Assembly: GCF_008039565.1 (NCBI RefSeq)
Contig: NZ_VDUX01000001.1
Span: 496,001-560,000 of the forward strand
Direction of reading: 5' to 3'
DNA from: Aeromicrobium terrae
Lineage (GTDB): Bacteria; Actinomycetota; Actinomycetes; Propionibacteriales; Nocardioidaceae
DNA: 64,000 bases
A model generated the notes under the pieces. The model did no database searches and was not told the origin of the DNA. It worked only from the letters and a program-made list of their open reading frames with translations. How positions within the stretch are numbered: position 1 is the first letter of the stretch; every line of letters begins with the position of its first letter. This document shows, in pieces, positions 1 through 64,000 of the stretch. Position numbers and translations under genes: made by a program.

Positions 1-1228
1 GCTCGTCGACGCCGTGGAACAGCGCGGTGAAGTCGAGGTCGGCCGGCAGGCGCAGCGGGGTGAACCCGTACGACGTGATGCCGAGCTTGCTCCAGCCCTT
101 GGCGTCCGTGCCACCGGACATCAGGAACGGCGCGATGTGCGCGTCCGGGTCCTGGCTGTGCAGCGCGACGGTCATCGCGTCGACGAGATCGCCCTCGAAC
201 GCGAACTCCAGCGCGGTGTCGGTGATGTAGGGCTCCACCTGCACGCGCTCGCCCACGACATCCTGGACGGCAGGGAGGAACGTGTCGGCGTGGCCCGGCA
301 GGTAGCGACCGTCGACGTAGGCGACGGCCTCCCCCGGGATGACGTTGTGCTTGTAGCCGGCCTGCAGCATCGTCGCGTTGGTGGTGTTGCGGATGCCCGC
401 GCCGATCATCCGGACGGCCGGGCCGAAGTGCTCCAGCAGCTCGTCCGGCGAGCCGGTGCTGCCGGTGAGCTCGGTGACCTTCGCCAGCAGCTGCTCCATC
501 GACGGTCCCGGCGCGGCCGGCCACTCGTGCTCGCCGAGCGCCACCAGGGCCTGCGCCAGGTGCGTGACGGCGTTGTCGGCGTTGGCCATCGAGCCGTGCC
601 CGGCGGTGCCGCGAGCCGTGAGGCGCATCCAGGCGATGCCCTTCTCCCCCGACTCGATCAGGTAGAGCCGCTGGCCGCCGATCTCGGTGGAGAAGCCGCC
701 CACCTCGCCGATCGCCTCGGTGCAGCCCTCCAGCAGGTCGGGCCGGTGCTCGGCCATCCAGTGCGCGCCCAGCACGCCGCCGGCCTCCTCGTCGGCGGTG
801 AAGACGAGGGTGATCGGACGGTCTGGGATGACCCCGGCGCGCTGCCGGGCCCGGACGACCGAGAGCAGGATCGCGTCGAAGTCCTTCATGTCGACCGTGC
901 CGCGACCGAACAGGTAGTCGTCGACGATCTCGGCGGCGAACGGGTCGACGCTCCAGTCCTCGGCCATGGCCGGGACGACGTCGAGGTGGCCGTGCAGCAG
1001 CAGGCCGTCGCGTGGTGAGTCCTGGTTGCCCCAGCGGGCGACGACGCTGGCGCGGCCGGGCTCGGACTCGACGATCTCGGAGTCGATGCCGACCTCGGCG
1101 AGCGAGGCGGCGACGAACTCCGCGGCCTTGCGCTCGCCCGGGCCCGAGTCGTCGCCGTAGTTCGAGGTGTCGATCCGGATCAGGTCACGGCAGATCTCGA
1201 GCGTCTCGGCTCCCGGTTCGTAGGCCAT
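1..1228 (-). CDS. M20/M25/M40 family metallopeptidase (3' end outside window)
   Basis: A cytosolic zinc di/aminopeptidase-type hydrolase of the M20 family. About 409 residues are visible from an ATG at 1228; the C-terminus runs off the left edge. The first metal-binding motif is H79-G-H-L-D83, followed by the bridging Asp in GRGTVDMKD (D114) and the catalytic/metal glutamates in TADEE (E147, E148). A lid-domain segment and a late SGGTDAKG motif, typical of the family, lie near the left edge. The ATG is placed 6 nt after TAGGCT, which looks like a leaderless promoter, so this gene probably has its own transcript despite lying 9 bp after the upstream SRPBCC gene. The substrate cannot be told from sequence. 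Confidence 0.93.
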   Translation of the reverse strand, partial: MAYEPGAETLEICRDLIRIDTSNYGDDSGPGERKAAEFVAASLAEVGIDSEIVESEPGRASVVARWGNQDSPRDGLLLHGHLDVVPAMAEDWSVDPFAAEIVDDYLFGRGTVDMKDFDAILLSVVRARQRAGVIPDRPITLVFTADEEAGGVLGAHWMAEHRPDLLEGCTEAIGEVGGFSTEIGGQRLYLIESGEKGIAWMRLTARGTAGHGSMANADNAVTHLAQALVALGEHEWPAAPGPSMEQLLAKVTELTGSTGSPDELLEHFGPAVRMIGAGIRNTTNATMLQAGYKHNVIPGEAVAYVDGRYLPGHADTFLPAVQDVVGERVQVEPYITDTALEFAFEGDLVDAMTVALHSQDPDAHIAPFLMSGGTDAKGWSKLGITSYGFTPLRLPADLDFTALFHGVDE

Positions 1229-1234
1229 GCGGTC

Positions 1235-1240
1235 AGCCTA
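1235..1240 (-). promoter_or_regulatory. -10 element TAGGCT of the M20 peptidase gene
   Basis: TAGGCT lies 6 nt before the ATG at 1228. Its first three bases are the TAG stop codon of the upstream SRPBCC gene. No clear -35 is visible. The spacing predicts a leaderless mRNA. Confidence 0.55.
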
Positions 1241-1636
1241 CGTGCGGGTCAGGCCCTCCAACACCCGACCGAACAGGCGCCGGCCGAGCGCCGCCTCGAC
1301 CCGTCGGAGCGGGCCGACGACGCCCCTGGTGAGGGCCAGCTCGCGCCAGGTGATGCGGGAGCCGAGGTCGAGCGGCTCGACCGTGATCTCGGCCCAGCCG
1401 CGCACCACCCGGCCGCGCTTCTCGAGGCGGCAGAACCGGGGCGGGTCCCACTCGACGACGTCCATCGGGTCGTCGAACGCGGCGGGCCCGACACCGGTCC
1501 GGGCGACGAATCCGGTGTCCGTGAGCCGGATCGTGGTGAGCGGGACGAAGTCGCCGTGCCGCACCCAGTCGGTGACGCGTGCGAACGCCTCTTCCTGGCT
1601 CAGAGGCACCTCACGCACGATCTCGAACGGGTCCAC
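1238..1636 (-). CDS. SRPBCC family protein
   Basis: A 132-residue single-domain protein of the START/Bet v1-like (SRPBCC) superfamily. It opens with an edge strand (FEIVREVPLS), then the F-x-x-V-T-D-W helix usual for polyketide-cyclase-like members, and ends in a long amphipathic helix (GPLRRVEAALGRRLFGRVLEGL). Such proteins bind hydrophobic ligands in a helix-grip cavity; the ligand is unknown. The start is a GTG placed 6 nt after TACCAT. It ends 9 bp before the M20 peptidase start. No catalytic residues can be assigned. Confidence 0.8.
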   Translation of the reverse strand: MDPFEIVREVPLSQEEAFARVTDWVRHGDFVPLTTIRLTDTGFVARTGVGPAAFDDPMDVVEWDPPRFCRLEKRGRVVRGWAEITVEPLDLGSRITWRELALTRGVVGPLRRVEAALGRRLFGRVLEGLTRT

Positions 1637-1642
1637 GGCACG

Positions 1643-1648
1643 ATGGTA
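1643..1648 (-). promoter_or_regulatory. -10 element TACCAT of the SRPBCC gene
   Basis: TACCAT followed by exactly 6 nt and the GTG start at 1636 gives a likely leaderless transcript. It lies in the divergent gap shared with the MoxR gene, whose start is at 1672. Confidence 0.5.
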
Positions 1649-1671
1649 GGGAGCACGGCGGAAGGATGCAG

Positions 1672-2553
1672 ATGTCCACGATGGACTTCACGTCGGTCGA
1701 CGACGTCAAGAAGCGCCTCGAAGAGGTGGGCTACCTGGCGTCCGACGCCGTGGCCACGACCGTGTACCTCGCCAGCGAGCTGGGCAAGCCGCTGCTCGTC
1801 GAGGGCCCGGCCGGCGTCGGCAAGACCGAGCTGTCCCGCGCGGTCGCCGAGGCGTGCGACGCGTCGCTGGTGCGCCTGCAGTGCTACGAGGGTGTCGACG
1901 AGGCGCGCGCCCTCTACGAGTGGAACCACGCGAAGCAGCTGCTGCGGATCACCGCCGGCCGCGACGAGACGTGGGACGAGGCGCGCACCGACATCTTCAG
2001 CGAGGAGTTCCTGCTCCCTCGCCCATTGCTGACCGCCATCCGCAACGACGGTCCGACCGTCTTGCTCGTCGACGAGACCGACAAGGCCGACGTCGAGATC
2101 GAGGGCCTGCTGCTCGAGGTGCTCGGCGACTTCCAGGTGACGGTGCCGGAGCTCGGCACGATCGTCGCCACCCGCAAGCCGTTCGTGGTCCTCACCTCCA
2201 ACGCCACGCGCGAGCTCTCCGAGGCCCTGCGTCGCCGCTGCCTGTTCCTGCACGTCGACTTCCCGGAGGCGGACCTCGAGGAGCGCATCGTCCGGCTGAA
2301 GGTCCCCGACCTCGACGAGACGCTGGCCGCCTCCGTGGTGCGCGTCGTCAACGCCCTGCGCGCCCTGCCGCTCCGCAAGGCGCCGTCCATCGCGGAGACC
2401 ATCGACTGGGCCCGCACGCTGCTCGCCCTCGGCGCCGACATCCTCGACGACGAGGTCGTCCGCGACAGCCTCGGCGTCATCCTCAAGCACGCCGACGACG
2501 TCGCCAAGGCGCGCAGCAGCCTCGACCTCGACCAGGTGCTCTCGCCCTCATGA
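1672..2553 (+). CDS. MoxR family AAA+ ATPase
   Basis: A 293-residue AAA+ ATPase of the MoxR class, which acts as a chaperone loading metals or remodelling complexes together with a VWA-domain partner. Walker A is GPAGVGKT (residues 45-52), Walker B is LLVDE (131-135), sensor 1 is TSN (175-177), and an Arg-finger region RRR follows. Three in-frame ATGs are close together at 1666, 1672 and 1681. The GGAAGG just upstream has usable spacing only to 1672, so that start was chosen. Its stop overlaps the next start in an ATGA, so the two proteins are translationally coupled. Confidence 0.92.
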   Translation: MSTMDFTSVDDVKKRLEEVGYLASDAVATTVYLASELGKPLLVEGPAGVGKTELSRAVAEACDASLVRLQCYEGVDEARALYEWNHAKQLLRITAGRDETWDEARTDIFSEEFLLPRPLLTAIRNDGPTVLLVDETDKADVEIEGLLLEVLGDFQVTVPELGTIVATRKPFVVLTSNATRELSEALRRRCLFLHVDFPEADLEERIVRLKVPDLDETLAASVVRVVNALRALPLRKAPSIAETIDWARTLLALGADILDDEVVRDSLGVILKHADDVAKARSSLDLDQVLSPS

Positions 2554-3962
2554 CCGCACCCGTCACCGACGGCGACCTGGCGTCCCGCCTCGTCGAGTTC
2601 GTCGGTGCGCTGCGCAGCAAGGGCATCCCGGCGGGTCCGAGCGAGACGGTCGACGCCGCGTCCGTGATCGACGTCCTCGGGCTCGACCGCCGCGAGCTGC
2701 TCCGCGAGGGGCTCGCCTCCGCGCTCGTCCGGCGCGGTGGCCAGCGCGAGGTCTTCGACATGACGTTCGACCTGTTCTTCCCGGCCGGCACCGGGGCCAC
2801 CCAAGCTGTCCTCGACCGCGACGAGGAGATGAACCTCGACGACCTGCGCGACCTGCTCGCGATGGCCCTCGCCGACGACGACGCTCGCGCGCTGGAGCAG
2901 GTGGCCGAGATCGCCGTCGACCTCCTGGGCCAGGTCGGCGACCCGGACTCGCCGACGGGCGGATGGTCGGCCTACCAGACGCTCGAACGGCTGCGTCCGC
3001 AGACGATGCTGGTGCAGGCCCTCGGCCTCCGCGGCCAGGGGGCCGGTGGCCAGGGTCGTGGGCAGTCGCAGGGCCAGGGCAGCACGCCGCAGGTCACGGA
3101 CCGGCTGGAGCGCGACGAGGTGCGGCGCAACGTCGAGCGGTTCCGGCAGATGGTGGCCGCCGAGGCCCGTCGCCGGACGGCCGAGCAACGTGGCCGCGAG
3201 GTCGTCACGCGCCACGCCGTCCGCCAGGGCAGCGACCGCATCGACTTCCTGAGCGCCAACCGGCAGCAGCTCGAGGAGCTCCGCACGACGATCCGCCCGC
3301 TGTCGCGCAAGCTTGCGACGCGCCTGGCCGCCCGTCGCCGCCGGGCGCAGCGCGGCCGCATCGACATCCGGCGCACCCTGCGGCGCTCGATGGGCACCGG
3401 CGGCGTCCCGCTGCGTCCTGCGTACGCCAAGCCGCACCCGGCGCGTCCGGAGCTGGTGCTGCTGTGCGACGTCTCCGGGTCGGTCTCCGGCTTCTCCAGC
3501 TTCACGATGCTGCTGGTCCAGGCGCTGAGCGACCAGTTCAGCAAGGTCCGCGTCTTCGCGTTCGTCAACGCGATGGACGAGGTCACCGACATCGTCAAGG
3601 ACACGTCCGGTGACCTCGGCACGCGCATCTCCCAGGAGGCGCGGATCACGAAGTGGCACACCAGCAGCGACTACGGCGAGGCGCTGGGCGACTTCGCCGA
3701 GCAGTACCTCGAGGCCGTCGGCCCCCGGACGTCGGTGCTGATCCTCGGCGACGCCCGGAACAACAACCAGGACCCCAACCTCGGCGCGCTCCACGACATC
3801 GCGCAGCGTTCACGACGGCTGTTCTGGCTCAACCCCGAGAACCACCTGCGCTGGGGCCTCGGCGACTCCATCGCGCCCGTCTACGCCGACGTCGTCGAGA
3901 TGCACGAGTGCTGCAACGTCGACCAGCTGAGCCGGTTCATCACCCGACTGCTGCCGGTGTGA
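2550..3962 (+). CDS. VWA domain-containing CoxE-like protein
   Basis: A 470-residue partner of the MoxR ATPase. The C-terminal half is a von Willebrand A domain whose MIDAS motif begins D307-V-S309-G-S311, with the later threonine and aspartate positions also present. The N-terminal half is helical, and a Gly/Gln-rich linker lies near residues 160-175, followed by a very basic Arg-rich stretch. It resembles CoxE, which in the CO dehydrogenase system helps insert metal, but no CO dehydrogenase genes are nearby, so the target is unknown. Its start overlaps the MoxR stop (ATGA), and its 3' end overlaps the convergent PAP2 gene by 23 bp. Confidence 0.9.
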   Translation: MTAPVTDGDLASRLVEFVGALRSKGIPAGPSETVDAASVIDVLGLDRRELLREGLASALVRRGGQREVFDMTFDLFFPAGTGATQAVLDRDEEMNLDDLRDLLAMALADDDARALEQVAEIAVDLLGQVGDPDSPTGGWSAYQTLERLRPQTMLVQALGLRGQGAGGQGRGQSQGQGSTPQVTDRLERDEVRRNVERFRQMVAAEARRRTAEQRGREVVTRHAVRQGSDRIDFLSANRQQLEELRTTIRPLSRKLATRLAARRRRAQRGRIDIRRTLRRSMGTGGVPLRPAYAKPHPARPELVLLCDVSGSVSGFSSFTMLLVQALSDQFSKVRVFAFVNAMDEVTDIVKDTSGDLGTRISQEARITKWHTSSDYGEALGDFAEQYLEAVGPRTSVLILGDARNNNQDPNLGALHDIAQRSRRLFWLNPENHLRWGLGDSIAPVYADVVEMHECCNVDQLSRFITRLLPV

Positions 3963-4761
3963 GCTCCGCGGCCTGACGCCGACGCGCGACGCGGCGTCGC
4001 ACCGCCCCGTCGAGCCACAGGCCGGCGACCAGCAGGGCGATCGCCACGAAGCCGTCGAGCCACCAGTGGTGGCCGGTCGCGGCGACGACGAACAGCGTGA
4101 TCGGGAGGTGCATGAAGACCACCCATCGCCACGGGCTGCGGGAGGCGGCCACCGCACCCAGGGCCACCACGGCGGCCCAGCCGACGTGGATGGACGGCAT
4201 CGCGGCGAACTGGTCGGACACCCCCGTCCCCACCGGCCCGTACACGTCGAACCCGTTGGCGACGGAGAGGTCGACGAAGTGCAGCTCGGGGATGAAGCGG
4301 GGTGGCGCGACGCGGATGAACCGGATGATGAGGCAGCCGAGCGTGAGGAGGGCCAAGCCGTTGCGCCAGTGCGGGTAGTGGTCGCGGTGGCGCACGAACA
4401 GCCAGATCATGAACACGATCAGCGACGGGACGTGCATCGTGGCGTAGTAGGCGTTCGTGATCCAGGCGAGATGATGGTGGATCACGAAGTGCTGCAGCCC
4501 GATCTCCGACGGCAGGTGCATCCACTCCTGGACGTCGAGGAGCCAGCGGGCCCGGTCCATGGCACCGGACTCGTGCGTGAACGGCAGACGGTGCGCGATG
4601 CGCCAGATGGAGTAGAGCGTCGAGATGAGCGTCAGCTCACCGGTGAGCGCGACGCCGAACGTCACCAACCGGCTCGGACGCCGCACCCGCCGCAGCAGGA
4701 GGAACGCGACGAGAAAGACGACGGCGCCCACGGCCGCTTGGTCCCAGGTCACCCATCGCAC
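3940..4761 (-). CDS. PAP2 superfamily membrane phosphatase/phosphotransferase
   Basis: A 273-residue integral membrane protein with about six hydrophobic segments. The PAP2 signature is present as RFIRVAPPR, then MPSIHVGWA with its catalytic-type histidine, then TGHHWWLDG (H-x-x-x-D). The order and spacing fit the Aur1/Ipt1-like branch, which acts on inositol-phosphate or other lipid phosphates. The actual substrate is not known. The GTG start is placed 6 nt after TAGCAT, predicting a leaderless mRNA. It ends inside the 3' end of the VWA gene. Confidence 0.88.
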   Translation of the reverse strand: MRWVTWDQAAVGAVVFLVAFLLLRRVRRPSRLVTFGVALTGELTLISTLYSIWRIAHRLPFTHESGAMDRARWLLDVQEWMHLPSEIGLQHFVIHHHLAWITNAYYATMHVPSLIVFMIWLFVRHRDHYPHWRNGLALLTLGCLIIRFIRVAPPRFIPELHFVDLSVANGFDVYGPVGTGVSDQFAAMPSIHVGWAAVVALGAVAASRSPWRWVVFMHLPITLFVVAATGHHWWLDGFVAIALLVAGLWLDGAVRRRVARRRQAAELTPAAVG

Positions 4762-4767
4762 GACCGG

Positions 4768-4773
4768 ATGCTA
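4768..4773 (-). promoter_or_regulatory. -10 element TAGCAT of the PAP2 gene
   Basis: TAGCAT lies 6 nt before the GTG at 4761, a leaderless arrangement. No convincing -35 is seen. Confidence 0.5.
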
Positions 4774-4840
4774 CGCCGACCGTCCCCGTCCGTGGCCCAG
4801 ATCATGCGTGCGAGGGCCGTCCGACGGGTACGTGCAGGCC

Positions 4841-5305
4841 ATGAGCACCGTCACCCGCATCGTCCGAGCCTCGCCGGAGCGCGTCTGGGAGGTCCTGGCC
4901 GACGGCTGGACCTATCCCCTGTTCGTCGTCGGGGCGACCCGCATGCGCGACGTCGACGAGGAGTGGCCGGAGGTCGACTCGGCCATCCACCACTCCGTCG
5001 GCCTCTGGCCGCTCGTGATCAACGACAGCACCGTCGTCACCCACGTCGAGCCCGGCACGGTGCTCGGCCTCCGTGCCCGCGCCTGGCCGCTGGGCGAGGC
5101 CGACGTCGAGTTCCGGCTCGCCCCGCACGCCGACGGCACCGAGGTCACGATCGAGGAGGACGTCGCGTCCGGCCCGGGCGTGCTCGTACCGCCGCCGCTC
5201 AAGGGTCTGTCGCTCACCTGGCGGAACATCGAGACGCTGCGGCGCTTCGCCTTCGTCGCCGAGAACGGTCGCGCGCCGCTGGCGAGCGAGCACAGGGGGT
5301 CCTGA
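4841..5305 (+). CDS. SRPBCC family protein (polyketide cyclase-like)
   Basis: A 154-residue helix-grip protein. It starts with MSTVTRIVRASPERVWEVLADGW, the standard opening strand and helix of polyketide cyclase/dehydrase-like SRPBCC proteins, and ends in a helix-rich tail. The ATG is the first that gives a compact domain, and TACGTG with a 6-nt gap precedes it, a weak leaderless -10. It stands alone between the PAP2 gene and a terminator. The ligand is unknown. Confidence 0.8.
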   Translation: MSTVTRIVRASPERVWEVLADGWTYPLFVVGATRMRDVDEEWPEVDSAIHHSVGLWPLVINDSTVVTHVEPGTVLGLRARAWPLGEADVEFRLAPHADGTEVTIEEDVASGPGVLVPPPLKGLSLTWRNIETLRRFAFVAENGRAPLASEHRGS

Positions 5306-5312
5306 ACATGAC

Positions 5313-5340
5313 GATGGGCCGCGACTTCTCGCGGCCCATC
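5313..5340 (-). terminator. Rho-independent-like hairpin after tRNA-Leu
   Basis: A perfect 12-bp GC-rich stem (5313-5324 with 5329-5340) closes a 4-nt loop. It begins 2 nt after the encoded CCA of the tRNA and also sits 8 bp after the SRPBCC stop on the other strand, so it probably acts in both directions. It has no T tract, which is usual for actinobacterial terminators. Confidence 0.75.
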
Positions 5341-5342
5341 GA

Positions 5343-5431
5343 TGGTGTCCGAGGGGGGACTTGAACCCCCATGCCCGTAACCGGGCACTAGCACCTCAAG
5401 CTAGCGCGTCTACCAATTCCGCCACCCGGAC
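5343..5431 (-). tRNA. tRNA-Leu (anticodon GAG)
   Basis: The transcript has a 7-bp acceptor stem (GTCCGGG with CTCGGAC, one G-U), the D-arm box TGGCGGAATTGGTAGACGC, an anticodon stem CTAGC/GCTAG and the loop TTGAGGT giving anticodon GAG (complement at 5395-5397). There is a long variable arm typical of leucine tRNAs (GTGCCCGGTTACGGGCAT), and the T-arm is GGGGG-TTCAAGT-CCCCC. The discriminator is A, and the CCA end is encoded at 5343-5345. Confidence 0.97.
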
Positions 5432-5464
5432 GAGGCTCCAGCCGGAGCCGTGGTGCAGTCAGGA

Positions 5465-5470
5465 ACTCTA
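5465..5470 (-). promoter_or_regulatory. Extended -10 of tRNA-Leu promoter
   Basis: TAGAGT is preceded by TGC, forming an extended -10 (TGCTAGAGT). It lies about 34 bp before the mature tRNA 5' end, leaving a short leader. The -35 is weak. Confidence 0.5.
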
Positions 5471-5525
5471 GCAAACGGAGCGAGCCGCCCAGCACGGGGT
5501 GGCGAGCGTCTCAGTGACAACCGCG

Positions 5526-5550
5526 CGCAGATTTGGCAGACTCATCTGCG
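5526..5550. other. Short stem-loop
   Basis: CGCAGAT (5526-5532) pairs with ATCTGCG (5544-5550) across an 11-nt loop. It sits 20 bp before a stronger hairpin, and the two may belong to one RNA or one terminator region. Confidence 0.35.
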
Positions 5551-5570
5551 GCTTTGTGCCGTCAATAGTT

Positions 5571-5603
5571 GAGGCCCCGGGAAGTATGAGTTCCCGGGGC
5601 CTC
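5571..5603. terminator. Strong GC-rich hairpin, possible terminator or structured RNA
   Basis: A perfect 13-bp stem (5571-5583 with 5591-5603) encloses the 7-nt loop GTATGAG. No T tract follows on either strand and no gene ends next to it, so its transcript is unknown. Confidence 0.45.
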
Positions 5604-5827
5604 GCTGTGAGCGAGTGTGATGATCTCTCTCATCCGGAATCTCGTCCTCCAGCTCCGCCTGCCGCATCACCGGCCGGCTGCCTGGACCGAAGTCCTGGCG
5701 AGGAACTCGATTCTGAGTTTCCTTCCCGCTCTCCCGAAGGAGTGCGTGAGACAGTTCTATGCCCCTCGGCCAGAGGTGCACAAGAGCTTTTCCGAACTTT
5801 TTTCGCAGATCAGCCAATATTTTTCTG

Positions 5828-5889
5828 CCGTCCACAGACCGGCCCATGTCACCCACAGACCGCGCCGTATTGTGCACACCTTTTCCACA
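5828..5889. other. Cluster of DnaA-box-like 9-mers
   Basis: TTTTCCACA at 5881-5889 and TTGTGCACA at 5870-5878 each match TTGTCCACA at 8 of 9 positions, and CCGTCCACA at 5828-5836 matches 7 of 9. A further CCCACAG lies between. There is no dnaA, dnaN or parAB nearby, so this is unlikely to be oriC. Confidence 0.3.
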
Positions 5890-5910
5890 TCTTTGCCCCC
5901 AGATGTGGGC

Positions 5911-7185
5911 TCAGACGAGGGTCGAGATCGCGTGGATCGTGAGGCCCGCGAGTCCGCCGACGACCGTTCCGTTGATGCGGATGAACTGGAGGTCCCGTCC
6001 TACGTGCAGCTCGATGCGCTCGGCCGTCTCCTTGCCGTCCCAGCGGTTCACCGTGGCGGAGATGATCGTCGCCAGCTCGTGCCCGTAGTGGATGACGACG
6101 TAGCCGGCGACATCGGCCAGCAGACCGTCGACCCGGGCGCCGAGCTCGCGGTCGTCCTGCAGCCGGTGTCCGAGCGTCCGCAGCTCCTCGACCGCTCGAC
6201 GCCGGAGCATGCCGTCGGGGTCGTGCAGCGCGCCGACGAGCGCTCGGCGCAGCGCCTCCCAGAGCGCGATCGACGTCGACGCGACCTGCGGCTGGGCCAG
6301 CAGGCGGTGCTTGAGCCGCTCCGCGCGGGCCTGGGTGTCCGGGTCGTGCTGCAGGTCGTGCGCCAGCTGGCGGAGCCACCGGTCGAACGCCTGGCGCGCC
6401 CGGTGCTGCGGCGTGCGCCGGATCTCGTCGACCCACTCGACGACCTCGCGGTGCAGACGGTGCGAGACCCGCTCGTCGAGCCAGGCCGGCGTCCAGGACG
6501 GCGCCCGCTGCTCGATCAGCGAGGTCACCTCCCGCTCGTTGGAGACCAGCCAGGACTGCAGCTCGGTGATCACGAGGTCGACCGCCCCGACGTGCGCCTC
6601 CTCCTGCACCACCTCGTCGAGGAGCTGGCCGATCATCGGGCTCAGCTGCTCGTCCAGCAGTCGCGGGATGAGCGCTTCCTGCACGAGCGCGGCGACGTCG
6701 GACTCCTTGACCCGGCCGAGCCCGTCCGCCATGGCGCGCGAGCCGATGGAGACGATCCGCTCGGCGTGCCCGTCCTCGAGCAGCCACGCGCCGGCCCGCG
6801 CTCCGACCTCGGCGGTGAGGATCCGCTCGCGGACGACCTCCTCGCGCAGGAAGTTGTCCGCGACGAACTCCTCCAGGCTCGCGCCGAGCGACGCCTTGCG
6901 CTTCGGGATGATCGCGGTGTGCGGGATCGGCAGGCCCAACGGGTGGCGGAAGAGCGCGGTGACCGCGAACCAGTCCGCGATGGCACCCACCATCGCCGCC
7001 TCGGCGCCGGCGTTGACGTAGCCGAGCGCGCCGTCCTGGTCGAGCGTGACGACGTACACGATCGCCGCGAGGACCAGCAGCGACAGCGCCAGGGTCCGCA
7101 TCCGGCGCAGGCCTCGGCGACGGACCGCGTCCCCCGTCCCGTCGGCCGGGATGGCCAGGCCGGAGGCCGTCGCGTCAGGGGTCAC
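5911..7185 (-). CDS. DUF445 domain-containing membrane-associated protein
   Basis: A 424-residue member of the DUF445 (YjiN-like) family. After about 28 basic/polar residues come two N-terminal hydrophobic helices (LALSLLVLAAIVYVV, then the VGAIADWFAVTALFRHPLG signature that defines the family). A long helical middle region follows, and a C-terminal hydrophobic segment contains GGLAGLTIHAIS. The function is unknown; such proteins are anchored in the membrane. The GTG start at 7185 is 7 nt after TAGGCT, supporting it over the internal Met29. It is divergent from the zinc peptidase. Confidence 0.9.
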   Translation of the reverse strand: MTPDATASGLAIPADGTGDAVRRRGLRRMRTLALSLLVLAAIVYVVTLDQDGALGYVNAGAEAAMVGAIADWFAVTALFRHPLGLPIPHTAIIPKRKASLGASLEEFVADNFLREEVVRERILTAEVGARAGAWLLEDGHAERIVSIGSRAMADGLGRVKESDVAALVQEALIPRLLDEQLSPMIGQLLDEVVQEEAHVGAVDLVITELQSWLVSNEREVTSLIEQRAPSWTPAWLDERVSHRLHREVVEWVDEIRRTPQHRARQAFDRWLRQLAHDLQHDPDTQARAERLKHRLLAQPQVASTSIALWEALRRALVGALHDPDGMLRRRAVEELRTLGHRLQDDRELGARVDGLLADVAGYVVIHYGHELATIISATVNRWDGKETAERIELHVGRDLQFIRINGTVVGGLAGLTIHAISTLV

Positions 7186-7192
7186 GCCGAGC

Positions 7193-7198
7193 AGCCTA
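7193..7198 (-). promoter_or_regulatory. -10 element TAGGCT of the DUF445 gene
   Basis: TAGGCT lies 7 nt before the GTG at 7185. It points away from the TAGACT promoter of the zinc peptidase gene 28 bp further right. Confidence 0.5.
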
Positions 7199-7226
7199 GG
7201 CGAGGGCTGACCCTCTCGCCCGTGCG

Positions 7227-7232
7227 TAGACT
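7227..7232 (+). promoter_or_regulatory. -10 element TAGACT of the zinc metallopeptidase gene
   Basis: TAGACT is followed by 6 nt and the ATG at 7239, predicting a leaderless transcript. Confidence 0.6.
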
Positions 7233-7238
7233 TCCGCC

Positions 7239-8141
7239 ATGAGCTTCAACGAGGGGGCCGACCTCGACACCAGCCAGGTCACCGGCGGGGGCGGCGGTCG
7301 CGGCGGCGCGATCATCGGCGGCGGCATCGGCAGCCTCGTGCTCGTGCTCGTCGCGGCGTTCTTCGGCGTCGACCTGAGCGGCGTCACCGGTTCGAGCAAC
7401 CCCTTCGACCCGGGCCAGGTCACCACGGGCGGCCAGGAGTCCGGCGCCGACTTCTCGCAGTGCAAGACCGGCGCCGACGCCAACCGCGACGACGTCTGCC
7501 GTGTGATCGGCACGGTCAACAGCGTCCAGGACTACTGGAACGACGCCCTGCCGGCCGACGTCGGTCGTCAGTACCACGCCGCGAAGACCGTCCTCTTCTC
7601 CGGCGCGACGCAGTCGGCCTGCGGCACCGCGTCCAACCAGACCGGCCCGTTCTACTGCCCGTCCGACGAGCGCGTCTACATCGACGCCAGCTTCTTCGAC
7701 GAGCTCAGCAGCCGGTTCGGCGCCGACGACGGCGCCCTCGCCCAGGAGTACGTGGTGGCCCACGAGTACGGCCACCACGTGGAGAACATCCTCGGCATCC
7801 TCGCCAAGGGCCAGGACGGCCGCACCGGCCCGACGAGCGGCGGCGTCCGCATCGAGCTCATGGCCGACTGCCTGGCCGGTGTCTGGGCCAGCCACGCCTC
7901 GTCCACCAAGGACGCGGACGGCGACACGCTCCTCAAGCCACTCACGGACGACGACATCAAGTCGGCCCTGTCCGCGGCCGCCGCCGTCGGCGACGACCAC
8001 ATCCAGGAGTCCTCGGGCGGCGGGGTCAACCAGGACACCTGGACCCACGGCTCGAGCGAGTCGCGGCAGCGCTGGTTCATGACCGGGTACAAGAGCGGCA
8101 CCGCCAACCAGTGCGACACCTTCAGCACCGACCAGCTGTGA
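7239..8141 (+). CDS. Neutral zinc metallopeptidase (YpfJ family)
   Basis: A 300-residue membrane-anchored metalloprotease of the YpfJ/zinc_peptidase family. A short N-terminus with a glycine run is followed by one transmembrane helix (IGSLVLVLVAAFFGV), then a periplasm-side or extracellular catalytic domain. The metal site is H175-E-Y-G-H179, followed by the ELMADCLAGVWA motif whose Glu is the usual third ligand. Cysteines at about 75, 87, 128 and 143 may form disulfides. A CPBP gene follows 4 bp downstream in the same direction, so the two are probably cotranscribed. Substrates of this family are not established. Confidence 0.92.
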   Translation: MSFNEGADLDTSQVTGGGGGRGGAIIGGGIGSLVLVLVAAFFGVDLSGVTGSSNPFDPGQVTTGGQESGADFSQCKTGADANRDDVCRVIGTVNSVQDYWNDALPADVGRQYHAAKTVLFSGATQSACGTASNQTGPFYCPSDERVYIDASFFDELSSRFGADDGALAQEYVVAHEYGHHVENILGILAKGQDGRTGPTSGGVRIELMADCLAGVWASHASSTKDADGDTLLKPLTDDDIKSALSAAAAVGDDHIQESSGGGVNQDTWTHGSSESRQRWFMTGYKSGTANQCDTFSTDQL

Positions 8142-8145
8142 CCCG

Positions 8146-8910
8146 GTGACCGCCGAGACTCCCCCGCGATCCGGACGGGTCCGGGCCGAGGTCTGGCTCG
8201 TCCTCGGGCTGTCGCTCGGGCAGTCGGCGGTCTACGCCGTCGTCAGTCTCGTCGCCGACCTCACCCGGGGGCCGATCCGGGACGCCACCGCCACGCTGAA
8301 CAGCTCGCAGAGCGACCGCCAGTGGCTCGACGCCACCCTGCAGCTGCTCGGCATCGGATTCGCCCTCGTGCCCGTCGCGCTCGCGCTGTACCTCCTGAGC
8401 CTCGACGAGGACCGGCCGCCGGTGCTCGAGCGGCTCGGCCTGAGGATCGGCGACCCGAGGCGCGATCTTGTCCGCGGCGCTGGGCTGGCCGCGCTCATCG
8501 GGCTCCCCGGGCTCGGCCTGTACGCGGCGGGCCGCGCGCTCGGGGTGACGGCCGAGGTCGTCCCGGTGCCCGACACGACGTACTGGTGGACCGTCCCGAT
8601 CCTCGTGCTCTCCGCCCTGCAGAACGCGCTCTCGGAGGAGATCATCGTCGTCGGGTTCCTGATGACGCGACTCCGCGAGCTCCGATGGGGTCCGTGGGCG
8701 GTGCTCGTCACCAGCGCCGTCCTGCGCGGCTCGTACCACCTCTACCAGGGCTTCGGACCGGCCGCCGGCAACGCCGTCATGGGCCTGGTCTTCGGCTACT
8801 GGTTCCAGCGCACCGGGCGCGTCCTGCCGCTCGTGGTCGCCCACGCGCTGCTCGACATCGTGGCGTTCGTCGGCTACCTGCTGTTCGCCGACTCCCTCGG
8901 ACTGCGATGA
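8146..8910 (+). CDS. CPBP family intramembrane glutamic endopeptidase
   Basis: A 254-residue polytopic membrane protein of the CPBP/Rce1-like (ABI) family, starting at GTG. Motif 1 is EEIIVVGFL with the paired catalytic-type glutamates; the family's usual Arg four residues after the second Glu is Val here. Motif 2 is the F/Y-x-x-x-H type LRGSYHLYQG, and motif 3 is HALLD. These motifs line an intramembrane active site. It is cotranscribed with the zinc metallopeptidase upstream and overlaps the hrpA start in ATGA. The target substrate is unknown. Confidence 0.9.
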   Translation: MTAETPPRSGRVRAEVWLVLGLSLGQSAVYAVVSLVADLTRGPIRDATATLNSSQSDRQWLDATLQLLGIGFALVPVALALYLLSLDEDRPPVLERLGLRIGDPRRDLVRGAGLAALIGLPGLGLYAAGRALGVTAEVVPVPDTTYWWTVPILVLSALQNALSEEIIVVGFLMTRLRELRWGPWAVLVTSAVLRGSYHLYQGFGPAAGNAVMGLVFGYWFQRTGRVLPLVVAHALLDIVAFVGYLLFADSLGLR

Positions 8911-11900
8911 GGATCGCGTACGACGAGGCGCTGCCGATCACGGCGCGCCGCGACGACATCACGACGGCTCTGCGCGACCACCAGGTCGTCGTGGTGGCCG
9001 GCGAGACCGGCTCGGGAAAGACCACGCAGCTGCCGAAGATGGCGTACGAGCTGGGAGCTCGCTCGATCGCCCACACCCAGCCGCGTCGGATCGCCGCTCG
9101 CTCGGTCGCACGGCGCATCGCGGACGAGTGCGACGTGGAGCTCGGCGCCGAGGTGGGCTACGCCGTCCGGTTCGACGACACGTCGCGCCGCGACACGGCC
9201 ATCCGGCTCGTGACCGACGGCCTGCTGCTGTCGGAGATCCACCACGACCGCGACCTCCGTCGGTACGACACGATCATCGTCGACGAGGCGCACGAGCGGT
9301 CCCTGGCGATCGACTTCCTCCTCGGCTACCTGAAGCAGCTGCTCCCCCGCCGGACTGACCTGAAGGTCGTCATCACCTCGGCCACCATCGACGTCGACCG
9401 GTTCGCCGCGATGTTCGACGCGCCGGTGATCGAGGTGAGCGGCCGCACCTATCCGGTGGAGATCCGGTACCGGCCGCTCGCGGAGTCCGGCGACGACTGG
9501 CTGGACGGCATCTCCTCCGCGCTCGACGAGCTCCCTTCGACCGGCTCAGCGGACGGGGCTCCGGGCGACGTGCTCGTGTTCCTCTCCGGCGAGCGGGAGA
9601 TCCGGGACGCCGCCGAGCACCTCGAAGGTCGCAAGCTCCCCCGCACCGAGGTCCTGCCGCTGTACGGGCGTCTGGCGGCGCACGACCAGCAGAAGATCTT
9701 CGCGCCGCACAGCGGGCGGCGCATCGTGCTGTCGACGAACGTGGCGGAGACGTCGCTGACCGTGCCCGGCATCCGGTACGTGATCGACCCCGGGCTGGCC
9801 CGCATCTCCCGGTTCAGCCAGCGGCTGAAGGTCCAGCGGCTGCCGATCGAGCCGATCTCGCAGGCCAGCGCCGCCCAGCGCGCCGGTCGCTGCGGACGCG
9901 TCGCCGACGGCATCTGCATCCGGTTGTACTCCGAGGAGGACCACGACGGCCGGCCCGAGTACACCGACCCGGAGATCCTGCGCACGAACCTGGCGTCGGT
10001 GCTGCTGCAGATGGCCGCCCTCGACCTCGGGTCCATCACCGAGTTCCCGTTCCTCGACCCGCCGGACTCCCGGGCGGTCAGCGACGGCGTGCAGCTGCTG
10101 CGCGAACTGGGAGCACTGTCGGAGAAGGATCGACTGACGAAGCTCGGCCGCACCATGTCGACGCTGCCGGTCGACCCACGGCTCGCGCGCATGCTGCTCG
10201 CCGCCGACCTGCTGGGCTGCCTGGCCGACGTCCTCGTCGTCGTCGCGGCGATGTCGATCCAGGACCCGCGCGAGCGTCCGCTCGAGAAGCAGCAGGCTGC
10301 CGACGAGAAGCACGCCCGGTTCCGGCAGCCCGACTCCGACTTCCTGTCCTGGCTCTCCCTCTGGACGTACCTGCGGGAGCAGCGGTCCGCGATGTCGCAC
10401 TCGGCGTTCCGCCGGATGTGCCGTGACGAGTTCCTCCACTACCTGCGCATCCGGGAGTGGCACGACGTGCACTCCCAGCTCCGCCGCACCGCCAAGGACC
10501 TCGGCATGCGGCCCGGGCGGACGGGCGCCGACCCCGACCTCGTGCACCAGGCGCTGCTGACCGGCCTGTTGTCGCACATCGGCCTGCGCGACGCGGACGG
10601 CCGCGACTACCTCGGCGCACGCGGCGCGAAGTTCCGGATCTTCCCGGGGTCCGGCGTGGCGAAGAAGCCGCCGCGTTGGGTGATGGCCGGCGAGCTCGTC
10701 GAGACGACCCGGCTCTGGGGCCGCACGGTCGCGCGGATCCAGCCGGAATGGATCGAGAAGGCCGCGGGGCACCTGGTGAAGCGCCAGCACGCGGAGCCGC
10801 ACTGGTCCGCCCGGCGCGGCGCCGCCATGGCCCGTGAGCGGGTGACGCTGTACGGCGTCCCGATCGTCGTCGACCGGCTCGTGCCGCTCGCGCGGGTCGA
10901 CGCCTCTCTGGCCCGCGAGCTGTTCATCCGGCATGCCCTCGTGCAGGGCGAGTGGCGCACCCACCACGCCTTCTGGGCGCGCAACCAGGAGCTCATCGGC
11001 GAGGTCGAGGACCTGGAGGCGCGGCTGCGCCGGCCGGACCTCATGGTCGACGACGACGCGCTGTTCTCCTTCTACGACGCGCGGGTCCCGCCGGAGGTGG
11101 TGTCGACCCGCCACTTCGACGCGTGGTGGAAGCAGGCTCGCCGCGACCAACCGGACCTGCTCACCGTGGACCCCGCGATGCTGCTCGCCGACGAGGTCCC
11201 GGACGTCGAGGCGGAGTTTCCGAGCACGTGGCGCTCGGAGAGCGATGCGTACCACGTGACGTACGCGTTCGAGCCGGGATCGGCGGCCGACGGCGTGACG
11301 ATCGACGTCCCGGTCACGGAGCTGCTGGCCTTCGACCCGACGCCCTTCCAGTGGAACGTGCCGGGCCGGCGCCTGGAGCTCGTCACGGCGCTCATCCGCA
11401 CGCTGCCCAAGAACCTGCGTCGCCAGCTGGTGCCGGCGGCCGACCACGCGGCGCGGCTCCTGGAGGCGATGGACCAGGACGCACCGGACCTCACGGCCGA
11501 GCTGGCCCGACAGGTCCGGCGCAGCACCGGCACCGTCGTCGAGCCGACGGCTTTCGATCTGTCCGCCGTGCCGGAGCACCTGCGGGTGTCGTTCCGGGTC
11601 GTCGACGGCGACACGGAGCTCACCCGCGGCCGGGACGTCGAGGCCCTGCGCGCCGAGCTCGCACCGCGGCTGCGTGCCGGGCTCGAGGAGCAGGCGGCCG
11701 ACCTCGAGCACTCCGGCATCACGAGCTGGGACGTCGGCACGATCGAGCGCACCATCACCGTCGGCCAGGTCACCGGGTACCCGGCCCTCGTCGACGACGG
11801 GTCGTCCGTCTCGATGCGCGTGCTGGACTCCGCGGTCGAGCAGGAGGTGGCGATGGTGCGCGGGCAGGCCCGCTTGCTCGCGCTGTCCCTGCCCACCGTC

Positions 11901-12518
11901 GTGCCGCAGATCGGGCGGACGCTCGACGTACGGCAGAAGCTGCTGCTGGCCACTGCTCCCTATGCCGATCCGGCCGCCGTCATCGAGGAGTGCCGGATCG
12001 CCGCGCTCGACCAGCTCGTCGCGGACCACGGCGTCGCCTGGGACGAGGCAGGCTTCGGCGCGCTGCGCGACGCGGTGCGGGCAGACGTCCATGACCTCAC
12101 GGTCCGAGCCGTGAACGACGTCATCGCGGCGATGGCGAAGCTGGCCGAGGTCATCCCGGACGACTCCCCCGCCGGCGAGGACGTCCGCGTCCAGCTGTCC
12201 TGGCTCGTCCATCCCGACCTCGTCCGCGAGATGGGCACGCAGCGTCTGCCGCGGCTGGCGCTCTATCTCGAGGCGGCACGGCGGCGGCTCCAGGCACCCA
12301 CCACGGAGCCCGTGCTGGCGCTCTACGAGCTGGAGGCGCGGTTCCACGACCACGCGTCGAGGCTTCGGCCGTGGCAACGCCTCGCGCCCGCCGTGCAGCA
12401 CGTGCGCTGGGCCCTGGAGGAGCTCCGGATCAGCCTGTTCGCGCAGGGGCTCGGCACCGCGTTCCCGGTGTCGGTCAAGCGCGTGACGAGGCTCGTGGAC
12501 GACCTCGTCGGTCGCTGA
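8907..12518 (+). CDS. hrpA: ATP-dependent RNA helicase HrpA
   Basis: A 1,203-residue DEAH-box RNA helicase of superfamily 2, close to the family's usual 1,250-1,300. Walker A is GETGSGKT (residues 32-39), the DEAH box is residues 126-129, SAT motif III follows, and motif VI is QRAGRCGR. The long C-terminal HrpA-specific region after about residue 600 is intact. A short Pro/Ser/Gly/Ala-rich insert (LPSTGSADGAPGD) precedes LVFLSGEREIRD and is encoded by a palindrome-like stretch. The start is the ATG in the ATGA overlap with the CPBP gene. It ends 3 bp from the convergent FKBP gene. Confidence 0.95.
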   Translation: MRIAYDEALPITARRDDITTALRDHQVVVVAGETGSGKTTQLPKMAYELGARSIAHTQPRRIAARSVARRIADECDVELGAEVGYAVRFDDTSRRDTAIRLVTDGLLLSEIHHDRDLRRYDTIIVDEAHERSLAIDFLLGYLKQLLPRRTDLKVVITSATIDVDRFAAMFDAPVIEVSGRTYPVEIRYRPLAESGDDWLDGISSALDELPSTGSADGAPGDVLVFLSGEREIRDAAEHLEGRKLPRTEVLPLYGRLAAHDQQKIFAPHSGRRIVLSTNVAETSLTVPGIRYVIDPGLARISRFSQRLKVQRLPIEPISQASAAQRAGRCGRVADGICIRLYSEEDHDGRPEYTDPEILRTNLASVLLQMAALDLGSITEFPFLDPPDSRAVSDGVQLLRELGALSEKDRLTKLGRTMSTLPVDPRLARMLLAADLLGCLADVLVVVAAMSIQDPRERPLEKQQAADEKHARFRQPDSDFLSWLSLWTYLREQRSAMSHSAFRRMCRDEFLHYLRIREWHDVHSQLRRTAKDLGMRPGRTGADPDLVHQALLTGLLSHIGLRDADGRDYLGARGAKFRIFPGSGVAKKPPRWVMAGELVETTRLWGRTVARIQPEWIEKAAGHLVKRQHAEPHWSARRGAAMARERVTLYGVPIVVDRLVPLARVDASLARELFIRHALVQGEWRTHHAFWARNQELIGEVEDLEARLRRPDLMVDDDALFSFYDARVPPEVVSTRHFDAWWKQARRDQPDLLTVDPAMLLADEVPDVEAEFPSTWRSESDAYHVTYAFEPGSAADGVTIDVPVTELLAFDPTPFQWNVPGRRLELVTALIRTLPKNLRRQLVPAADHAARLLEAMDQDAPDLTAELARQVRRSTGTVVEPTAFDLSAVPEHLRVSFRVVDGDTELTRGRDVEALRAELAPRLRAGLEEQAADLEHSGITSWDVGTIERTITVGQVTGYPALVDDGSSVSMRVLDSAVEQEVAMVRGQARLLALSLPTVVPQIGRTLDVRQKLLLATAPYADPAAVIEECRIAALDQLVADHGVAWDEAGFGALRDAVRADVHDLTVRAVNDVIAAMAKLAEVIPDDSPAGEDVRVQLSWLVHPDLVREMGTQRLPRLALYLEAARRRLQAPTTEPVLALYELEARFHDHASRLRPWQRLAPAVQHVRWALEELRISLFAQGLGTAFPVSVKRVTRLVDDLVGR
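9533..9556 (+). repeat. REP-like element inside the hrpA reading frame
   Basis: CCCTTCGACCGGCTCAGCGG resembles the extragenic element CCTTTCGACAAGCTCAAGG found at 19235 and 27173. It is in frame and encodes a low-complexity linker rather than a domain core. The match is imperfect. Confidence 0.4.
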
Positions 12519-12521
12519 GGA

Positions 12522-12884
12522 TCAGCCGACGCCGATCAGGTCGATCACGAAGACCAAGGTCTTGCCGGACAGGCGGTGTCCGCCGCCCGCGGGGCCGTAG
12601 GCGAGCTCCGGCGGGCAGACGAGCTGCCGGCGACCGCCGACCTTCATGCCCGGGATGCCCTGCTGCCAGGCGCCGATCAGCTGGGGCAGCGGGAAGCGCG
12701 CCGACTGGCCGCGGTCCCACGAGGCGTCGAACTGCTCGCCGGTGTCGAACTCGACCCCGACGTAGTGGACGTCGACGACGCCACCGGGCTGGGCCTCGGG
12801 ACCGTCACCGACGACGAGGTCGGTGATCTGGAGCTCGGTGGGCGCGGGGCCCTCGATGAAGTCGACTTCAGGCTTGGAGGTCAT
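12522..12884 (-). CDS. FKBP-type peptidyl-prolyl cis-trans isomerase
   Basis: A 120-residue single-domain cytosolic FKBP. The conserved path VDVHYVGVEFDTGEQFDASWDRG, FPLPQLIGAWQQGIPGMKVGGRR, and the closing PPELAYGP...LVFVIDL strands are all present, including the Tyr, Asp, Trp and Phe pocket residues. There is no signal peptide. It catalyses proline isomerisation during protein folding. It is monocistronic, with CAGGAT 6 nt before the ATG as a possible leaderless -10. Confidence 0.95.
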   Translation of the reverse strand: MTSKPEVDFIEGPAPTELQITDLVVGDGPEAQPGGVVDVHYVGVEFDTGEQFDASWDRGQSARFPLPQLIGAWQQGIPGMKVGGRRQLVCPPELAYGPAGGGHRLSGKTLVFVIDLIGVG

Positions 12885-12938
12885 GCGTCGATCCTGTCAC
12901 GTCGCGCCCGGCACCCGGCACGCTGGTACAACTGCCTC

Positions 12939-13985
12939 ATGCGTGCCACCGTGCTCCACTCCCCCCGGGACATCCGGCTCGACGACGTCCCCGACCCGCA
13001 GCTCGCGCTCGACACCGACGCCGTCGTGCGCGTGGTCGCCGCGTGCATCTGCGGCTCCGACCTCTGGCCGTACCGCGGCATCAACGAGGTGGACGAGCCG
13101 CGGCGCATCGGCCACGAGTTCGTCGCCGTCGTCGAGGAGGTCGGGGCCGACGTCTCCACCGTCCGCCCGGGCGACTTCGTGATCGCGCCGTTCATGTACA
13201 GCGACAACACCTGTGCGCTCTGCCGCCGCGGCGTGCACACCTCCTGCGTCCAGGGCGGCTTCTGGGGCGGTGACGACCACGCGGGTCACTTCGTCGACGC
13301 CGGCCAGGGCGAGCGGGTCCGCGTCCCCCTCGCGGACGGCACGCTGGTGGCCACTCCGTCGGTGCCCGGCGAGGACCTCGTCCCACACCTGCTCGCCCTC
13401 TCCGACGTGTTCCCCACGGGACACCACGCCGCCGTCAGCGCCGGTGTGACCGAGGGCAGCACCGTCGCGGTCGTGGGCGACGGCGCGGTCGGTCTCTCCG
13501 CCGTGCTGGCCGCCAAGCGCCTCGGCGCGGCGACCGTCGTGGCGATGTCGCGACACGCCGACCGCCAGGAGCTCGCCCGGTCCTTCGGGGCCGACGAGAT
13601 CGTCGCCGAGCGCGGCAAGGAGGGCGCGGCGATCGTCCGCGAGATGCTCGACGGCATCGGCGCCGACCACGTCCTGGAGTGCGTCGGCACCGGCGACAGC
13701 ATGAAGCAGGCGCTCGCCTGCACCCGGCCCGGCGGGCGGGTCGGCTACGTCGGCGTGCCGCACGACGTCCAGCTCAACGTCCCCTCCATGTTCGGCCGGA
13801 ACATCGGCCTGGCCGGAGGAGTCGCCCCGGTGCGGGCGTACCTCGACGAGCTGCTGCCCGAGGTGCTCGACGGCACGCTGCGCCCCGGCGCCGTGTTCGA
13901 CCTGACGCTGCCCCTCGACCAGGTGGCCGACGGCTACCGGGCCATGGACGAGCGCACCGCCGTCAAGACGCTGCTGACGGTGTGA
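12939..13985 (+). CDS. Zinc-dependent alcohol dehydrogenase family protein
   Basis: A 348-residue medium-chain dehydrogenase. Catalytic zinc ligands are C38 (in CICGSD) and H59-E60 (GHE). The structural zinc lobe reads D89-x2-C92-x2-C95-x7-C103: the usual first Cys is Asp, a variant known in this subgroup. The NAD-binding Rossmann motif is VVGDGAVG near residue 170. It oxidises an unknown alcohol or reduces an aldehyde with NAD(P)H. The start is the ATG 6 nt after the weak -10 TACAAC, and it lies 54 bp from the divergent FKBP gene. The MarR gene next to it is convergent, so regulation by it is not implied. Confidence 0.92.
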   Translation: MRATVLHSPRDIRLDDVPDPQLALDTDAVVRVVAACICGSDLWPYRGINEVDEPRRIGHEFVAVVEEVGADVSTVRPGDFVIAPFMYSDNTCALCRRGVHTSCVQGGFWGGDDHAGHFVDAGQGERVRVPLADGTLVATPSVPGEDLVPHLLALSDVFPTGHHAAVSAGVTEGSTVAVVGDGAVGLSAVLAAKRLGAATVVAMSRHADRQELARSFGADEIVAERGKEGAAIVREMLDGIGADHVLECVGTGDSMKQALACTRPGGRVGYVGVPHDVQLNVPSMFGRNIGLAGGVAPVRAYLDELLPEVLDGTLRPGAVFDLTLPLDQVADGYRAMDERTAVKTLLTV

Positions 13986-13998
13986 GCGGGCCGGGAAC

Positions 13999-14454
13999 CT
14001 AGCTGCGGGGCGTCTGCTCCGCGGCGGCGTTGAGTCGCGCCAGCTGGCGCGCGAACGTCTGCACGTCCGTCTCCGTCCAGTCGGACAGCAGCTCGCCGAA
14101 CCACGCATAGTTGCGTTTCCGGAACGCCTCGAGCTGGGACCGTGCCGACGGGGGCACGGACAACAGCTGCGCACGCCCGTCGGACGGGTGCTGGACCCGT
14201 TCGATCAGGCCGAGACGCTCCAAGGTCGACACCCCTCGACTGACCGTGGACTTGTGCACCCGCATGCCTTCGGCAAGATCGGACGCTCGCACGCCCCCCT
14301 GGGCATCGGCGATGCCGATGAACAGCAGGAACGTGTTGTAGTCGAGATCCTCGTGGATCTCGTGCAGCCGGCTCATGGCTTGGTCCCGAACCCGACGGAA
14401 GAACCGGGTCAGCTCGTAGTCCACGTCGTACCCAGTGGACTGTTCTGGGGTCAT
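13999..14454 (-). CDS. MarR family transcriptional regulator
   Basis: A 151-residue dimeric winged-helix regulator. The recognition-helix region is ASDLAEGMRVHKSTVSRGVSTLERLG, followed by the wing HPSDGRAQLLSV, and both ends are the dimerisation helices usual for MarR. The ATG at 14454 is 6 nt after TACGAT, predicting a leaderless mRNA. An inverted repeat GAAACC-N11-GGTTTT lies just upstream of that -10 and may be its own operator. The divergent target, if any, is unclear because the acyl-CoA dehydrogenase genes upstream run in the same direction. Confidence 0.9.
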   Translation of the reverse strand: MTPEQSTGYDVDYELTRFFRRVRDQAMSRLHEIHEDLDYNTFLLFIGIADAQGGVRASDLAEGMRVHKSTVSRGVSTLERLGLIERVQHPSDGRAQLLSVPPSARSQLEAFRKRNYAWFGELLSDWTETDVQTFARQLARLNAAAEQTPRS

Positions 14455-14460
14455 GTGAAC

Positions 14461-14466
14461 ATCGTA
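14461..14466 (-). promoter_or_regulatory. -10 element TACGAT of the marR-type gene
   Basis: TACGAT is 6 nt before the ATG at 14454. The inverted repeat at 14469-14491 lies immediately upstream. Confidence 0.5.
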
Positions 14467-14468
14467 GG

Positions 14469-14491
14469 GAAACCCTGGTCCGATCGGTTTT
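14469..14491. promoter_or_regulatory. Possible MarR operator (inverted repeat)
   Basis: GAAACC (14469-14474) and GGTTTT (14486-14491) are separated by 11 bp. It lies just upstream of the TACGAT -10, a place suited to autoregulation. The sequence is not matched to a known operator. Confidence 0.35.
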
Positions 14492-14524
14492 CAAATGCCG
14501 CGAAATAGGCCGGCGTGACTAGTG

Positions 14525-15739
14525 TCACCTGAGCTGGGTGGACGTGAGGTTGAGCAGCCGCCGCGCGACGATGAGCTGCTGGATCTGCTGCGTGCCCTCG
14601 AAGATGTCCAGGATCTTGGAGTCCCGGGACCACTTCTCGAGCAGCTCCGTCTCGCTGTAGCCCAGCGTCCCGGCCAGCTCGACGCACCGCAGGGTGATGT
14701 CGTTGCCGACCCGGCCCGCCTTCGCCTTGGCCATCGAGGCCTCCATGGAGTTGGGCTTGCGGTTGTCCGCCAGCCACGCCGCGGTGAGGGTGAGCAGCAG
14801 GGCTGCCTCCCAGTCGGCCTCCATCTGGATGTAGGTGGCCGCGGCGTGCGACTGCAGCGCCGCAGGGCGGTCGTAGTCGATCTCGATGCCCTGCTCCTCG
14901 AGCAGGTCCCGCACGACCTCGAGCGAGGCCCGGGCGCAGCCGACTGCCATGCCCGCGACCAGCGGCCGCGTGTTGTCGAACGTCGCCATGGCGCCGGCGA
15001 AGCCCTGCTTGGTGTCGATCTCCGGGCTGCCGAGGAGGTTCTCGGCCGGGACGCGGCAGTTCTCGAGCACGATCACGGCGGTGTCGGAGGACCGGATCCC
15101 GAGCTTGTGCTCCAGCCGCTCGACCCGGATGCCGGGCAGCGACTTGGGCACGACGAACGACTTGATCGCCGCACGGCCGAGGCTCTTGTCGAGCGTCGCC
15201 CACACGACCACGGAGTCGGCGCGCTCACCGGAGGTGACGAAGATCTTCTCGCCGTTCAGGACGTACTCGTCGCCGTCCTTGACCGCCGTCGTGGTGATCG
15301 CTGCGGAGTCCGAGCCGAAGCTCGGCTCGGTGATGGCCATGGCGGCCCAGGTGCCCTTGAACTTCTCCAGCTGCTCGTCCGTGGCGACGGACGCGATCGC
15401 GGAGTTGCCCAGGCCCTGACGCGGCATCGAGAGGAGCAGGCCGACGTCACCCCAGCACATCTCGATGATCGAGAGGACGGACGACATGTTGGTGCCGTTC
15501 TTGACCTTGCCCTTCTCGTCGCCGTTCTCGTCGCGCCGGACGCCGGCGGCGCCAGCACCCTGGCTCTGGCCGGAGTCGCTCATGCCGTCGACGAGCGACG
15601 CGAGCAGGTCGAGCTCCTTGGGGTAGGCGTGCTCGGCGAGGTCGTACTTGCGCGAGTTGCTGCGCAGGAAGTTGTCGGCGACCTGGTTGGCCTGCTGCAC
15701 GAACAGGCGGAACTTCTTCGGGGTCTCGAGATTGATCAT
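14525..15739 (-). CDS. Acyl-CoA dehydrogenase (second gene of pair)
   Basis: A 404-residue flavin acyl-CoA dehydrogenase introducing the alpha-beta double bond during beta-oxidation. The FAD-contacting AITEPSFGSDSAA block and the NGEKIFVTSG strand are in the mid-domain, and the C-terminal helical domain ends with DIFEGTQQIQ, which carries the usual catalytic glutamate. The ATG at 15739 was preferred to the longer frame because the N-terminal helix begins there. It lies 14 bp after a second dehydrogenase gene, so the two probably form a heteromeric enzyme, as known for several mycobacterial FadE pairs. The substrate is unknown. Confidence 0.9.
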   Translation of the reverse strand: MINLETPKKFRLFVQQANQVADNFLRSNSRKYDLAEHAYPKELDLLASLVDGMSDSGQSQGAGAAGVRRDENGDEKGKVKNGTNMSSVLSIIEMCWGDVGLLLSMPRQGLGNSAIASVATDEQLEKFKGTWAAMAITEPSFGSDSAAITTTAVKDGDEYVLNGEKIFVTSGERADSVVVWATLDKSLGRAAIKSFVVPKSLPGIRVERLEHKLGIRSSDTAVIVLENCRVPAENLLGSPEIDTKQGFAGAMATFDNTRPLVAGMAVGCARASLEVVRDLLEEQGIEIDYDRPAALQSHAAATYIQMEADWEAALLLTLTAAWLADNRKPNSMEASMAKAKAGRVGNDITLRCVELAGTLGYSETELLEKWSRDSKILDIFEGTQQIQQLIVARRLLNLTSTQLR

Positions 15740-15753
15740 CGTGGTGTCCGCCC

Positions 15754-17061
15754 TCAGACGAGGACTGCTCCTTCCATGAGGCCGACGGCACGCAGGTCGC
15801 GGTACCACCGCTCGACCGGGTGCTCCTTCACGAAGCCGTGGCCGCCGAGCAGCTGGACGCCATCGGTGCCGATCTTCATGCCGTGCTCACCGGCCAGCCG
15901 CCGGGCGAGCGCGACCTGGCGGCCGATGTCCATGCCCTGCTCGGCCTGCGACGCGGCCCGAAGCGTGGTCAGGCGCATGCCCTCGAGCTCGATCGCGATG
16001 TTCGCGACCATGAACGCGACGGCCTGGCGGTGGGCGATCGGCTCGCCGAACGCCTCGCGGGTCTTCACGTACTCCGACGTGTAGTCGAGCACGGCCTTGC
16101 CGGTGCCCAGGGCGAGCGCCGCCCACCCGAGACGGGACAGACGGACGCACTCGCGGTAGTCGTCGGCCGTCCCGAGGAGCGCGGACTCCGGGACGGTGAC
16201 GCCGTCGAGCTGGAGCCGGCTGAGCGCTGCCGCGCGCAGGCCCATGCCCGGGTCGGCCTTCACGCCGACGCCGGAGGTGCTCGCCTCGACCACGAAGAGC
16301 CGGGACTCGCCGTCCAGCGAGGCGCCGACGACGAACAGCTCGGCCTCCGAGCCGCGGACGGCGGCGGACTTCAGGCCGTCGAGCACGTATCCGTCGGCCG
16401 TCTTGGTGGCGGTGGTCTGCAGCGCGAACGGGTCGAACAGGGCCCGCGGCTCCGCGAGCACGAGCGCGGCGGCCGGGACGTCGTCACCGGTGAACGCCGG
16501 CAGGTACGTCTGCTGCTGCTCGTCCGTGCCCCACAGCGAGATCGCGGTGGCCACGGCGGCGGGCGCGAGGCACGCGACGGCCTGGCCCATGTCGCCCTCG
16601 GCCAGAGCCTCGGCGACGAGGACGCCCGTCACGGCCGAGCGCTCCTCGGACAGCCCACCGAGAGACTCCGGGATGTTGAGGAGGGTCAGCCCGAACTCCG
16701 AGGTCTGGGCGAGCACCTCCTTGGAGGTGTCGGTGGCCGTGTCCGCGTCGGCGGCACCGGGACGCAGCACCTCGGCGGCGAACTCACGCACGACGCCGAC
16801 GATCATCTCCTGGTCCTCGGTGGGCGTGAGGTCGAAGACGCCGGCGTCCGGCGCCGAGCTCTGACGCTTCGGCTTGCCCGAGCCCTTGACCCGCTTGAAC
16901 GTGCGGGCTGCTGCTCCGGCGGCCTGGAAGCCGCCCTTGGCGCCTTGGTACACGGCGCGCTCGGTCGCCTTGCGGAGGCCGAGCTTGTCGATGGCCGGCG
17001 AGCTGGCGATGCGGTTCAGCACTGCCAGGCCGATGCCCATGGGGTCCTTGCGATTGGCCAC
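15754..17061 (-). CDS. Acyl-CoA dehydrogenase with N-terminal extension (first gene of pair)
   Basis: A 435-residue acyl-CoA dehydrogenase. About 78 basic, helix-rich residues (with NRIASSPAIDKLGLRK) precede the usual N-terminal domain beginning near LTPTEDQEM. The FAD-contacting block near ALVLAEPRALFDPFALQTTATK is degenerate compared with its partner, and the C-terminus ends at LMEGAVLV soon after the glutamate position, lacking the usual tail. This suggests a structural subunit in a heteromer with the next gene. The GTG start has AGGAG seven bases upstream. A TACACT -10 and two small palindromes lie further upstream. Confidence 0.87.
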   Translation of the reverse strand: MANRKDPMGIGLAVLNRIASSPAIDKLGLRKATERAVYQGAKGGFQAAGAAARTFKRVKGSGKPKRQSSAPDAGVFDLTPTEDQEMIVGVVREFAAEVLRPGAADADTATDTSKEVLAQTSEFGLTLLNIPESLGGLSEERSAVTGVLVAEALAEGDMGQAVACLAPAAVATAISLWGTDEQQQTYLPAFTGDDVPAAALVLAEPRALFDPFALQTTATKTADGYVLDGLKSAAVRGSEAELFVVGASLDGESRLFVVEASTSGVGVKADPGMGLRAAALSRLQLDGVTVPESALLGTADDYRECVRLSRLGWAALALGTGKAVLDYTSEYVKTREAFGEPIAHRQAVAFMVANIAIELEGMRLTTLRAASQAEQGMDIGRQVALARRLAGEHGMKIGTDGVQLLGGHGFVKEHPVERWYRDLRAVGLMEGAVLV

Positions 17062-17104
17062 GGAAAGCTCCTCGTGAACGAAGACGGTCGTCCGTCCATC
17101 CCCG

Positions 17105-17142
17105 AGTGTAACTCCGAGTTGCAGTTCGCATACCCAAGGTAT
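17105..17142 (-). promoter_or_regulatory. Promoter region of the acyl-CoA dehydrogenase pair with palindromes
   Basis: A TACACT -10 is at 17105-17110. AACTC-C-GAGTT overlaps its upstream edge (17110-17120), and ATACC-CAA-GGTAT lies at 17130-17142. Either palindrome could be a repressor site. No -35 with good spacing is clear. Confidence 0.4.
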
Positions 17143-17229
17143 CCAAGATCACGTCAGGCACCCGGGCTCGCCGCGCGCCACACGCCGGATAGCGTGGGTC
17201 CGCGGACCACCGACCGAGGAGAACGACGC

Positions 17230-17826
17230 GTGCCAGCCCAGCAGTCCCGGCCCCTGCCCGGAGGCGGAAGCGTCCGCCCGATCACGCGGTGGGGCGACCC
17301 GGTGATGCACCGCGAGCTGGCCGACGTCACCACGTTCGACGACGACCTGCTCGTCCTGGTCCGCGACATGGTGGCCACGATGCACGCCGCGAACGGTGTC
17401 GGCCTGGCCGCGAACCAGGTCGGTGTCGACCTGAAGGTGTTCGTCTTCGACTGCCCGGACGCCGACGAGGTTCACATCACCGGCGTGGTGTGCAATCCCG
17501 TCCTCACCCTCCCCACGGGCAAGGAGCGCGAGCTCGACGAGGCCGACGAGGGCTGCCTCTCGCTGCCCGGCGCCTTCACCGCCTGCTCGCGGCCCGACTC
17601 GTCCGTCGTGCGCGGGTTCGACGAGAAGGGCGAGCCCGTCGAGTTCGTCGGCACAGGACTGCTCGCCCGCTGCCTGCAGCACGAGACCGACCACCTGTTC
17701 GGCACCGTCTTCGGGGACCGGCTCCCCGAGCGGTCCCGCAAGCGCCTGTACAAGCAGCACAAGGAGCTCGCGCACCAGTTCCCGGACGACTGGCCCGTCT
17801 CGCCGATGGTGCCTGACTCGGAGTAG
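17230..17826 (+). CDS. def: Peptide deformylase
   Basis: A 198-residue metalloenzyme that removes the formyl group from nascent proteins at the ribosome exit. All three family motifs are present: GVGLAANQVG (residues 56-65), EGCLSLPG with metal ligand C109, and QHETDHLFG with H151, E152 and H155. The start is a GTG with AGGAGA seven bases upstream; the longer open frame upstream runs antisense through the dehydrogenase gene and is not coding. It ends 3 bp before the convergent methyltransferase gene. Confidence 0.95.
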   Translation: MPAQQSRPLPGGGSVRPITRWGDPVMHRELADVTTFDDDLLVLVRDMVATMHAANGVGLAANQVGVDLKVFVFDCPDADEVHITGVVCNPVLTLPTGKERELDEADEGCLSLPGAFTACSRPDSSVVRGFDEKGEPVEFVGTGLLARCLQHETDHLFGTVFGDRLPERSRKRLYKQHKELAHQFPDDWPVSPMVPDSE

Positions 17827-17829
17827 CGG

Positions 17830-18633
17830 TCAGCGCGGCCGCAGGTGCCAGCAGGCCACTGCGACGGACGCCGCGACGTTGAGGGAGTCGATCCCCTCGG
17901 CCATCGGGATCGTCACGCGCAGGTCGGCCTCCCGCTGCCAGTGCTCGGTGAGGCCATGGCCCTCTCCCCCGACGACGATCGCCAGGCGGTCGACGTCCGC
18001 GGGGACCGAGTCGAGCGGCACAGCGTCGTCGGCAAGCGTCATCGCGTAGGTGGTGAAACCGGCGTCCCGGAGCAGGTCCGGCCCGGCGTACCAGTCGTCG
18101 AGGCGGGCGTACGGGAGCCGGAACACCGCGCCCATCGCGACCTTGACGGACCGCCGGTAGAGGGGGTCCGCGCAGCGCGGCGACAGCAGGACGGCGTCCA
18201 GTCCGAGCGCCGCCACGGTGCGGAAGACCGCCCCGATGTTCGTGTGGTCGACCAGGTCCTCCAGCACGACGATGCGTCGCGCCGTGCGGAGCACGTCCTC
18301 GACGGCCAGAGGTTCCGGACGCTCCAGCGCCGCCAGCGCACCACGATGCACGTGGAAGCCGGTCAGCTCCTCGATGAGGCCCTCGTCCAGGACGAAGCAG
18401 GGGACGTCGCTCGCGTCCAGGACGTCGGCCAGCGTGTCGAGCCAGCGCGGAGCCATCAGGAACGAGAGCGGCCGGTGCCCGGCCTCGACGGCCCGCCGCA
18501 CGACCTTCTCGCCCTCGGCGAGGTAGATGCCACGCTCGGCCTCCAGGCTGGACCGGAGCTGGACGTCGCGCAGGTGGACGTAGTCGCGGAGCCGTGGATC
18601 GGTGAGGTCATCCACGTGTGTCGTCACGGCCAC
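17830..18633 (-). CDS. TrmH/SpoU family RNA 2'-O-methyltransferase
   Basis: A 267-residue SPOUT-class RNA methyltransferase. An N-terminal substrate-binding domain (about residues 1-110) is followed by the trefoil-knot domain. Motif 1 is [19 protein letters not shown], motif 2 is [10 protein letters not shown] and motif 3 is [18 protein letters not shown]. It transfers methyl from S-adenosylmethionine to a ribose in tRNA or rRNA; the target site is unknown. The GTG at 18633 lies 6 nt after TACGCT, favouring it over the in-frame GTG at 18627. Confidence 0.92.
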
Positions 18634-18638
18634 CGCAC

Positions 18639-18645
18639 TAGCGTA
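18639..18645. promoter_or_regulatory. Overlapping divergent -10 elements
   Basis: The 7-bp sequence TAGCGTA reads as TAGCGT on the + strand, 7 nt before the PEBP ATG at 18652, and as TACGCT on the - strand, 6 nt before the methyltransferase GTG at 18633. Two leaderless genes would share one melted region. Confidence 0.55.
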
Positions 18646-18651
18646 GGCAGC

Positions 18652-19179
18652 ATGAGCCTCGATCGACCTGTGACCCCGGACCCGTACCCGCTGCTCCCCC
18701 AGGTGGACTCGTTCACCGTCACGAGCGTGGACGTCAGCGACGGACAGCCCCTGAAGGACGACCAGGTGAACGCCTTCGGTGACACCTCGCCGCAGCTCTC
18801 GTGGAGCGGCGCTCCCGAGGGCACCCAGTCGTTCGTCGTCACCTGCTTCGACCCGGACGCACCGATCGTCTCCGGCTTCTGGCACTGGGTCGCCGTCGAC
18901 ATCCCCGCCGACGTGACGTCGCTCGACACCGGCGCCGGCGCCTCCGACGACTCACTGCCCGGCGACGCGTTCCACGTGCGCAACGACGGCGGGGGCCACG
19001 GCTTCATGGGCGCGGCTCCGCCCGAGGGCGACCAGGTGCACCGCTACTTCTTCGTGGTGCACGCGGTCAAGGAGCCCACGCTCGGCGTCGACGCCGACGC
19101 GTCACCGGCCGTGGTGGGCTTCAACCTCGCGTTCAAGACGCTGGGCCGCGCCATCATCCACGGCACGTACCAGCACTGA
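18652..19179 (+). CDS. YbhB/YbcL family Raf kinase inhibitor-like protein (PEBP)
   Basis: A 175-residue PEBP-fold protein. Motifs [26 protein letters not shown] (ligand-pocket region) and [14 protein letters not shown] match the bacterial YbhB/YbcL group, and the [24 protein letters not shown] stretch closes the pocket. The function in bacteria is poorly known; a small anionic ligand site is expected. There is no signal peptide. The ATG is 7 nt downstream of TAGCGT. Confidence 0.93.
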
Positions 19180-19202
19180 CGGACGTTGAGCTGGGGGCAC
19201 CT

Positions 19203-19222
19203 CCCGCGGGCATGCCCGTGGG
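19203..19222. repeat. GC-rich 20-bp palindrome
   Basis: CCCGCGGGCA joins TGCCCGTGGG with no loop and one G-T wobble. It lies between two convergent genes next to a REP-like element and may help terminate the PEBP transcript. Confidence 0.45.
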
Positions 19223-19234
19223 GGCGCGAAGCGT

Positions 19235-19258
19235 CCTTTCGACAAGCTCAAGGACCGG
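19235..19258 (+). repeat. REP-like extragenic element
   Basis: The core TTCGACAAGCTCAA at 19238-19251 is identical to both arms of the inverted pair at 27173-27229. Its edge TCCTTGAG, read on the minus strand, supplies the TGA stop codon of the SPFH gene (19248-19250). Confidence 0.7.
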
Positions 19259-20360
19259 TCGGTGGCTCTCCCTCATCCGCCGGCGGAGCGTCGCTCGGCG
19301 CTGTTGCGGATCCGCCCAGACGCCCGCCCGGGCCCTCGGCGTCCTTGGCCGCCTCGAGCGCCTGCTCCACGGCGGCCTGGGTGCCGGCGTCCTCGTCGGC
19401 CTCCTCCGCGACAGGCTCCTCGATGTCGACGCGGTGCTTGCTCCCGCCGCCGTCGACCGGGATCTTCCCGATCGTGCCACCCAGGGTTCCCAGCGCCTTG
19501 GTGAGCTCGGCCGGGATGATCCACGTCGAGGCGTTCTCGCCGTTGGCGATCTTCGGCAGGGTCTGCAGGTACTGGTACGACAGCAGCTTCTGGTCCGGGT
19601 TGCCGTCGTGGATGGCCTGGAAGACGTTCAGGATGGCCTGCGCCTCGCCCTGGGCCCGCAGGATGGCGGCCTGACGGTCGGCCTGCGCGTTGAGGATCTG
19701 CGCCTGCTTCTGGCCCTCGGCGGTCAGGATGCGCGACTGCTTGTCGCCCTCGGCCGACAGGATCGCCGACTGACGCTGACCCTCGGCGTTGAGGATGGCG
19801 GCGCGCTTGTCGCGCTCGGCGCGCATCTGCTTCTCCATCGCGTCGATGATGGACGGCGGCGGGTCGATGCCCTTCAGCTCGACGCGGTTCACGCGGATGC
19901 CCCACTTGCCGGTGGCGCCGTCGAGCTCGCCGCGCAGGCCGGAGTTGATCTGGTCGCGGCTGGTCAACGCGTGCTCGAGGGTCATGCCGCCGATGATGTT
20001 GCGGAGCGTCGTCATGGTGAGCTGCTCGATCGCCTGGATGTAGTTGGCGATCTCGTACGTGGCCGCCACGGCGTCGGTGACCTGGAAGTAGATGACCGTG
20101 TCGATCGAGACCGTCAGGTTGTCCTCGGTGATCACCGGCTGGGGCGGGAACGACACGACCTGCTCGCGCAGGTCGATCATGTAGCGCACCTTGTCGATGA
20201 ACGGCAGCACGATGTTCAGGCCGGCCGGGAGCGTGGTGCGGTACTTGCCGAAGCGCTCGACGATGCCGGCCCGCGCCTGCGGGACGATCTTGATCGTCAT
20301 CGACAGGACGACCACCGCCAGGACGGCGACGAGGATGAGGAAGACGGAGATGGTGGACAT
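19248..20360 (-). CDS. SPFH/band 7 (stomatin-like) membrane protein
   Basis: A 370-residue membrane scaffold protein. One N-terminal hydrophobic helix (ISVFLILVAVLAVVVLSM) anchors it. The SPFH domain follows (about residues 25-190), then a coiled coil built of near-perfect 11-residue repeats of the type AILxAEGxxQS (about 190-245). The acidic Ala/Glu/Pro-rich C-tail ends inside a REP-like element. It pairs with NfeD immediately upstream (TGATG overlap), as stomatin/NfeD pairs do in membrane microdomains. It is the last gene of a three-gene operon. Confidence 0.93.
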   Translation of the reverse strand: MSTISVFLILVAVLAVVVLSMTIKIVPQARAGIVERFGKYRTTLPAGLNIVLPFIDKVRYMIDLREQVVSFPPQPVITEDNLTVSIDTVIYFQVTDAVAATYEIANYIQAIEQLTMTTLRNIIGGMTLEHALTSRDQINSGLRGELDGATGKWGIRVNRVELKGIDPPPSIIDAMEKQMRAERDKRAAILNAEGQRQSAILSAEGDKQSRILTAEGQKQAQILNAQADRQAAILRAQGEAQAILNVFQAIHDGNPDQKLLSYQYLQTLPKIANGENASTWIIPAELTKALGTLGGTIGKIPVDGGGSKHRVDIEEPVAEEADEDAGTQAAVEQALEAAKDAEGPGGRLGGSATAPSDAPPADEGEPPTGP

Positions 20361-20809
20361 CAGGACTCCTTGGCGGTGACGACGGCCGTGGCGCCGTCGA
20401 TGCGGACGACGCTGACCCACGCGCCGGTGTCGAAGGTGTCTGGGCCGTCGGTGCGGGCCGACCAGATCTCGCTGGCGAGACGGATCCGGCCGTCGGTGCT
20501 GGTCACCGGCTCGACGACCTCGGCGTCGCGCCCGACGAGGTTCTGGTGGCCGGTGGTGAGCGTGGGGCCGGCGTGCAGCTTCGCGACGATCGGCGGACGG
20601 GCGAAGAACAGCAGCGCGACCGAGACGATGACGAAGACCAGCAGGGCGAGCCAGAACGGCCCGCCGGCCGCGGCCACCAGGGCTCCCGCGAGCGCTCCGA
20701 GCGCGAACATCAGCAGCACGAGGTCCAGGCTCATCAGCTCGACGACGGACAGCAGGACCGCGACACCGACCCAGGTGACCCACGCGTGGTCAGTCATCCA
20801 GTCGATCAT
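20360..20809 (-). CDS. NfeD family membrane protein
   Basis: A 149-residue protein with three to four transmembrane helices (about residues 10-75) and a C-terminal OB-fold domain (LVGRDAEVVEPV...GAWVSVVRIDGATAVV), the short NfeD form without the protease domain. It is the usual partner of SPFH proteins. Its start overlaps the ABC gene stop in ATGA, and its stop overlaps the SPFH start in TGATG, so all three proteins should be made in fixed proportion. Confidence 0.93.
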   Translation of the reverse strand: MIDWMTDHAWVTWVGVAVLLSVVELMSLDLVLLMFALGALAGALVAAAGGPFWLALLVFVIVSVALLFFARPPIVAKLHAGPTLTTGHQNLVGRDAEVVEPVTSTDGRIRLASEIWSARTDGPDTFDTGAWVSVVRIDGATAVVTAKES

Positions 20810-21615
20810 GTGACCCTCCTTCGCCGCCCGTAGGCCGAGCGTCGTGCCGTGTAGCGCCCGTCGTCGACGCCCAGCTCCAGTGTCATGCCGAAGGTACGCC
20901 CCAACGAGTCCGCTGTGAGCGTCTCCGCCAAAGGTCCTTGGGCGACCACCTTGCCGTCGCGGAGCATCAGCACGTGCGTGAAACCGCGCGGGATCTCCTC
21001 GACGTGGTGGCTCACCATCACGAGCACGGGTGCGTCGTCGGACGCGGACAGGACCTCGAGGCTGGCCAGCAGGTCCTCGCGCGCGCCGAGGTCGAGGCCG
21101 GCGCCCGGCTCGTCGAGCAGGAGGAGCTCCGGGTCGGTCATCAGCGCGCGGGCGATCAGCGTCCGCTTGCGCTCGCCCTCCGACAACGTGCCGTAGGTGC
21201 GGTTGGCCAGGGCGGTGATGCCGAGCTCGCCCATGATCTGGTCGGCACGGGCGAGGTCCTCGCGGTCGTACTCCTCACGCCAGCGGCCCAGGACGCCGTG
21301 CGCCGCTGACATCACGGCGTCGCGCACGGACTCCCGCGGCGGGATGCGCTCGGCGACGGCCGTGCCGGTGTGGCCGATGCGGGTGCGCAGGTCGAAGACG
21401 TCGACCTCACCCAGCCGGCGGCCGAGGATCTCGGCCTCGCCGGACGACGGGAACATCGTGGCGCCGATGATCTGCATCAACGTGCTCTTGCCGGCGCCGT
21501 TCGCCCCGAGGACGACCCAGCGCTCCCCCTCGTGCACGGTCCAGGAGACGTTCTCCAGGAGCAGCTTGCCGGGTCGTACGACACTCACTTCCGAGAGCGC
21601 GAAAGCCGGCGGCAT
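20806..21615 (-). CDS. ABC transporter ATP-binding protein (no permease in operon)
   Basis: A 269-residue single ABC ATPase. Walker A is GANGAGKST, the signature is LSEGERKR, Walker B is ELLLLDEPGAGLD, and the switch histidine is in VSHHVEEIP. The sequence is of the ModF/YlmA-like soluble type. There is no permease gene beside it; instead it is translationally coupled to NfeD and SPFH genes. The ATG at 21615 has GGGAGGA five bases upstream, so it was chosen over the ATG at 21630. Confidence 0.93.
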   Translation of the reverse strand: MPPAFALSEVSVVRPGKLLLENVSWTVHEGERWVVLGANGAGKSTLMQIIGATMFPSSGEAEILGRRLGEVDVFDLRTRIGHTGTAVAERIPPRESVRDAVMSAAHGVLGRWREEYDREDLARADQIMGELGITALANRTYGTLSEGERKRTLIARALMTDPELLLLDEPGAGLDLGAREDLLASLEVLSASDDAPVLVMVSHHVEEIPRGFTHVLMLRDGKVVAQGPLAETLTADSLGRTFGMTLELGVDDGRYTARRSAYGRRRRVT

Positions 21616-21707
21616 GCAGTCCTCCCTCATACAGGTCCGAGTGAGGCCAACCTATCGCCCGGCGTCACACGCTCGGTGCCTGCCCGCTCGCGATAACCTC
21701 AGGCGCG

Positions 21708-22925
21708 ATGACTGCAGACATGGAGGGCCACGTCCCCGCCGTCCACCTCACCGACCCGACCGTGCTGGTCACGCTCACCGGTGCGGACCAGAGCGGTGTC
21801 TCCACGCGGCTCTTCGAGAGCCTTGCGGCGTTCGACCTGGAGGTCATCGACGTCGAGCAGCTCGTCGTCCGCGGCCGGCTGATGCTCAGCGCGCTCGTCA
21901 CCGCACCGGAGGACGTCGCCGCGCTCGAGCGCACCGCCCGTGAGGTGGGCGAGCAGTTCGATCTCGACGTCGAGATCGAGCAGGGCACGGGCGACAACCG
22001 GCCCCGACGCATCGGCCGCGGCCAGGTGACGATCCTGGGCCACCCGCTGCGTCCCGCCGCGATGGCGGCCATCACCGAGCGGATCAAGGAGGCCGGCGGC
22101 AACATCGACCGCATCCTGCGCCTGGCCCGCTACCCCGTCACCGCACTGCGGCTGGAGGTCTCCGGCGCCGACCCGGACGTCCTCCAGGCCGACCTCGCCG
22201 CTGCCGCGTTCGAGCACGGCGTCGACATCGCCGTCGAGGAGCGCGGGATCCTGCGGCACGCCCAGCGGCTGGTGGTGATGGACGTCGACTCCACGCTCAT
22301 CCAGGGCGAGGTGATCGAGATGCTCGCCGAGCACGCCGGCTTCGGGTCGGAGGTGGCCGCGATCACCGAGTCGGCGATGCGCGGCGAGCTGGACTTCGAG
22401 GAGTCGCTGCGGGCGCGGGTCGCCCTGCTGAAGGGCGTGCCCGCCTCCGCGCTCGACGAGGTGGCTGCCTCGCTGGAGTACACGCCGGGAGCCCGCACCA
22501 TGGTCCGGACCCTCAAGCGCCTCGGCTACCGATTCGCGCTGGTCAGCGGCGGTTTCACCGCGATCATCGACCGTATCGCCGACGAGCTGGGCATCGACTA
22601 CGTCGCCGCGAACGACCTCGAGGTCGCGGAAGGCCGGCTCACCGGCCAGGTGCTGGGCCAGGTCGTCGACCGCGCCGGCAAGGCCGAGGCGCTGCGTCGG
22701 TTCGCGGCCGAGGCCCGCATCCCGGTCAAGAACACCGTGGCCATCGGCGACGGGGCGAACGACCTCGACATGCTGGCCGCCGCCGGGCTGGGGATCGCGT
22801 TCAACGCGAAGCCGCTGGTCCGCGACCAGGCGCGCACGTCGGTGAACGTCCCGTACCTGGACTCGATCGTCTACCTGCTCGGCATCACGCGCGAGGAGGT
22901 CGAGGCGGCCGACGCCGCCGACTAG
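21708..22925 (+). CDS. serB: Phosphoserine phosphatase SerB
   Basis: A 405-residue actinobacterial-type SerB, the last step of serine synthesis from 3-phosphoglycerate. The N-terminal half holds tandem ACT-like domains (about residues 14-170) that likely sense serine. The HAD phosphatase domain starts at MDVDST with nucleophile D192 and acid/base D194, and ends with the metal-binding GDGANDLDML. It is monocistronic, with TAACCT 8 nt before the ATG as a possible -10. It ends 3 bp from the convergent dodecin gene. Confidence 0.95.
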   Translation: MTADMEGHVPAVHLTDPTVLVTLTGADQSGVSTRLFESLAAFDLEVIDVEQLVVRGRLMLSALVTAPEDVAALERTAREVGEQFDLDVEIEQGTGDNRPRRIGRGQVTILGHPLRPAAMAAITERIKEAGGNIDRILRLARYPVTALRLEVSGADPDVLQADLAAAAFEHGVDIAVEERGILRHAQRLVVMDVDSTLIQGEVIEMLAEHAGFGSEVAAITESAMRGELDFEESLRARVALLKGVPASALDEVAASLEYTPGARTMVRTLKRLGYRFALVSGGFTAIIDRIADELGIDYVAANDLEVAEGRLTGQVLGQVVDRAGKAEALRRFAAEARIPVKNTVAIGDGANDLDMLAAAGLGIAFNAKPLVRDQARTSVNVPYLDSIVYLLGITREEVEAADAAD

Positions 22926-22928
22926 GTC

Positions 22929-23144
22929 CTACTCGTCGTCCTCGAGGCGGAAGCCGAGCTTCATCGTCACCTGGTAGTGCGAGACCTCGGTGTCGGTGAT
23001 CTGGCCGCGGATGCCCTCGACCTCGAACCAGTCGAGGTGGCGCAGCGTGCGGCCCGCACGCTGGATGCCGTTCTCGATGGCCTCCGTGACGCCCTCGGGC
23101 GACGTGCCGACGATCTCCGTGACGCGATAGGTGCGGTTGCTCAT
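22929..23144 (-). CDS. Dodecin family flavin-binding protein
   Basis: A 71-residue protein of the dodecin family, which forms hollow dodecamers that store or buffer flavins or CoA. The pattern IVGTSPEGVTEAIENGIQRA (helix), LDWFEVEGIRGQI with flavin-stacking W39, and YQVTMKLGFRLED (last strand) matches the family along its full length. The ATG at 23144 gives the usual size; the longer upstream frame is not coding. Confidence 0.95.
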   Translation of the reverse strand: MSNRTYRVTEIVGTSPEGVTEAIENGIQRAGRTLRHLDWFEVEGIRGQITDTEVSHYQVTMKLGFRLEDDE

Positions 23145-23186
23145 GCGCCCATCATGCCGCCAAGGGCGGCCCGAGGTGCACGAGCG

Positions 23187-23192
23187 TAGGCT
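23187..23192 (+). promoter_or_regulatory. -10 element TAGGCT of the DUF3099 gene
   Basis: TAGGCT is followed by GGAGGC (6 nt) and the ATG at 23199. The spacer also reads as a Shine-Dalgarno, so either a leaderless or a very short-leader mRNA is possible. Confidence 0.5.
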
Positions 23193-23198
23193 GGAGGC

Positions 23199-23513
23199 AT
23201 GGCGAACGACCGCGACGACGATCAGGTCTTCTCGATCACGTCCGCGCGGTCCGGGCACAGCGACGACCTCGGATCACGCGAGAAGCGCTACGCCATCTCC
23301 ATGGGCATCCGCACCTTGTGCTTCGTCGGCGCCATCATCGCCTGGCAGACCATCGGCGGCTGGGTGCCGTGGCTGCTGCTGGTCGGAGCGGTCGTGCTGC
23401 CGTACACGTCGGTCGTCCTGGCCAACGCCGGCGTGCGGCAGAGGGGCGAGGGCGACAACCTCATGAAGCCCGAGCCGTACGGCACGCTGGGGCCCGGCTC
23501 GCCCGATGACTGA
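23199..23513 (+). CDS. DUF3099 domain-containing membrane protein
   Basis: A 104-residue actinobacterial protein of unknown function. It has a polar N-terminus (VFSITSARSGHSDDL...REKRYAISMGIRT, the family signature), then two transmembrane helices (about 36-52 and 57-75), and a polar tail. It overlaps the next small gene by 8 bp, suggesting translational coupling. Confidence 0.9.
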   Translation: MANDRDDDQVFSITSARSGHSDDLGSREKRYAISMGIRTLCFVGAIIAWQTIGGWVPWLLLVGAVVLPYTSVVLANAGVRQRGEGDNLMKPEPYGTLGPGSPDD

Positions 23514-23706
23514 CGCCCTGATCTGCTCGTCGAAGGGGTGCACGAGCCCCGCGGTGCACCAGATCGAGTGGAACAACCCGAAGATCCACACGCCGGACCG
23601 TCGCAAGGTGTGGCTGGCCTGCGACGAGCACGAACCCACGTTGCGCTCGTTCCTCGACGCCCGCGGCTTCTACAAGGACACCGTCCCCGTCGACCGCAAT
23701 ATGTGA
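23506..23706 (+). CDS. Small Cys-rich hypothetical protein
   Basis: A 66-residue protein found as a short conserved hypothetical in actinobacteria; I cannot name its function. C7-x4-C12 near the N-terminus and C39-D-E-H42 could bind one zinc ion. The phrase RRKVWLACDEH followed by a helix LRSFLDARGFY looks conserved in character. It starts within the DUF3099 gene (8-bp overlap), and its TGA stop is formed by the first bases of a palindromic element. Confidence 0.75.
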   Translation: MTDALICSSKGCTSPAVHQIEWNNPKIHTPDRRKVWLACDEHEPTLRSFLDARGFYKDTVPVDRNM

Positions 23707-23751
23707 CGCTCAGGGCGTTATCCAGCGCTCATGACGCCTTGAGCGTCACAT
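23701..23751. repeat. Palindromic element between convergent genes
   Basis: A 17-bp stem (23701-23717 with 23735-23751, one G-U) encloses a 17-nt loop. The arm ATGTGACGCTCAGGGCG provides the last Met codon and the TGA stop of the 66-residue protein. It probably works as a bidirectional terminator between this gene and moaA. Confidence 0.65.
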
Positions 23752-23765
23752 TTCGCGAAGACCCG

Positions 23766-24752
23766 TCAGCCGCCGATGGACGACATCGGGCGCGCCGGCT
23801 GGAGGAAGCTCGGGTCGTCGATGCCGTGGCCGGGCAGCTTGGCCGCCATGGCGGCGATCCAGCGCTCGGCGAGCTCGTCGTCCGAGGCGCCGGCACGGAG
23901 CGGGGTGCGGAGGTCCGACTCCTCGCGCGCGAAGAGGCAGTTTCGCACCTGGCCGTCCGCCGTGAGCCGGACGCGGTTGCAGTCGCCGCAGAACGGGCGC
24001 GTGACCGACCCGATGATGCCGACGGTGTGCGGACCGTCGTCGACGAGGAACTTCTCGGCCGGCGCGGAGCCGCGTCCGTCCAGCGGCGTCAGCGTGAACT
24101 CCTGCTCGAGCTGCGTCAGGATCTCGTCGGCGGTGACCATGGCGTCGCGCTGCCAGCCGTGCTGGGCGTCCAGCGGCATCTGCTCGATGAACCGCAGCTC
24201 GTAGGCATGCTTCATGCACCATCGGAGCAGGTCAGCGGCCTCGTGGTCGTTGATGCCGCGGAGCAGGACGGCGTTCACCTTTACCGGTGTGAGACCCGCG
24301 TCGGCCGCGGCGGCGAGACCGGCGACGACGTCGTCGAGCCGGTCGCGGCGTGTGATCTGCTCGAACGTCGCGGGGTCGGTGGTGTCGAGGCTGATGTTGA
24401 CGCGATCGAGCCCGGCGTCGGCCAGCGCCTGGGCCACGTGCTTCAGCCCGAGGCCGTTGGACGTGATGGCGGTGCGCGGCGACGGGTGCAGCGCCTTGGT
24501 GGCGGCGATGATGGCCGGCAGGCCGCGTCGCAGGATCGGCTCTCCCCCGGTGAACCGGACGTCGGTGATGCCGAGCCGCTCGACGCCGATCGTGAGGAGC
24601 CGCATGAGCTCGTCGTCGGTGAGCGTGTCCTCGGTGGGCATCCAGTCGAGCCCCTCGGCCGGCATGCAGTACTGGCAGCGCAGGTTGCACCGGTCGGTGA
24701 GGGAGACCCGCAGGTCCGTCGCCACGCGTCCGTGCGAGTCGACGAGCTCCAT
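23766..24752 (-). CDS. moaA: GTP 3',8-cyclase MoaA
   Basis: A 328-residue radical SAM enzyme that starts molybdenum cofactor synthesis from GTP. The SAM cluster motif is C22-x3-C26-x2-C29, and the GTP-side cluster comes from CGDCNRVRLT...RNC near residues 255-275. The protein ends with the conserved Gly-Gly (SSIGG) needed for activity in the family. The ATG at 24752 is 6 nt after TACCCT. No other moa gene is adjacent. Its two 4Fe-4S clusters depend on the suf genes encoded nearby. Confidence 0.96.
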   Translation of the reverse strand: MELVDSHGRVATDLRVSLTDRCNLRCQYCMPAEGLDWMPTEDTLTDDELMRLLTIGVERLGITDVRFTGGEPILRRGLPAIIAATKALHPSPRTAITSNGLGLKHVAQALADAGLDRVNISLDTTDPATFEQITRRDRLDDVVAGLAAAADAGLTPVKVNAVLLRGINDHEAADLLRWCMKHAYELRFIEQMPLDAQHGWQRDAMVTADEILTQLEQEFTLTPLDGRGSAPAEKFLVDDGPHTVGIIGSVTRPFCGDCNRVRLTADGQVRNCLFAREESDLRTPLRAGASDDELAERWIAAMAAKLPGHGIDDPSFLQPARPMSSIGG

Positions 24753-24758
24753 GTCTCC

Positions 24759-24764
24759 AGGGTA
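24759..24764 (-). promoter_or_regulatory. -10 element TACCCT of moaA
   Basis: TACCCT is followed by GGAGAC (6 nt) and the moaA ATG. It faces the SURF1 promoter 34 bp to the right. Confidence 0.5.
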
Positions 24765-24797
24765 GGGGGTGAGACCCGATCGTGAGGATGACCGCAC

Positions 24798-24803
24798 TAC
24801 CGT
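24798..24803 (+). promoter_or_regulatory. -10 element TACCGT of the SURF1 gene
   Basis: TACCGT is followed by 6 nt and the GTG start at 24810, the leaderless arrangement. Confidence 0.5.
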
Positions 24804-24809
24804 CAGAGC

Positions 24810-25568
24810 GTGCCCCGGTTCCTGCTGACGCGTCGCTGGATCGGCTTCGCCCTCTTCGTCATCGTGCTCGCCGGGGTCTGCACGCGCCTGGGCTTCTGGC
24901 AGATCCATCGGCTCGAGCACCGGCTGGACTCCAACAAGGTCACCCGGCAGCACTTCGCGTCCGATCCCGCGCCGCTCGACCAGGTCGTGGCCCGCGGCAA
25001 GGTCGTCCCGGACGACCAGCAGTGGCGCCGGGTCACCGCCACGGGCACGTACGACGTCGACCACCAGGTCACGGTGAAGTTCATGACGCGGGACGGGGCG
25101 CCCGGCGTCGACGTCGTCACGCCGCTCGTCCTCGCCGACGGCACCGCCGTGCTCGTCGACCGTGGCTGGATGGCTGCCGACAACACCGGCGACCGCCCGA
25201 GCTCGATCGCCGCTCCCCCGTCCGGGACAGTCACCGTCACCGGGTGGCTCCGGCCGAACAACGGTGCAGGCCGGGACGCCGTGACCCCGAACGACGGACA
25301 GGTACGGGCGATCTCGAGCGCCGGCCTGGCGTCCTTCGTCGGGCGCGAGCTCCGGGACGGCTTCCTCAACCTCCGCTCACAGTCGCCGAAGGCGGCGGAG
25401 TCGCTGGAGCTCGAGCCCAAGCCCGACCTCGGCCAGGGACCGCACTTCTTCTACGCGCTGCAGTGGTGGTTCTTCGCCCTGCTCGCCCTGTCAGGGTACG
25501 TCTACTTCGCCGTCGTGGAGCGGCGCGAGGAGCGTCAGGCTCAGGCCAGGGAGACCAGGTCGGCGTAG
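24810..25568 (+). CDS. SURF1 family cytochrome oxidase biogenesis protein
   Basis: A 252-residue membrane protein with one helix at each end (about residues 10-26 and 215-232) and a loop domain between, as in SURF1. The family motif GFWQIHRLEHR follows the first helix, and a VDRGWM motif sits in the middle. SURF1 helps insert heme a into cytochrome c oxidase; ctaA and ctaB for heme A synthesis are elsewhere in this window. It starts at GTG and overlaps the convergent ABC-F gene by 28 bp. Confidence 0.93.
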   Translation: MPRFLLTRRWIGFALFVIVLAGVCTRLGFWQIHRLEHRLDSNKVTRQHFASDPAPLDQVVARGKVVPDDQQWRRVTATGTYDVDHQVTVKFMTRDGAPGVDVVTPLVLADGTAVLVDRGWMAADNTGDRPSSIAAPPSGTVTVTGWLRPNNGAGRDAVTPNDGQVRAISSAGLASFVGRELRDGFLNLRSQSPKAAESLELEPKPDLGQGPHFFYALQWWFFALLALSGYVYFAVVERREERQAQARETRSA

Positions 25569-27139
25569 TCGTCGTTCCAGAGGTCCTCGTCGCCGTCCGG
25601 GAGGAGCAGGACGCGGTCCGGCTCCAGCGCCGCCACGGCGCCCTCGTCGTGCGTGACCAGCACGATCGCGCCGGTGTACGAGCGGATGGCCGCCAGCACC
25701 TCCTGGCGTGACGCGGGGTCGAGGTTGTTGGTGGGCTCGTCGAGCAGCAGGACGTTGGCGCTGGAGACGATGAGGCCGGCGAGCGCGAGCCGCGTCTTCT
25801 CGCCGCCAGAGAGCACAGCAGCGGGCTTCGCGGTGTCGTCGCCGCTGAACAGGAACGACCCGAGCACGCTGCGGGCCTGCGTGTCGGTGAGCGACGGCGC
25901 GACGGCCTGCAGGTTCTCCAGCACGGTGCGGCTGGTGTCGAGGGTCTCGTGCTCCTGGGCGTAGTAGCCGATCCGCAGGCCGTGCCCGGGGATCACCTCG
26001 CCCGTGTCGCCGGGCTCCAGGCCGCCGAGGAGGCGCAGCAGAGTGGTCTTGCCGGCGCCGTTCAGGCCGAGCACCACGACGCGGCTGCCGCGGTCGATGG
26101 CCAGGTCGACGTCGGTGAAGACCTCCAGCGAGCCGTAGGACTTCGACAGCCCGCGGGCCATCAGCGGGGTCTTGCCGCAGGGTGCCGGGTCCGGGAACGC
26201 GATGCGTGCGACCTTGTCCTGCGCCCGCTCCTCCTCCAGGCCCGCCATCATCTTCTCGGCGCGCTTGAGCATGCTCTGCGCGGCCGACGCCTTGGTGGCC
26301 TTGGCCCGCATCTTGTTCGCCTGCGCGGTGAGCTGCTCGGCCTTCTTGGTGATGTTGGCGCGCTCGCGACGTCGCCGGTGCTCGTCGGCCTCGCGCTGCG
26401 TGAGGTACTGCTTCCAGCGCATGTTGTAGACGTCGATCGTCGCGCGGTTCGCGTCGAGGTAGAGCACCCGGTTCACGGTCTCCTCGACGAGTGCGACGTC
26501 GTGGCTGATCACGACGAGGCCGCCTGAGAAGTCCTGCAGGAAGCCGCGCAGCCAGAGGATGGAGTCGGCGTCCAGGTGGTTGGTGGGCTCGTCGAGCAGC
26601 AGCGTGTCGGCGTCGGAGAACAGGATCCGCGCGAGCTCGATGCGACGCCGCTGGCCGCCGGACAGCGTGCTCAGCGGCTGCTCGAGCACGCGCTCGGGCA
26701 GCCCGAGGTTGGCGGCGATCGTGGCGGCCTCGGACTCGGCCGCGTAGCCGCCGCCGGCGCCGAAGTCCGCGTCCGCCCTGGCGTACCGCTTCATCCCCTG
26801 CTCGGCGACCGCCGGGTCGTCCGACGCCATCTCGGTCTCGGCCTGCCGCATCCGGGCCAGGGCGTCGTCGAGACCGCGGGCGGAGAGGATGCGGTCGCGC
26901 GCCGTGACGCTGGTGTCACCGGTGCGCGGGTCCTGGGGCAGGTAGCCGATCGTGCCGGTGGACGTGATCGTGCCCGCGGCCGGCCTCCCGTCGCCGGACA
27001 GCATGCGGGTGAGCGTCGTCTTGCCCGCGCCGTTGCGGCCCACCAGACCGACCTTGTCGCCCTTGTTGACCCGGAACGACACGTCCGACATCAGCACGCG
27101 CGCGCCGAAGCGCAGCTCGACGTTCGAGACGGTCAGCAT
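25541..27139 (-). CDS. ABC-F family ATPase (ribosome-associated type)
   Basis: A 532-residue soluble protein with two ABC domains and no membrane segment. The first Walker A is GRNGAGKTT (residues 34-42), the first signature is LSGGQRRR, and the second pair is GLNGAGKTT and LSGGEKTR. A charged helical linker (about residues 230-290, QREADEHRRRRERANITKKA) matches the P-site tRNA interaction motif position. ABC-F proteins act on the ribosome, some giving antibiotic tolerance; which subtype this is cannot be decided. It lies beyond the terminator-like hairpin of the suf operon. Confidence 0.92.
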   Translation of the reverse strand: MLTVSNVELRFGARVLMSDVSFRVNKGDKVGLVGRNGAGKTTLTRMLSGDGRPAAGTITSTGTIGYLPQDPRTGDTSVTARDRILSARGLDDALARMRQAETEMASDDPAVAEQGMKRYARADADFGAGGGYAAESEAATIAANLGLPERVLEQPLSTLSGGQRRRIELARILFSDADTLLLDEPTNHLDADSILWLRGFLQDFSGGLVVISHDVALVEETVNRVLYLDANRATIDVYNMRWKQYLTQREADEHRRRRERANITKKAEQLTAQANKMRAKATKASAAQSMLKRAEKMMAGLEEERAQDKVARIAFPDPAPCGKTPLMARGLSKSYGSLEVFTDVDLAIDRGSRVVVLGLNGAGKTTLLRLLGGLEPGDTGEVIPGHGLRIGYYAQEHETLDTSRTVLENLQAVAPSLTDTQARSVLGSFLFSGDDTAKPAAVLSGGEKTRLALAGLIVSSANVLLLDEPTNNLDPASRQEVLAAIRSYTGAIVLVTHDEGAVAALEPDRVLLLPDGDEDLWNDDYADLVSLA

Positions 27140-27172
27140 GAGGGTCTTTCAGGAGTGGGTCAGGGACGTCGC

Positions 27173-27229
27173 TTCGACAAGCTCAACGACCGAGGCTCGG
27201 CCAAGCACACGGTCCTTGAGCTTGTCGAA
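27173..27229. repeat. Paired REP-like elements forming a long hairpin
   Basis: Arms 27173-27192 and 27210-27229 pair over 20 bp with one mismatch, around a 17-nt loop. The core TTCGACAAGCTCAA matches the copy at 19238. It lies between the end of the suf operon and the ABC-F start and likely terminates or stabilises the suf mRNA. Confidence 0.7.
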
Positions 27230-27241
27230 AGGACGATTCAG

Positions 27242-27607
27242 TCAGCCGACATTGAATCCAAGAGCGCGGAGCATCTCGCGGCCGTCGTCGGTGATCTTGT
27301 CCGGGCCCCACGGGGGCATCCAGACCCACTCGATGCGGAAGTCGTTGACGATCCCGTCCAGGGCGGAGCGGGTCTGGTCCTCGATCACGTCCGTGAGCGG
27401 GCAGGCGGCGGACGTGAGCGTCATCGACAGCACGGTGTTGCTGTGCTCGTCGACGTCGACGCCGTAGACCAGGCCGAGGTCGACGACGTTGATGCCGAGC
27501 TCGGGGTCGACGACGTCCTTCATCGCCTCGATCACGTCGTCCTTCGTGGTGGCGGTACCCACGGGGGATCCGGTGTCGACGTCAGGCAGGTCTGAGTGGT
27601 CAGGCAT
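27242..27607 (-). CDS. sufT: SufT, DUF59/MIP18-like Fe-S assembly factor
   Basis: A 121-residue DUF59 protein, last gene of the suf operon. Family marks are DVVDPELGINVVDLGLVYG, the TSAACPLT motif with C69, and WVWMPPWGPDKIT near the end. SufT-type proteins help deliver clusters to high-demand Fe-S targets. It overlaps sufU by 8 bp. A long hairpin follows its stop. Confidence 0.93.
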   Translation of the reverse strand: MPDHSDLPDVDTGSPVGTATTKDDVIEAMKDVVDPELGINVVDLGLVYGVDVDEHSNTVLSMTLTSAACPLTDVIEDQTRSALDGIVNDFRIEWVWMPPWGPDKITDDGREMLRALGFNVG

Positions 27608-28055
27608 CGGTCTTCTCCTCGATGTCGAGAGCTTGGGAGGTGGCGTCCTTGAACGCCATCCACGAGAGCAGGGCGCACTTGATGCGTGCGGGGAACTGGG
27701 CGACGCCGGCGAACGCGATGCCGTCCTCGAGCCGGTCCTCGTCGGGCTCGACCTGGCCGCGGCCCTGCATCAGCGTGGTGAAGTCGTCGAGCAGGCCCAT
27801 GGCCTCGCCGACCGGCTTGCCGATCACGAGGTCGTTGAGCACGGAGGCCGACGCCTGGCTGATGGAGCAGCCCTGAGCGGCGTAGGACACGTCGGAGACG
27901 GTCTCGCCGTCGAGGTGCACGCGCAGCGTGATCTCGTCGCCGCACGTGGGGTTGACGTGGTGCACCTCGGCCTCGAAGGGCTCACGGAGCCCGGCCCCGT
28001 GCGGGTTCTTGTAGTGGTCCAGGATGATCTCCTGGTACAGCGCGTCGACGTCCAT
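27600..28055 (-). CDS. sufU: SufU, sulfur acceptor for SufS
   Basis: A 151-residue IscU-like protein of the SufU type, which binds zinc and takes persulfide sulfur from SufS. Ligands are C38-x-D40 (in NPTCGD), C63 (in QGCSISQAS) and C127 (in RIKCALL). The roughly 20-residue insert between the second and third cysteine regions that separates SufU from IscU is present. It lies 11 bp after sufS and overlaps sufT. Confidence 0.95.
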   Translation of the reverse strand: MDVDALYQEIILDHYKNPHGAGLREPFEAEVHHVNPTCGDEITLRVHLDGETVSDVSYAAQGCSISQASASVLNDLVIGKPVGEAMGLLDDFTTLMQGRGQVEPDEDRLEDGIAFAGVAQFPARIKCALLSWMAFKDATSQALDIEEKTDA

Positions 28056-28066
28056 GGCTCCCCCTC

Positions 28067-29320
28067 TCAGACTCCGAAGTACTGCTTCGTGTGGTGCAAC
28101 GCATCCACGAGCGCATCGATTTCCTCGGGCGTCGTGTACAGGTAGAACGACGCGCGGGTGGTGGACTGGACGCCGAACCGCTGGTGCGCGGGCTTGGCGC
28201 AGTGGTGGCCCGCACGGACCGCGACGCCCTTGGAGTCGAGCAGCTGCGCGACGTCATGCGGGTGCACGCCGTCGAGCGTGAAGCTCACCGCTCCGCCGCG
28301 GTCGACGGCCTCCTTCGGGCCGACGATCGTGAGACCGTCGATCTCCTGCAGGCGACCGAGCGCGTAGGCGGTGATCTCCCGCTCGTGCGCGGCGATGTTC
28401 TCCATGCCGATGGCCGACAGGTAGTCGACGGCCGCGCCGAGACCTACGGCCTGGGCGATCGGCGGCGTGCCGGCCTCGAACCGCGCGGGCGGCGGGGCGT
28501 ACGTGGAGCGCTCCATCGTGACCGTCTCGATCATCTCGCCACCCCCGAGGAACGGCGGGAGCTCAGCGAGCAGGTCGTGACGGCCCCAGAGCACGCCGAT
28601 GCCGGTGGGCCCGACCATCTTGTGGCCGGTGAAGGCGACGAAGTCGGCGCCGAGCGCGGCGACGTCGACCGGCAGCTGCGGCACGGCCTGCGAGGCGTCG
28701 ACGACGACGAGCGCGCCGACCTCGTGGGCCCGTCGGATGACGGGCTCGAGCGGGTTGACCGACCCGAGCATGTTCGAGACCCAGGCCAGCGACACCACGG
28801 CGGTGCGCTCGGTGATCAGCGTGTCGAGGTCGTCGAGGTCGAGCCGGCCCTCGTCGGTGAGGCCGAACCAGCGCAGCGTGGCGCCCGTGCGCTCGGTGAG
28901 CAGCTGCCACGGGACGATGTTGGAGTGGTGCTCCATCTCGGTGATCACCACGTCGGCGCCCTCGCGGACCCGCCCGGCGTCGCCCAGGACGCGGGCCACC
29001 AGGTTCAGCGCCTCGGACGCGTTCTTGGCGAACACGACCTCCTCGCGGCGCGGTGCCCCGATGAAGGTGGCCACCTTGGTGCGGGCGTCCTCGAACGCGC
29101 CGCTGGCCTCCGCCCCGAGCTGGTGCATCGCGCGGGCGACGTTGGCGTTGTGCAGGCGGTAGTGCTCGTCGAGCGCCTCGATGACCTGCGCCGGCTTCTG
29201 CGACGTGTTGGCACTGTCGAGGTAGACCAGCGGGAGGTCCCCGGCCAGGCGTCGGCCCAGGATCGGGAAGTCCTCCCGGATCCTGGCGACGTCGTAGGTG
29301 ACGGGGTCCACGACGGTCAT
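28067..29320 (-). CDS. sufS: SufS cysteine desulfurase
   Basis: A 417-residue PLP enzyme of group II cysteine desulfurases. The PLP Schiff-base lysine is K234 (in FTGHKMVGP), the persulfide cysteine is C374 (in RAGHHCAKPAHQRFG), and the usual TEMEHHSNIVPW motif is at 127-138. It supplies sulfur from L-cysteine to SufU and the SufBCD scaffold. Its ATG overlaps the sufC stop in ATGA. Confidence 0.96.
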   Translation of the reverse strand: MTVVDPVTYDVARIREDFPILGRRLAGDLPLVYLDSANTSQKPAQVIEALDEHYRLHNANVARAMHQLGAEASGAFEDARTKVATFIGAPRREEVVFAKNASEALNLVARVLGDAGRVREGADVVITEMEHHSNIVPWQLLTERTGATLRWFGLTDEGRLDLDDLDTLITERTAVVSLAWVSNMLGSVNPLEPVIRRAHEVGALVVVDASQAVPQLPVDVAALGADFVAFTGHKMVGPTGIGVLWGRHDLLAELPPFLGGGEMIETVTMERSTYAPPPARFEAGTPPIAQAVGLGAAVDYLSAIGMENIAAHEREITAYALGRLQEIDGLTIVGPKEAVDRGGAVSFTLDGVHPHDVAQLLDSKGVAVRAGHHCAKPAHQRFGVQSTTRASFYLYTTPEEIDALVDALHHTKQYFGV

Positions 29321-30108
29321 GCCTGGGCAGCCGCCCCCGCGCCGGCAGGCGCATCAGATCGCCGGGTGTACTTGTCGTAGCCCTCGGCCTCGAGCTGGTC
29401 GGCCAGCTCGCGGCCGCCCTGCTCGGCGACGCGACCGGCGACGAACACGTGGACGAAGTCGGGCTTGATGTACTGCAGGATGCGCGTGTAGTGCGTGATC
29501 AGCAGGACGCCGCGGTCACCCTGCGCGGTGTACCGGTTCACCCCGTCGGAGACGACGCGCAGGGCGTCGATGTCGAGGCCGGAGTCGGTCTCGTCGAGCA
29601 CCGCGAACTTGGGGTTCAGCAGCTCGAGCTGGGCGATCTCGTGGCGCTTCTTCTCGCCGCCGGAGAATCCCTCGTTGACCGAGCGCTGGGCGAACGACGG
29701 GTCGAGCGTCATGCGCTCGAGCGCGCTGTTGACGTCCTTGACCCACGTGCGCAGCTTCGGGGCCTCGCCGTCGATGGCGGTCTTGGCCGTGCGCAGGAAG
29801 TTCGCGACGGAGACGCCGGGCACCTCGACCGGGTACTGCATGGCGAGGAACAGGCCGGCGCGGGCGCGCTCGTCGACGGTCATGCTGAGGATGTCCTGGC
29901 CGTCGAGCGTCACCGAGCCCTTGGTGATCGTGTACTTCGGGTGGCCGGCGATCGAGTAGGCGAGCGTCGACTTGCCCGAGCCGTTCGGGCCCATGATCGC
30001 GTGCACCTCGCCGGTGTTCACCGTGAGGTCGACGCCGCGGAGGATCTCCTTGTCGCCGTCCTCGGTGGCGACCGAGACGTGCAGGTCCTTGATGTCCAGG
30101 GTGGTCAT
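29317..30108 (-). CDS. sufC: SufC, ATPase of the SufBCD scaffold
   Basis: A 263-residue ABC ATPase that drives conformational change in the SufBCD Fe-S scaffold. Walker A is GPNGSGKST (residues 40-48), the signature is FSGGEKKR, and Walker B is AVLDETDSGLD, the SufC-typical form. The ATG at 30108 was chosen because the sequence before it is the Rieske gene in another frame. It overlaps the Rieske gene stop by 4 bp and the sufS start by 4 bp. Confidence 0.96.
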   Translation of the reverse strand: MTTLDIKDLHVSVATEDGDKEILRGVDLTVNTGEVHAIMGPNGSGKSTLAYSIAGHPKYTITKGSVTLDGQDILSMTVDERARAGLFLAMQYPVEVPGVSVANFLRTAKTAIDGEAPKLRTWVKDVNSALERMTLDPSFAQRSVNEGFSGGEKKRHEIAQLELLNPKFAVLDETDSGLDIDALRVVSDGVNRYTAQGDRGVLLITHYTRILQYIKPDFVHVFVAGRVAEQGGRELADQLEAEGYDKYTRRSDAPAGAGAAAQA

Positions 30109-30434
30109 GCGTTCAGCTCCTGTGCCGGGGACAGGTCCACGAGGACCTGCTCCCCCTCGATGGTCGTGGGGTAGGTCTGGACCGGCTCGGTGGCCGGAAG
30201 GTTGACGGGCTTGCCGGTGCGGAGGTCGAAGCGCGAGCCGTGCAGCCAGCACTCGATCTCACATCCCTCCACCTCGCCCTCGGAGAGCGGGATGGCGGCG
30301 TGCGAGCACTCGTCGGCGATCGCGTAGACGGTGTCGCCGTCGCGCACCAGGGCGATCTCGACGCCGTCGACGACGACGGCGAGCGCGCCGCCCTCGGGGA
30401 CGTCGGCGAGCGGTGCCGCAGGAACGGCAGGCAT
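30105..30434 (-). CDS. Rieske-type [2Fe-2S] ferredoxin in suf operon
   Basis: A 109-residue small Rieske protein. Cluster ligands are C43-S-H45 and C62-W-L-H65, in the order and spacing of bacterial Rieske ferredoxins of the NirD/BphF type. No transmembrane segment is present. It sits between sufD and sufC with overlaps at both ends (TGATG and ATGA). It may donate electrons for cluster assembly, but this role is inferred from position only. Confidence 0.93.
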   Translation of the reverse strand: MPAVPAAPLADVPEGGALAVVVDGVEIALVRDGDTVYAIADECSHAAIPLSEGEVEGCEIECWLHGSRFDLRTGKPVNLPATEPVQTYPTTIEGEQVLVDLSPAQELNA

Positions 30435-31600
30435 CAGCCGATCCGCCCCACGTGCTCGGCGAGCTCGTCCTCGATGGCCTCGACGAGGCGCTCCTGCAGG
30501 GCCGGCACGCCGATGCGGCGGATGACGTCGTTGAAGAAGCCGTGCACGACGAGACGCCGTGCCTCCTCCTCCTCGATGCCGCGGCTCTGCAGGTAGAACA
30601 GGTGCTGGTCGTCGAAGCGGCCGGTGGTGGACGCGTGGCCGGCGCCGTCGATCTCGCCGGTCTCGATCTCCAGGTTCGGCACCGAGTCGGCCTTGGCACC
30701 GTCGGTGAGCACGAGGTTGTCGTTCTGCTCGAACGTGTCGATGCCCTCGGCGACCTTGCGGATCAGGACGTTGCCGATCCACACCGTGTGCGCGTCCTGG
30801 CCCTGCAGCGCGCCCTTGTACTCGACGTTGCTGCGGGTCTTGGGTGCCGTGTGGTCGACGAAGAGGCGGTGCTCGAGGTGCTGGCCGGCGTCGGCGAAGT
30901 AGACGCCGAGCAGGTCGACGCTGCCGCCGGTGCCGACGTAGTCGGCCGACGTGCTGGCGCGCACGACGTCGCCGCCGAGCGTGACGGCCACGTGCTTGAG
31001 CGACGCGTCGCGGCCGACGCGCGAGTGCTGGCTGACGACGTGCACGGCGTCGTCGGCCCAGTCCTGCACGGTGACGAGAGTCAGCTGGGCGCCGTCGTCG
31101 AGGACGACCTCGATGTTCTCGGCCCAGGTGGCGGACCCGGCGTACTCGACCACGACGACGGCGTGGCTGAACGCACCCGCCCGGACGAGCAGGTGGCCGG
31201 CGGCCGCGTGCTCGACGCCGGAGCCGGTGAGGCGCACGACCGTGGGGGTCTCGGTGACCAGGTCCTTGGGGACGGTGATCTCGAAGACCGATGTGGCGGC
31301 CTGCCAGGCGCGGGCCGAGACGCGGTCGACCGGCACGTAGCCGGACGCGCCGCGTGCGGAGTCGGCGACGGGCACCGAGACGGCCGTGACGCCGTCAGCG
31401 GCTTCCACGTCGACCGTGAACGCGGCGCCGTCGAGCGGCGCGTCCTGGTGCAGGCCGCGGAGCCGCTTGAGCGGGGTGAACCGCCAGATCTCCTCCAGGC
31501 CCGTGGGGACCGGGTGGTCGTCGACCTCGAAGGACCCCTCCGGATGCAGGTGGGACTCGACGTGCTCGAGCTCGAGCGCGTCAGCGATGGTGGTGCTCAA
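30434..31600 (-). CDS. sufD: SufD, scaffold subunit
   Basis: A 388-residue beta-helix protein of the SufB/SufD family that forms the SufBC2D complex. The core repeats ([20 protein letters not shown]...) and the conserved end [25 protein letters not shown] are clear. The start is an unusual TTG at 31600 inside the sufB stop (TTGA); no ATG or GTG further in keeps the N-terminal helix [13 protein letters not shown]. It overlaps the Rieske gene by 1 nt. Confidence 0.94.
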
Positions 31601-33033
31601 CCGACGGCTCCTTCCATCTGCAGCTCGATGAGCCGGTTCAGCTCGAGGGCGTACTCCATCGGGAGCTCCTTGGCGATGGGCTCGATGAAGCCGCGGACGA
31701 TCATCGCCATGGCCTCGTCCTCCTCCATGCCGCGGGACATGAAGTAGAAGAGCTGGTCGTCGCTGAGCTTGGAGACCGTGGCCTCGTGGCCGAGCGTGAC
31801 GTCGTCCTCGCGCACGTCGACGTACGGGTACGTGTCGGAGCGGCTGATCTGGTCGACGAGCAGGGCGTCGCACTTGACCGTGCTGGCCGAGCCCTCGGCG
31901 CCCTCAAGCACCTGGAGCAGGCCGCGGTACGACGTGCGGCCGCCGCCACGCGCGACCGACTTGCTCAGGATCGAGCTCGACGTGTTGGGCGCGGCGTGCA
32001 CCATCTTGGCGCCGGCGTCCTGGTGCTGGCCCTCGCCGGCGAACGCGACCGACAGGGTCTCGCCGCGGGCGTGCTCGCCGAGCAGGTAGACCGCCGGGTA
32101 CTTCATGGTGACCTTGGAGCCGATGTTGCCGTCGACCCACTCCATGGTGGCGCCCTCCTCGCAGGTGGCGCGCTTGGTGACCAGGTTGTACACGTTGTTC
32201 GACCAGTTCTGGATGGTCGTGTACCGCACGCGGGCGTTCTTCTTGACGACGATCTCCACGACCGCGGAGTGCAGCGAGTCGCTGGAGTAGATCGGCGCGG
32301 TGCAGCCCTCGACGTAGTGCACGTAGGAGCCCTCGTCGGCGATGATCAGCGTCCGCTCGAACTGGCCCATGTTCTCGGTGTTGATGCGGAAGTAGGCCTG
32401 CAGCGGGATGTCGACGTGGACGCCCGGCGGGACGTAGATGAACGAGCCGCCGGACCACACGGCGGAGTTCAGCGCGGAGAACTTGTTGTCGCCGACCGGG
32501 ATGACGGTGGCGAAGTACTCCTGGAAGATCTCCGGGTGCTCCTTGAGCGCCGTGTCCGTGTCCAGGAACAGGACGCCCTGCTCCTCCAGGTCCTCGCGGA
32601 TCTGGTGGTAGACGACCTCGGACTCGTACTGGGCGGCGACGCCGGCGACGAGGCGCTGCTTCTCCGCCTCGGGGATGCCGAGCTTGTCGTAGGTGTTCTT
32701 GATGTCCTCGGGCAGCTCTTCCCAGCTGGTGGCCTGCTTCTCCGTGGACCGCACGAAGTACTTGATGTTGTCGAAGTCGATGCCGTCGAGCTCCGCGCCC
32801 CAGGTGGGCATGGGCTTGCGCTCGAAGAGGCGCAGGCCCTTCAGCCGCAGGTCGAGCATCCACTCCGGCTCGTCCTTGAGTCCGGAGATGTTGCGCACGA
32901 CGTCCTCGCTCAGGCCGCGGGCCGCGATGGCACCGGCCTCGTCGGAGTCGGCCCAGCCGAAGGCGTAGCGCCCGACGTCCTTGAGGCCGGGGTTCGCCTC
33001 CTCGATGGCGTTGGTCTCGTGCGTCGTGGTCAT
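31597..33033 (-). CDS. sufB: SufB, scaffold subunit
   Basis: A 478-residue core scaffold protein on which [Fe-S] clusters are built. Family marks include [23 protein letters not shown], the segment [26 protein letters not shown], and [22 protein letters not shown] with the conserved cysteine. It ends with the SufB/SufD-common [25 protein letters not shown]. It overlaps sufR by 4 bp upstream and sufD downstream. Confidence 0.96.
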
Positions 33034-33740
33034 GAACGCAACCTCTCTGAGTCAGCCCTGGGATCCGGGCGGGTGGTCTGGTGCGGCAGGTGGGTGGTGC
33101 AGACGCCGTCGCCGTGGGCGATCGTCGCGAGTCGTTGGACGTGGGTGCCGAGCAGCCGGGAGAACATCTCGGTCTCGGCGTCGCACAGCTGCGGGAACTC
33201 CCCCGCGACGTGCGCGACCGGGCAGTGGTGCTGGCAGATCTGCTCGCCGGACGTCGTCGAGCCTACGGACGCCGCATAGCCGTCGGTGGTGAGCGCGTCA
33301 GCCAGCACCTTGGCGCGGTCGGCGGGCTTCGCCTTCTCCACGAGGGGCCGGTAGGTCTCCTCGAGCTCGGCGATGCGGCGCCGGGCGAACTCGGCCACGG
33401 CCTCGTCTCCCCCGGTCTGCTGCAGGAAGCGCATCGCCTCGGCGGCGAGCGCGTCGTAGGCGTGACCGAAGTGGTCGCGGCCGGCGTCGGTGATGACGAA
33501 GACCTTGGCGGGGCGGCCGCGGCCGCGGTGGCCGCGGATGCGCTTGTCGCGCGCCTCGACGACGCCGTCGGCCAGCAGCTGGTCGAGATGGCGGCGCACG
33601 GCCGCGGGGGTCAGCCCGAGGTTCTCGGCGAGATCGGCAGCCGTGGACGGCCCGTTCTCGAGGATCGCCGTGGCCACGCGCTCACGGGTGGGCGCGTCGT
33701 CGACGACCGACGACACCTGGTCCTCCCGCATGTTTTTCAC
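33030..33740 (-). CDS. sufR: SufR, Fe-S sensing repressor of the suf operon
   Basis: A 236-residue transcription factor. The N-terminal winged helix (residues 18-80) reads [24 protein letters not shown] and has a basic [10 protein letters not shown] wing. The C-terminal cysteines C169-x3-C173-x12-C186-x27-C214 have exactly the spacing of the [4Fe-4S] ligands of mycobacterial SufR. It should repress the operon when Fe-S supply is adequate and release on cluster loss, by analogy. The GTG at 33740 was chosen because CACACT lies 6 nt upstream; an ATG at 33731 is the alternative. Confidence 0.95.
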
Positions 33741-33751
33741 AACACCAGTGT
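33737..33751 (-). promoter_or_regulatory. SufR operator
   Basis: ACACT-GGTGT-TGTGA on the minus strand matches the ACACT-N5-TGTGA palindrome reported for mycobacterial SufR at all ten specified positions. It runs from the -10 element into the GTG start codon of sufR, so binding would block RNA polymerase directly. Confidence 0.8.
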
Positions 33752-33776
33752 GCCGTTATTCAATCCCGCCGTTCAA
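33747..33776 (-). promoter_or_regulatory. sufR promoter (-35 TTGAAC, -10 CACACT)
   Basis: TTGAAC (33771-33776) and CACACT (33747-33752) are spaced by 18 bp. The -10 is 6 nt before the GTG start, giving a leaderless mRNA. It drives the whole suf operon. Confidence 0.65.
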
Positions 33777-33801
33777 CGAAGGTCTGCCTAACCCGCCTCG
33801 A

Positions 33802-36800
33802 TCAGCTCGCGGCCTGCGCAAACGTGGCGTCGGAGTGCGCCTCGGCCACGACCAGGTCGATGCCCGGGGTGATGCCGAGCAGGTTGTTGGCGACGGTGAT
33901 GAAGACCCGCACGCCCCGGACGGTGAGGCCACTGTGGGTCGCACCGGTGCAGGTGTGCGTGTTGGTGTTCACGCCGTTGTCACAGAGCTGCTCGTTGATG
34001 ACGACGAAGCCGATGCCGGGCAGCGTGATCACCTGGTTCGGTTCTCCGGTGACCGTGATGGGTATGCCGAGCACGCTCAGGTTGGCGATCGTCGTCCCGG
34101 AGTCGACAGAGCTCGCCCCTGATGCCTTGGCCGTGGTTCGCGACTCGGCCCGGACGGCCGTCGCCTTCACGACACACGTGGCCGCCGACTTCAGGACACA
34201 GGCCGGCGACGCGGTGTTGCCCGCGAGCTCCGCGTAGCTGTGCGACGTCGCCTGGGTGCCGCTGATCGAGCCGACCGACGAGCTGTCACCGGCGAGTGCC
34301 GAGACGATCTTGCCGCTCGCCGGGACGTTGACGCCCGCGACGTGCTGGCTCTCGGCGCCGCCCAGCGGCGAGATCTGCACGTAGCCCTGGAGGATGTTCT
34401 CCAGGATCGGCGCGGTGTGCAGGCCGGCCACCAGGGCGTGGCCGCTCACCGTGCGGTTGAACGCACCCGAGCAGACCTTCGACGCCGGGTAGTCGCTGTG
34501 CGACACCGCCTGGGCCACGATGACCTCGGCCTTCTGGAGCCCCAGGAGTCCGGTGATCTTGACGTGGATCATCGTCACCGTCTGGTCGGCCATGTAGGCG
34601 TCGCCCACGAGCCCGGCCCGCGGCTGGGCGCCGACGCCCGGACCGGACCGCTCACCGATGGTGACGAAGCTGTTCTTGCCGAAGACACCGGCCGGCAGCG
34701 GGATCCGCGTCGTCTGGTTGAGGTCGACCGGCGTGACGATGCCGGCGATCTTCAGCCTCGTGATCGTGGAGCCGGCCGAGCTGACCGTCGCCGTCGACCC
34801 GTTGGCCGTGGTGGAGGAGACCGCGCGGACCGCGTCCGCCTCCACGGTGCAGATGCCGGCCACCGGCAGGACGCAGATGTGTCCGACCTCGGACGTCGCG
34901 GTGTGCCGCGCCTCGTTCGGTGCCGGCGTGACCATGCTCGAGCTCGTCGTCGTGAGGACGTCGGCCTTCACCAGGTTGCCCACCTTGATGTTGAGCAGCG
35001 AGTCGTCGTCGAGCACCGGACCGCCCGGACCGGTCTGGCTGGTCGCCGACAGGCTGAGCGGCGCCTGCGCGCCACCGAGGTTGAGCAGGCCGGACGCGAG
35101 CACCTGGATGCCGCGGGCGTTGCCGATCGCGTGCGCACCGGCCGGGTCACCCTTCGGCGTGACGTTCGTCGTCACCGAGTTCGACGACACCGGGTCGCCG
35201 AGGCCGAACCGGATGCTCGCCACGTTCGTGACCTGGCACGACTCGTTGCCGGTCACCCGGACGGTCAGCGTGACCGAGCCCGTGCCGCCCTTCGGCGCCA
35301 CCGGCCCGACGGCCCAGTCGGCACTGGTGACCTTCGGGTTGCCGGTCGTGACACAGCCGCCGGTGCAGCTGACGTAGGCCGTGGAGGCCGGGATGGCGTC
35401 GTGGATCATCGCCGTCGGGGCCTCGGCCGGGCCGGCGTTCGTGTACGTCAACCGGTAGGTCAGGAACTCCGTCCCGTTCTCGTCGGTCTCGTGGTCCTGG
35501 AGCGACTTCACCAGGCTGAGCTCCGGAGCCGCGGTCACACAGACCGTGACCTCCTGCGGCTCGTCGTCACCGATGGCCACCGCGTTGACGATCGGGTACT
35601 CGCCCGCGTCACACGTGCCGCCGCCGGAGGCGCCGGTGAAGGTCGCCGGCATCTCCGCCGTGTACGTGAACACCTTCGCGCCACCGGCCGGAACGCTGCC
35701 GGAGTCGCACGAGAAGCGCTCGTTGCCACCGTCGGTGAGGAGCGTGCACTCCCCGCCCTGGGACGCGCTCGTCGGGAGCGCCGGGTCCAGGACGTCGTCG
35801 AAGTCGTCGACGAAGGTCGTGCTGCCCGGCGCCGAGCCGGTGTTGGACACGGTGAGCGTGTACTTCACCGTGTCGCTGGGCCCGACGGTGTCCTTGTCGA
35901 CCGACTTGGTCACCGCGAGCTTCGGCTCGGTCTTGACGCAGACGAGCACGCTGTCGCCGGCGCCCTCGTCGCCGATCTGGACGTCGTTGTCGATGGCGTA
36001 CTCGTCCTCACCGCAGCGCTCGTCCGTGCCGGGCTCGCCGGTGAAGGTCAGCGGCATGGCGGCGGAGTACTTGAAGATCCGCTCGCCGCCCGCCGGGATC
36101 GAGGTGGTCTCGCACTCGAACGTGCGGTTCTCACCGGTCCCCTCCTCGCAGCTGCCGCCGCCCGGAGGAACCGTCGCCGGCAGCGTCGGCTCGAGGAGGT
36201 CCTCGAAGTCGTCGGTGAACGACGTCGCACCGGGCGCCGAGCCGATGTTCCGCACGGTGATCGTGTAGTTCACCGTCTGGCCCGGGGAGGCGGACTCGCC
36301 CTCCTCGACGTCGGAGGTCTTGTCGACGTCGAAGTCCGGCGCCGCGTCCACGCAGACGCTCGCTCCGGTCTCCTCCTCGCCGTCGACGAGCACCGTGTTG
36401 ACGACCTCGTAGCCGGAGCACGTCTCGGTGTCGTCCGGATCGCCCTCGAAGGTCTTCGGCATGTCCACCGTGTACTGGAACGTCTGGTTGTCACCGGCGA
36501 GGATCGTGCCCGTCTCGCACGAGAGGCGCTCGTTCCCGCCGTCGGTCAGCAGCTCACAGCCGGCCGGGATGTCGGCGTCGTCACCACTGAGGTCCAGCCG
36601 GTCGTCGAAGTCGTCGACGTACGAGCCCGAGCCCGCGGCCTTGCCGTGGTTCGTCGCGACGATGGTGTACGTGACCGGGTCGCCCGGACCTGCGGAGTCG
36701 GCGTCGGCAGTCTTCTCGAACGTGATGTCCGGCGCGGCCGTCACGCAGACGGTCTCCGACGCGGACGGACCGCCGTCGTCGATCGAGACGTCGTTGACGA

Positions 36801-39800
36801 TCGGGAACTCACCGGCCCGGCACGGTTCCGCACCGGACTCGCCGGTGAAGCTCGCCGGCATCAGGACGTTGTAGCTGATCGTCTGGGTCTCGTCCGGGTC
36901 GATCGAGCTGGTCTCGCAGCTCAGGACGTTGCCTGCGACGTCGCAGTCGGCACCCGTCGGGTCGGACGAGATGGCGACGTCCTCGTCGAGCGTGCCCTCG
37001 AACTCGTCGGTGAACGACGTCGACCCGGGCTCCGAGCCGATGTTCTCCACCGTGATCGTGTACTTGACCGACTGCCCCGGCAGGACCGTCGCGTCGTCGG
37101 CCAGATCGGCCGCCTTGGCGATCGAGAAGCCCGCCTCGGTGTCGACGCAGACCGTCACCGAGTCGTCGTCGTCCTCGTTCTCCTCGGTCGCGCCGTTCAG
37201 CTCGACGGTGTTGACGACCGGGTAGTCGGTCGGGTCCTGGCACCCCTCGGCGGGCGTGCCGGTGAACGAGCCCGGCATGTTCACCGTGTACTGGAACGTC
37301 TGGTGGTCGTTCGGGCCGGTCGGGTCGATCGAGCCCGTCGTGCAGGAGAGGCTCTCGTTGTCGTCGTCCCCGTCGACCAGCTCGCAACCGGCCGGGATGT
37401 CGGCGCCGTCATCGGTGAAGTCGAGCACGTCGTCGAAGTCGTCGACGAACGTCGTCGACCCGGCGAGCGAGCCCTTGTTGGTGACGGTGATGGTGTACGT
37501 CACCGGCTGACCCGGCGTCGTGCTGGCCGTGCTGGCCGACTTCTCGATGACGAACTTCGGAGCCGCGGTCACGCAGACCGTCTCCGAGTCGACGCCCTGG
37601 CTGGACGGGCTGAGCAGCGTCACCAGGTTGAAGATCGGGTACTCCCCGTCCTCACACCCGTCGTCCGGCGTGCCCGAGAAGGTCGTGGGCATGTCGGCCG
37701 TGTAGGTGAAGTCCCGGCTCTCGCCTGCCTCGATCGTGCCCGTGGTGCAGGTCAGGATGCCGCCGTCCTCCTCACAGCTGCCGCCGGCGGAGGTCACCGC
37801 GGACGGGTCGATGCTGTTCGCGAAGTCGTCCGTGAAGGTCGTGGCACCGGGCGCCGACCCGTTGTTGGTGACCGTCACGGTGTACTCGACGGTCGTCCCG
37901 GGTGCGACCGGGTTGTGGGCGTCGGACGTCTTGTGGACCACCAGGTCCGGCGCCGCCGCCACGCAGACCGTGACCGACTGGGGCGCACCCTCGTCGGGGG
38001 TCAGCTCGTTGACGATCGGGTACTCGCCGTCGTCACAGACGCCTCCGCCGGACGCACCCGTGAACGTGTCCGGCATCAGGACGTTGTAGGTGATCGTCTG
38101 CGTCTGCCCGGGGTTGATCGAGCCGGTCTCACAGCTGATGACGTTGCCGTCGACGTCGCAGTCGGCACCCGTCGGGTCGGACGCGATGGCGACGTCCTCG
38201 TCGAGCGTGCCCTCGAACTCGTCGGTGAACGACGTCGATCCGGGCTCCGAGCCGGTGTTCGTGACAGTGATCGTGTACTCCACCGACTGGCCCGGCTCCG
38301 CGGTCTCGTCGTCACCGATCTCGGACGACTTCTCGACGGTGAACGCAGCCTCGGTGTCCACGCAGACGGTCACGGTCGACGGGTCGTCGCCCTCGACGGT
38401 CGCCGTGTTGACGATCGGGTAATCGCTCGCGTCCTCACAGCCCTCCTCCGGTGCCGTGCTGAACGACAGCGGCATGTGCGCGGTGTACGTGAACTCTTGG
38501 GACTCGCCCGGATCCAGGTCGCCCGTCTCGCAGAGCAGGACGTCGTTGCCGAGCGTGCTCTTCACGCACGAGCCGTCCGTGATGGAGGCTCCCGACGGAT
38601 CGTCGTCATCGGTGACGCGGTCGTCATAGTCGTCGACGAACCCGGTCGAGCCGGGAGCGGCGCCGGTGTTCTTGACGACGACCTTGTAGGTCACGAGGGC
38701 GCCCGGTGCGACGGTCTCGCCCTCCGGCACGTTGGACGTCTTCTCGATCGAGAAGGCCGGCGACGCGACGACACAGACGGTCGTCGAGGCCGGGTCCACA
38801 CCCGCGATCGTCGCGGTGTTGACGACCGGGTAGGCACCGTCGTCACAGTCCCCGACACCGGACGGGCCGGTGAAGGAGGTCGGCATCGACACGGTGTACG
38901 TGAACGTCTGGTCCTCGTCGGCTGCGAGCGGGTTCGTCTCGCACGAGAAGCTCTCGTTGCTGGTGTCCTCGTCGACGACCAGCTCACAGCCCGTGGGGAT
39001 GTCGGCGTCGTCGCCCGTGAAGTCGAGAGCGTCGTCGAAGTCGTCGACGAACTCGATCGATCCGGCCGCCGTGCCGACGTTCTTGACCGTCACCGTGTAG
39101 GTGACGGAGTCGCCGGGACCGACGGTCTCACCGGGGTCGAGGTTGGTCGACTTGGTGATCGTGAAGTCGGACGCCGCGGCGATGCAGACCGTGACGGCGT
39201 CGCTGCCGCCGTCGTTCGCCAGCGTCGCGGTGTTTTCGACCGGGTACTCGCCGGCGTCGCAGACGCCGCCGCCGGACTCTCCGCTGAAGGTCGACGGCAT
39301 CGCCGCGGTGTACGTGAACGTCTTCTCGGCGTTGGGCGCGAGCGAGCCGGTCTGACAGGACAGCTGCCCGCCGGCCTCGTCGCAGGTGCCGCCGGACACG
39401 GCCGACGGGTCGATGCTGCCGTCGAAGTCGTCCACGAACGTCGTGGACCCGTTGGCGGTCCCGGTGTTCTTCACCACGACCTTGTACTCCACGAGCTGGC
39501 CGGGGCTCGCGGTGTACTTCTGCGGGTTGCCGGAGCCGACCGGCGTCGCGTCGGTCGTCTTCGTGATGCTGAAGGACGAGGCCGCGGTGACGCAGACCGA
39601 CGAGGAGGCGCTCGAGCCGTTGGCCAGGGTCGCCGTGTTCTTCACGAGGAACTGAGTCGACGAGCAGGGCGTGCCGCCTGGGTCCTTCGTGAACGACGCC
39701 GGCATGTTCGCGGTGTAGGTGAACACCTGCTCGCCGCCGCCGTTGATCGTCGAGGTCGTGCAGGACAGCTGTCCACCGGCCTCGTTACAGGTGCCGCCGC

Positions 39801-40773
39801 TCACCGCGGACGGATCGACGGCGTCGTCGAAGTTGTCGACGAACGTCGTCGAACCCGACTGCTGGCCGGTGTTCTTCACCGTGACCTTGTACTCGACCTG
39901 CTGACCAGTGGAGGCGGTGATCGAGCTCTGACCGTCGACGGTCTTCGTGATCGTGAACGCAGCCGGCGTGAGCGACTGCACCGCCCCGGCCTGGAGCTGG
40001 TTGTCGCCGCCACCCAGAGAGTTGTCGATGTGGTACGAGGAACCGGGCGCGTGCGAACCGCCGAGGTCGACGCCCCAGGCACGAGGCTGGCTCGGGCCGC
40101 CGCTGACCGCCACGTGGCCACCGAACAGCAGGACGGCCGGACCGCCTGAGGCGGAGGTGGACTTGAACTTCAGGGTGACGCTCGCGGTGTCGTCGGCATT
40201 CTGGTTGGCCGCGGCGGAGTGGGTGACAGCGGTCGTCGAGATCAGCTCGGCGCCGTACATCGTCCACTTGCGGTCGGCGGCGGGCAGCTCGTGACTGTTC
40301 GCGAGGACGCCCGCACCGTTCGTCGACGCCGAGGCGATGCCGGCACCGATCGGCGGCACGACCGTCGAGTCCGACGCCATCTGCAGCGTGGACGGGGTGC
40401 CGGAACAGATGGAGGCCGCCAGGCCCTGGCAGGGGTCGGCCGTCGTCGTCGTGTAGTTCCACGTCGCCAGTGAGTCGTACGTGTGCTTGCCGCCCTTGCG
40501 GGCCATGTAGTTGATCGTGACCGTGTACTCGGCCCCGTCCGTCAGGTTCATGGCGATCCGCTGCGGCACCGAGTCGTCCTCCCGGTAGTGCGAGTTGCCG
40601 CTGCCGAGGCCACCGTTCACCCAGCCGCCGGCGCAGCTGGTGGCAGTGCCGGTGCCGTTGGCGCACTGCTGGAACGACGCGAGCGACACGGAGCCGACGG
40701 CTTCCGTCGTGGGAACGAACACCAAGAACGTGGTGGCCAGCAACGCTGCGGGGATCAGCTTGAACCGGGACAC
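33802..40773 (-). CDS. Giant secreted DUF11-type repeat protein
   Basis: A 2,323-residue exported protein of unknown function, likely an adhesin or surface-matrix component. A signal peptide (about residues 1-25, ending TTEA) is followed by a Gly/Ser-rich N-domain (26-271). Then come eleven DUF11-like Ig-fold repeats of about 125-145 residues, starting near 272, 401, 537, 674, 811, 944, 1074, 1216, 1350, 1481 and 1619. A divergent twelfth is at 1752-1870. The last 450 residues are two related Cys-paired beta domains resembling choice-of-anchor regions. Each canonical repeat has four cysteines. No LPXTG motif or C-terminal membrane anchor is visible. It is very acidic. GGAGG precedes the GTG start. 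Confidence 0.9.
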   Translation of the reverse strand: MSRFKLIPAALLATTFLVFVPTTEAVGSVSLASFQQCANGTGTATSCAGGWVNGGLGSGNSHYREDDSVPQRIAMNLTDGAEYTVTINYMARKGGKHTYDSLATWNYTTTTADPCQGLAASICSGTPSTLQMASDSTVVPPIGAGIASASTNGAGVLANSHELPAADRKWTMYGAELISTTAVTHSAAANQNADDTASVTLKFKSTSASGGPAVLLFGGHVAVSGGPSQPRAWGVDLGGSHAPGSSYHIDNSLGGGDNQLQAGAVQSLTPAAFTITKTVDGQSSITASTGQQVEYKVTVKNTGQQSGSTTFVDNFDDAVDPSAVSGGTCNEAGGQLSCTTSTINGGGEQVFTYTANMPASFTKDPGGTPCSSTQFLVKNTATLANGSSASSSVCVTAASSFSITKTTDATPVGSGNPQKYTASPGQLVEYKVVVKNTGTANGSTTFVDDFDGSIDPSAVSGGTCDEAGGQLSCQTGSLAPNAEKTFTYTAAMPSTFSGESGGGVCDAGEYPVENTATLANDGGSDAVTVCIAAASDFTITKSTNLDPGETVGPGDSVTYTVTVKNVGTAAGSIEFVDDFDDALDFTGDDADIPTGCELVVDEDTSNESFSCETNPLAADEDQTFTYTVSMPTSFTGPSGVGDCDDGAYPVVNTATIAGVDPASTTVCVVASPAFSIEKTSNVPEGETVAPGALVTYKVVVKNTGAAPGSTGFVDDYDDRVTDDDDPSGASITDGSCVKSTLGNDVLLCETGDLDPGESQEFTYTAHMPLSFSTAPEEGCEDASDYPIVNTATVEGDDPSTVTVCVDTEAAFTVEKSSEIGDDETAEPGQSVEYTITVTNTGSEPGSTSFTDEFEGTLDEDVAIASDPTGADCDVDGNVISCETGSINPGQTQTITYNVLMPDTFTGASGGGVCDDGEYPIVNELTPDEGAPQSVTVCVAAAPDLVVHKTSDAHNPVAPGTTVEYTVTVTNNGSAPGATTFTDDFANSIDPSAVTSAGGSCEEDGGILTCTTGTIEAGESRDFTYTADMPTTFSGTPDDGCEDGEYPIFNLVTLLSPSSQGVDSETVCVTAAPKFVIEKSASTASTTPGQPVTYTITVTNKGSLAGSTTFVDDFDDVLDFTDDGADIPAGCELVDGDDDNESLSCTTGSIDPTGPNDHQTFQYTVNMPGSFTGTPAEGCQDPTDYPVVNTVELNGATEENEDDDDSVTVCVDTEAGFSIAKAADLADDATVLPGQSVKYTITVENIGSEPGSTSFTDEFEGTLDEDVAISSDPTGADCDVAGNVLSCETSSIDPDETQTISYNVLMPASFTGESGAEPCRAGEFPIVNDVSIDDGGPSASETVCVTAAPDITFEKTADADSAGPGDPVTYTIVATNHGKAAGSGSYVDDFDDRLDLSGDDADIPAGCELLTDGGNERLSCETGTILAGDNQTFQYTVDMPKTFEGDPDDTETCSGYEVVNTVLVDGEEETGASVCVDAAPDFDVDKTSDVEEGESASPGQTVNYTITVRNIGSAPGATSFTDDFEDLLEPTLPATVPPGGGSCEEGTGENRTFECETTSIPAGGERIFKYSAAMPLTFTGEPGTDERCGEDEYAIDNDVQIGDEGAGDSVLVCVKTEPKLAVTKSVDKDTVGPSDTVKYTLTVSNTGSAPGSTTFVDDFDDVLDPALPTSASQGGECTLLTDGGNERFSCDSGSVPAGGAKVFTYTAEMPATFTGASGGGTCDAGEYPIVNAVAIGDDEPQEVTVCVTAAPELSLVKSLQDHETDENGTEFLTYRLTYTNAGPAEAPTAMIHDAIPASTAYVSCTGGCVTTGNPKVTSADWAVGPVAPKGGTGSVTLTVRVTGNESCQVTNVASIRFGLGDPVSSNSVTTNVTPKGDPAGAHAIGNARGIQVLASGLLNLGGAQAPLSLSATSQTGPGGPVLDDDSLLNIKVGNLVKADVLTTTSSSMVTPAPNEARHTATSEVGHICVLPVAGICTVEADAVRAVSSTTANGSTATVSSAGSTITRLKIAGIVTPVDLNQTTRIPLPAGVFGKNSFVTIGERSGPGVGAQPRAGLVGDAYMADQTVTMIHVKITGLLGLQKAEVIVAQAVSHSDYPASKVCSGAFNRTVSGHALVAGLHTAPILENILQGYVQISPLGGAESQHVAGVNVPASGKIVSALAGDSSSVGSISGTQATSHSYAELAGNTASPACVLKSAATCVVKATAVRAESRTTAKASGASSVDSGTTIANLSVLGIPITVTGEPNQVITLPGIGFVVINEQLCDNGVNTNTHTCTGATHSGLTVRGVRVFITVANNLLGITPGIDLVVAEAHSDATFAQAAS
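35523..39960 (-). repeat. Eleven tandem DUF11-like repeats
   Basis: Units of about 130 codons share x-I-x-K-T at the start, GSTTFVDDFDD in the middle and TVCV at the end. Units 5 (near 37945-38343) and 8 (near 36730-37128) are almost identical in their central parts and lie 1,215 bp apart. Confidence 0.85.
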
Positions 40774-40844
40774 TCTTCCTCCACTGGATCGGACGAGCCC
40801 CCGAAGGCGACTGAGATCCCGAGCGAAGTCAGAAGTTGCGGATC

Positions 40845-40873
40845 AGGTTTCCGATGTACGGGTTCACTGTCAA
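40845..40873 (-). promoter_or_regulatory. Possible promoter of the giant repeat protein
   Basis: A perfect TTGACA (40868-40873) is followed after 17 bp by the poor -10 AAACCT (40845-40850). A leader of about 65 nt would precede the GTG at 40773. Confidence 0.4.
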
Positions 40874-40875
40874 GT

Positions 40876-40911
40876 AGCCCGAAAGGAGGGGGCCATGGCC
40901 CGAAAGGACCA
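40876..40911. terminator. Palindromic region after the MMPL gene
   Basis: GGGCCATGGCCC (40890-40901) is a perfect 12-bp palindrome, flanked by two direct copies of GCCCGAAAGGA. It lies between the MMPL stop and the giant gene promoter and may act as a terminator. Confidence 0.4.
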
Positions 40912-40923
40912 TGCCGAACCTGC

Positions 40924-43044
40924 TCAGTGAATCGGTTTTTCCGCGTGATCCCGGGCCTCGTCGCCGTGTCCGGGCCACCAGGCCGCGTGCCCGATGAGCG
41001 CGGTGAGCGACGGCGTGAAGAACATCGCCATCACGAACGCCGCCACGAAGATGCCGAACGAGAGGGCGAAGCCCATCGACTGGATCAGCGGATCTCCGCC
41101 GAGCATGAGCGCCGCGAACGTGCCGGCCAGGATCAGTCCGGCCGCCGCGATCGTGGGACCGGCATGACGGACCGCCTCCGCGGCAGCGGCCCGCGAGTCC
41201 TTGCCTTCTCGTGCCTCCTCGCGGAGCCGGGCGATCATCAGGATGTTGTAGTCGGTGCCCAGCGCGACGACGAACAGATAGATGTAGATGGGCAGCATGA
41301 AGATGAGGCCGGACTCCCCCTTCACGTGCTGGAAGAGGATCACGGTGGCACCGAGCGTGGCGCCGAACCCGAGGCCCACGGACGCCATCAGGTACCACGG
41401 CGCGACGAGGCTGCGCAGGAGCAGGCCCAGGATGATCATGATCACCAGCGCGGCCACCGGGAACACGATGGAGTAGTCGCGGTTCATCGCCTTCTGGAGG
41501 TCGACGAACACCGACGTGGTGCCGCCGACGAGGGCCTCGGTGCCGTTCGGCGCCGCCGCGTGCGCGCCGTCGCGGATCGGTCCCTTGACCGCGGCGATCG
41601 AGGCGTCGGAGCCCGGGTCGCCCTCGAGCAGCGCGTTGAAGAGTGCGGTGGAGCCGTCCTTGGACGGGGTGGCCGGAGCGACGGCGGCGATGCCGTCGAG
41701 CGCCGCGAGGTCGGACCGGAACGCGGTCAGGTCCGAGGCGGGGATGGGCTTGCCATCGTCGGACTTCAGGATGACGGCCGTGGGATCCGTGGCTCCCTTG
41801 GGCAGACCCTTCTGCAACGTGTCGAGCGCCTTCGTGGACTCCAGGTTCTTGGGGAGGCTGGAGTTGAAGTCGAACGACGGGTTGAACCCGATGGCGAAGA
41901 TGGCGAGCACGGCGAGCGCGATGCCGGAGGCGAGGGCGAACCGGGCGGGCCGCTCCCCCAGCGTCGTGCCGATCCGCGCGAACCGGCTGCCGGTGGACGG
42001 CACGGCCCACTTCTTGGACGGCCAGAACAGGGCGCGTCCGAGCAGGCGCATGCACGCCGGCACGAGGGTGAGTGCGGCCAGCAGCGTCGTCGCGACGGCG
42101 ATCGCGAGCGCGGGACCGATGGACCGGAAGATGCTCAGCGACGAGAGGACCAGCGCCATGAAGCTGACGATCACCGCGCCGCCCGCCGACGCGATGGCCT
42201 CGCCGGCCCGGCCGAGGGCGTGGACGATCGCCTCCTTGGGCTCCTCGCCGGTGCGCAGCCGCTCCCGGTAGCGGAACAGCAGGAACAGGATGTAGTCGGT
42301 GCCGATGCCGTACAGCACCACGATCAGGATGACCTCGATGGAGCTGTCCGCCTTGAGGTCGAACGCCTCGTTCGCCCAGGCGATCAGGCCGTTGGCGATC
42401 GTCGAGACAAGCGCCACCACGGCGATGGGCAGCAAGCAGATGATGACGCTGCGGAAGATGATCGCGAGCAGCACGATGATCAGCCCGATGGTGGCGATGC
42501 CGACGATGGCCAGCGTCTTCTCCGACGAGTCCTGCGAGTCGAGGCTCTGGGGTGCGGCGCCGGTGGTCTGCACGCGCAGGTCGGTGCCCTTGACGAGGTC
42601 CTTGAGCGTGGAGCGCAGCTCCTTGGCACCGTCGATCGAGGGGGTGTCGAAGCCGGTGGCGTTGTCCGCCAGCCCGACCGCGCCGATCTGCACGAGCCGG
42701 TTCTCCGCCGGCGGCTGCGCGGCTCCCGGCGTGAACACCTTGGGCAGATCCTGGTTCAGCTCGTCCATCACCCGCGTGACGTCGGCGCTGTCCGCATCGG
42801 TGAGCTTGCCGCCGTCCTTGCGGTCGAACACCAGGATCGCGCCGGGACTGCCCTGTCCGGGGAACGCGTCGGCACGGATCGTCTCCGCCTTGATCGACTC
42901 GTAGTGGTCGGGCAGGAACTCGGCCTCGTCGGTGGTGGACGTCAGGGCCGGCGCGGTCATGACCACGACGACCGCGATGACGACCCACGCGGCGATGACG
43001 TACCAGGGATGACGAGAGATGAAACGACCCACGGAGGTGAACAC
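40924..43044 (-). CDS. MMPL family RND transporter
   Basis: A 706-residue inner-membrane exporter of the MmpL/RND superfamily. It has the two-half topology: one helix after the N-terminus (PWYVIAAWVVIAVVVVM), a large extracytoplasmic loop, then five helices, repeated once. The proton-relay motif GTDYILFLLFRYRE is in TM4 and GTDYNILMIARLREE in TM10. MmpL proteins export lipids or siderophores, or provide drug efflux; the cargo here is unknown. The GTG at 43044 lies 7 nt after TACGTT and avoids overlap with the divergent primase gene, unlike the ATG at 43089. Confidence 0.9.
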   Translation of the reverse strand: MFTSVGRFISRHPWYVIAAWVVIAVVVVMTAPALTSTTDEAEFLPDHYESIKAETIRADAFPGQGSPGAILVFDRKDGGKLTDADSADVTRVMDELNQDLPKVFTPGAAQPPAENRLVQIGAVGLADNATGFDTPSIDGAKELRSTLKDLVKGTDLRVQTTGAAPQSLDSQDSSEKTLAIVGIATIGLIIVLLAIIFRSVIICLLPIAVVALVSTIANGLIAWANEAFDLKADSSIEVILIVVLYGIGTDYILFLLFRYRERLRTGEEPKEAIVHALGRAGEAIASAGGAVIVSFMALVLSSLSIFRSIGPALAIAVATTLLAALTLVPACMRLLGRALFWPSKKWAVPSTGSRFARIGTTLGERPARFALASGIALAVLAIFAIGFNPSFDFNSSLPKNLESTKALDTLQKGLPKGATDPTAVILKSDDGKPIPASDLTAFRSDLAALDGIAAVAPATPSKDGSTALFNALLEGDPGSDASIAAVKGPIRDGAHAAAPNGTEALVGGTTSVFVDLQKAMNRDYSIVFPVAALVIMIILGLLLRSLVAPWYLMASVGLGFGATLGATVILFQHVKGESGLIFMLPIYIYLFVVALGTDYNILMIARLREEAREGKDSRAAAAEAVRHAGPTIAAAGLILAGTFAALMLGGDPLIQSMGFALSFGIFVAAFVMAMFFTPSLTALIGHAAWWPGHGDEARDHAEKPIH

Positions 43045-43051
43045 GAGGATC

Positions 43052-43057
43052 AACGTA
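43052..43057 (-). promoter_or_regulatory. -10 element TACGTT of the MMPL gene
   Basis: TACGTT lies 7 nt before the GTG at 43044. The primase promoter faces away 18 bp further right. Confidence 0.5.
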
Positions 43058-43075
43058 TCGGAGCGTTCCCACGCA

Positions 43076-43081
43076 TAAGGT
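43076..43081 (+). promoter_or_regulatory. -10 element TAAGGT of the PrimPol gene
   Basis: TAAGGT is followed by GAGGTC (6 nt) and the ATG at 43088. The spacer also resembles a weak ribosome site. Confidence 0.5.
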
Positions 43082-43087
43082 GAGGTC

Positions 43088-44197
43088 ATGGCGTCAAAGG
43101 CTGCGGCGGTGGAGGTCGACGCCGGTGGCCGCGCCGTCCGGGTGTCGAGCCCGGACCGTGTCATCTTCCCGGCCTCCGAGCTCGGCCCGGACGTCACCAA
43201 GCTGGAGGTCGTCGAGTACTACGTCGCGGTCGCCGACGGCATCGTGCGGGCCCTGCGCGACCGGCCCACGTCGCTGGAGCGCTGGCCCAAGGGCGTGCTG
43301 CCCGGGATGCGGCTCACCGCGCGGGACGCGACGCACGGCCGCGGGCCGCAGGGCGACGCGTTCTACCAGAAGAGACTGATGCGCGGGATGCCCGAGTGGG
43401 CCAGGTCGGCGCGGGTGCACTTCCCGTCCGGGCGCATCGCCGACGAGCTGTGTCCAGACCACGTCGCCGTCGTGGCCTGGGCCGCCCACATGGGCACGAT
43501 CACGTTCCACCCGTGGCCCACGCGCGCGGACGACAACGACCGGCCCGACGAGCTGCGCATCGACCTCGACCCGTACGGATCGACGTCGTTCGTCGACGCC
43601 GTGCGCGTCGCCGGCGCGGCCAAGGACCTGCTCGACGAGCTCGGCCTGGTCGGCTTCCCGAAGACGAGCGGCAAGAACGGCGTGCACGTCTACCTCCGCA
43701 TCGAGCCGCGCTGGACGTTCACCGACGTCCGGCACGCGGCGATCGGGTTCGCGCGCGAGCTCGAGCGTCGCGCGGACGGCGTCACCACGGCCTGGTGGAA
43801 GGAGGAGCGCGGCGACAACGTCTTCGTCGACTTCAACCAGAACTCCCGCGACCGCACCATCGCGAGCGCCTACAGCCTCCGGCCCAAGGAAGGTGGTCCG
43901 GTCTCCACCCCCGTCACCTGGGACGAGCTGGCGGACCTCACCGACCCGCGCGAGTTCACCCTGCGCACCGTGCCCGCCCGGCTCGCCTCGATCGGCGACC
44001 CGATGGCCGCCATTGACGACGTGCAGCAGTCGCTCGAGCCGATGCTCGACCTCTGGCGCTCCGACGTCGAGCGCGGCCTGCCGGACATGCCGTATCCGCC
44101 GGAGTACCCGAAGATGCCCGGCGAGCCCCCGCGGGTCCAGCCGAGCAAGAAGGTCGCCGACCACTGGGACGAGGACGGCAAGCGGGTCCAGTCCTGA
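43088..44197 (+). CDS. Standalone LigD-type primase-polymerase (PrimPol)
   Basis: A 369-residue archaeo-eukaryotic primase-like polymerase homologous to the polymerase domain of LigD but not fused to ligase or nuclease. Metal-binding D159-L-D161 (RIDLDP), the KTSGKNGVHVY motif and the late DFNQN block carry the active site. Such proteins (for example mycobacterial PolD1/PolD2) fill gaps with ribonucleotides in repair. A LigC-type ligase lies 1.4 kb away, but no Ku gene is in the window. Confidence 0.93.
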   Translation: MASKAAAVEVDAGGRAVRVSSPDRVIFPASELGPDVTKLEVVEYYVAVADGIVRALRDRPTSLERWPKGVLPGMRLTARDATHGRGPQGDAFYQKRLMRGMPEWARSARVHFPSGRIADELCPDHVAVVAWAAHMGTITFHPWPTRADDNDRPDELRIDLDPYGSTSFVDAVRVAGAAKDLLDELGLVGFPKTSGKNGVHVYLRIEPRWTFTDVRHAAIGFARELERRADGVTTAWWKEERGDNVFVDFNQNSRDRTIASAYSLRPKEGGPVSTPVTWDELADLTDPREFTLRTVPARLASIGDPMAAIDDVQQSLEPMLDLWRSDVERGLPDMPYPPEYPKMPGEPPRVQPSKKVADHWDEDGKRVQS

Positions 44198-44203
44198 CCG
44201 GGG

Positions 44204-44707
44204 TCAGCGCCACCCCGGCATCGCCGCGTCGAGCCAGGCGATGTCCTCGTCGTCGAGGGTGCCGTGCTCGTGCGCGACCTTCGCCCACGCACTGATGGCC
44301 GTGACGAACTTGGCCGGGTTGTAGACGTCCTCCTCCTTGGAGAAGAGGCCGTCGCCGGCGTAGGTGAGGATCGTGATGTTGGTGGCCTCGTGGATCGAGC
44401 CGTCGCCCGGGTCCTGCATCCGGTTGAGGATCTCGCACACGATGCGGCCGCGCTCCTCGTCGACCACGGACCAGCTGGCCGGGAACGACGGCATCCAGGA
44501 GCCGGGCCGGGTGGTCATCGTCTCGACGATCCAGGAGCGGATCTGCTCGCGGCCGGTGAACGTGCCGTACAGGTGCTCGTCGTAGGTCGCGTCCTCGGTG
44601 AACAGGTCGGCGAAGCGTCCCCAGTCCCTCGCGTCGGACGCGGCCTGGACCTCGGTCCCGTAGTGGGCGAACGCCTCCGCCAGCTCGCCACGACTCCACT
44701 GGGTCAT
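44204..44707 (-). CDS. SnoaL-like/NTF2-fold protein
   Basis: A 167-residue cone-shaped NTF2-fold protein. The helix ELAEAFAHYGTEVQAASDARDWGRFADLFTEDATYDEHLYG and the GREQIRSWI stretch are typical of the SnoaL-like/nuclear transport factor 2 group, which includes isomerases, cyclases and ring-hydroxylase subunits. No specific activity can be assigned. The ATG at 44707 lies 10 bp from a perfect TetR-style palindrome, so it may be repressed by a TetR protein encoded elsewhere. Confidence 0.88.
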   Translation of the reverse strand: MTQWSRGELAEAFAHYGTEVQAASDARDWGRFADLFTEDATYDEHLYGTFTGREQIRSWIVETMTTRPGSWMPSFPASWSVVDEERGRIVCEILNRMQDPGDGSIHEATNITILTYAGDGLFSKEEDVYNPAKFVTAISAWAKVAHEHGTLDDEDIAWLDAAMPGWR

Positions 44708-44716
44708 GACAAAGTC

Positions 44717-44730
44717 CTACCGATCGGTAG
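44717..44730. promoter_or_regulatory. TetR-type palindromic operator
   Basis: CTACCGATCGGTAG is a perfect 14-bp palindrome of the ACCGATCGGT type common for TetR regulators. It lies 10 bp upstream of the SnoaL-like start and 36 bp upstream of the divergent SGNH gene. Confidence 0.6.
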
Positions 44731-44765
44731 CATCTGGGCACCGTCCCTTCGAGACCGGAGTCGCC

Positions 44766-45608
44766 ATGAAGCGCGTCGTCGTCATCCTTGCAGCAGTCCT
44801 CGCCGTCATGGGGAATCTCGGCGCAGCCCATGCCGATCCCGACGTGGACTACGTGAACCTGGGCGACAGGTACAGCGCCGGGTCGGGCAACCTGCCGCTC
44901 GCGCGCGGCTTCGACCCCCGCTGCCTGCAGTCGGCACGCAACTGGGCGCACGACATCGCGATCGCCAAGGGCTACCGCCTCACGGACGTCTCGTGCGGCG
45001 GTGCGCAGACCAAGGACTTCACCGGCTCGCAGTACGACGGCGTGGCACCGCAGCTGGACGCCCTGTCCGCCGACACCGACCTGGTGACGTTCACGATCGG
45101 CGGCAACGACAACGGCACGCTCCTCAACGTCGCCGGCAAGTGCGGAGCCGCCGCGATCAGCCACCTCGGCCTCGGCAACCCGTGCGAGAAGAAGTACGGC
45201 GACTCCTTCGCCGAGACCATCCGCACCAGCACGTACGCGAACCTCGTCGCGGCGTTCACCGCCGTCAAAGCCAAGGCGCCGAACGCGCGGATCGTCGCGG
45301 CCAACTACCTGTGGCTGATCCCGCCGACGCGCGGCTGCTTCCCGGTCATGCCGCTCGCCCGCGGCGACATCCCGTACCTGCGCGGCATCCAGCAGACGCT
45401 GTCCGACGCCATCGAGCGCGCGGCCGACGACACGGGCATCGAGTTCCTCGACTTCTCCGAGGTCTCCGAGGGCCGCGACGCGTGCCAGCGTGCCGACGTC
45501 CGCTGGGTCGAGCCGGTGCTGGTCCCGAAGCTGGCGGTCATCCACCCGAACGTGAAGGGCGAGGCCGGCATGGCGCAGCACGCCATCGACGCACTAGGCC
45601 TCGAGTAG
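44766..45608 (+). CDS. Secreted SGNH/GDSL hydrolase-like protein lacking the catalytic serine
   Basis: A 280-residue exported protein with a signal peptide (MKRVVVILAAVLAVMGNLGAAHA). The fold matches SGNH hydrolases: block I YVNLGDRYSAGSG, block III TIGGNDNG and block V PNVKGEAGMA preceded by the catalytic-type His (IHPN). In block I the nucleophile Ser is Arg (R35, codon AGG at 44868-44870) instead of GDS. Six or more cysteines suggest disulfides. It is either a non-catalytic relative or a mutant; one base change from AGC explains it. It converges with the ligase gene. Confidence 0.88.
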   Translation: MKRVVVILAAVLAVMGNLGAAHADPDVDYVNLGDRYSAGSGNLPLARGFDPRCLQSARNWAHDIAIAKGYRLTDVSCGGAQTKDFTGSQYDGVAPQLDALSADTDLVTFTIGGNDNGTLLNVAGKCGAAAISHLGLGNPCEKKYGDSFAETIRTSTYANLVAAFTAVKAKAPNARIVAANYLWLIPPTRGCFPVMPLARGDIPYLRGIQQTLSDAIERAADDTGIEFLDFSEVSEGRDACQRADVRWVEPVLVPKLAVIHPNVKGEAGMAQHAIDALGLE

Positions 45609-45609
45609 G

Positions 45610-46695
45610 TCAGAGCAGGACGTCCTTGAGGTCGTACGTGGCGACCTCCTCGAGCTGCGCGTAGCCGCAGGACTCCGGCTCGCGGTCGTCGCGCCAGCGC
45701 TTGAACTGGGCGGTGTGCCGGAACCGGTCACCCTCCATGTGCTCGTAGCCGACCTCGGCCACTCGCGTGGGAGCGAGGGGCACGAACGAGAGGTCCTTGG
45801 TGCCCGTCCACCGGCTCTGGCCGCCGGGTAGTCGGCCGCTCGCCTGCGCCGCCTCGTCCTGCCAGGCGCCCCAGGGGTGGTCGGCGAAGTCGACCCGGAG
45901 CGGGTCGAGCTCCTGCAGCAGCTCCGCGCGTCGCGCCTCGCTGAACGACGCACAGACGCCGACGTGCTGGAGCTTCCCGTCGTCGGAGTAGAGGCCGAGC
46001 AACATCGACCCGAGCAGAGGGCGCTCCTCGGTGGACGTCTTGTGCAGCCGGTAGCCCGCCACCACGACGTCAGCCGTGCGCGAGTGCTTGATCTTCAGCA
46101 TCGTCCGGCCGTTGGGAACGTACGGACCGTCGAGCCGCTTGGCCACGACGCCGTCGAGCCCGGCGCCCTCGAACCGGTCGAACCACTGCTCGGCCTCGTC
46201 GGCGTCGACCGTCCGCTGCGTGACGTGCACCGGCGGGGCGGCGGACGCGAGCGCCTGCTCCAGCCGGTCGCGACGCTCGGAGAACGGCGCGTCCATGAGC
46301 GACTCGTCGCTGATGGCCAGGAGGTCGAACGCGACGAGACTGGCCGGTGTCTCCTCGGCGAGCATCCGGACCCGGGAGTCGGCCGGGTGGATGCGCTGCG
46401 ACAGGGCGTCGAAGTCCAGGCGGCCGTTCAGGGCGACCACGATCTCGCCGTCCACCACGCAGCGCTCCGGCAGGTTCGCGCGGACGGCGTCGACGACCTC
46501 CGGGAAGTAGCGCGTCAGCTCCTTGGTGGACCGGCTGGCGAGCACCACCTCGTCACCGTCGCGGAACACGATCGCTCGGAACCCGTCCCACTTCGGCTCG
46601 TAGGACAGTCCCCCGTCGACGGAGTCCACTGCCGGCACCCCCTTGACCGACTTCGCGAGCATCGGCTGGACGGGCGGCATCACGGGCAGGTCCAT
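45610..46695 (-). CDS. ligC: ATP-dependent DNA ligase (LigC type)
   Basis: A 361-residue ligase that seals nicks using ATP. The adenylated lysine is K35 in EPKWDGFRA (motif I), with later nucleotidyl-transferase motifs (VVDGEIV, ERRDRLEQ, DGVVAKRLDGPY, MLKIKHSRTADVVV) in order, and a C-terminal OB-fold. The size fits LigC (about 350-360 residues). The ATG at 46695 was preferred over the GTG at 46701. Its stop is 1 bp from the convergent SGNH gene. Confidence 0.93.
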   Translation of the reverse strand: MDLPVMPPVQPMLAKSVKGVPAVDSVDGGLSYEPKWDGFRAIVFRDGDEVVLASRSTKELTRYFPEVVDAVRANLPERCVVDGEIVVALNGRLDFDALSQRIHPADSRVRMLAEETPASLVAFDLLAISDESLMDAPFSERRDRLEQALASAAPPVHVTQRTVDADEAEQWFDRFEGAGLDGVVAKRLDGPYVPNGRTMLKIKHSRTADVVVAGYRLHKTSTEERPLLGSMLLGLYSDDGKLQHVGVCASFSEARRAELLQELDPLRVDFADHPWGAWQDEAAQASGRLPGGQSRWTGTKDLSFVPLAPTRVAEVGYEHMEGDRFRHTAQFKRWRDDREPESCGYAQLEEVATYDLKDVLL

Positions 46696-46799
46696 GACCA
46701 CAGACTTTCACGTCCGCGCTCGACATGCGCCGACCTCCGAGCAGCCTCATCCTTGGGACGCGGCGACATCGTGTCGACGCTCTGGAAGAGGGAGTAGTC

Positions 46800-46955
46800 A
46801 TGATCATCCTCGGAGCGATCCTGTTGATCCTGGGACTCGTGATCGGCGTCCCGGTCCTGTACACGATCGGCATCATCCTGCTGATCGTCGGTCTCGTCCT
46901 GATGCTGATGGGCCGCGCCGGCCGCGGCTTCGGCGGACGAGCCCACTATTGGTGA
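46800..46955 (+). CDS. DUF6131-like small membrane protein
   Basis: A 51-residue protein with two short hydrophobic helices (IILGAILLILGLVIGVPVLY and IGIILLIVGLVLMLMG) joined by a tight turn, and the tail GRAGRGFGGRAHYW. The tail and size fit a small actinobacterial membrane family of unknown function. GAGGGAG lies 4 bases upstream of the ATG. It stands alone before a strong terminator. Confidence 0.8.
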   Translation: MIILGAILLILGLVIGVPVLYTIGIILLIVGLVLMLMGRAGRGFGGRAHYW

Positions 46956-46971
46956 CGCCTGACTCATCGAC

Positions 46972-47003
46972 GCGACGCCCGCCTCCCCGGAGGCGGGCGT
47001 CGC
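46972..47003 (+). terminator. Rho-independent-like terminator
   Basis: A 15-bp perfect GC-rich palindrome (46972-46986 with 46989-47003) with 2 unpaired bases, realistically a 14-bp stem with a 4-nt loop. It follows the small membrane protein gene, and the next -10 begins 9 bp later. Confidence 0.8.
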
Positions 47004-47011
47004 CGCCTCTC

Positions 47012-47017
47012 TAGACT
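47012..47017 (+). promoter_or_regulatory. -10 element TAGACT of the ABC exporter operon
   Basis: TAGACT is followed by GTGGAG (6 nt) and the GTG at 47024, the leaderless arrangement. It lies 9 bp after a terminator stem. Confidence 0.6.
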
Positions 47018-47023
47018 GTGGAG

Positions 47024-47944
47024 GTGACCCAGCCGGCCGTCGAGGTGCACGACCTCGTCATGCGCTACGGCGCGGTGACGGCGGTGGACGGGCTCTCGCT
47101 CGACGTCTCACCGGGGACGGTGACGGCGATCCTGGGCCCCAACGGCGCGGGCAAGACCACCACCATCGAGACCTGCGAGGGATTCCGTCGCCCGCAGTCG
47201 GGCAGCGTCCGCGTGCTCGGGCTCGACCCGATCGCCGATGCTGCGACGCTGCGGCCCGCCGTCGGCGTGATGCTCCAGTCCGGCGGCGCCTGGTCGGGCG
47301 TCCGTGCCGGCGAGATGCTCCGGCACATGGCGTCGCTGCACGCGCACCCGCTGGACGTCGACGCCCTGGTCGAGCGGCTCGGGCTCGGCGCGTGCGGGAG
47401 CACGCCCTACCGCCGGCTGTCCGGCGGCCAGCAGCAGCGGCTCAGCCTCGCCATGGCCGTCGTCGGCCGGCCCCGGCTGCTGTTCCTCGACGAGCCCACC
47501 GCCGGGCTCGACCCGCAGGCCCGCCACGCCACCTGGGACCTCGTCGACGAGCTCCGGACCGCGGGCGTCACGACGGTGCTCACCACCCACTTCATGCACG
47601 AGGCCGAAGCGCTGTCCGACGTCGTGCACATCGTCGACGCCGGCCGCGTGATCGCCTCGGGCACGCCCGCGGAGCTGGCCGAGTCCGGCGCCAAGAACAC
47701 CGTGCGGTTCACGGCCCGACCGGGCCTGGACGTCATCGACCTGATGCGGGCCCTTCCGGACGACACGAAGGTCGACGAGCAGCAGCCCGGCCACTACGTC
47801 ATCGCGGGCCACGTCGACCCGGGCCTGCTCGCCACGCTGACGTCGTGGTGCGCCGCTCAGGGCGTGCTCGCCGAGTCGGTGCTCGTCGAGCGGCAGACCT
47901 TGGAGGACCGCTTCCTCGAGCTGACCGGGAAGGCCCTCCGATGA
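47024..47944 (+). CDS. ABC-2 type exporter, ATP-binding protein
   Basis: A 306-residue ATPase of a DrrA/NodI-like ABC-2 exporter. Walker A is GPNGAGKTT, the signature is LSGGQQQR, Walker B is LLFLDEPTAGLD, and the C-terminal extension has the DrrA-like tail ending in QTLEDRFLELTG. It works with the permease that follows in ATGA overlap. The pair lies directly before ctaA, a conserved actinobacterial arrangement; a role in heme or oxidase assembly is possible but not shown. GTG 47024 was chosen over GTG 47018 by the 6-nt -10 spacing. Confidence 0.92.
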   Translation: MTQPAVEVHDLVMRYGAVTAVDGLSLDVSPGTVTAILGPNGAGKTTTIETCEGFRRPQSGSVRVLGLDPIADAATLRPAVGVMLQSGGAWSGVRAGEMLRHMASLHAHPLDVDALVERLGLGACGSTPYRRLSGGQQQRLSLAMAVVGRPRLLFLDEPTAGLDPQARHATWDLVDELRTAGVTTVLTTHFMHEAEALSDVVHIVDAGRVIASGTPAELAESGAKNTVRFTARPGLDVIDLMRALPDDTKVDEQQPGHYVIAGHVDPGLLATLTSWCAAQGVLAESVLVERQTLEDRFLELTGKALR

Positions 47945-48717
47945 GCACCCTCGACCTCTCCCCCCGGCCCGGCGCCGCGGCCACCGGCCCCATGCTGCGC
48001 GCTCAAGCCGCGATGGAGCTCAAGCTGTTGGCGCGCAACGGCGAGCAGCTGCTGCTCACCCTCGTGATCCCGCTCCTCCTCCTCGTCATGGGCACCCGGT
48101 CGGACGAGATCGTCGACCTCGGACCCGGCCGGCCGATCGACATCATCACGCCGGGCGTCCTGGCCCTCGCCGTGCTGTCCACGTCGTTCACGTCACTGGC
48201 GATCGCCACCGGCTTCGAGCGCCGGTACGGCGTGCTCAAGCGGCTCGGCGCGTCCCCGCTGCCGCGGTGGGGACTCATGGTCGGCAAGATCGGCGCGGTC
48301 GTCGTCGTGGAGATCGCGCAGCTCGTCGTGCTGGCGCTGGTGGCGCAGCTCGTCGGCTGGGACCCCCACGGCGGCGCCGAGGCGTTCGGCTGGCTCGTCC
48401 TGCTCGCCGTGCTCGGCACGTTCGCGTTCGGGGCGCTCGGGCTGCTGATCGCCGGCTCTCTCCGGGCCGAGGCGACGCTCGCGGTCGCCAACCTCGTCTA
48501 CGTCGTGCTGCTCGTCGGCGGCGGGCTCATCGTCCCGCTCGAGCGGTACCCCGGCGGCACCCGGCACGTGCTCGAGCTGCTGCCGTCGGGTGCGCTCGGC
48601 GAAGGACTGCGCGACGCGTTCGCCGGCTCCGGTCCGGGCCTCCTGCCGGTCGTCGTCCTGCTCGTGTGGGGTGCCGTGGCCGGCGTCGCGACGGGGAGGA
48701 CGTTCCGATGGGAGTGA
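47941..48717 (+). CDS. ABC-2 type exporter, permease
   Basis: A 258-residue membrane protein with six predicted helices (for example LLLTLVIPLLLLVM, IAQLVVLALVAQLVG, LVLLAVLGTFAFGALGLLIAG). It contains the ABC-2 coupling motif ERRYGVLKRLGASPLPR. It forms the channel for the ATPase just upstream (ATGA overlap). The substrate is unknown. The ctaA start lies inside its 3' end. Confidence 0.92.
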   Translation: MSTLDLSPRPGAAATGPMLRAQAAMELKLLARNGEQLLLTLVIPLLLLVMGTRSDEIVDLGPGRPIDIITPGVLALAVLSTSFTSLAIATGFERRYGVLKRLGASPLPRWGLMVGKIGAVVVVEIAQLVVLALVAQLVGWDPHGGAEAFGWLVLLAVLGTFAFGALGLLIAGSLRAEATLAVANLVYVVLLVGGGLIVPLERYPGGTRHVLELLPSGALGEGLRDAFAGSGPGLLPVVVLLVWGAVAGVATGRTFRWE

Positions 48718-49628
48718 ACCCGGCCCTGGACAAGGCGCTCCTGACACCCACCGACACCGCGGTCCGCCGCTGGACGTGGGCGTCGCTGGTCGCCAACGCG
48801 ACGCTCGTCCTCACCGGTGGCCTGGTGCGCCTCACCGGCTCCGGCCTCGGCTGCCCCACGTGGCCGAAGTGCACCCCCGAGTCCTTCACGCCGCACCGCG
48901 AGCTGGGCATCAACGGCGTCATCGAGTTCGGCAACCGGGTGCTCACCTACGTGCTGACCGCGATCGCCGTCGGCACCCTGGTCGCGATCTGGCGGTGGGC
49001 GGCGACGACGCCGTTCCGCCGGCGCCTCGCGGTGGTCCTCGCCCTCGGGATCCCGCTGCAGGCCGTGATCGGCGGGATCACGGTGCTCACCGACCTCAAC
49101 CCGTGGATCGTCTCGCTGCACCTGCTGCTCTCGATGCTGCTGGTCGCCGGCTCGATGGTGCTCATCATGGACGTCCGCGGCCTCCAGCGGGTCGACGTCC
49201 CGCCGGCCGCCGTGATGATCGCCGGCGCCCTCGGCGCGATGGTGGCCGTCGTCGTGTACCTCGGCACCGTCGTCACCGGCAGCGGCCCGCACGCCGGCGA
49301 CGCGGAGGTCCCGCGCAACGGCCTCAACCCCCAGGTGATGAGCCACATCCACGCCGGCGCCGTGTACCTGCTGATCGGGCTCACGGTGCTGCTCCTCGTC
49401 GTGCTCCGCAACCACGCGGCCGCGGGCGCGGTCCGGCTCGTGCTCGCCGTGGAGCTGGCGCAGGGTGTCATCGGGTTCGTCCAGTACTTCACCGATCTGC
49501 CAGTGGCGATCGTCGCCGCCCACCTCGTCGGTGCGGCCGTGCTGGTGGCGGTGACGACCCGGCTGCTCGTGGCGGTCGTCGTGCCGGTTCACTCGGCCGA
49601 CGCCCAGCGCTCCGCGTCGATCGCGTAG
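48708..49628 (+). CDS. ctaA: Heme A synthase CtaA (COX15)
   Basis: A 306-residue eight-helix membrane enzyme that oxidises heme O to heme A for cytochrome c oxidase. The motif GLVRLTGSGLGCPTWPKCTPES has the family's Cys pair, and histidines appear in SLHLLLSMLLV, HIHAGAVYLL and AAHLVGAAVLVA. The place of the first His in EFxHR is Asn here (EFGNR), common in actinobacteria as far as I recall. The ATG at 48708 has GGGGAGG about 9 bases upstream, and it overlaps the permease stop by 10 bp. A GTG at 48714 is the alternative. Confidence 0.94.
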   Translation: MGVNPALDKALLTPTDTAVRRWTWASLVANATLVLTGGLVRLTGSGLGCPTWPKCTPESFTPHRELGINGVIEFGNRVLTYVLTAIAVGTLVAIWRWAATTPFRRRLAVVLALGIPLQAVIGGITVLTDLNPWIVSLHLLLSMLLVAGSMVLIMDVRGLQRVDVPPAAVMIAGALGAMVAVVVYLGTVVTGSGPHAGDAEVPRNGLNPQVMSHIHAGAVYLLIGLTVLLLVVLRNHAAAGAVRLVLAVELAQGVIGFVQYFTDLPVAIVAAHLVGAAVLVAVTTRLLVAVVVPVHSADAQRSASIA

Positions 49629-50644
49629 ACCCAGCGCCGGTCCGGCCACTCCGTCAGCGTCCAGAGCTGGTGCCGCTGGGGCAGGTACGTGATGTCCTCC
49701 GGCCCGGTCGGCAGAACGCCGCGGTGCCGCCGGTACTCACCCGGCTTCCCCACCCAGAGGTCGCCGGGGTTCCCCTCGCCCATGCTCGACGTCAGGAACC
49801 ACGTGCCGTGCGCGAGAGCGGCGCCCTGCATCCGCTCGACCTGCTGGTCGTGCAGCTCGGTGGGGAACGCGAAGCCGCGATCGTCGCCCTTCAGCAGCTC
49901 GGTGTCGCGGTCGATCGCGTACCGCATCAGGCGGTGCGAGCCGCCGCGTCGCCCGTACTCGCCGACGACCAGGTGATCCTCCTCGCCGGCCCGGTCCAGC
50001 GACATGAACGAGTAGGTCATCGACTTCCCCTCGTCGACGCCCGGGGCGTACGCGCTGGTCTGGGGCAGCACGTAGCGGTAGCCGCGGGCACGCAGCGGGT
50101 TGCGGACGCGCACCAGGTCGTCGAGCCGGAAGACGCGGATGCCGCGTGGACCGCCGGCGACGAAGAGGTGCTTGCCGTACCAGACGATGCCGCCCGCGTG
50201 GACGCGCACGGTCTTCAGCCACAGCAGCCCGAAGCGTCTCCGGGGCTCGACGAGGAGGACGTGGCGGTAGGGCGCGTCACCGTCGCCACCGGCGTCGAGC
50301 ACGGTGAGCCGCGACCCGAGCCAGAGCCGCCCGATGATCCCGCGGGCGTACCAGCTGGTGACGATCACGCTGTGGCCCTCGAACATCCCGCCGCTCGGGT
50401 CCGCCCCGTACGCGTCGGCCGACGTGGTGATGCCCTGCGGCCACCAGCGCCGGGTCGATCGGTCCTTCGGCTCCCAGGTGAAGCCGTCGACGGCGGCCTC
50501 GGCCGGCACCTCGACCCGCGTCGCCGACCGGTTCAGGTCGGCCAACAGGCCACGCAGCCCGGCACGCCGGAACCGGTTCACGAAGCGCGCCAGCAGGTGG
50601 TCGTCCCCCGCGAGCGCCTCGAGCCGGTGCGCCGGTGTCGTCAC
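49589..50644 (-). CDS. Hypothetical protein, unknown function
   Basis: A 351-residue soluble protein that I do not recognise. It is rich in beta-strands, Trp and Tyr (GKHLFVAGGPRGIRVFRLDDLV, EDITYLPQRHQLWTLTEWPDRRWVYAID), and reads like a beta-propeller whose repeats lack a clear signature. No signal peptide, membrane helix or catalytic motif is evident. The GTG start at 50644 has CACACT 7 nt upstream as a possible -10. Its 3' end overlaps ctaA by 40 bp. It may be transcribed with the GNAT gene 5 bp upstream. Confidence 0.75.
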   Translation of the reverse strand: MTTPAHRLEALAGDDHLLARFVNRFRRAGLRGLLADLNRSATRVEVPAEAAVDGFTWEPKDRSTRRWWPQGITTSADAYGADPSGGMFEGHSVIVTSWYARGIIGRLWLGSRLTVLDAGGDGDAPYRHVLLVEPRRRFGLLWLKTVRVHAGGIVWYGKHLFVAGGPRGIRVFRLDDLVRVRNPLRARGYRYVLPQTSAYAPGVDEGKSMTYSFMSLDRAGEEDHLVVGEYGRRGGSHRLMRYAIDRDTELLKGDDRGFAFPTELHDQQVERMQGAALAHGTWFLTSSMGEGNPGDLWVGKPGEYRRHRGVLPTGPEDITYLPQRHQLWTLTEWPDRRWVYAIDAERWASAE

Positions 50645-50649
50645 CCGAC

Positions 50650-51114
50650 TCAGTGTGCCTGGCGAAGCATGACCCGGCACCCCTCGTCGTCCGCGTCGCA
50701 CGCGTCGAGGACGAAGCCGCACCGCTGGTAGAGCCGGATGGCGTCCTCGTTGCCGTCCATGACGCGCAGGCGCAGGGGTCGCCCGGCCGTCTCCGCCACC
50801 ACGCGCCCGACGAGCGCGCGGCCCACGCCGCGGCCACGGACACCGGGAGCCACCCACATGGAGATGAGCTCGGCACCCCCGTCGTCGCGTGGCCGCCACG
50901 CGACCATGCCGACCGGGGCGGTTCCGTGCTCGGCGACGAAGCAGGCGCCGGGCTGGACCAGGCGGTCCCGCCACCTCTCCTCGGTGTCCAGGTCGCCGGT
51001 CCAGTGCTCGGTGGACGCGGCGAAGGCCTGCGGGTCCTCGGTCAGGGAGCGCTGCCGCAGCAGCCGCCAGACCTGCCAGTCGTCCGGCCCGACCTCGCGC
51101 ACCTTCATCGTCAC
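50650..51114 (-). CDS. GNAT family N-acetyltransferase
   Basis: A 154-residue acetyltransferase using acetyl-CoA. It begins with the usual strand (KVREVGPDDWQVWRLLRQ), has the CoA-binding V-A-P-G-V-R-G-R-G-V-G-R motif on helix 3, and ends with LYQRCGFVLD. The GTG at 51114 has GAGG five bases upstream; an ATG at 51147 gives a longer form. The substrate is unknown. It lies after ctaB in the same direction, with a 67-bp gap. Confidence 0.88.
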   Translation of the reverse strand: MTMKVREVGPDDWQVWRLLRQRSLTEDPQAFAASTEHWTGDLDTEERWRDRLVQPGACFVAEHGTAPVGMVAWRPRDDGGAELISMWVAPGVRGRGVGRALVGRVVAETAGRPLRLRVMDGNEDAIRLYQRCGFVLDACDADDEGCRVMLRQAH

Positions 51115-51181
51115 GCCGGCCTCGAGGGACCAGTCGCCTGCGCTCATCTGGCCGCCCAGGGCCCGGCACCCCTGCCGAGTC

Positions 51182-52126
51182 TCACCTGAGGAAGGGGTCC
51201 GCCGCCGCGGCGACGAACAGCAGCGCGAGGTAGGCGTTCGACAGGTGGAACAGCCGCATCGGCTTGATGACGGAGAGCTCCTCGGTCTCGCGGGAGCGCG
51301 CCTTGAGGTCGTAGGCCTCGACCAGGAAGACGATGCCGAGCGTCAGCGCCATGCCGGTGTAGAACCAGCCCATGCCGGCTACCGGCCACAGCGCGACCGA
51401 CGTGGCGACCATGACCCAGGAGTACGTGACGATCTGGCTCGCCACCTCCCGCGACGTCGTGACGGACGGCAGCATCGGCACGTTGGCGGCGGCGTAGTCC
51501 TCGCGGTAACGCATCGCGAGCGACCAGAAGTGCGGCGGCGTCCAGAAGAACACGACGAGGAAGAGGACGACGGGCGTCCACGCGAGCTCGTTGGTGACGG
51601 CCGTCCAGCCGATCATCGCCGGGAAGCAGCCGGCCGCTCCGCCCCAGACGATGTTCTGGGTGGTCCGGCGCTTGAGGATCATCGTGTAGCCGACGACGTA
51701 GAACACGTTGGCGGCCAGCGCGAGGCCCGATGAGAGCCAGTTGACGAAGAACCCGAGCCAGAGCGTGGAGACGACGCCGAGCGCGACGCCGAAGACCAGC
51801 GCGGAGCGGCTGGAGACCTCGTGCTTGGGCAGCGGGCGACGCGCGGTGCGACGCATCTTGACGTCGATGTCGGCGTCGACGACGCAGTTCAGCGCGTTGG
51901 CGCTGCCGGCCGACAGCGTGCCGCCGACGACGGTGGCGACCACGAGCCAGAAGGACGGGACGTCCTCGGCCGCGAGGAACATCACCGGGACGGTGGTCAG
52001 CAGCAGGAGCTCGATGATCCGCGGCTTCATCAGGGCGACGTAGGCACCCACGACGTGCGTGGTCCGAGCCCGTTCGGGTACGGGTGCAGAGACGGCCGAT
52101 GGCGTCGACGTCTCGAGGGCACTCAC
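51182..52126 (-). CDS. ctaB: Protoheme IX farnesyltransferase CtaB (COX10)
   Basis: A 314-residue membrane prenyltransferase that makes heme O from heme B. The first Asp-rich motif is [15 protein letters not shown] and the second region is [12 protein letters not shown]; the remaining helices of the UbiA fold are all present. Its product is used by CtaA. The GTG at 52126 is 7 nt after TAGACT. It is divergent from tkt, as in many actinobacteria. Confidence 0.96.
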
Positions 52127-52133
52127 GTCGCAG

Positions 52134-52139
52134 AGTCTA
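52134..52139 (-). promoter_or_regulatory. -10 element TAGACT of ctaB
   Basis: TAGACT is 7 nt before the ctaB GTG. The likely tkt -10 (52152-52157) lies 12 bp away on the other strand. Confidence 0.55.
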
Positions 52140-52151
52140 GACCGACCGCAG

Positions 52152-52157
52152 TAGGGT
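52152..52157 (+). promoter_or_regulatory. Likely -10 element TAGGGT of the tkt operon
   Basis: TAGGGT would start transcription near 52164, giving a leader of about 58 nt before tkt, which carries a Shine-Dalgarno (AGGAG). This leadered arrangement differs from most promoters in this window. Confidence 0.4.
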
Positions 52158-52221
52158 CGAGGCGACGGCTCGAAGAGTCGCAGAGGCGCCCATCATCGCT
52201 ACGGATCAGGAGTCCTTGCTG

Positions 52222-54408
52222 GTGACCACCGCAACCCCCGCACTGCACTGGACCAAGCTCGACGACAGGGCGGTGGACACCGTTCGGCTGCTCGCCGCGG
52301 ACGCCGTCCAGAAGACCGGAAACGGCCATCCCGGCACGGCGATGAGCCTCGCCCCCGCCGCCTATCTCCTGTACCAGCGGATCATGCGGCACGACCCCGC
52401 CGACCCGCACTGGATCGGGCGCGACCGCTTCGTGCTGTCCTGCGGCCACTCCAGCCTCACGCAGTACATCCAGCTGTACCTCTCGGGCTACCCGATGTCG
52501 CTCGACGACCTGAAGAGCCTGCGCACGTGGGGCAGCCAGACGCCGGGCCACCCGGAGTACCGCCACACCCCGGGCGTCGAGGTCACCACCGGTCCGCTCG
52601 GCCAGGGCATCGGCAACGCCGTCGGCATGGCCATGGCGGCCCGCCGCGAGCGCGGCTTGCTCGACCCCGACGCCGCCCCGGGCGAGAGCGTCTTCGACCA
52701 CCAGGTCTACGTCTTCGCCTCCGACGGCGACCTCCAGGAGGGCATCTCCTCCGAGGCGTCGTCGCTCGCCGGCCACCAGCAGCTCGGCAACCTCACGGTG
52801 CTCTACGACGACAACCAGATCTCCATCGAGGACGACACCGACGTCGCCTTCAGCGAGGACGTCGCGAAGCGCTACGAGGCGTACGGCTGGCACGTGCAGA
52901 CCGTCGACTGGACCAACGGCGGCACCGGCTACACCGAGGACGTCCCCGCGCTCTACGACGCCTACGCGGCGGCGCGGACCGAGACGGACCGGCCGAGCCT
53001 GATCGTCTTGCGCACGATCATCGCGTGGCCCGCCCCAACCAAGCAGAACACCGGCGCCTCCCACGGCTCGGCGCTCGGGGACGACGAGGTCGCGGCCACC
53101 AAGCGCGAGCTCGACTTCGACCCGGACGAGACGTTCATCGTCGAGGACGACGTCCTGGCCCGGGCCCGTGAGGTCAAGGACCGCGGCGCCGAGGCGCACG
53201 CCGAGTGGGACGAGAAGTTCACCGCGTGGGCGGAGTCGAACCCCGACGCCAAGACGCTGCTCGACCGCCTCCACGACCGCGCGCTGCCGGACGGCTGGGA
53301 CGCCGACCTGCCGTCCTACGACGCCGACCAGAAGGGCGTCGCCACGCGCGTCGCGTCCGGCGACTTCCTCACCGCGGCGGCTCCGCAGCTGCCGGAGCTC
53401 TGGGGCGGCTCGGCCGACCTCGCCGGCTCCAACAACACGACGCCCAAGGGCGAGCCGTCGTTCCTGCCGCCGGAGCGGTCCACCAAGTCCTTCCAGGGCG
53501 ACTGGTACGGCCGCCTGCTGCACTTCGGCATCCGTGAGCACGCCATGGGCGCGATCCTCAACGGCATCGCGCTGCACGGCCCCACCCGCCCGTACGGCGG
53601 CACGTTCCTGGTGTTCAGCGACTACATGCGTCCGTCGGTGCGGCTCGCCGCGCTGCAGGAGCTGCCGGTCACCTACGTCTGGACCCACGACTCGATCGGT
53701 CTCGGCGAGGACGGCCCCACGCACCAGCCGGTCGAGCACCTCGCCGCGCTGCGCGCGATTCCTGGCCTCGACGTCGTCCGCCCGGCCGACGCCAACGAGA
53801 CGATCGCCGCGTGGCGCACCGTGCTCAGCCACACCGACCGACCCGCCGCGCTCGCGCTGAGCCGGCAGAACGTGCCGACGTTCCCGCGCGGCACCGATGG
53901 CTTCGCGGCCGTCGACGGCGTCGCCAAGGGCGCCTACGTGCTGCTCGACAGCGAGGGCGAGCCGGACGTCGTCCTCGTCGCCACCGGCTCGGAGGTCCAG
54001 CTGGCCGTCGAGGCGCGCGCGTCCCTTGCCGCCGAGGGCGTCCAGGCCCGCGTCGTGTCGATGCCCTGCCGCGAGTGGTTCGAGCAGCAGGACGCCGACT
54101 ACCGCGACAGCGTCATCCCGCCGAGCGTGCGCGCCCGCGTCTCCGTCGAGGCCGGCGTGGCGTTCGGCTGGCGCGACGTGGTCGGCGACGCCGGCCGCAC
54201 CGTGAGCCTGGAGCACTTCGGCGCCTCCGCCGACTACGCGACGCTCTACGAGAAGTTCGGCATCACCGCCGACTCCGTGGTGGCCGCCGCGAAGGAGTCG
54301 ATCGCCGCCGCCAAGACCACGGGCGGCGTGGCGTTCCACGCCCGTCCGGCCGGACCGGTCGGGCCCGGCGACAACCCGGACGCACCCACCGGTCCGGCAC
54401 CGCGTTGA
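52222..54408 (+). CDS. tkt: Transketolase
   Basis: A 728-residue thiamine diphosphate enzyme of the non-oxidative pentose phosphate pathway, moving two-carbon units between sugar phosphates. The N-terminal marks [15 protein letters not shown] and the ThDP-binding GDGDLQEG (as SDGDLQEG) are present, and the pyrimidine domain has [19 protein letters not shown]. The start is a GTG at 52222 with AGGAG nine bases upstream; the TTG at 52216 is too close to that site. It is the first gene of a six-gene operon. Confidence 0.96.
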
Positions 54409-54433
54409 TCGAGACCACCCACAAGGAGTCCGC

Positions 54434-55522
54434 ATGAACGAGAAGCTGCAAGCCCTCCGTGACGCGGGGGTGTCCATCTGGCTCGACGACCTGTCGCGCG
54501 AGCGCATCGTCACCGGCAACCTCGCCGAGCTCGTCGAGACGTCCGGCGTCGTCGGCGTCACCACCAACCCGACGATCTTCGCCAACGCCCTCTCCGACGG
54601 GGAGCAGTACAGCGAGCAGGTCGCCCAGCTGAAGGCCGATGGCGCGAGCGTCGACGACGCCGTCTTCGAGCTCACCACGTCCGACGTCCAGCAGGCGTGC
54701 GACGTCCTGCGCGACGTCTTCGACGCCACGGACGGCGTCGACGGCCGGGTCTCCATCGAGGTCGACCCGGGCGCCGCGAACGACACCGACCACACGGTCG
54801 ACCTGGCCCAGCGTCTCTGGAAGCGCGTCGACCGGCCGAACCTGTTCATCAAGATCCCGGCCACCGTCGAGGGCCTGCCGGCCATCACCGCCACCATCGC
54901 GGCCGGCATCAGTGTCAACGTCACGCTGATCTTCTCCCTCGACCGCTACCGCGGCGTCATGGAGGCGTACCTCGAGGGCCTGCGCCAGGCCAAGGACGGC
55001 GGCCACGACCTCAGCACGATCCACTCGGTGGCGTCGTTCTTCGTGAGCCGCGTCGACACCGAGATCGACAAGCGCCTCGGCGACGGCCACCCGCTGCGCG
55101 GCAAGGCCGCGATCGCGAACGCCCGGCTCGCCTACGAGGCGTACGAGGAGGTGTTCTCCGGCCCGGACTTCATCGAGCTGGAGGCCGCCGGCGCCAACAA
55201 GCAGCGCCCGCTGTGGGCCTCCACCGGTGTGAAGGACCCGGCCTATCCCGACACGATGTACGTCGACGAGCTCGTCGTCGACAACACGGTCAACACGATG
55301 CCGGAGAAGACGATGAAGGCCGTCGCCGACCACGGCGAGATCAGGGGCGACACCGTCCACGGCACGTACGACGACGCCCGCGACGTCCTGGCCGCCCTCG
55401 AGCGCGAAGGCATCAGCTACGACGACGTCGTCAGGGTGCTCGAGGAGGAGGGCGTCGAGAAGTTCGACACCTCGTGGGCCGAGCTGCGCGACACCGTCTC
55501 GAACGAGCTCGACAAGGCCTAG
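54434..55522 (+). CDS. tal: Transaldolase
   Basis: A 362-residue TIM-barrel enzyme that moves a three-carbon unit between sedoheptulose-7-phosphate and glyceraldehyde-3-phosphate. The Schiff-base lysine is K140 ([12 protein letters not shown]). The [10 protein letters not shown] opening and the [18 protein letters not shown] stretch place it in the larger actinobacterial type. AAGGAG lies upstream of the ATG. It follows tkt by 25 bp and precedes pgi by 3 bp. Confidence 0.96.
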
Positions 55523-55525
55523 GCG

Positions 55526-57109
55526 ATGGCCGACTCCGTCGCCCTGACCCTGGACGTCCCGCATCAGGGCTTCGAGCACGCGCTGCGGCGCCTGATCGAC
55601 GACGGCGTGGCGTCCGGCCTCGCCGGCCACGACGCGACGCTCTGGGGGCGTGACGCCGAGCACGAGGCGAGCATCCGGCTGTCCTGGACCGATGCGGCCA
55701 CGAAGTCCCGCGGCCTCGTCGCGGAGATCGAGAGCCTGCGCAGCGACCTGAACGACCGCGGTCTCGACCACGTCGTGCTCTGCGGCATGGGCGGGTCGTC
55801 GCTGGCGCCGGAGGTCATCTGCCGCGCCGCGGAGGTGGAGCTCACGGTGCTCGACTCGTCACAGCCGGACATGGTGCGGCGCGCGCTCGCCGACCGGCTC
55901 GAGCGCAGCATCGTCGTGGTGTCGAGCAAGTCCGGCAGCACGGTCGAGACCGACAGCCAGCGCCGCGCCTACGAGCAGGCGTTCGCCGATGCCGGCTTGA
56001 CGCCCAGCGACCACATCGTCGTCGTCACCGACCCGGACTCCCCGCTCGACGGCGAGGCCACGGAGGCCGGCTACCGCGTCTTCCACGCCGATCCCGAGGT
56101 CGGCGGCCGCTACTCAGCGCTCACCGCGTTCGGCCTGGTGCCGAGCGGCCTCGCCGGTGCGGACATCGGCGCTCTCCTCGACGACGCCGAACATCTCGCC
56201 CCCTCGCTGACCCTGGACGACGCCGACAACCCGGCCCTGCGCCTCGGCGCCGTGCTCGGCGTCGCGAACCGGCACCACGTCGACAAGCTCGTGCTCGCCG
56301 ACCAGACCCGCGCCGGCCTCGGCGACTGGATCGAGCAGCTGGTCGCGGAGTCCACCGGCAAGATCGGCCGCGGCATCCTGCCGGTCGTCGTGCCGTTCGA
56401 GAACGCGGTCAACTTCTACCCCAGCACCGCCGACTCGGTGCTGGTGGCGATCGGCGGCAGGGCCGCCCCGGAGGCCCAGTCGGGCTACGGCGCGGCCGTC
56501 GGCGGTCCTCTGGGCGCGCAGATGCTGCTGTGGGAGACCGCCGTCGCGATCGCCGGGCGGCTGATCGGCATCAACCCGTTCGACCAGCCCGACGTCGAGA
56601 GCGCCAAGCAGGCCGCCCGCGACCGGCTCGGCCAGTCCTCCAGCGAGGACCCGACGGCGCAGGGCGACGGCATCACGGCGTACGGCATCGAGGCGGACTC
56701 CGTCCAGGCGGCCGTCACCGCGCTGCTCGACCAGCTCGACCTCTCGCACGGCTACGTGGCGATCCAGGCCTACCTGGACCGGATCGGCCACCCGGCCTAC
56801 GCGGGGCTCCGCGAGGTGCTCGCGCAGCGCACCGGCCGTCCGGTCACGTTCGGCTGGGGGCCGCGCTTCCTGCACTCCACCGGTCAGTACCACAAGGGCG
56901 GTCCGCCGAACGGCGTCTTCCTGCAGCTGACGTCCGACCCGGTCGACGACCTGCCGGTGCCGGGTCGCGACTTCACGTTCGGCCAGTTCATCGCCTCGCA
57001 GGCCGAGGGCGACGCCCAGGTGCTACGCGACCACGGCCGTCCCGTCCTGCGCCTGCACCTGGCCGACGTCGAGGCCGCCCTGCCGACGCTGCGCGAGCTG
57101 CTGACGTGA
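55526..57109 (+). CDS. pgi: Glucose-6-phosphate isomerase
   Basis: A 527-residue two-SIS-domain enzyme that interconverts glucose-6-phosphate and fructose-6-phosphate. The first SIS domain (VVLCGMGGSSLAPEV, IVVVSSKSGSTVET) and the second (LVAESTGKIGRGILPVV, GRPVTFGWGPRFLHSTGQYHKGG) are clear. It is the divergent actinobacterial form that sits next to tal, and is fused to it in some species. It overlaps zwf by 4 bp (GTGA). Its presence inside the pentose phosphate operon links the pathway to glycolysis. Confidence 0.93.
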   Translation: MADSVALTLDVPHQGFEHALRRLIDDGVASGLAGHDATLWGRDAEHEASIRLSWTDAATKSRGLVAEIESLRSDLNDRGLDHVVLCGMGGSSLAPEVICRAAEVELTVLDSSQPDMVRRALADRLERSIVVVSSKSGSTVETDSQRRAYEQAFADAGLTPSDHIVVVTDPDSPLDGEATEAGYRVFHADPEVGGRYSALTAFGLVPSGLAGADIGALLDDAEHLAPSLTLDDADNPALRLGAVLGVANRHHVDKLVLADQTRAGLGDWIEQLVAESTGKIGRGILPVVVPFENAVNFYPSTADSVLVAIGGRAAPEAQSGYGAAVGGPLGAQMLLWETAVAIAGRLIGINPFDQPDVESAKQAARDRLGQSSSEDPTAQGDGITAYGIEADSVQAAVTALLDQLDLSHGYVAIQAYLDRIGHPAYAGLREVLAQRTGRPVTFGWGPRFLHSTGQYHKGGPPNGVFLQLTSDPVDDLPVPGRDFTFGQFIASQAEGDAQVLRDHGRPVLRLHLADVEAALPTLRELLT

Positions 57110-58650
57110 GCGCCACCCACAACCCCCTGCGCGACCCGCAGGACCGTCGCCTGCCGCGCATCGCCGGCCCCTGCAGCCTGATCCTGTTCGGCGTCACCGG
57201 CGACCTCGCCCGCAAGAAGCTGATCCCCGCCGTCTACGACCTCGCCAACCGCGGCCTGCTGCCACCCGGCTTCGCGCTCGTCGGCTTCGCCCGGCACGAC
57301 TTCGGGCGCCAGGAGTTCGCCGGGATGATCAAGAGCGCCGCGAAGGAGGGTGCGCGCACCCCGTGGCGCGAGACCGTCTGGAAGCAGCTGGCCGCCGGCA
57401 TCCGGTTCGTCCCCGGCGAGTTCGACGACGACGCCGCGTGGGAGCGGCTCGGCGAGACGATGCGCGAGCTCGACGAGAAGCAGGGCACCGGCGGCAACCA
57501 CGCGTTCTACCTGTCGATCCCGCCCGGGCTGTTCCCCGTCGTCGTCTCCCAGATCAAGAAGCACGGCTTGGCCACGTCCGACGGTGACGGCGGAGCGTCG
57601 AACGGCGGCTGGCGCCGCGTCGTCATCGAGAAGCCGTTCGGCCACGACCTCGCGTCGGCCAAGGAGCTCAACAGCATCGTCTCCGACGTGTTCCCGCCGG
57701 AGAGCGTGTTCCGCATCGACCACTACCTCGGCAAGGAGACCGTCCAGAACATCCTCGCGTTCCGGTTCGCCAACGGGATGTTCGAGCCGATCTGGAACAG
57801 CAACTACGTCGACCACGTGCAGATCACGATGGCCGAGGACATCGGCATCGGCACCCGCGCCGGCTACTACGACGGCATCGGCGCGGCGCGTGACGTCATC
57901 CAGAACCACCTGCTGCAGCTGATGGCGCTCATCGCCATGGAGGAGCCGGTGTCGTTCAAGGCGTCGAGCCTGCGGATCGAGAAGCAGAAGATCCTGGCCA
58001 ACGCACGTCCGGCGCCGCGCCTCGACTTCCACACCGCGCGCGGCCAGTACGTGTCCGGCTGGGCCGGTGGGCAGCAGGTCGCCGGGTACCTCGAGGAGGA
58101 GGGCATCCCGCAGTCGTCCACCACCGAGACGTACGCGGCGATGCGCATCGACATCGCCACCCGACGCTGGGCCGGTGTCCCGTTCTACCTGCGCGCGGGC
58201 AAGCGGCTCGGCCGCCGGGTCACCGAGGTGGCCGTCGTGTTCAAGCCGGCGCCGCACCAGCCGTTCGCCAAGCACGACGTCGAGGAGCTCGGCAGCAACG
58301 CGCTCGTCATGCGGATCCAGCCCGACGAGGGCGTCACGCTGCGTTTCGGGGCCAAGGTGCCCGGCACCACGATGGAGATCCGCGACGTCCTGATGGACTT
58401 CGCCTACGGTGGCGCGTTCGTCGAGAGCAGCCCGGAGGCGTACGAGCGGCTGATCCTCGACGTGCTCCTGGGCGATCCGCCGCTGTTCCCGCAGCTCGAG
58501 GAGGTCGAGCTGGCCTGGGAGATCCTCGACCCGGTCATCGAGCACTGGGCCAAGCAGTCCCGCATCGACACCTATGTTGCCGGCACGTGGGGCCCTGCCT
58601 CCTCGGACGCGATGATCGCGCGCGACGGCCGGACCTGGAGGCGCCCGTGA
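57106..58650 (+). CDS. zwf: Glucose-6-phosphate dehydrogenase
   Basis: A 514-residue oxidoreductase making 6-phosphogluconolactone and NADPH. The dinucleotide motif FGVTGDLARKK is near residues 29-39, and the substrate/active-site motif RIDHYLGKE spans residues 203-211, followed by the family's IRFANGMFEPIWN equivalent (FRFANGMFEPIWN). The start is GTG overlapping the pgi stop (GTGA), and its own stop overlaps the opcA start. OpcA just downstream is its usual assembly factor. Confidence 0.97.
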   Translation: MSATHNPLRDPQDRRLPRIAGPCSLILFGVTGDLARKKLIPAVYDLANRGLLPPGFALVGFARHDFGRQEFAGMIKSAAKEGARTPWRETVWKQLAAGIRFVPGEFDDDAAWERLGETMRELDEKQGTGGNHAFYLSIPPGLFPVVVSQIKKHGLATSDGDGGASNGGWRRVVIEKPFGHDLASAKELNSIVSDVFPPESVFRIDHYLGKETVQNILAFRFANGMFEPIWNSNYVDHVQITMAEDIGIGTRAGYYDGIGAARDVIQNHLLQLMALIAMEEPVSFKASSLRIEKQKILANARPAPRLDFHTARGQYVSGWAGGQQVAGYLEEEGIPQSSTTETYAAMRIDIATRRWAGVPFYLRAGKRLGRRVTEVAVVFKPAPHQPFAKHDVEELGSNALVMRIQPDEGVTLRFGAKVPGTTMEIRDVLMDFAYGGAFVESSPEAYERLILDVLLGDPPLFPQLEEVELAWEILDPVIEHWAKQSRIDTYVAGTWGPASSDAMIARDGRTWRRP

Positions 58651-59549
58651 GGATCTCGCTGGAGCACACCACCTCGCCGGAGATCGCCCAGGCGCTGGTG
58701 AAGGCGCGCATCGCGGCCGGCAGCCCGGCGATGGACATGGTGCTGACGCTGCTGATCATCACCGACGACGAGACGGTGGGCGACGCGCTGAAGACGGCGG
58801 CCACCCTCTCGATGGAGCACCCGGCCCGCGTCATCGCCATCGTCATCGGCGACGGCCGCGGGAGCCCCCAGCTCAACGCCACCGTGCAGGTCGGCGAGGA
58901 CGCCGCCGGCGAGTCCATCCTGCTGCGGCTGAGGGGCCCCGTCGCCAAGCACGCCGAGTCCGTCGTCCTGCCGCTCCTGCTGCCCGACTCCCCCGTCGTC
59001 GCCTGGTGGCCGGGACACGGGCCCACCGACCCGTCGGCGGACCCGATCGGCCAGCTCGCGCGGCGCCGCATCACCGACGCCGAACGCACGAGCACGCCGG
59101 TCCGCACCCTGAAGGCCACCGGGCGCCACTACGCACCGGGCGACACCGATCTCTCCTGGACGCGCCTCACTCCGTGGCGAGCCCTGCTGGCAGCGGCCCT
59201 GGACCAGGCCACCGAGAAGGTCACCGGCGGGTCCGTCGAGGTCGGACCAGGCAACCCGGTCGCCGCGCTCCTGGTCGCCTGGCTGGAGAGCCGACTCAAG
59301 GTGCCGATCACCATGCGCAAGGGCACCACGGCGCAGATCAGCAAGGTCCTGCTGACCACGGCCGCCGGCGAGGTCTGCATCGAGCGCATCAGCGACTCGG
59401 CCTGCCACTTCAGCGTCCCGGGGTCCGCTCCGCGCGAGGTGCCGCTCGGCCGCCGCACCCTGGCCGAGCTGCTCGCCGAGGACCTGCGCCGGCTCGACGC
59501 CGACGACGTCTACGCCAAGACCTTGAAGCACCTGTTGGAGACCTCGTGA
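58647..59549 (+). CDS. opcA: Glucose-6-phosphate dehydrogenase assembly protein OpcA
   Basis: A 300-residue actinobacterial and cyanobacterial protein required for full G6PDH activity. The N-terminal ALVKARIAAGSPAMDMVLTLLIITDDE and the VVAWWPGHGPTDPSADPIGQLARRRITDAERT stretch are family marks. It has no enzyme motif of its own. It starts at GTG overlapping zwf and ends overlapping pgl, both GTGA. Confidence 0.96.
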   Translation: MRISLEHTTSPEIAQALVKARIAAGSPAMDMVLTLLIITDDETVGDALKTAATLSMEHPARVIAIVIGDGRGSPQLNATVQVGEDAAGESILLRLRGPVAKHAESVVLPLLLPDSPVVAWWPGHGPTDPSADPIGQLARRRITDAERTSTPVRTLKATGRHYAPGDTDLSWTRLTPWRALLAAALDQATEKVTGGSVEVGPGNPVAALLVAWLESRLKVPITMRKGTTAQISKVLLTTAAGEVCIERISDSACHFSVPGSAPREVPLGRRTLAELLAEDLRRLDADDVYAKTLKHLLETS

Positions 59550-60235
59550 CGGTCGAGGTCCACTCCGACGCGGGGTCGCTGGCCGCGGACATCGCCGCCC
59601 GCCTCACCGCGCGCGTCGCGGAGATCCAGGCCGAGGGCCGCACCCCGAAGGTCGTCCTCACCGGGGGCACGATCGCGATCGCGGCGTACGAGCTGATCGA
59701 CGCCGACGGCGCCGACTGGTCCGACGTCGAGCTCTGGTTCGGCGACGAGCGCTTCGTCCCCGAGGGCCATGAGGACCGCAACGACCAGCAGGCCCGGGAC
59801 GCGTTCCTCGACCGCGTCGGCGCCACCCGCGTGCACAGCGTCGCCGGCAACGACTGCTCGCTCAGCGCCGCCCAGGCGGCCGACCAGTACGCCGCGACGC
59901 TCCCGTCCGAGCCGTTCGACGTCGTGCTCCTCGGCGTGGGCCCCGACGGCCACGTGGCATCGCTGTTCCCGGGCTTCGACCAGCTGCACGAGACCGCGCG
60001 GGCGTGCGTGGAGGTGTTCGACTCCCCCAAGCCGCCGTCTGTGCGCGTCTCCATGACGTTGCCGACGCTCAACCACACCGAGGCGGCCTGGTTCATCGTG
60101 GCCGGCGACGGCAAGGCCGACGCGGTCGCGCGAGCGCTCGCCGACGACGGCACGGTCGACGAGACTCCCGCCCGCGGCGTCACCGGGCGTCGAGAGACGC
60201 TCTGGCTCCTCGACGAGGCCGCCGCGTCTCGCTGA
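59546..60235 (+). CDS. pgl: 6-phosphogluconolactonase
   Basis: A 229-residue lactonase of the DevB/NagB-like group, hydrolysing the product of Zwf. Motifs are VVLTGGTIAIAAYELI, LWFGDERFVPEGHEDRN and VLLGVGPDGHVASLFPG; the usual FVVAGxxK is FIVAGDGKADAV. It is the last gene of the operon. Its TGA stop is made by the first copy of the repeat array that follows. Confidence 0.95.
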   Translation: MTVEVHSDAGSLAADIAARLTARVAEIQAEGRTPKVVLTGGTIAIAAYELIDADGADWSDVELWFGDERFVPEGHEDRNDQQARDAFLDRVGATRVHSVAGNDCSLSAAQAADQYAATLPSEPFDVVLLGVGPDGHVASLFPGFDQLHETARACVEVFDSPKPPSVRVSMTLPTLNHTEAAWFIVAGDGKADAVARALADDGTVDETPARGVTGRRETLWLLDEAAASR

Positions 60236-60370
60236 CGAGAGACTTCCGGCCCGCTGACGAGAGAGTTCCGGCCCGCCCACGAGAGAGTTCCGGCGCCGCT
60301 CGACGCCGAAATCCGCTCGTCAGGGTGCCGGAATCCGCTCGTCAGCGGGGCGGAAGTCCCTCGTCAGCGG
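60231..60370. repeat. Six-unit inverted array between pgl and rbpA
   Basis: Three direct copies of about 22 bp (60231-60251, 60253-60273, 60275-60295; type GCTGACGAGAGAGTTCCGGCC) are followed by three inverted copies (60305-60323, 60327-60346, 60350-60368). The whole can fold into one long stem of about 65 bp with inner mismatches. It is likely a bidirectional terminator between the two operons. Confidence 0.8.
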
Positions 60371-60724
60371 TCAGAAGATGATCTCGCCGGACTTCCGCTT
60401 GGTGCGGAGGGTCTCCAGGGCCTCGGTGAGGATCTCGGCGGCCTCGGCGTCGCTGCGGCGCTCCTTCACGTAGGCGAGGTGCGTCTTGTACGGCTCGATC
60501 TTCGGGGCCGTGGGACGGTTCTCCTCGTCCCGGCTGGCGGGCATGCCGCAGCGCGGGCAGTCCCAGGAGTCCGGGACTTCGGCCTCGACGGAGAACTGCA
60601 GCACCGTCTCGTGGTCGTTGCTGCAGAAGTACGTCACCGACTGACGCGGTGCGGCCTCTCCGCGCTCAGCCTCGCCCATGGGGCCGGAGCCGATACGGCT
60701 GCCCCGGATGGCGCCGGCGGCCAC
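60371..60724 (-). CDS. rbpA: RNA polymerase-binding protein RbpA
   Basis: A 117-residue actinobacterial transcription factor that binds RNA polymerase and the principal sigma factor and stabilises the open complex. The N-terminal AIRGSRIGSG tail is followed by the core domain with C34, H38, C56 and C59 (a zinc site as in Streptomyces RbpA). A linker follows, then the sigma-interaction helix RRSDAEAAEILTEALETLRTKR. The start is a GTG one base after the secG stop, so it is the last gene of the gap operon. Confidence 0.95.
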   Translation of the reverse strand: MAAGAIRGSRIGSGPMGEAERGEAAPRQSVTYFCSNDHETVLQFSVEAEVPDSWDCPRCGMPASRDEENRPTAPKIEPYKTHLAYVKERRSDAEAAEILTEALETLRTKRKSGEIIF

Positions 60725-60725
60725 C

Positions 60726-60962
60726 TCAGTTGCTCACCTTCAGGAGCAGCCCGAGGGCCACGATGCAGACACCCCACACCGCGGCGATGCCGACGGTGAT
60801 GCGGTCGAGGTTGCGCTCCGCGACGGACGAGCCGCCCAGGGAGCTGGAGATGCCACCGCCGAACATGTCGGACAGACCTCCGCCACGTCCCTTGTGCATG
60901 AGGATCAACACGATCATGAGCACGCTCGAGATCGCGAGGATGATGGAGAACAGGAGGATCAC
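60726..60962 (-). CDS. secG: SecG preprotein translocase subunit
   Basis: A 78-residue membrane protein of the SecYEG channel. It has two transmembrane helices (LFSIILAISSVLMIVLILMHKG and IAAVWGVCIVALGLLLKVS) joined by the SecG-typical Gly/Ser-rich loop with GGGLSDMFGG. The GTG at 60962 has AAGGA six bases upstream. Its position after tpiA is a conserved actinobacterial arrangement. Confidence 0.95.
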   Translation of the reverse strand: MILLFSIILAISSVLMIVLILMHKGRGGGLSDMFGGGISSSLGGSSVAERNLDRITVGIAAVWGVCIVALGLLLKVSN

Positions 60963-60981
60963 GTCGAGTCCTTCGTCTGGG

Positions 60982-61773
60982 TCAGCCGAGGTTCGGCATG
61001 TCGTAGAAACGGGCGATGGCGGCGAATTCTTCCGCTTGGAGGCTGGCACCGCCGACCAGGGCGCCGTCCACGTCGGACTTGGCCATGATCGCGGCGATGT
61101 TCGCCGCCTTCACCGATCCGCCGTAAAGGATACGCAACGAGTCCGCCGCTTCGGGCGAGAAGGTCTCAGCGACGCGCCCGCGGATCGCCTGGCAGACCTC
61201 TTGGGCGTCCTCCGGAGTGGCCACCTCGCCGGTGCCGATCGCCCACACCGGCTCGTACGCGACGACCAGCCCAGCGACCTGCTCGGGCGTGAATCCGGCC
61301 AGGGATCCGTCGATCTGCGCCAGCGTGAAGGGGACGTGCTCCCCCGCCTGGCGGACCTCGAGTCCCTCGCCCACGCACACGATCGGCGTCATTCCGGCCG
61401 CCAGGGTCTTGGCCGCCTTCGTGTTGACGACCGCGTCGGTCTCGCCGTGGTACTCGCGGCGCTCGGAGTGCCCGACGACCACGTAGGCGCAGCCGAGCTT
61501 GGCCAGCATGGCCGCCGAGATCTCACCGGTGTAGGCGCCGCCGTCGTGCTCGGAGACGTCCTGGGCGCCGTACCGGATGGTGAGACGATCGCCGTCGACG
61601 AGGGTCTGCACGCTGCGGATGTCGGTGAACGGCGGGATGACGGCCACCTCGGCCTTCGCCGGGTCGTGCTTCTTGTCCTGCAGCGTCCAGGCGAGCTTCT
61701 GCACCAGGACGACGGCCTCCTGGTGGTTCACGTTGGACTTCCAGTTGCCGGCCATCAGCGGGGTACGGGCCAT
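60982..61773 (-). CDS. tpiA: Triosephosphate isomerase
   Basis: A 263-residue TIM-barrel enzyme interconverting dihydroxyacetone phosphate and glyceraldehyde-3-phosphate. Catalytic residues are K12 (AGNWKSN), H102 (VGHSERR) and E174 ([10 protein letters not shown]). Its ATG overlaps the pgk stop by 1 nt (TGATG). Confidence 0.97.
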
Positions 61774-62969
61774 CAGGCGTCACCTTCCAGTACGGCGAGT
61801 CCGGGGAGGGTCTTGCCCTCCAGGTACTCCAGGCTGGCTCCACCACCGGTGGAGATGTGGCCGAAGTCGTCGTCGGCGAAGCCGAGCTGGCGGACCGCGG
61901 CGGCGGAGTCGCCGCCACCGACGACGGACAGGCCGTCCAGGTCGGCGAGCGCCTGCGCGACGGCCTTCGTCCCGGCGGCGAACGCCGGCATCTCGAAGAC
62001 GCCCATCGGCCCGTTCCAGAACACCGTCCTCGCCTCGCCGATCGCCTCCGCGAACCGCTGCGCAGACTCCGGGCCGATGTCGAGCCCCATCTGGTCGGAC
62101 GGCATCGCGTCCGCCGCCACCACGGTGGGGGGCGCGTCGGCGGCAAACTCCGGGGCGACCACGATGTCGGTGGGCAGCACGAGCTCGACGCCGCGCTCGA
62201 CGGCCTGCTCGATGTAGCCACGGACGGTGTCGAGCTGGTCGGACTCCAGCAGGGACGTCCCCACCTCGTGGCCCTGGGCCGCGAGGAACGTGAACACCAT
62301 GCCGCCGCCGATCAGCAGGGAGTCGGCCTTGTCGATCAGGTGGTCGATGACGCCCAGCTTGTCGGACACCTTGGATCCGCCGAGCACGACCGCGTAGGGG
62401 CGCTCCGGGTCCTCGGTGAGCCGCTTGAGCACCTCGAGCTCGCTGAGCACGAGGCCCCCGACGGCGGCCGGCAGGCGCGTGGCCACGTCGTAGACGCTGG
62501 CCTGCTTGCGGTGCACGACACCGAAGCCGTCGGAGACGAAGACGTCCGCCAGGGCGGCGAGCTCGTCGGCGAAGGCACCACGCTCGTCGTCGTCCTTGCT
62601 GGTCTCCCCCGCGTTGAAGCGGACGTTCTCCAGCACGGCGACCTCGCCGTCCTGCAGCTCGCCGGCGACGCGCTGCGCGTCCTCGCCGACCGTGTCCTCG
62701 GCGAACCTCACGTCGGCGCCGAGCAGCTCGCCGAGCCGCTCGGCCACCGGACGCAGCGACGCCGCCGGGTCGGGCTCACCCTTCGGGCGCCCGAGGTGGG
62801 CCACCACGAGCACCTTGGCGCCGGCGTCGGCCAGCTTCTTCAGGGTCGGCACGCTCGCGCGGACGCGGCCGTCGTCGGTGATCGTGCTCCCCTCGAGGGG
62901 GGCGTTCAGGTCGCTGCGGACCAGCACGCGGCGACCACGCAGGTCACCCAGGTCGTCGATCGTTTTCAC
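61773..62969 (-). CDS. pgk: Phosphoglycerate kinase
   Basis: A 398-residue two-domain kinase making ATP from 1,3-bisphosphoglycerate. The RSDLNAPL substrate-binding loop is at residues 18-25, and the nucleotide-side motifs [12 protein letters not shown] and [11 protein letters not shown] follow. The start is GTG at 62969, 15 bp after gap. Confidence 0.97.
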
Positions 62970-62984
62970 AGGTCGCGGCGGCGC

Positions 62985-63998
<1,014 letters not shown>

Positions 63999-64000
63999 GC

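Follow-up and report, generated by a model that had tools for sequence, protein, structure and literature searches.

A probable fibrillar-adhesin-like stalk protein with isopeptide- and disulfide-locked repeats in Aeromicrobium terrae

The 64,000-nucleotide stretch of Aeromicrobium terrae DNA analysed here (the window) contains a gene whose product is, in our judgement, probably a secreted stalk protein of the fibrillar-adhesin kind, with repeats locked by isopeptide and disulfide bonds, an N-terminal domain held distally and a pair of choice-of-anchor P (choice_anch_P) domains retaining it. This reading is based on the domain content, the conservation of a Lys-Asp-Asn triad and of the cysteines, the predicted fold of two repeats and the lack of a sorting signal. 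Like a fibrillar adhesin, the protein has a signal peptide, as judged by inspection, and a long stalk of 11 repeats; the cell-surface anchor of such adhesins is missing. Because this one defining feature is lacking, we state that the protein most likely works like a fibrillar adhesin and not that it is one.

Gene and domain architecture

The gene spans exactly 33802..40773 on the minus strand, as a single open reading frame of 2323 residues with a GTG start and an RBS-like GTGGAGGAAGA upstream of it. The third-position GC content is 0.94, and the GC content of the gene as a whole is 0.687 versus 0.706 for the remaining window. An Arg-rich plus-strand frame of 1969 residues (34240-40149), antisense to the gene, was taken as a high-GC artefact. 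From the N- to the C-terminus, the protein consists of a signal-peptide-like start, a domain of about 240 residues, eleven repeats, a degenerate twelfth repeat and two C-terminal domains.

Residues 1-26 (40696..40773, minus strand) comprise a basic start, a hydrophobic core and TEA before the mature part, in keeping with the signal peptide named in a preliminary description of the locus. That description also recognized the two C-terminal domains but overlooked the N-terminal domain (residues 27-265; 39979..40695, minus strand), which contains four cysteines. Scanned alone against Pfam, this domain had no match at E 0.1. A model calculated from three sequences was poor (pLDDT 54), and a fold search with it returned no match at E 0.001. 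The domain was found in 11 of 396 Actinomycetota genomes, that of A. terrae included, and also occurs on proteins with sorting-type tails.

The repeat array covers residues 266-1747 (35533..39978, minus strand), as delimited by Pfam and NCBIfam matches and by alignment. Each repeat is 130-142 residues long and contains exactly four cysteines, so that 44 of the 58 cysteines of the protein sit in the array; random placement of the 44 reached this exact four-per-repeat distribution in 0 of 200000 trials. The spacing between the first two cysteines (C1-C2) amounts to 9 in five of the repeats and varies over 12-15 in the remaining six, with C2-C3 spacings of 31-34 and C3-C4 spacings of 22-31. All eleven repeats are acidic, with 9-30 Asp and Glu against 1-7 Lys and Arg. 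The degenerate twelfth repeat (residues 1748-1862; 35188..35532, minus strand), recognized by alignment and a DUF11 match, contains a CxxxC motif. The eleven acidic, four-cysteine, DUF11-like repeats of the preliminary description are all present, whereas the spacing of about 8 residues that it gave for the close pair holds only in part and not regularly, and the twelfth repeat had been missed. Repeats 5 (37957-38355) and 8 (36739-37140) are the most alike pair, with 79% DNA identity, which suggests a recent duplication inside the array, three repeats apart.

Pfam matches in the protein are to DUF7927 (11 stretches), DUF11 (12), DUF7507 (12) and CARDB; NCBIfam matches are to the DUF11 repeat TIGR01451 (11 stretches), RrgB_K2N_iso_D2 (7) and choice_anch_P (2). 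The family profile scores for DUF11 (250 bits), DUF7927 (265 bits) and TIGR04226 (121 bits) are all above the curated cut-offs. The 12 DUF11 matches that the genome contains all fall in this one gene.

Isopeptide triad, predicted fold and cysteine geometry

DUF11 has been renamed CLIPPER after crystallography revealed a Lys-Asn isopeptide bond, with an Asp presumed to be catalytic, and the same bond has been predicted for DUF7507 and DUF7927 (PMC12617251). The Lys-Asp-Asn triad is invariant in all eleven repeats of the stalk protein (K277, D313 and N379 in repeat 1). It is also invariant in 22 of 22 repeats when those of a homologue from Nocardioides sp. Root240 (L040) are added, at a mean column identity of 46%. 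The Lys-to-Asp spacing of 36 in repeat 1 equals that of the DUF7927 exemplar in Table 1 of the CLIPPER survey (PMC12617251). The twelfth repeat has neither Asp nor Asn at the triad columns of the alignment.

Repeats 5 and 6 (residues 807-1069; 37567..38355, minus strand) were modelled jointly with AlphaFold2 from 20 repeat pairs of the stalk protein and L040. The model is all beta, with a mean pLDDT of 90.3 and a pTM of 0.75. Its best single-domain fold match is the CLIPPER structure 9IFR (Z 14.1, RMSD 2.1 Å over 116 aligned residues, 23% identity), and compared with this entry it is a CnaA-like E-set beta-sandwich. Isopeptide pilins and adhesins, for example EbpB, BcpA, PilA and SpaD, rank below 9IFR. 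Two-domain integrin segments head the fold list at an RMSD of about 9 Å; we attribute this to a shared arrangement of two beta-sandwiches and not to kinship. When the whole protein or the repeat profile was compared by sequence with solved structures, nothing was found at E 1, not even 9IFR, which was recovered by fold comparison only. The repeats thus resemble CLIPPER (DUF11, PF01345), DUF7927 (PF25549) and DUF7507/CLIPPER_2 (PF24346) in scores above cut-off, in the Lys-Asp-Asn triad and in the CnaA-like fold. They are DUF11/DUF7927 domains, a known kind of CnaA-like isopeptide domain. In contrast to 9IFR, they have two regular cysteine pairs, placed elsewhere than its CTTC disulfide.

In the model, Cys66/Cys75 and Cys194/Cys203 lie in the hairpins E65-69/E72-76 and E193-197/E200-204. 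Since these hairpins have two-residue turns, we infer from the strand limits that C1 and C2 would face each other directly in both modelled repeats. C3 lies 7-10 residues before the triad Asn, and C4 15-21 residues after it, in 11 of 11 repeats. Three PF13462 (DsbA/thioredoxin-like) matches in the genome make disulfide formation on the export side plausible. The preliminary description had proposed a disulfide-stiffened secreted rod and named structure prediction of two adjacent repeats as a check. Domain content and fold give good support to a secreted rod or fibre, and stiffening by disulfides is plausible from the hairpin register. The proposal was nevertheless half right overall, as it missed the isopeptide triad: the main covalent lock is probably the isopeptide bond, with the disulfides added on top.

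The same description had called such disulfides unusual for this class, which they are not: isopeptide domains that also have disulfides are common in Actinomycetota. Disulfides beside isopeptide bonds are reported for 29.7% of CLIPPER, 34.9% of CLIPPER_2 and 41.3% of Actinomycetota isopeptide domains (PMC12617251). Most of the arrays that we examined contain regular cysteine pairs, with four cysteines per repeat in three actinobacterial proteins that share a related N-terminal domain (L096, L099 and L100); a notion that four per repeat was unique to the stalk protein was dropped. In the stretches of L096 and L100 inspected, C3 again precedes the Asn and C4 lies in the last strand. Corynebacterium SpaA and SpaD pilins also combine isopeptide and disulfide bonds in Ig-like domains. 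These pilins and Actinomyces FimP/FimA are short and polymerised by sortase, whereas the stalk is one long chain. FimP likewise has both kinds of bond in its Ig-like domains (PMC3485203). The giant Mobiluncus mulieris/curtisii adhesins, also from Actinomycetota, are described as having many tandem isopeptide domains, in one of which a Lys-Asn bond is accompanied by a disulfide between cysteines 8 apart, linking adjacent strands (PMC10619420). Unlike the stalk protein, they are described in that source as longer, as containing ester-bond domains too and as ending in LPxTG.

C-terminal domains and the missing anchor

The two C-terminal domains, claimed earlier to be related to each other, both match choice_anch_P (NF040603) above its cut-off of 27 bits. 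The first (about residues 1871-2095; 34489..35163, minus strand) scores 88.3 bits and the second (residues 2096-2323; 33805..34488, minus strand) 94.4 bits; the latter is flush with the stop codon. The sequence ends VVAEAHSDATFAQAAS, with no LPxTG and no transmembrane tail. The LPxTG motif, hydrophobic stretch and basic tail of a sortase-anchored protein are all missing; the preliminary description had noted the lack of an LPXTG motif and of a membrane anchor. Its remark that no sortase is nearby is correct within the window, although two sortases are encoded on other contigs of the genome.

We compared the ends of nine fetched loci with a related N-terminal domain, leaving the tails of two (L098 and L101) out of the reading. 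In five of the nine (L093, L095, L096, L099 and L100), an LPxTG or comparable FTG motif precedes a hydrophobic stretch and a basic tail; one is without a sorting tail (L094) and one is cut by its contig (L097). The choice_anch_P domain was found in 52 of 396 genomes of the phylum, with three genes in A. terrae. We classed by eye the endings at the 29 loci of the strongest matches from this search: 17 end flush like the stalk protein, a membrane-anchor-like tail is present in one (L150), and the remaining 11 are either cut or of different content. The flush, anchorless end is the usual state of proteins that end in choice_anch_P. The strongest matches lie in frames of about 350-550 codons, whereas here two tandem copies cap a stalk protein of 2.3 kilo-residues. 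Three of the four larger choice_anch_P frames that were fetched (L168, L169 and L170) have repeats and then a flush choice_anch_P pair. Two of these, L168 and L169, are long proteins from other actinobacterial families whose cysteine-paired repeats differ from those described here. A PMC search for "choice-of-anchor P" found no papers.

From these sequences, we read the choice_anch_P pair as a terminal module in the position otherwise taken by a sorting signal. It is conceivable, though we rate it doubtful, that the pair, often preceded by a degenerate CxxxC DUF11 repeat, is an autonomous, sortase-independent module for attachment or assembly, swapped in for LPxTG beneath a tip and stalk of the same kind, with small secreted proteins made of the pair alone as its free partners. 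A 418-residue secreted protein of the A. terrae genome (L001/L102, C1:654500-657500) consists of nothing but a signal peptide and a choice_anch_P pair and has neither cysteines nor an anchor. By eye, one further choice_anch_P protein has wall-binding-repeat-like stretches (L161) and another has SLH-like stretches (L171).

Proposed function and alternative readings

Once the protein is exported, a rod of eleven CnaA-like, immunoglobulin-fold repeats would probably display the N-terminal domain at its distal tip. Within every repeat, the Lys of the first strand probably bonds spontaneously to the Asn of the penultimate strand with the help of the Asp, while a C1-C2 disulfide would staple the beta-hairpin and a C3-C4 disulfide would probably link the last strand to the loop that precedes the Asn strand. 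Because every repeat would then contain an isopeptide bond and disulfides, the rod would be locked against unfolding and proteolysis. The choice_anch_P pair would probably retain the protein in the matrix or at the envelope independently of a sortase, and the putative binding domain at the distal end may mediate adhesion.

The alternative that concerns attachment is that the protein is a matrix or biofilm scaffold fibre, released without attachment to its own cell and assembled outside through its terminal domains. This fits the absence of an LPxTG or transmembrane tail, as well as the small proteins in A. terrae and its relatives that consist of just a signal peptide plus a choice_anch_P pair and mostly end flush. 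However, domains related to the N-terminal one belong to proteins with sorting-type tails, and the membrane-anchor-like tail of L150 suggests a surface role for a choice_anch_P protein; we consider a free scaffold unlikely. A much slighter chance attaches to a rod locked structurally by its cysteine pairs alone, in which isopeptide bonds do not form. The four cysteines per repeat and the hairpin register of C1 and C2 would suit it, but the Lys, Asp and Asn are invariant in 22 of 22 repeats that are otherwise far less conserved, and the predicted fold matches an isopeptide domain.

It is similarly improbable that the protein belongs to a larger envelope or S-layer-like lattice and is not an adhesin. 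Its length and acidity could suit a component of a wall lattice, and the SLH-like repeats seen by eye in L171 point the same way. An S-layer protein would nevertheless not be expected to have the patchy distribution described below, with no match at the corresponding locus, over about 1.5 kb upstream of sufR, in any of 29 relatives. We retain the reading of a retained, adhesin-like stalk, whose eleven repeats probably have three covalent locks each (one isopeptide bond and two disulfides). At 2323 residues, the chain was too long for the published AlphaFold DB survey of predicted structures (PMC12617251), which had a limit of 1280 residues. With choice_anch_P as a C-terminal module in the place of a sorting signal, sortase-free surface retention in Actinomycetota would become testable.

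Homologues and genomic neighbourhood

With the N-terminal domain as query, two loci were found among the named genomes scanned. The protein from Nocardioides sp. Root240 (L040), uncharacterised, has 2261 residues, 48.6% identity to the stalk protein and the same whole architecture, including 11 four-cysteine repeats. Both proteins have 58 cysteines, 50 of which are aligned in a global alignment. The second locus (L041), from a Jatrophihabitans MAG, encodes 1427 residues of the same architecture, comprising five four-cysteine repeats, of which one lacks the Lys, together with another DUF11 repeat and a choice_anch_P pair. The repeat profile matches 115 of 394 genomes of the class. Among the matches listed, only A. 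terrae and one genome listed as of the same family (G501) exceed 150 bits; the next scores 57 bits.

The stalk gene lies between the genes for an MMPL family transporter (40924..43200, minus strand; PF03176, 396 bits), whose true start is probably inside the frame, and for a SufR-like winged-helix regulator (33030..33740, minus strand), assigned by sequence match and with SUF genes next to it. No match to MMPL or sufR was found in 20.8 kb around L040, and therefore, unlike the stalk gene, the Root240 gene is sited elsewhere in its genome and not between these two neighbours. We used sufR to search 48 other genomes of the genus and compared 29 loci over about 1.5 kb upstream of it. At 76-178 bases from sufR, there is an MMPL gene in 6 of the 29 loci and a ligD-like gene in 12; neither was found in the remaining 11. 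None of the 29 loci has a match to any part of the stalk protein in this interval, which makes the stalk gene an accessory gene of the sufR place in this genus. The sole tRNA gene of the window, for tRNA-Leu (gag), is located at 5343-5431 on the minus strand.
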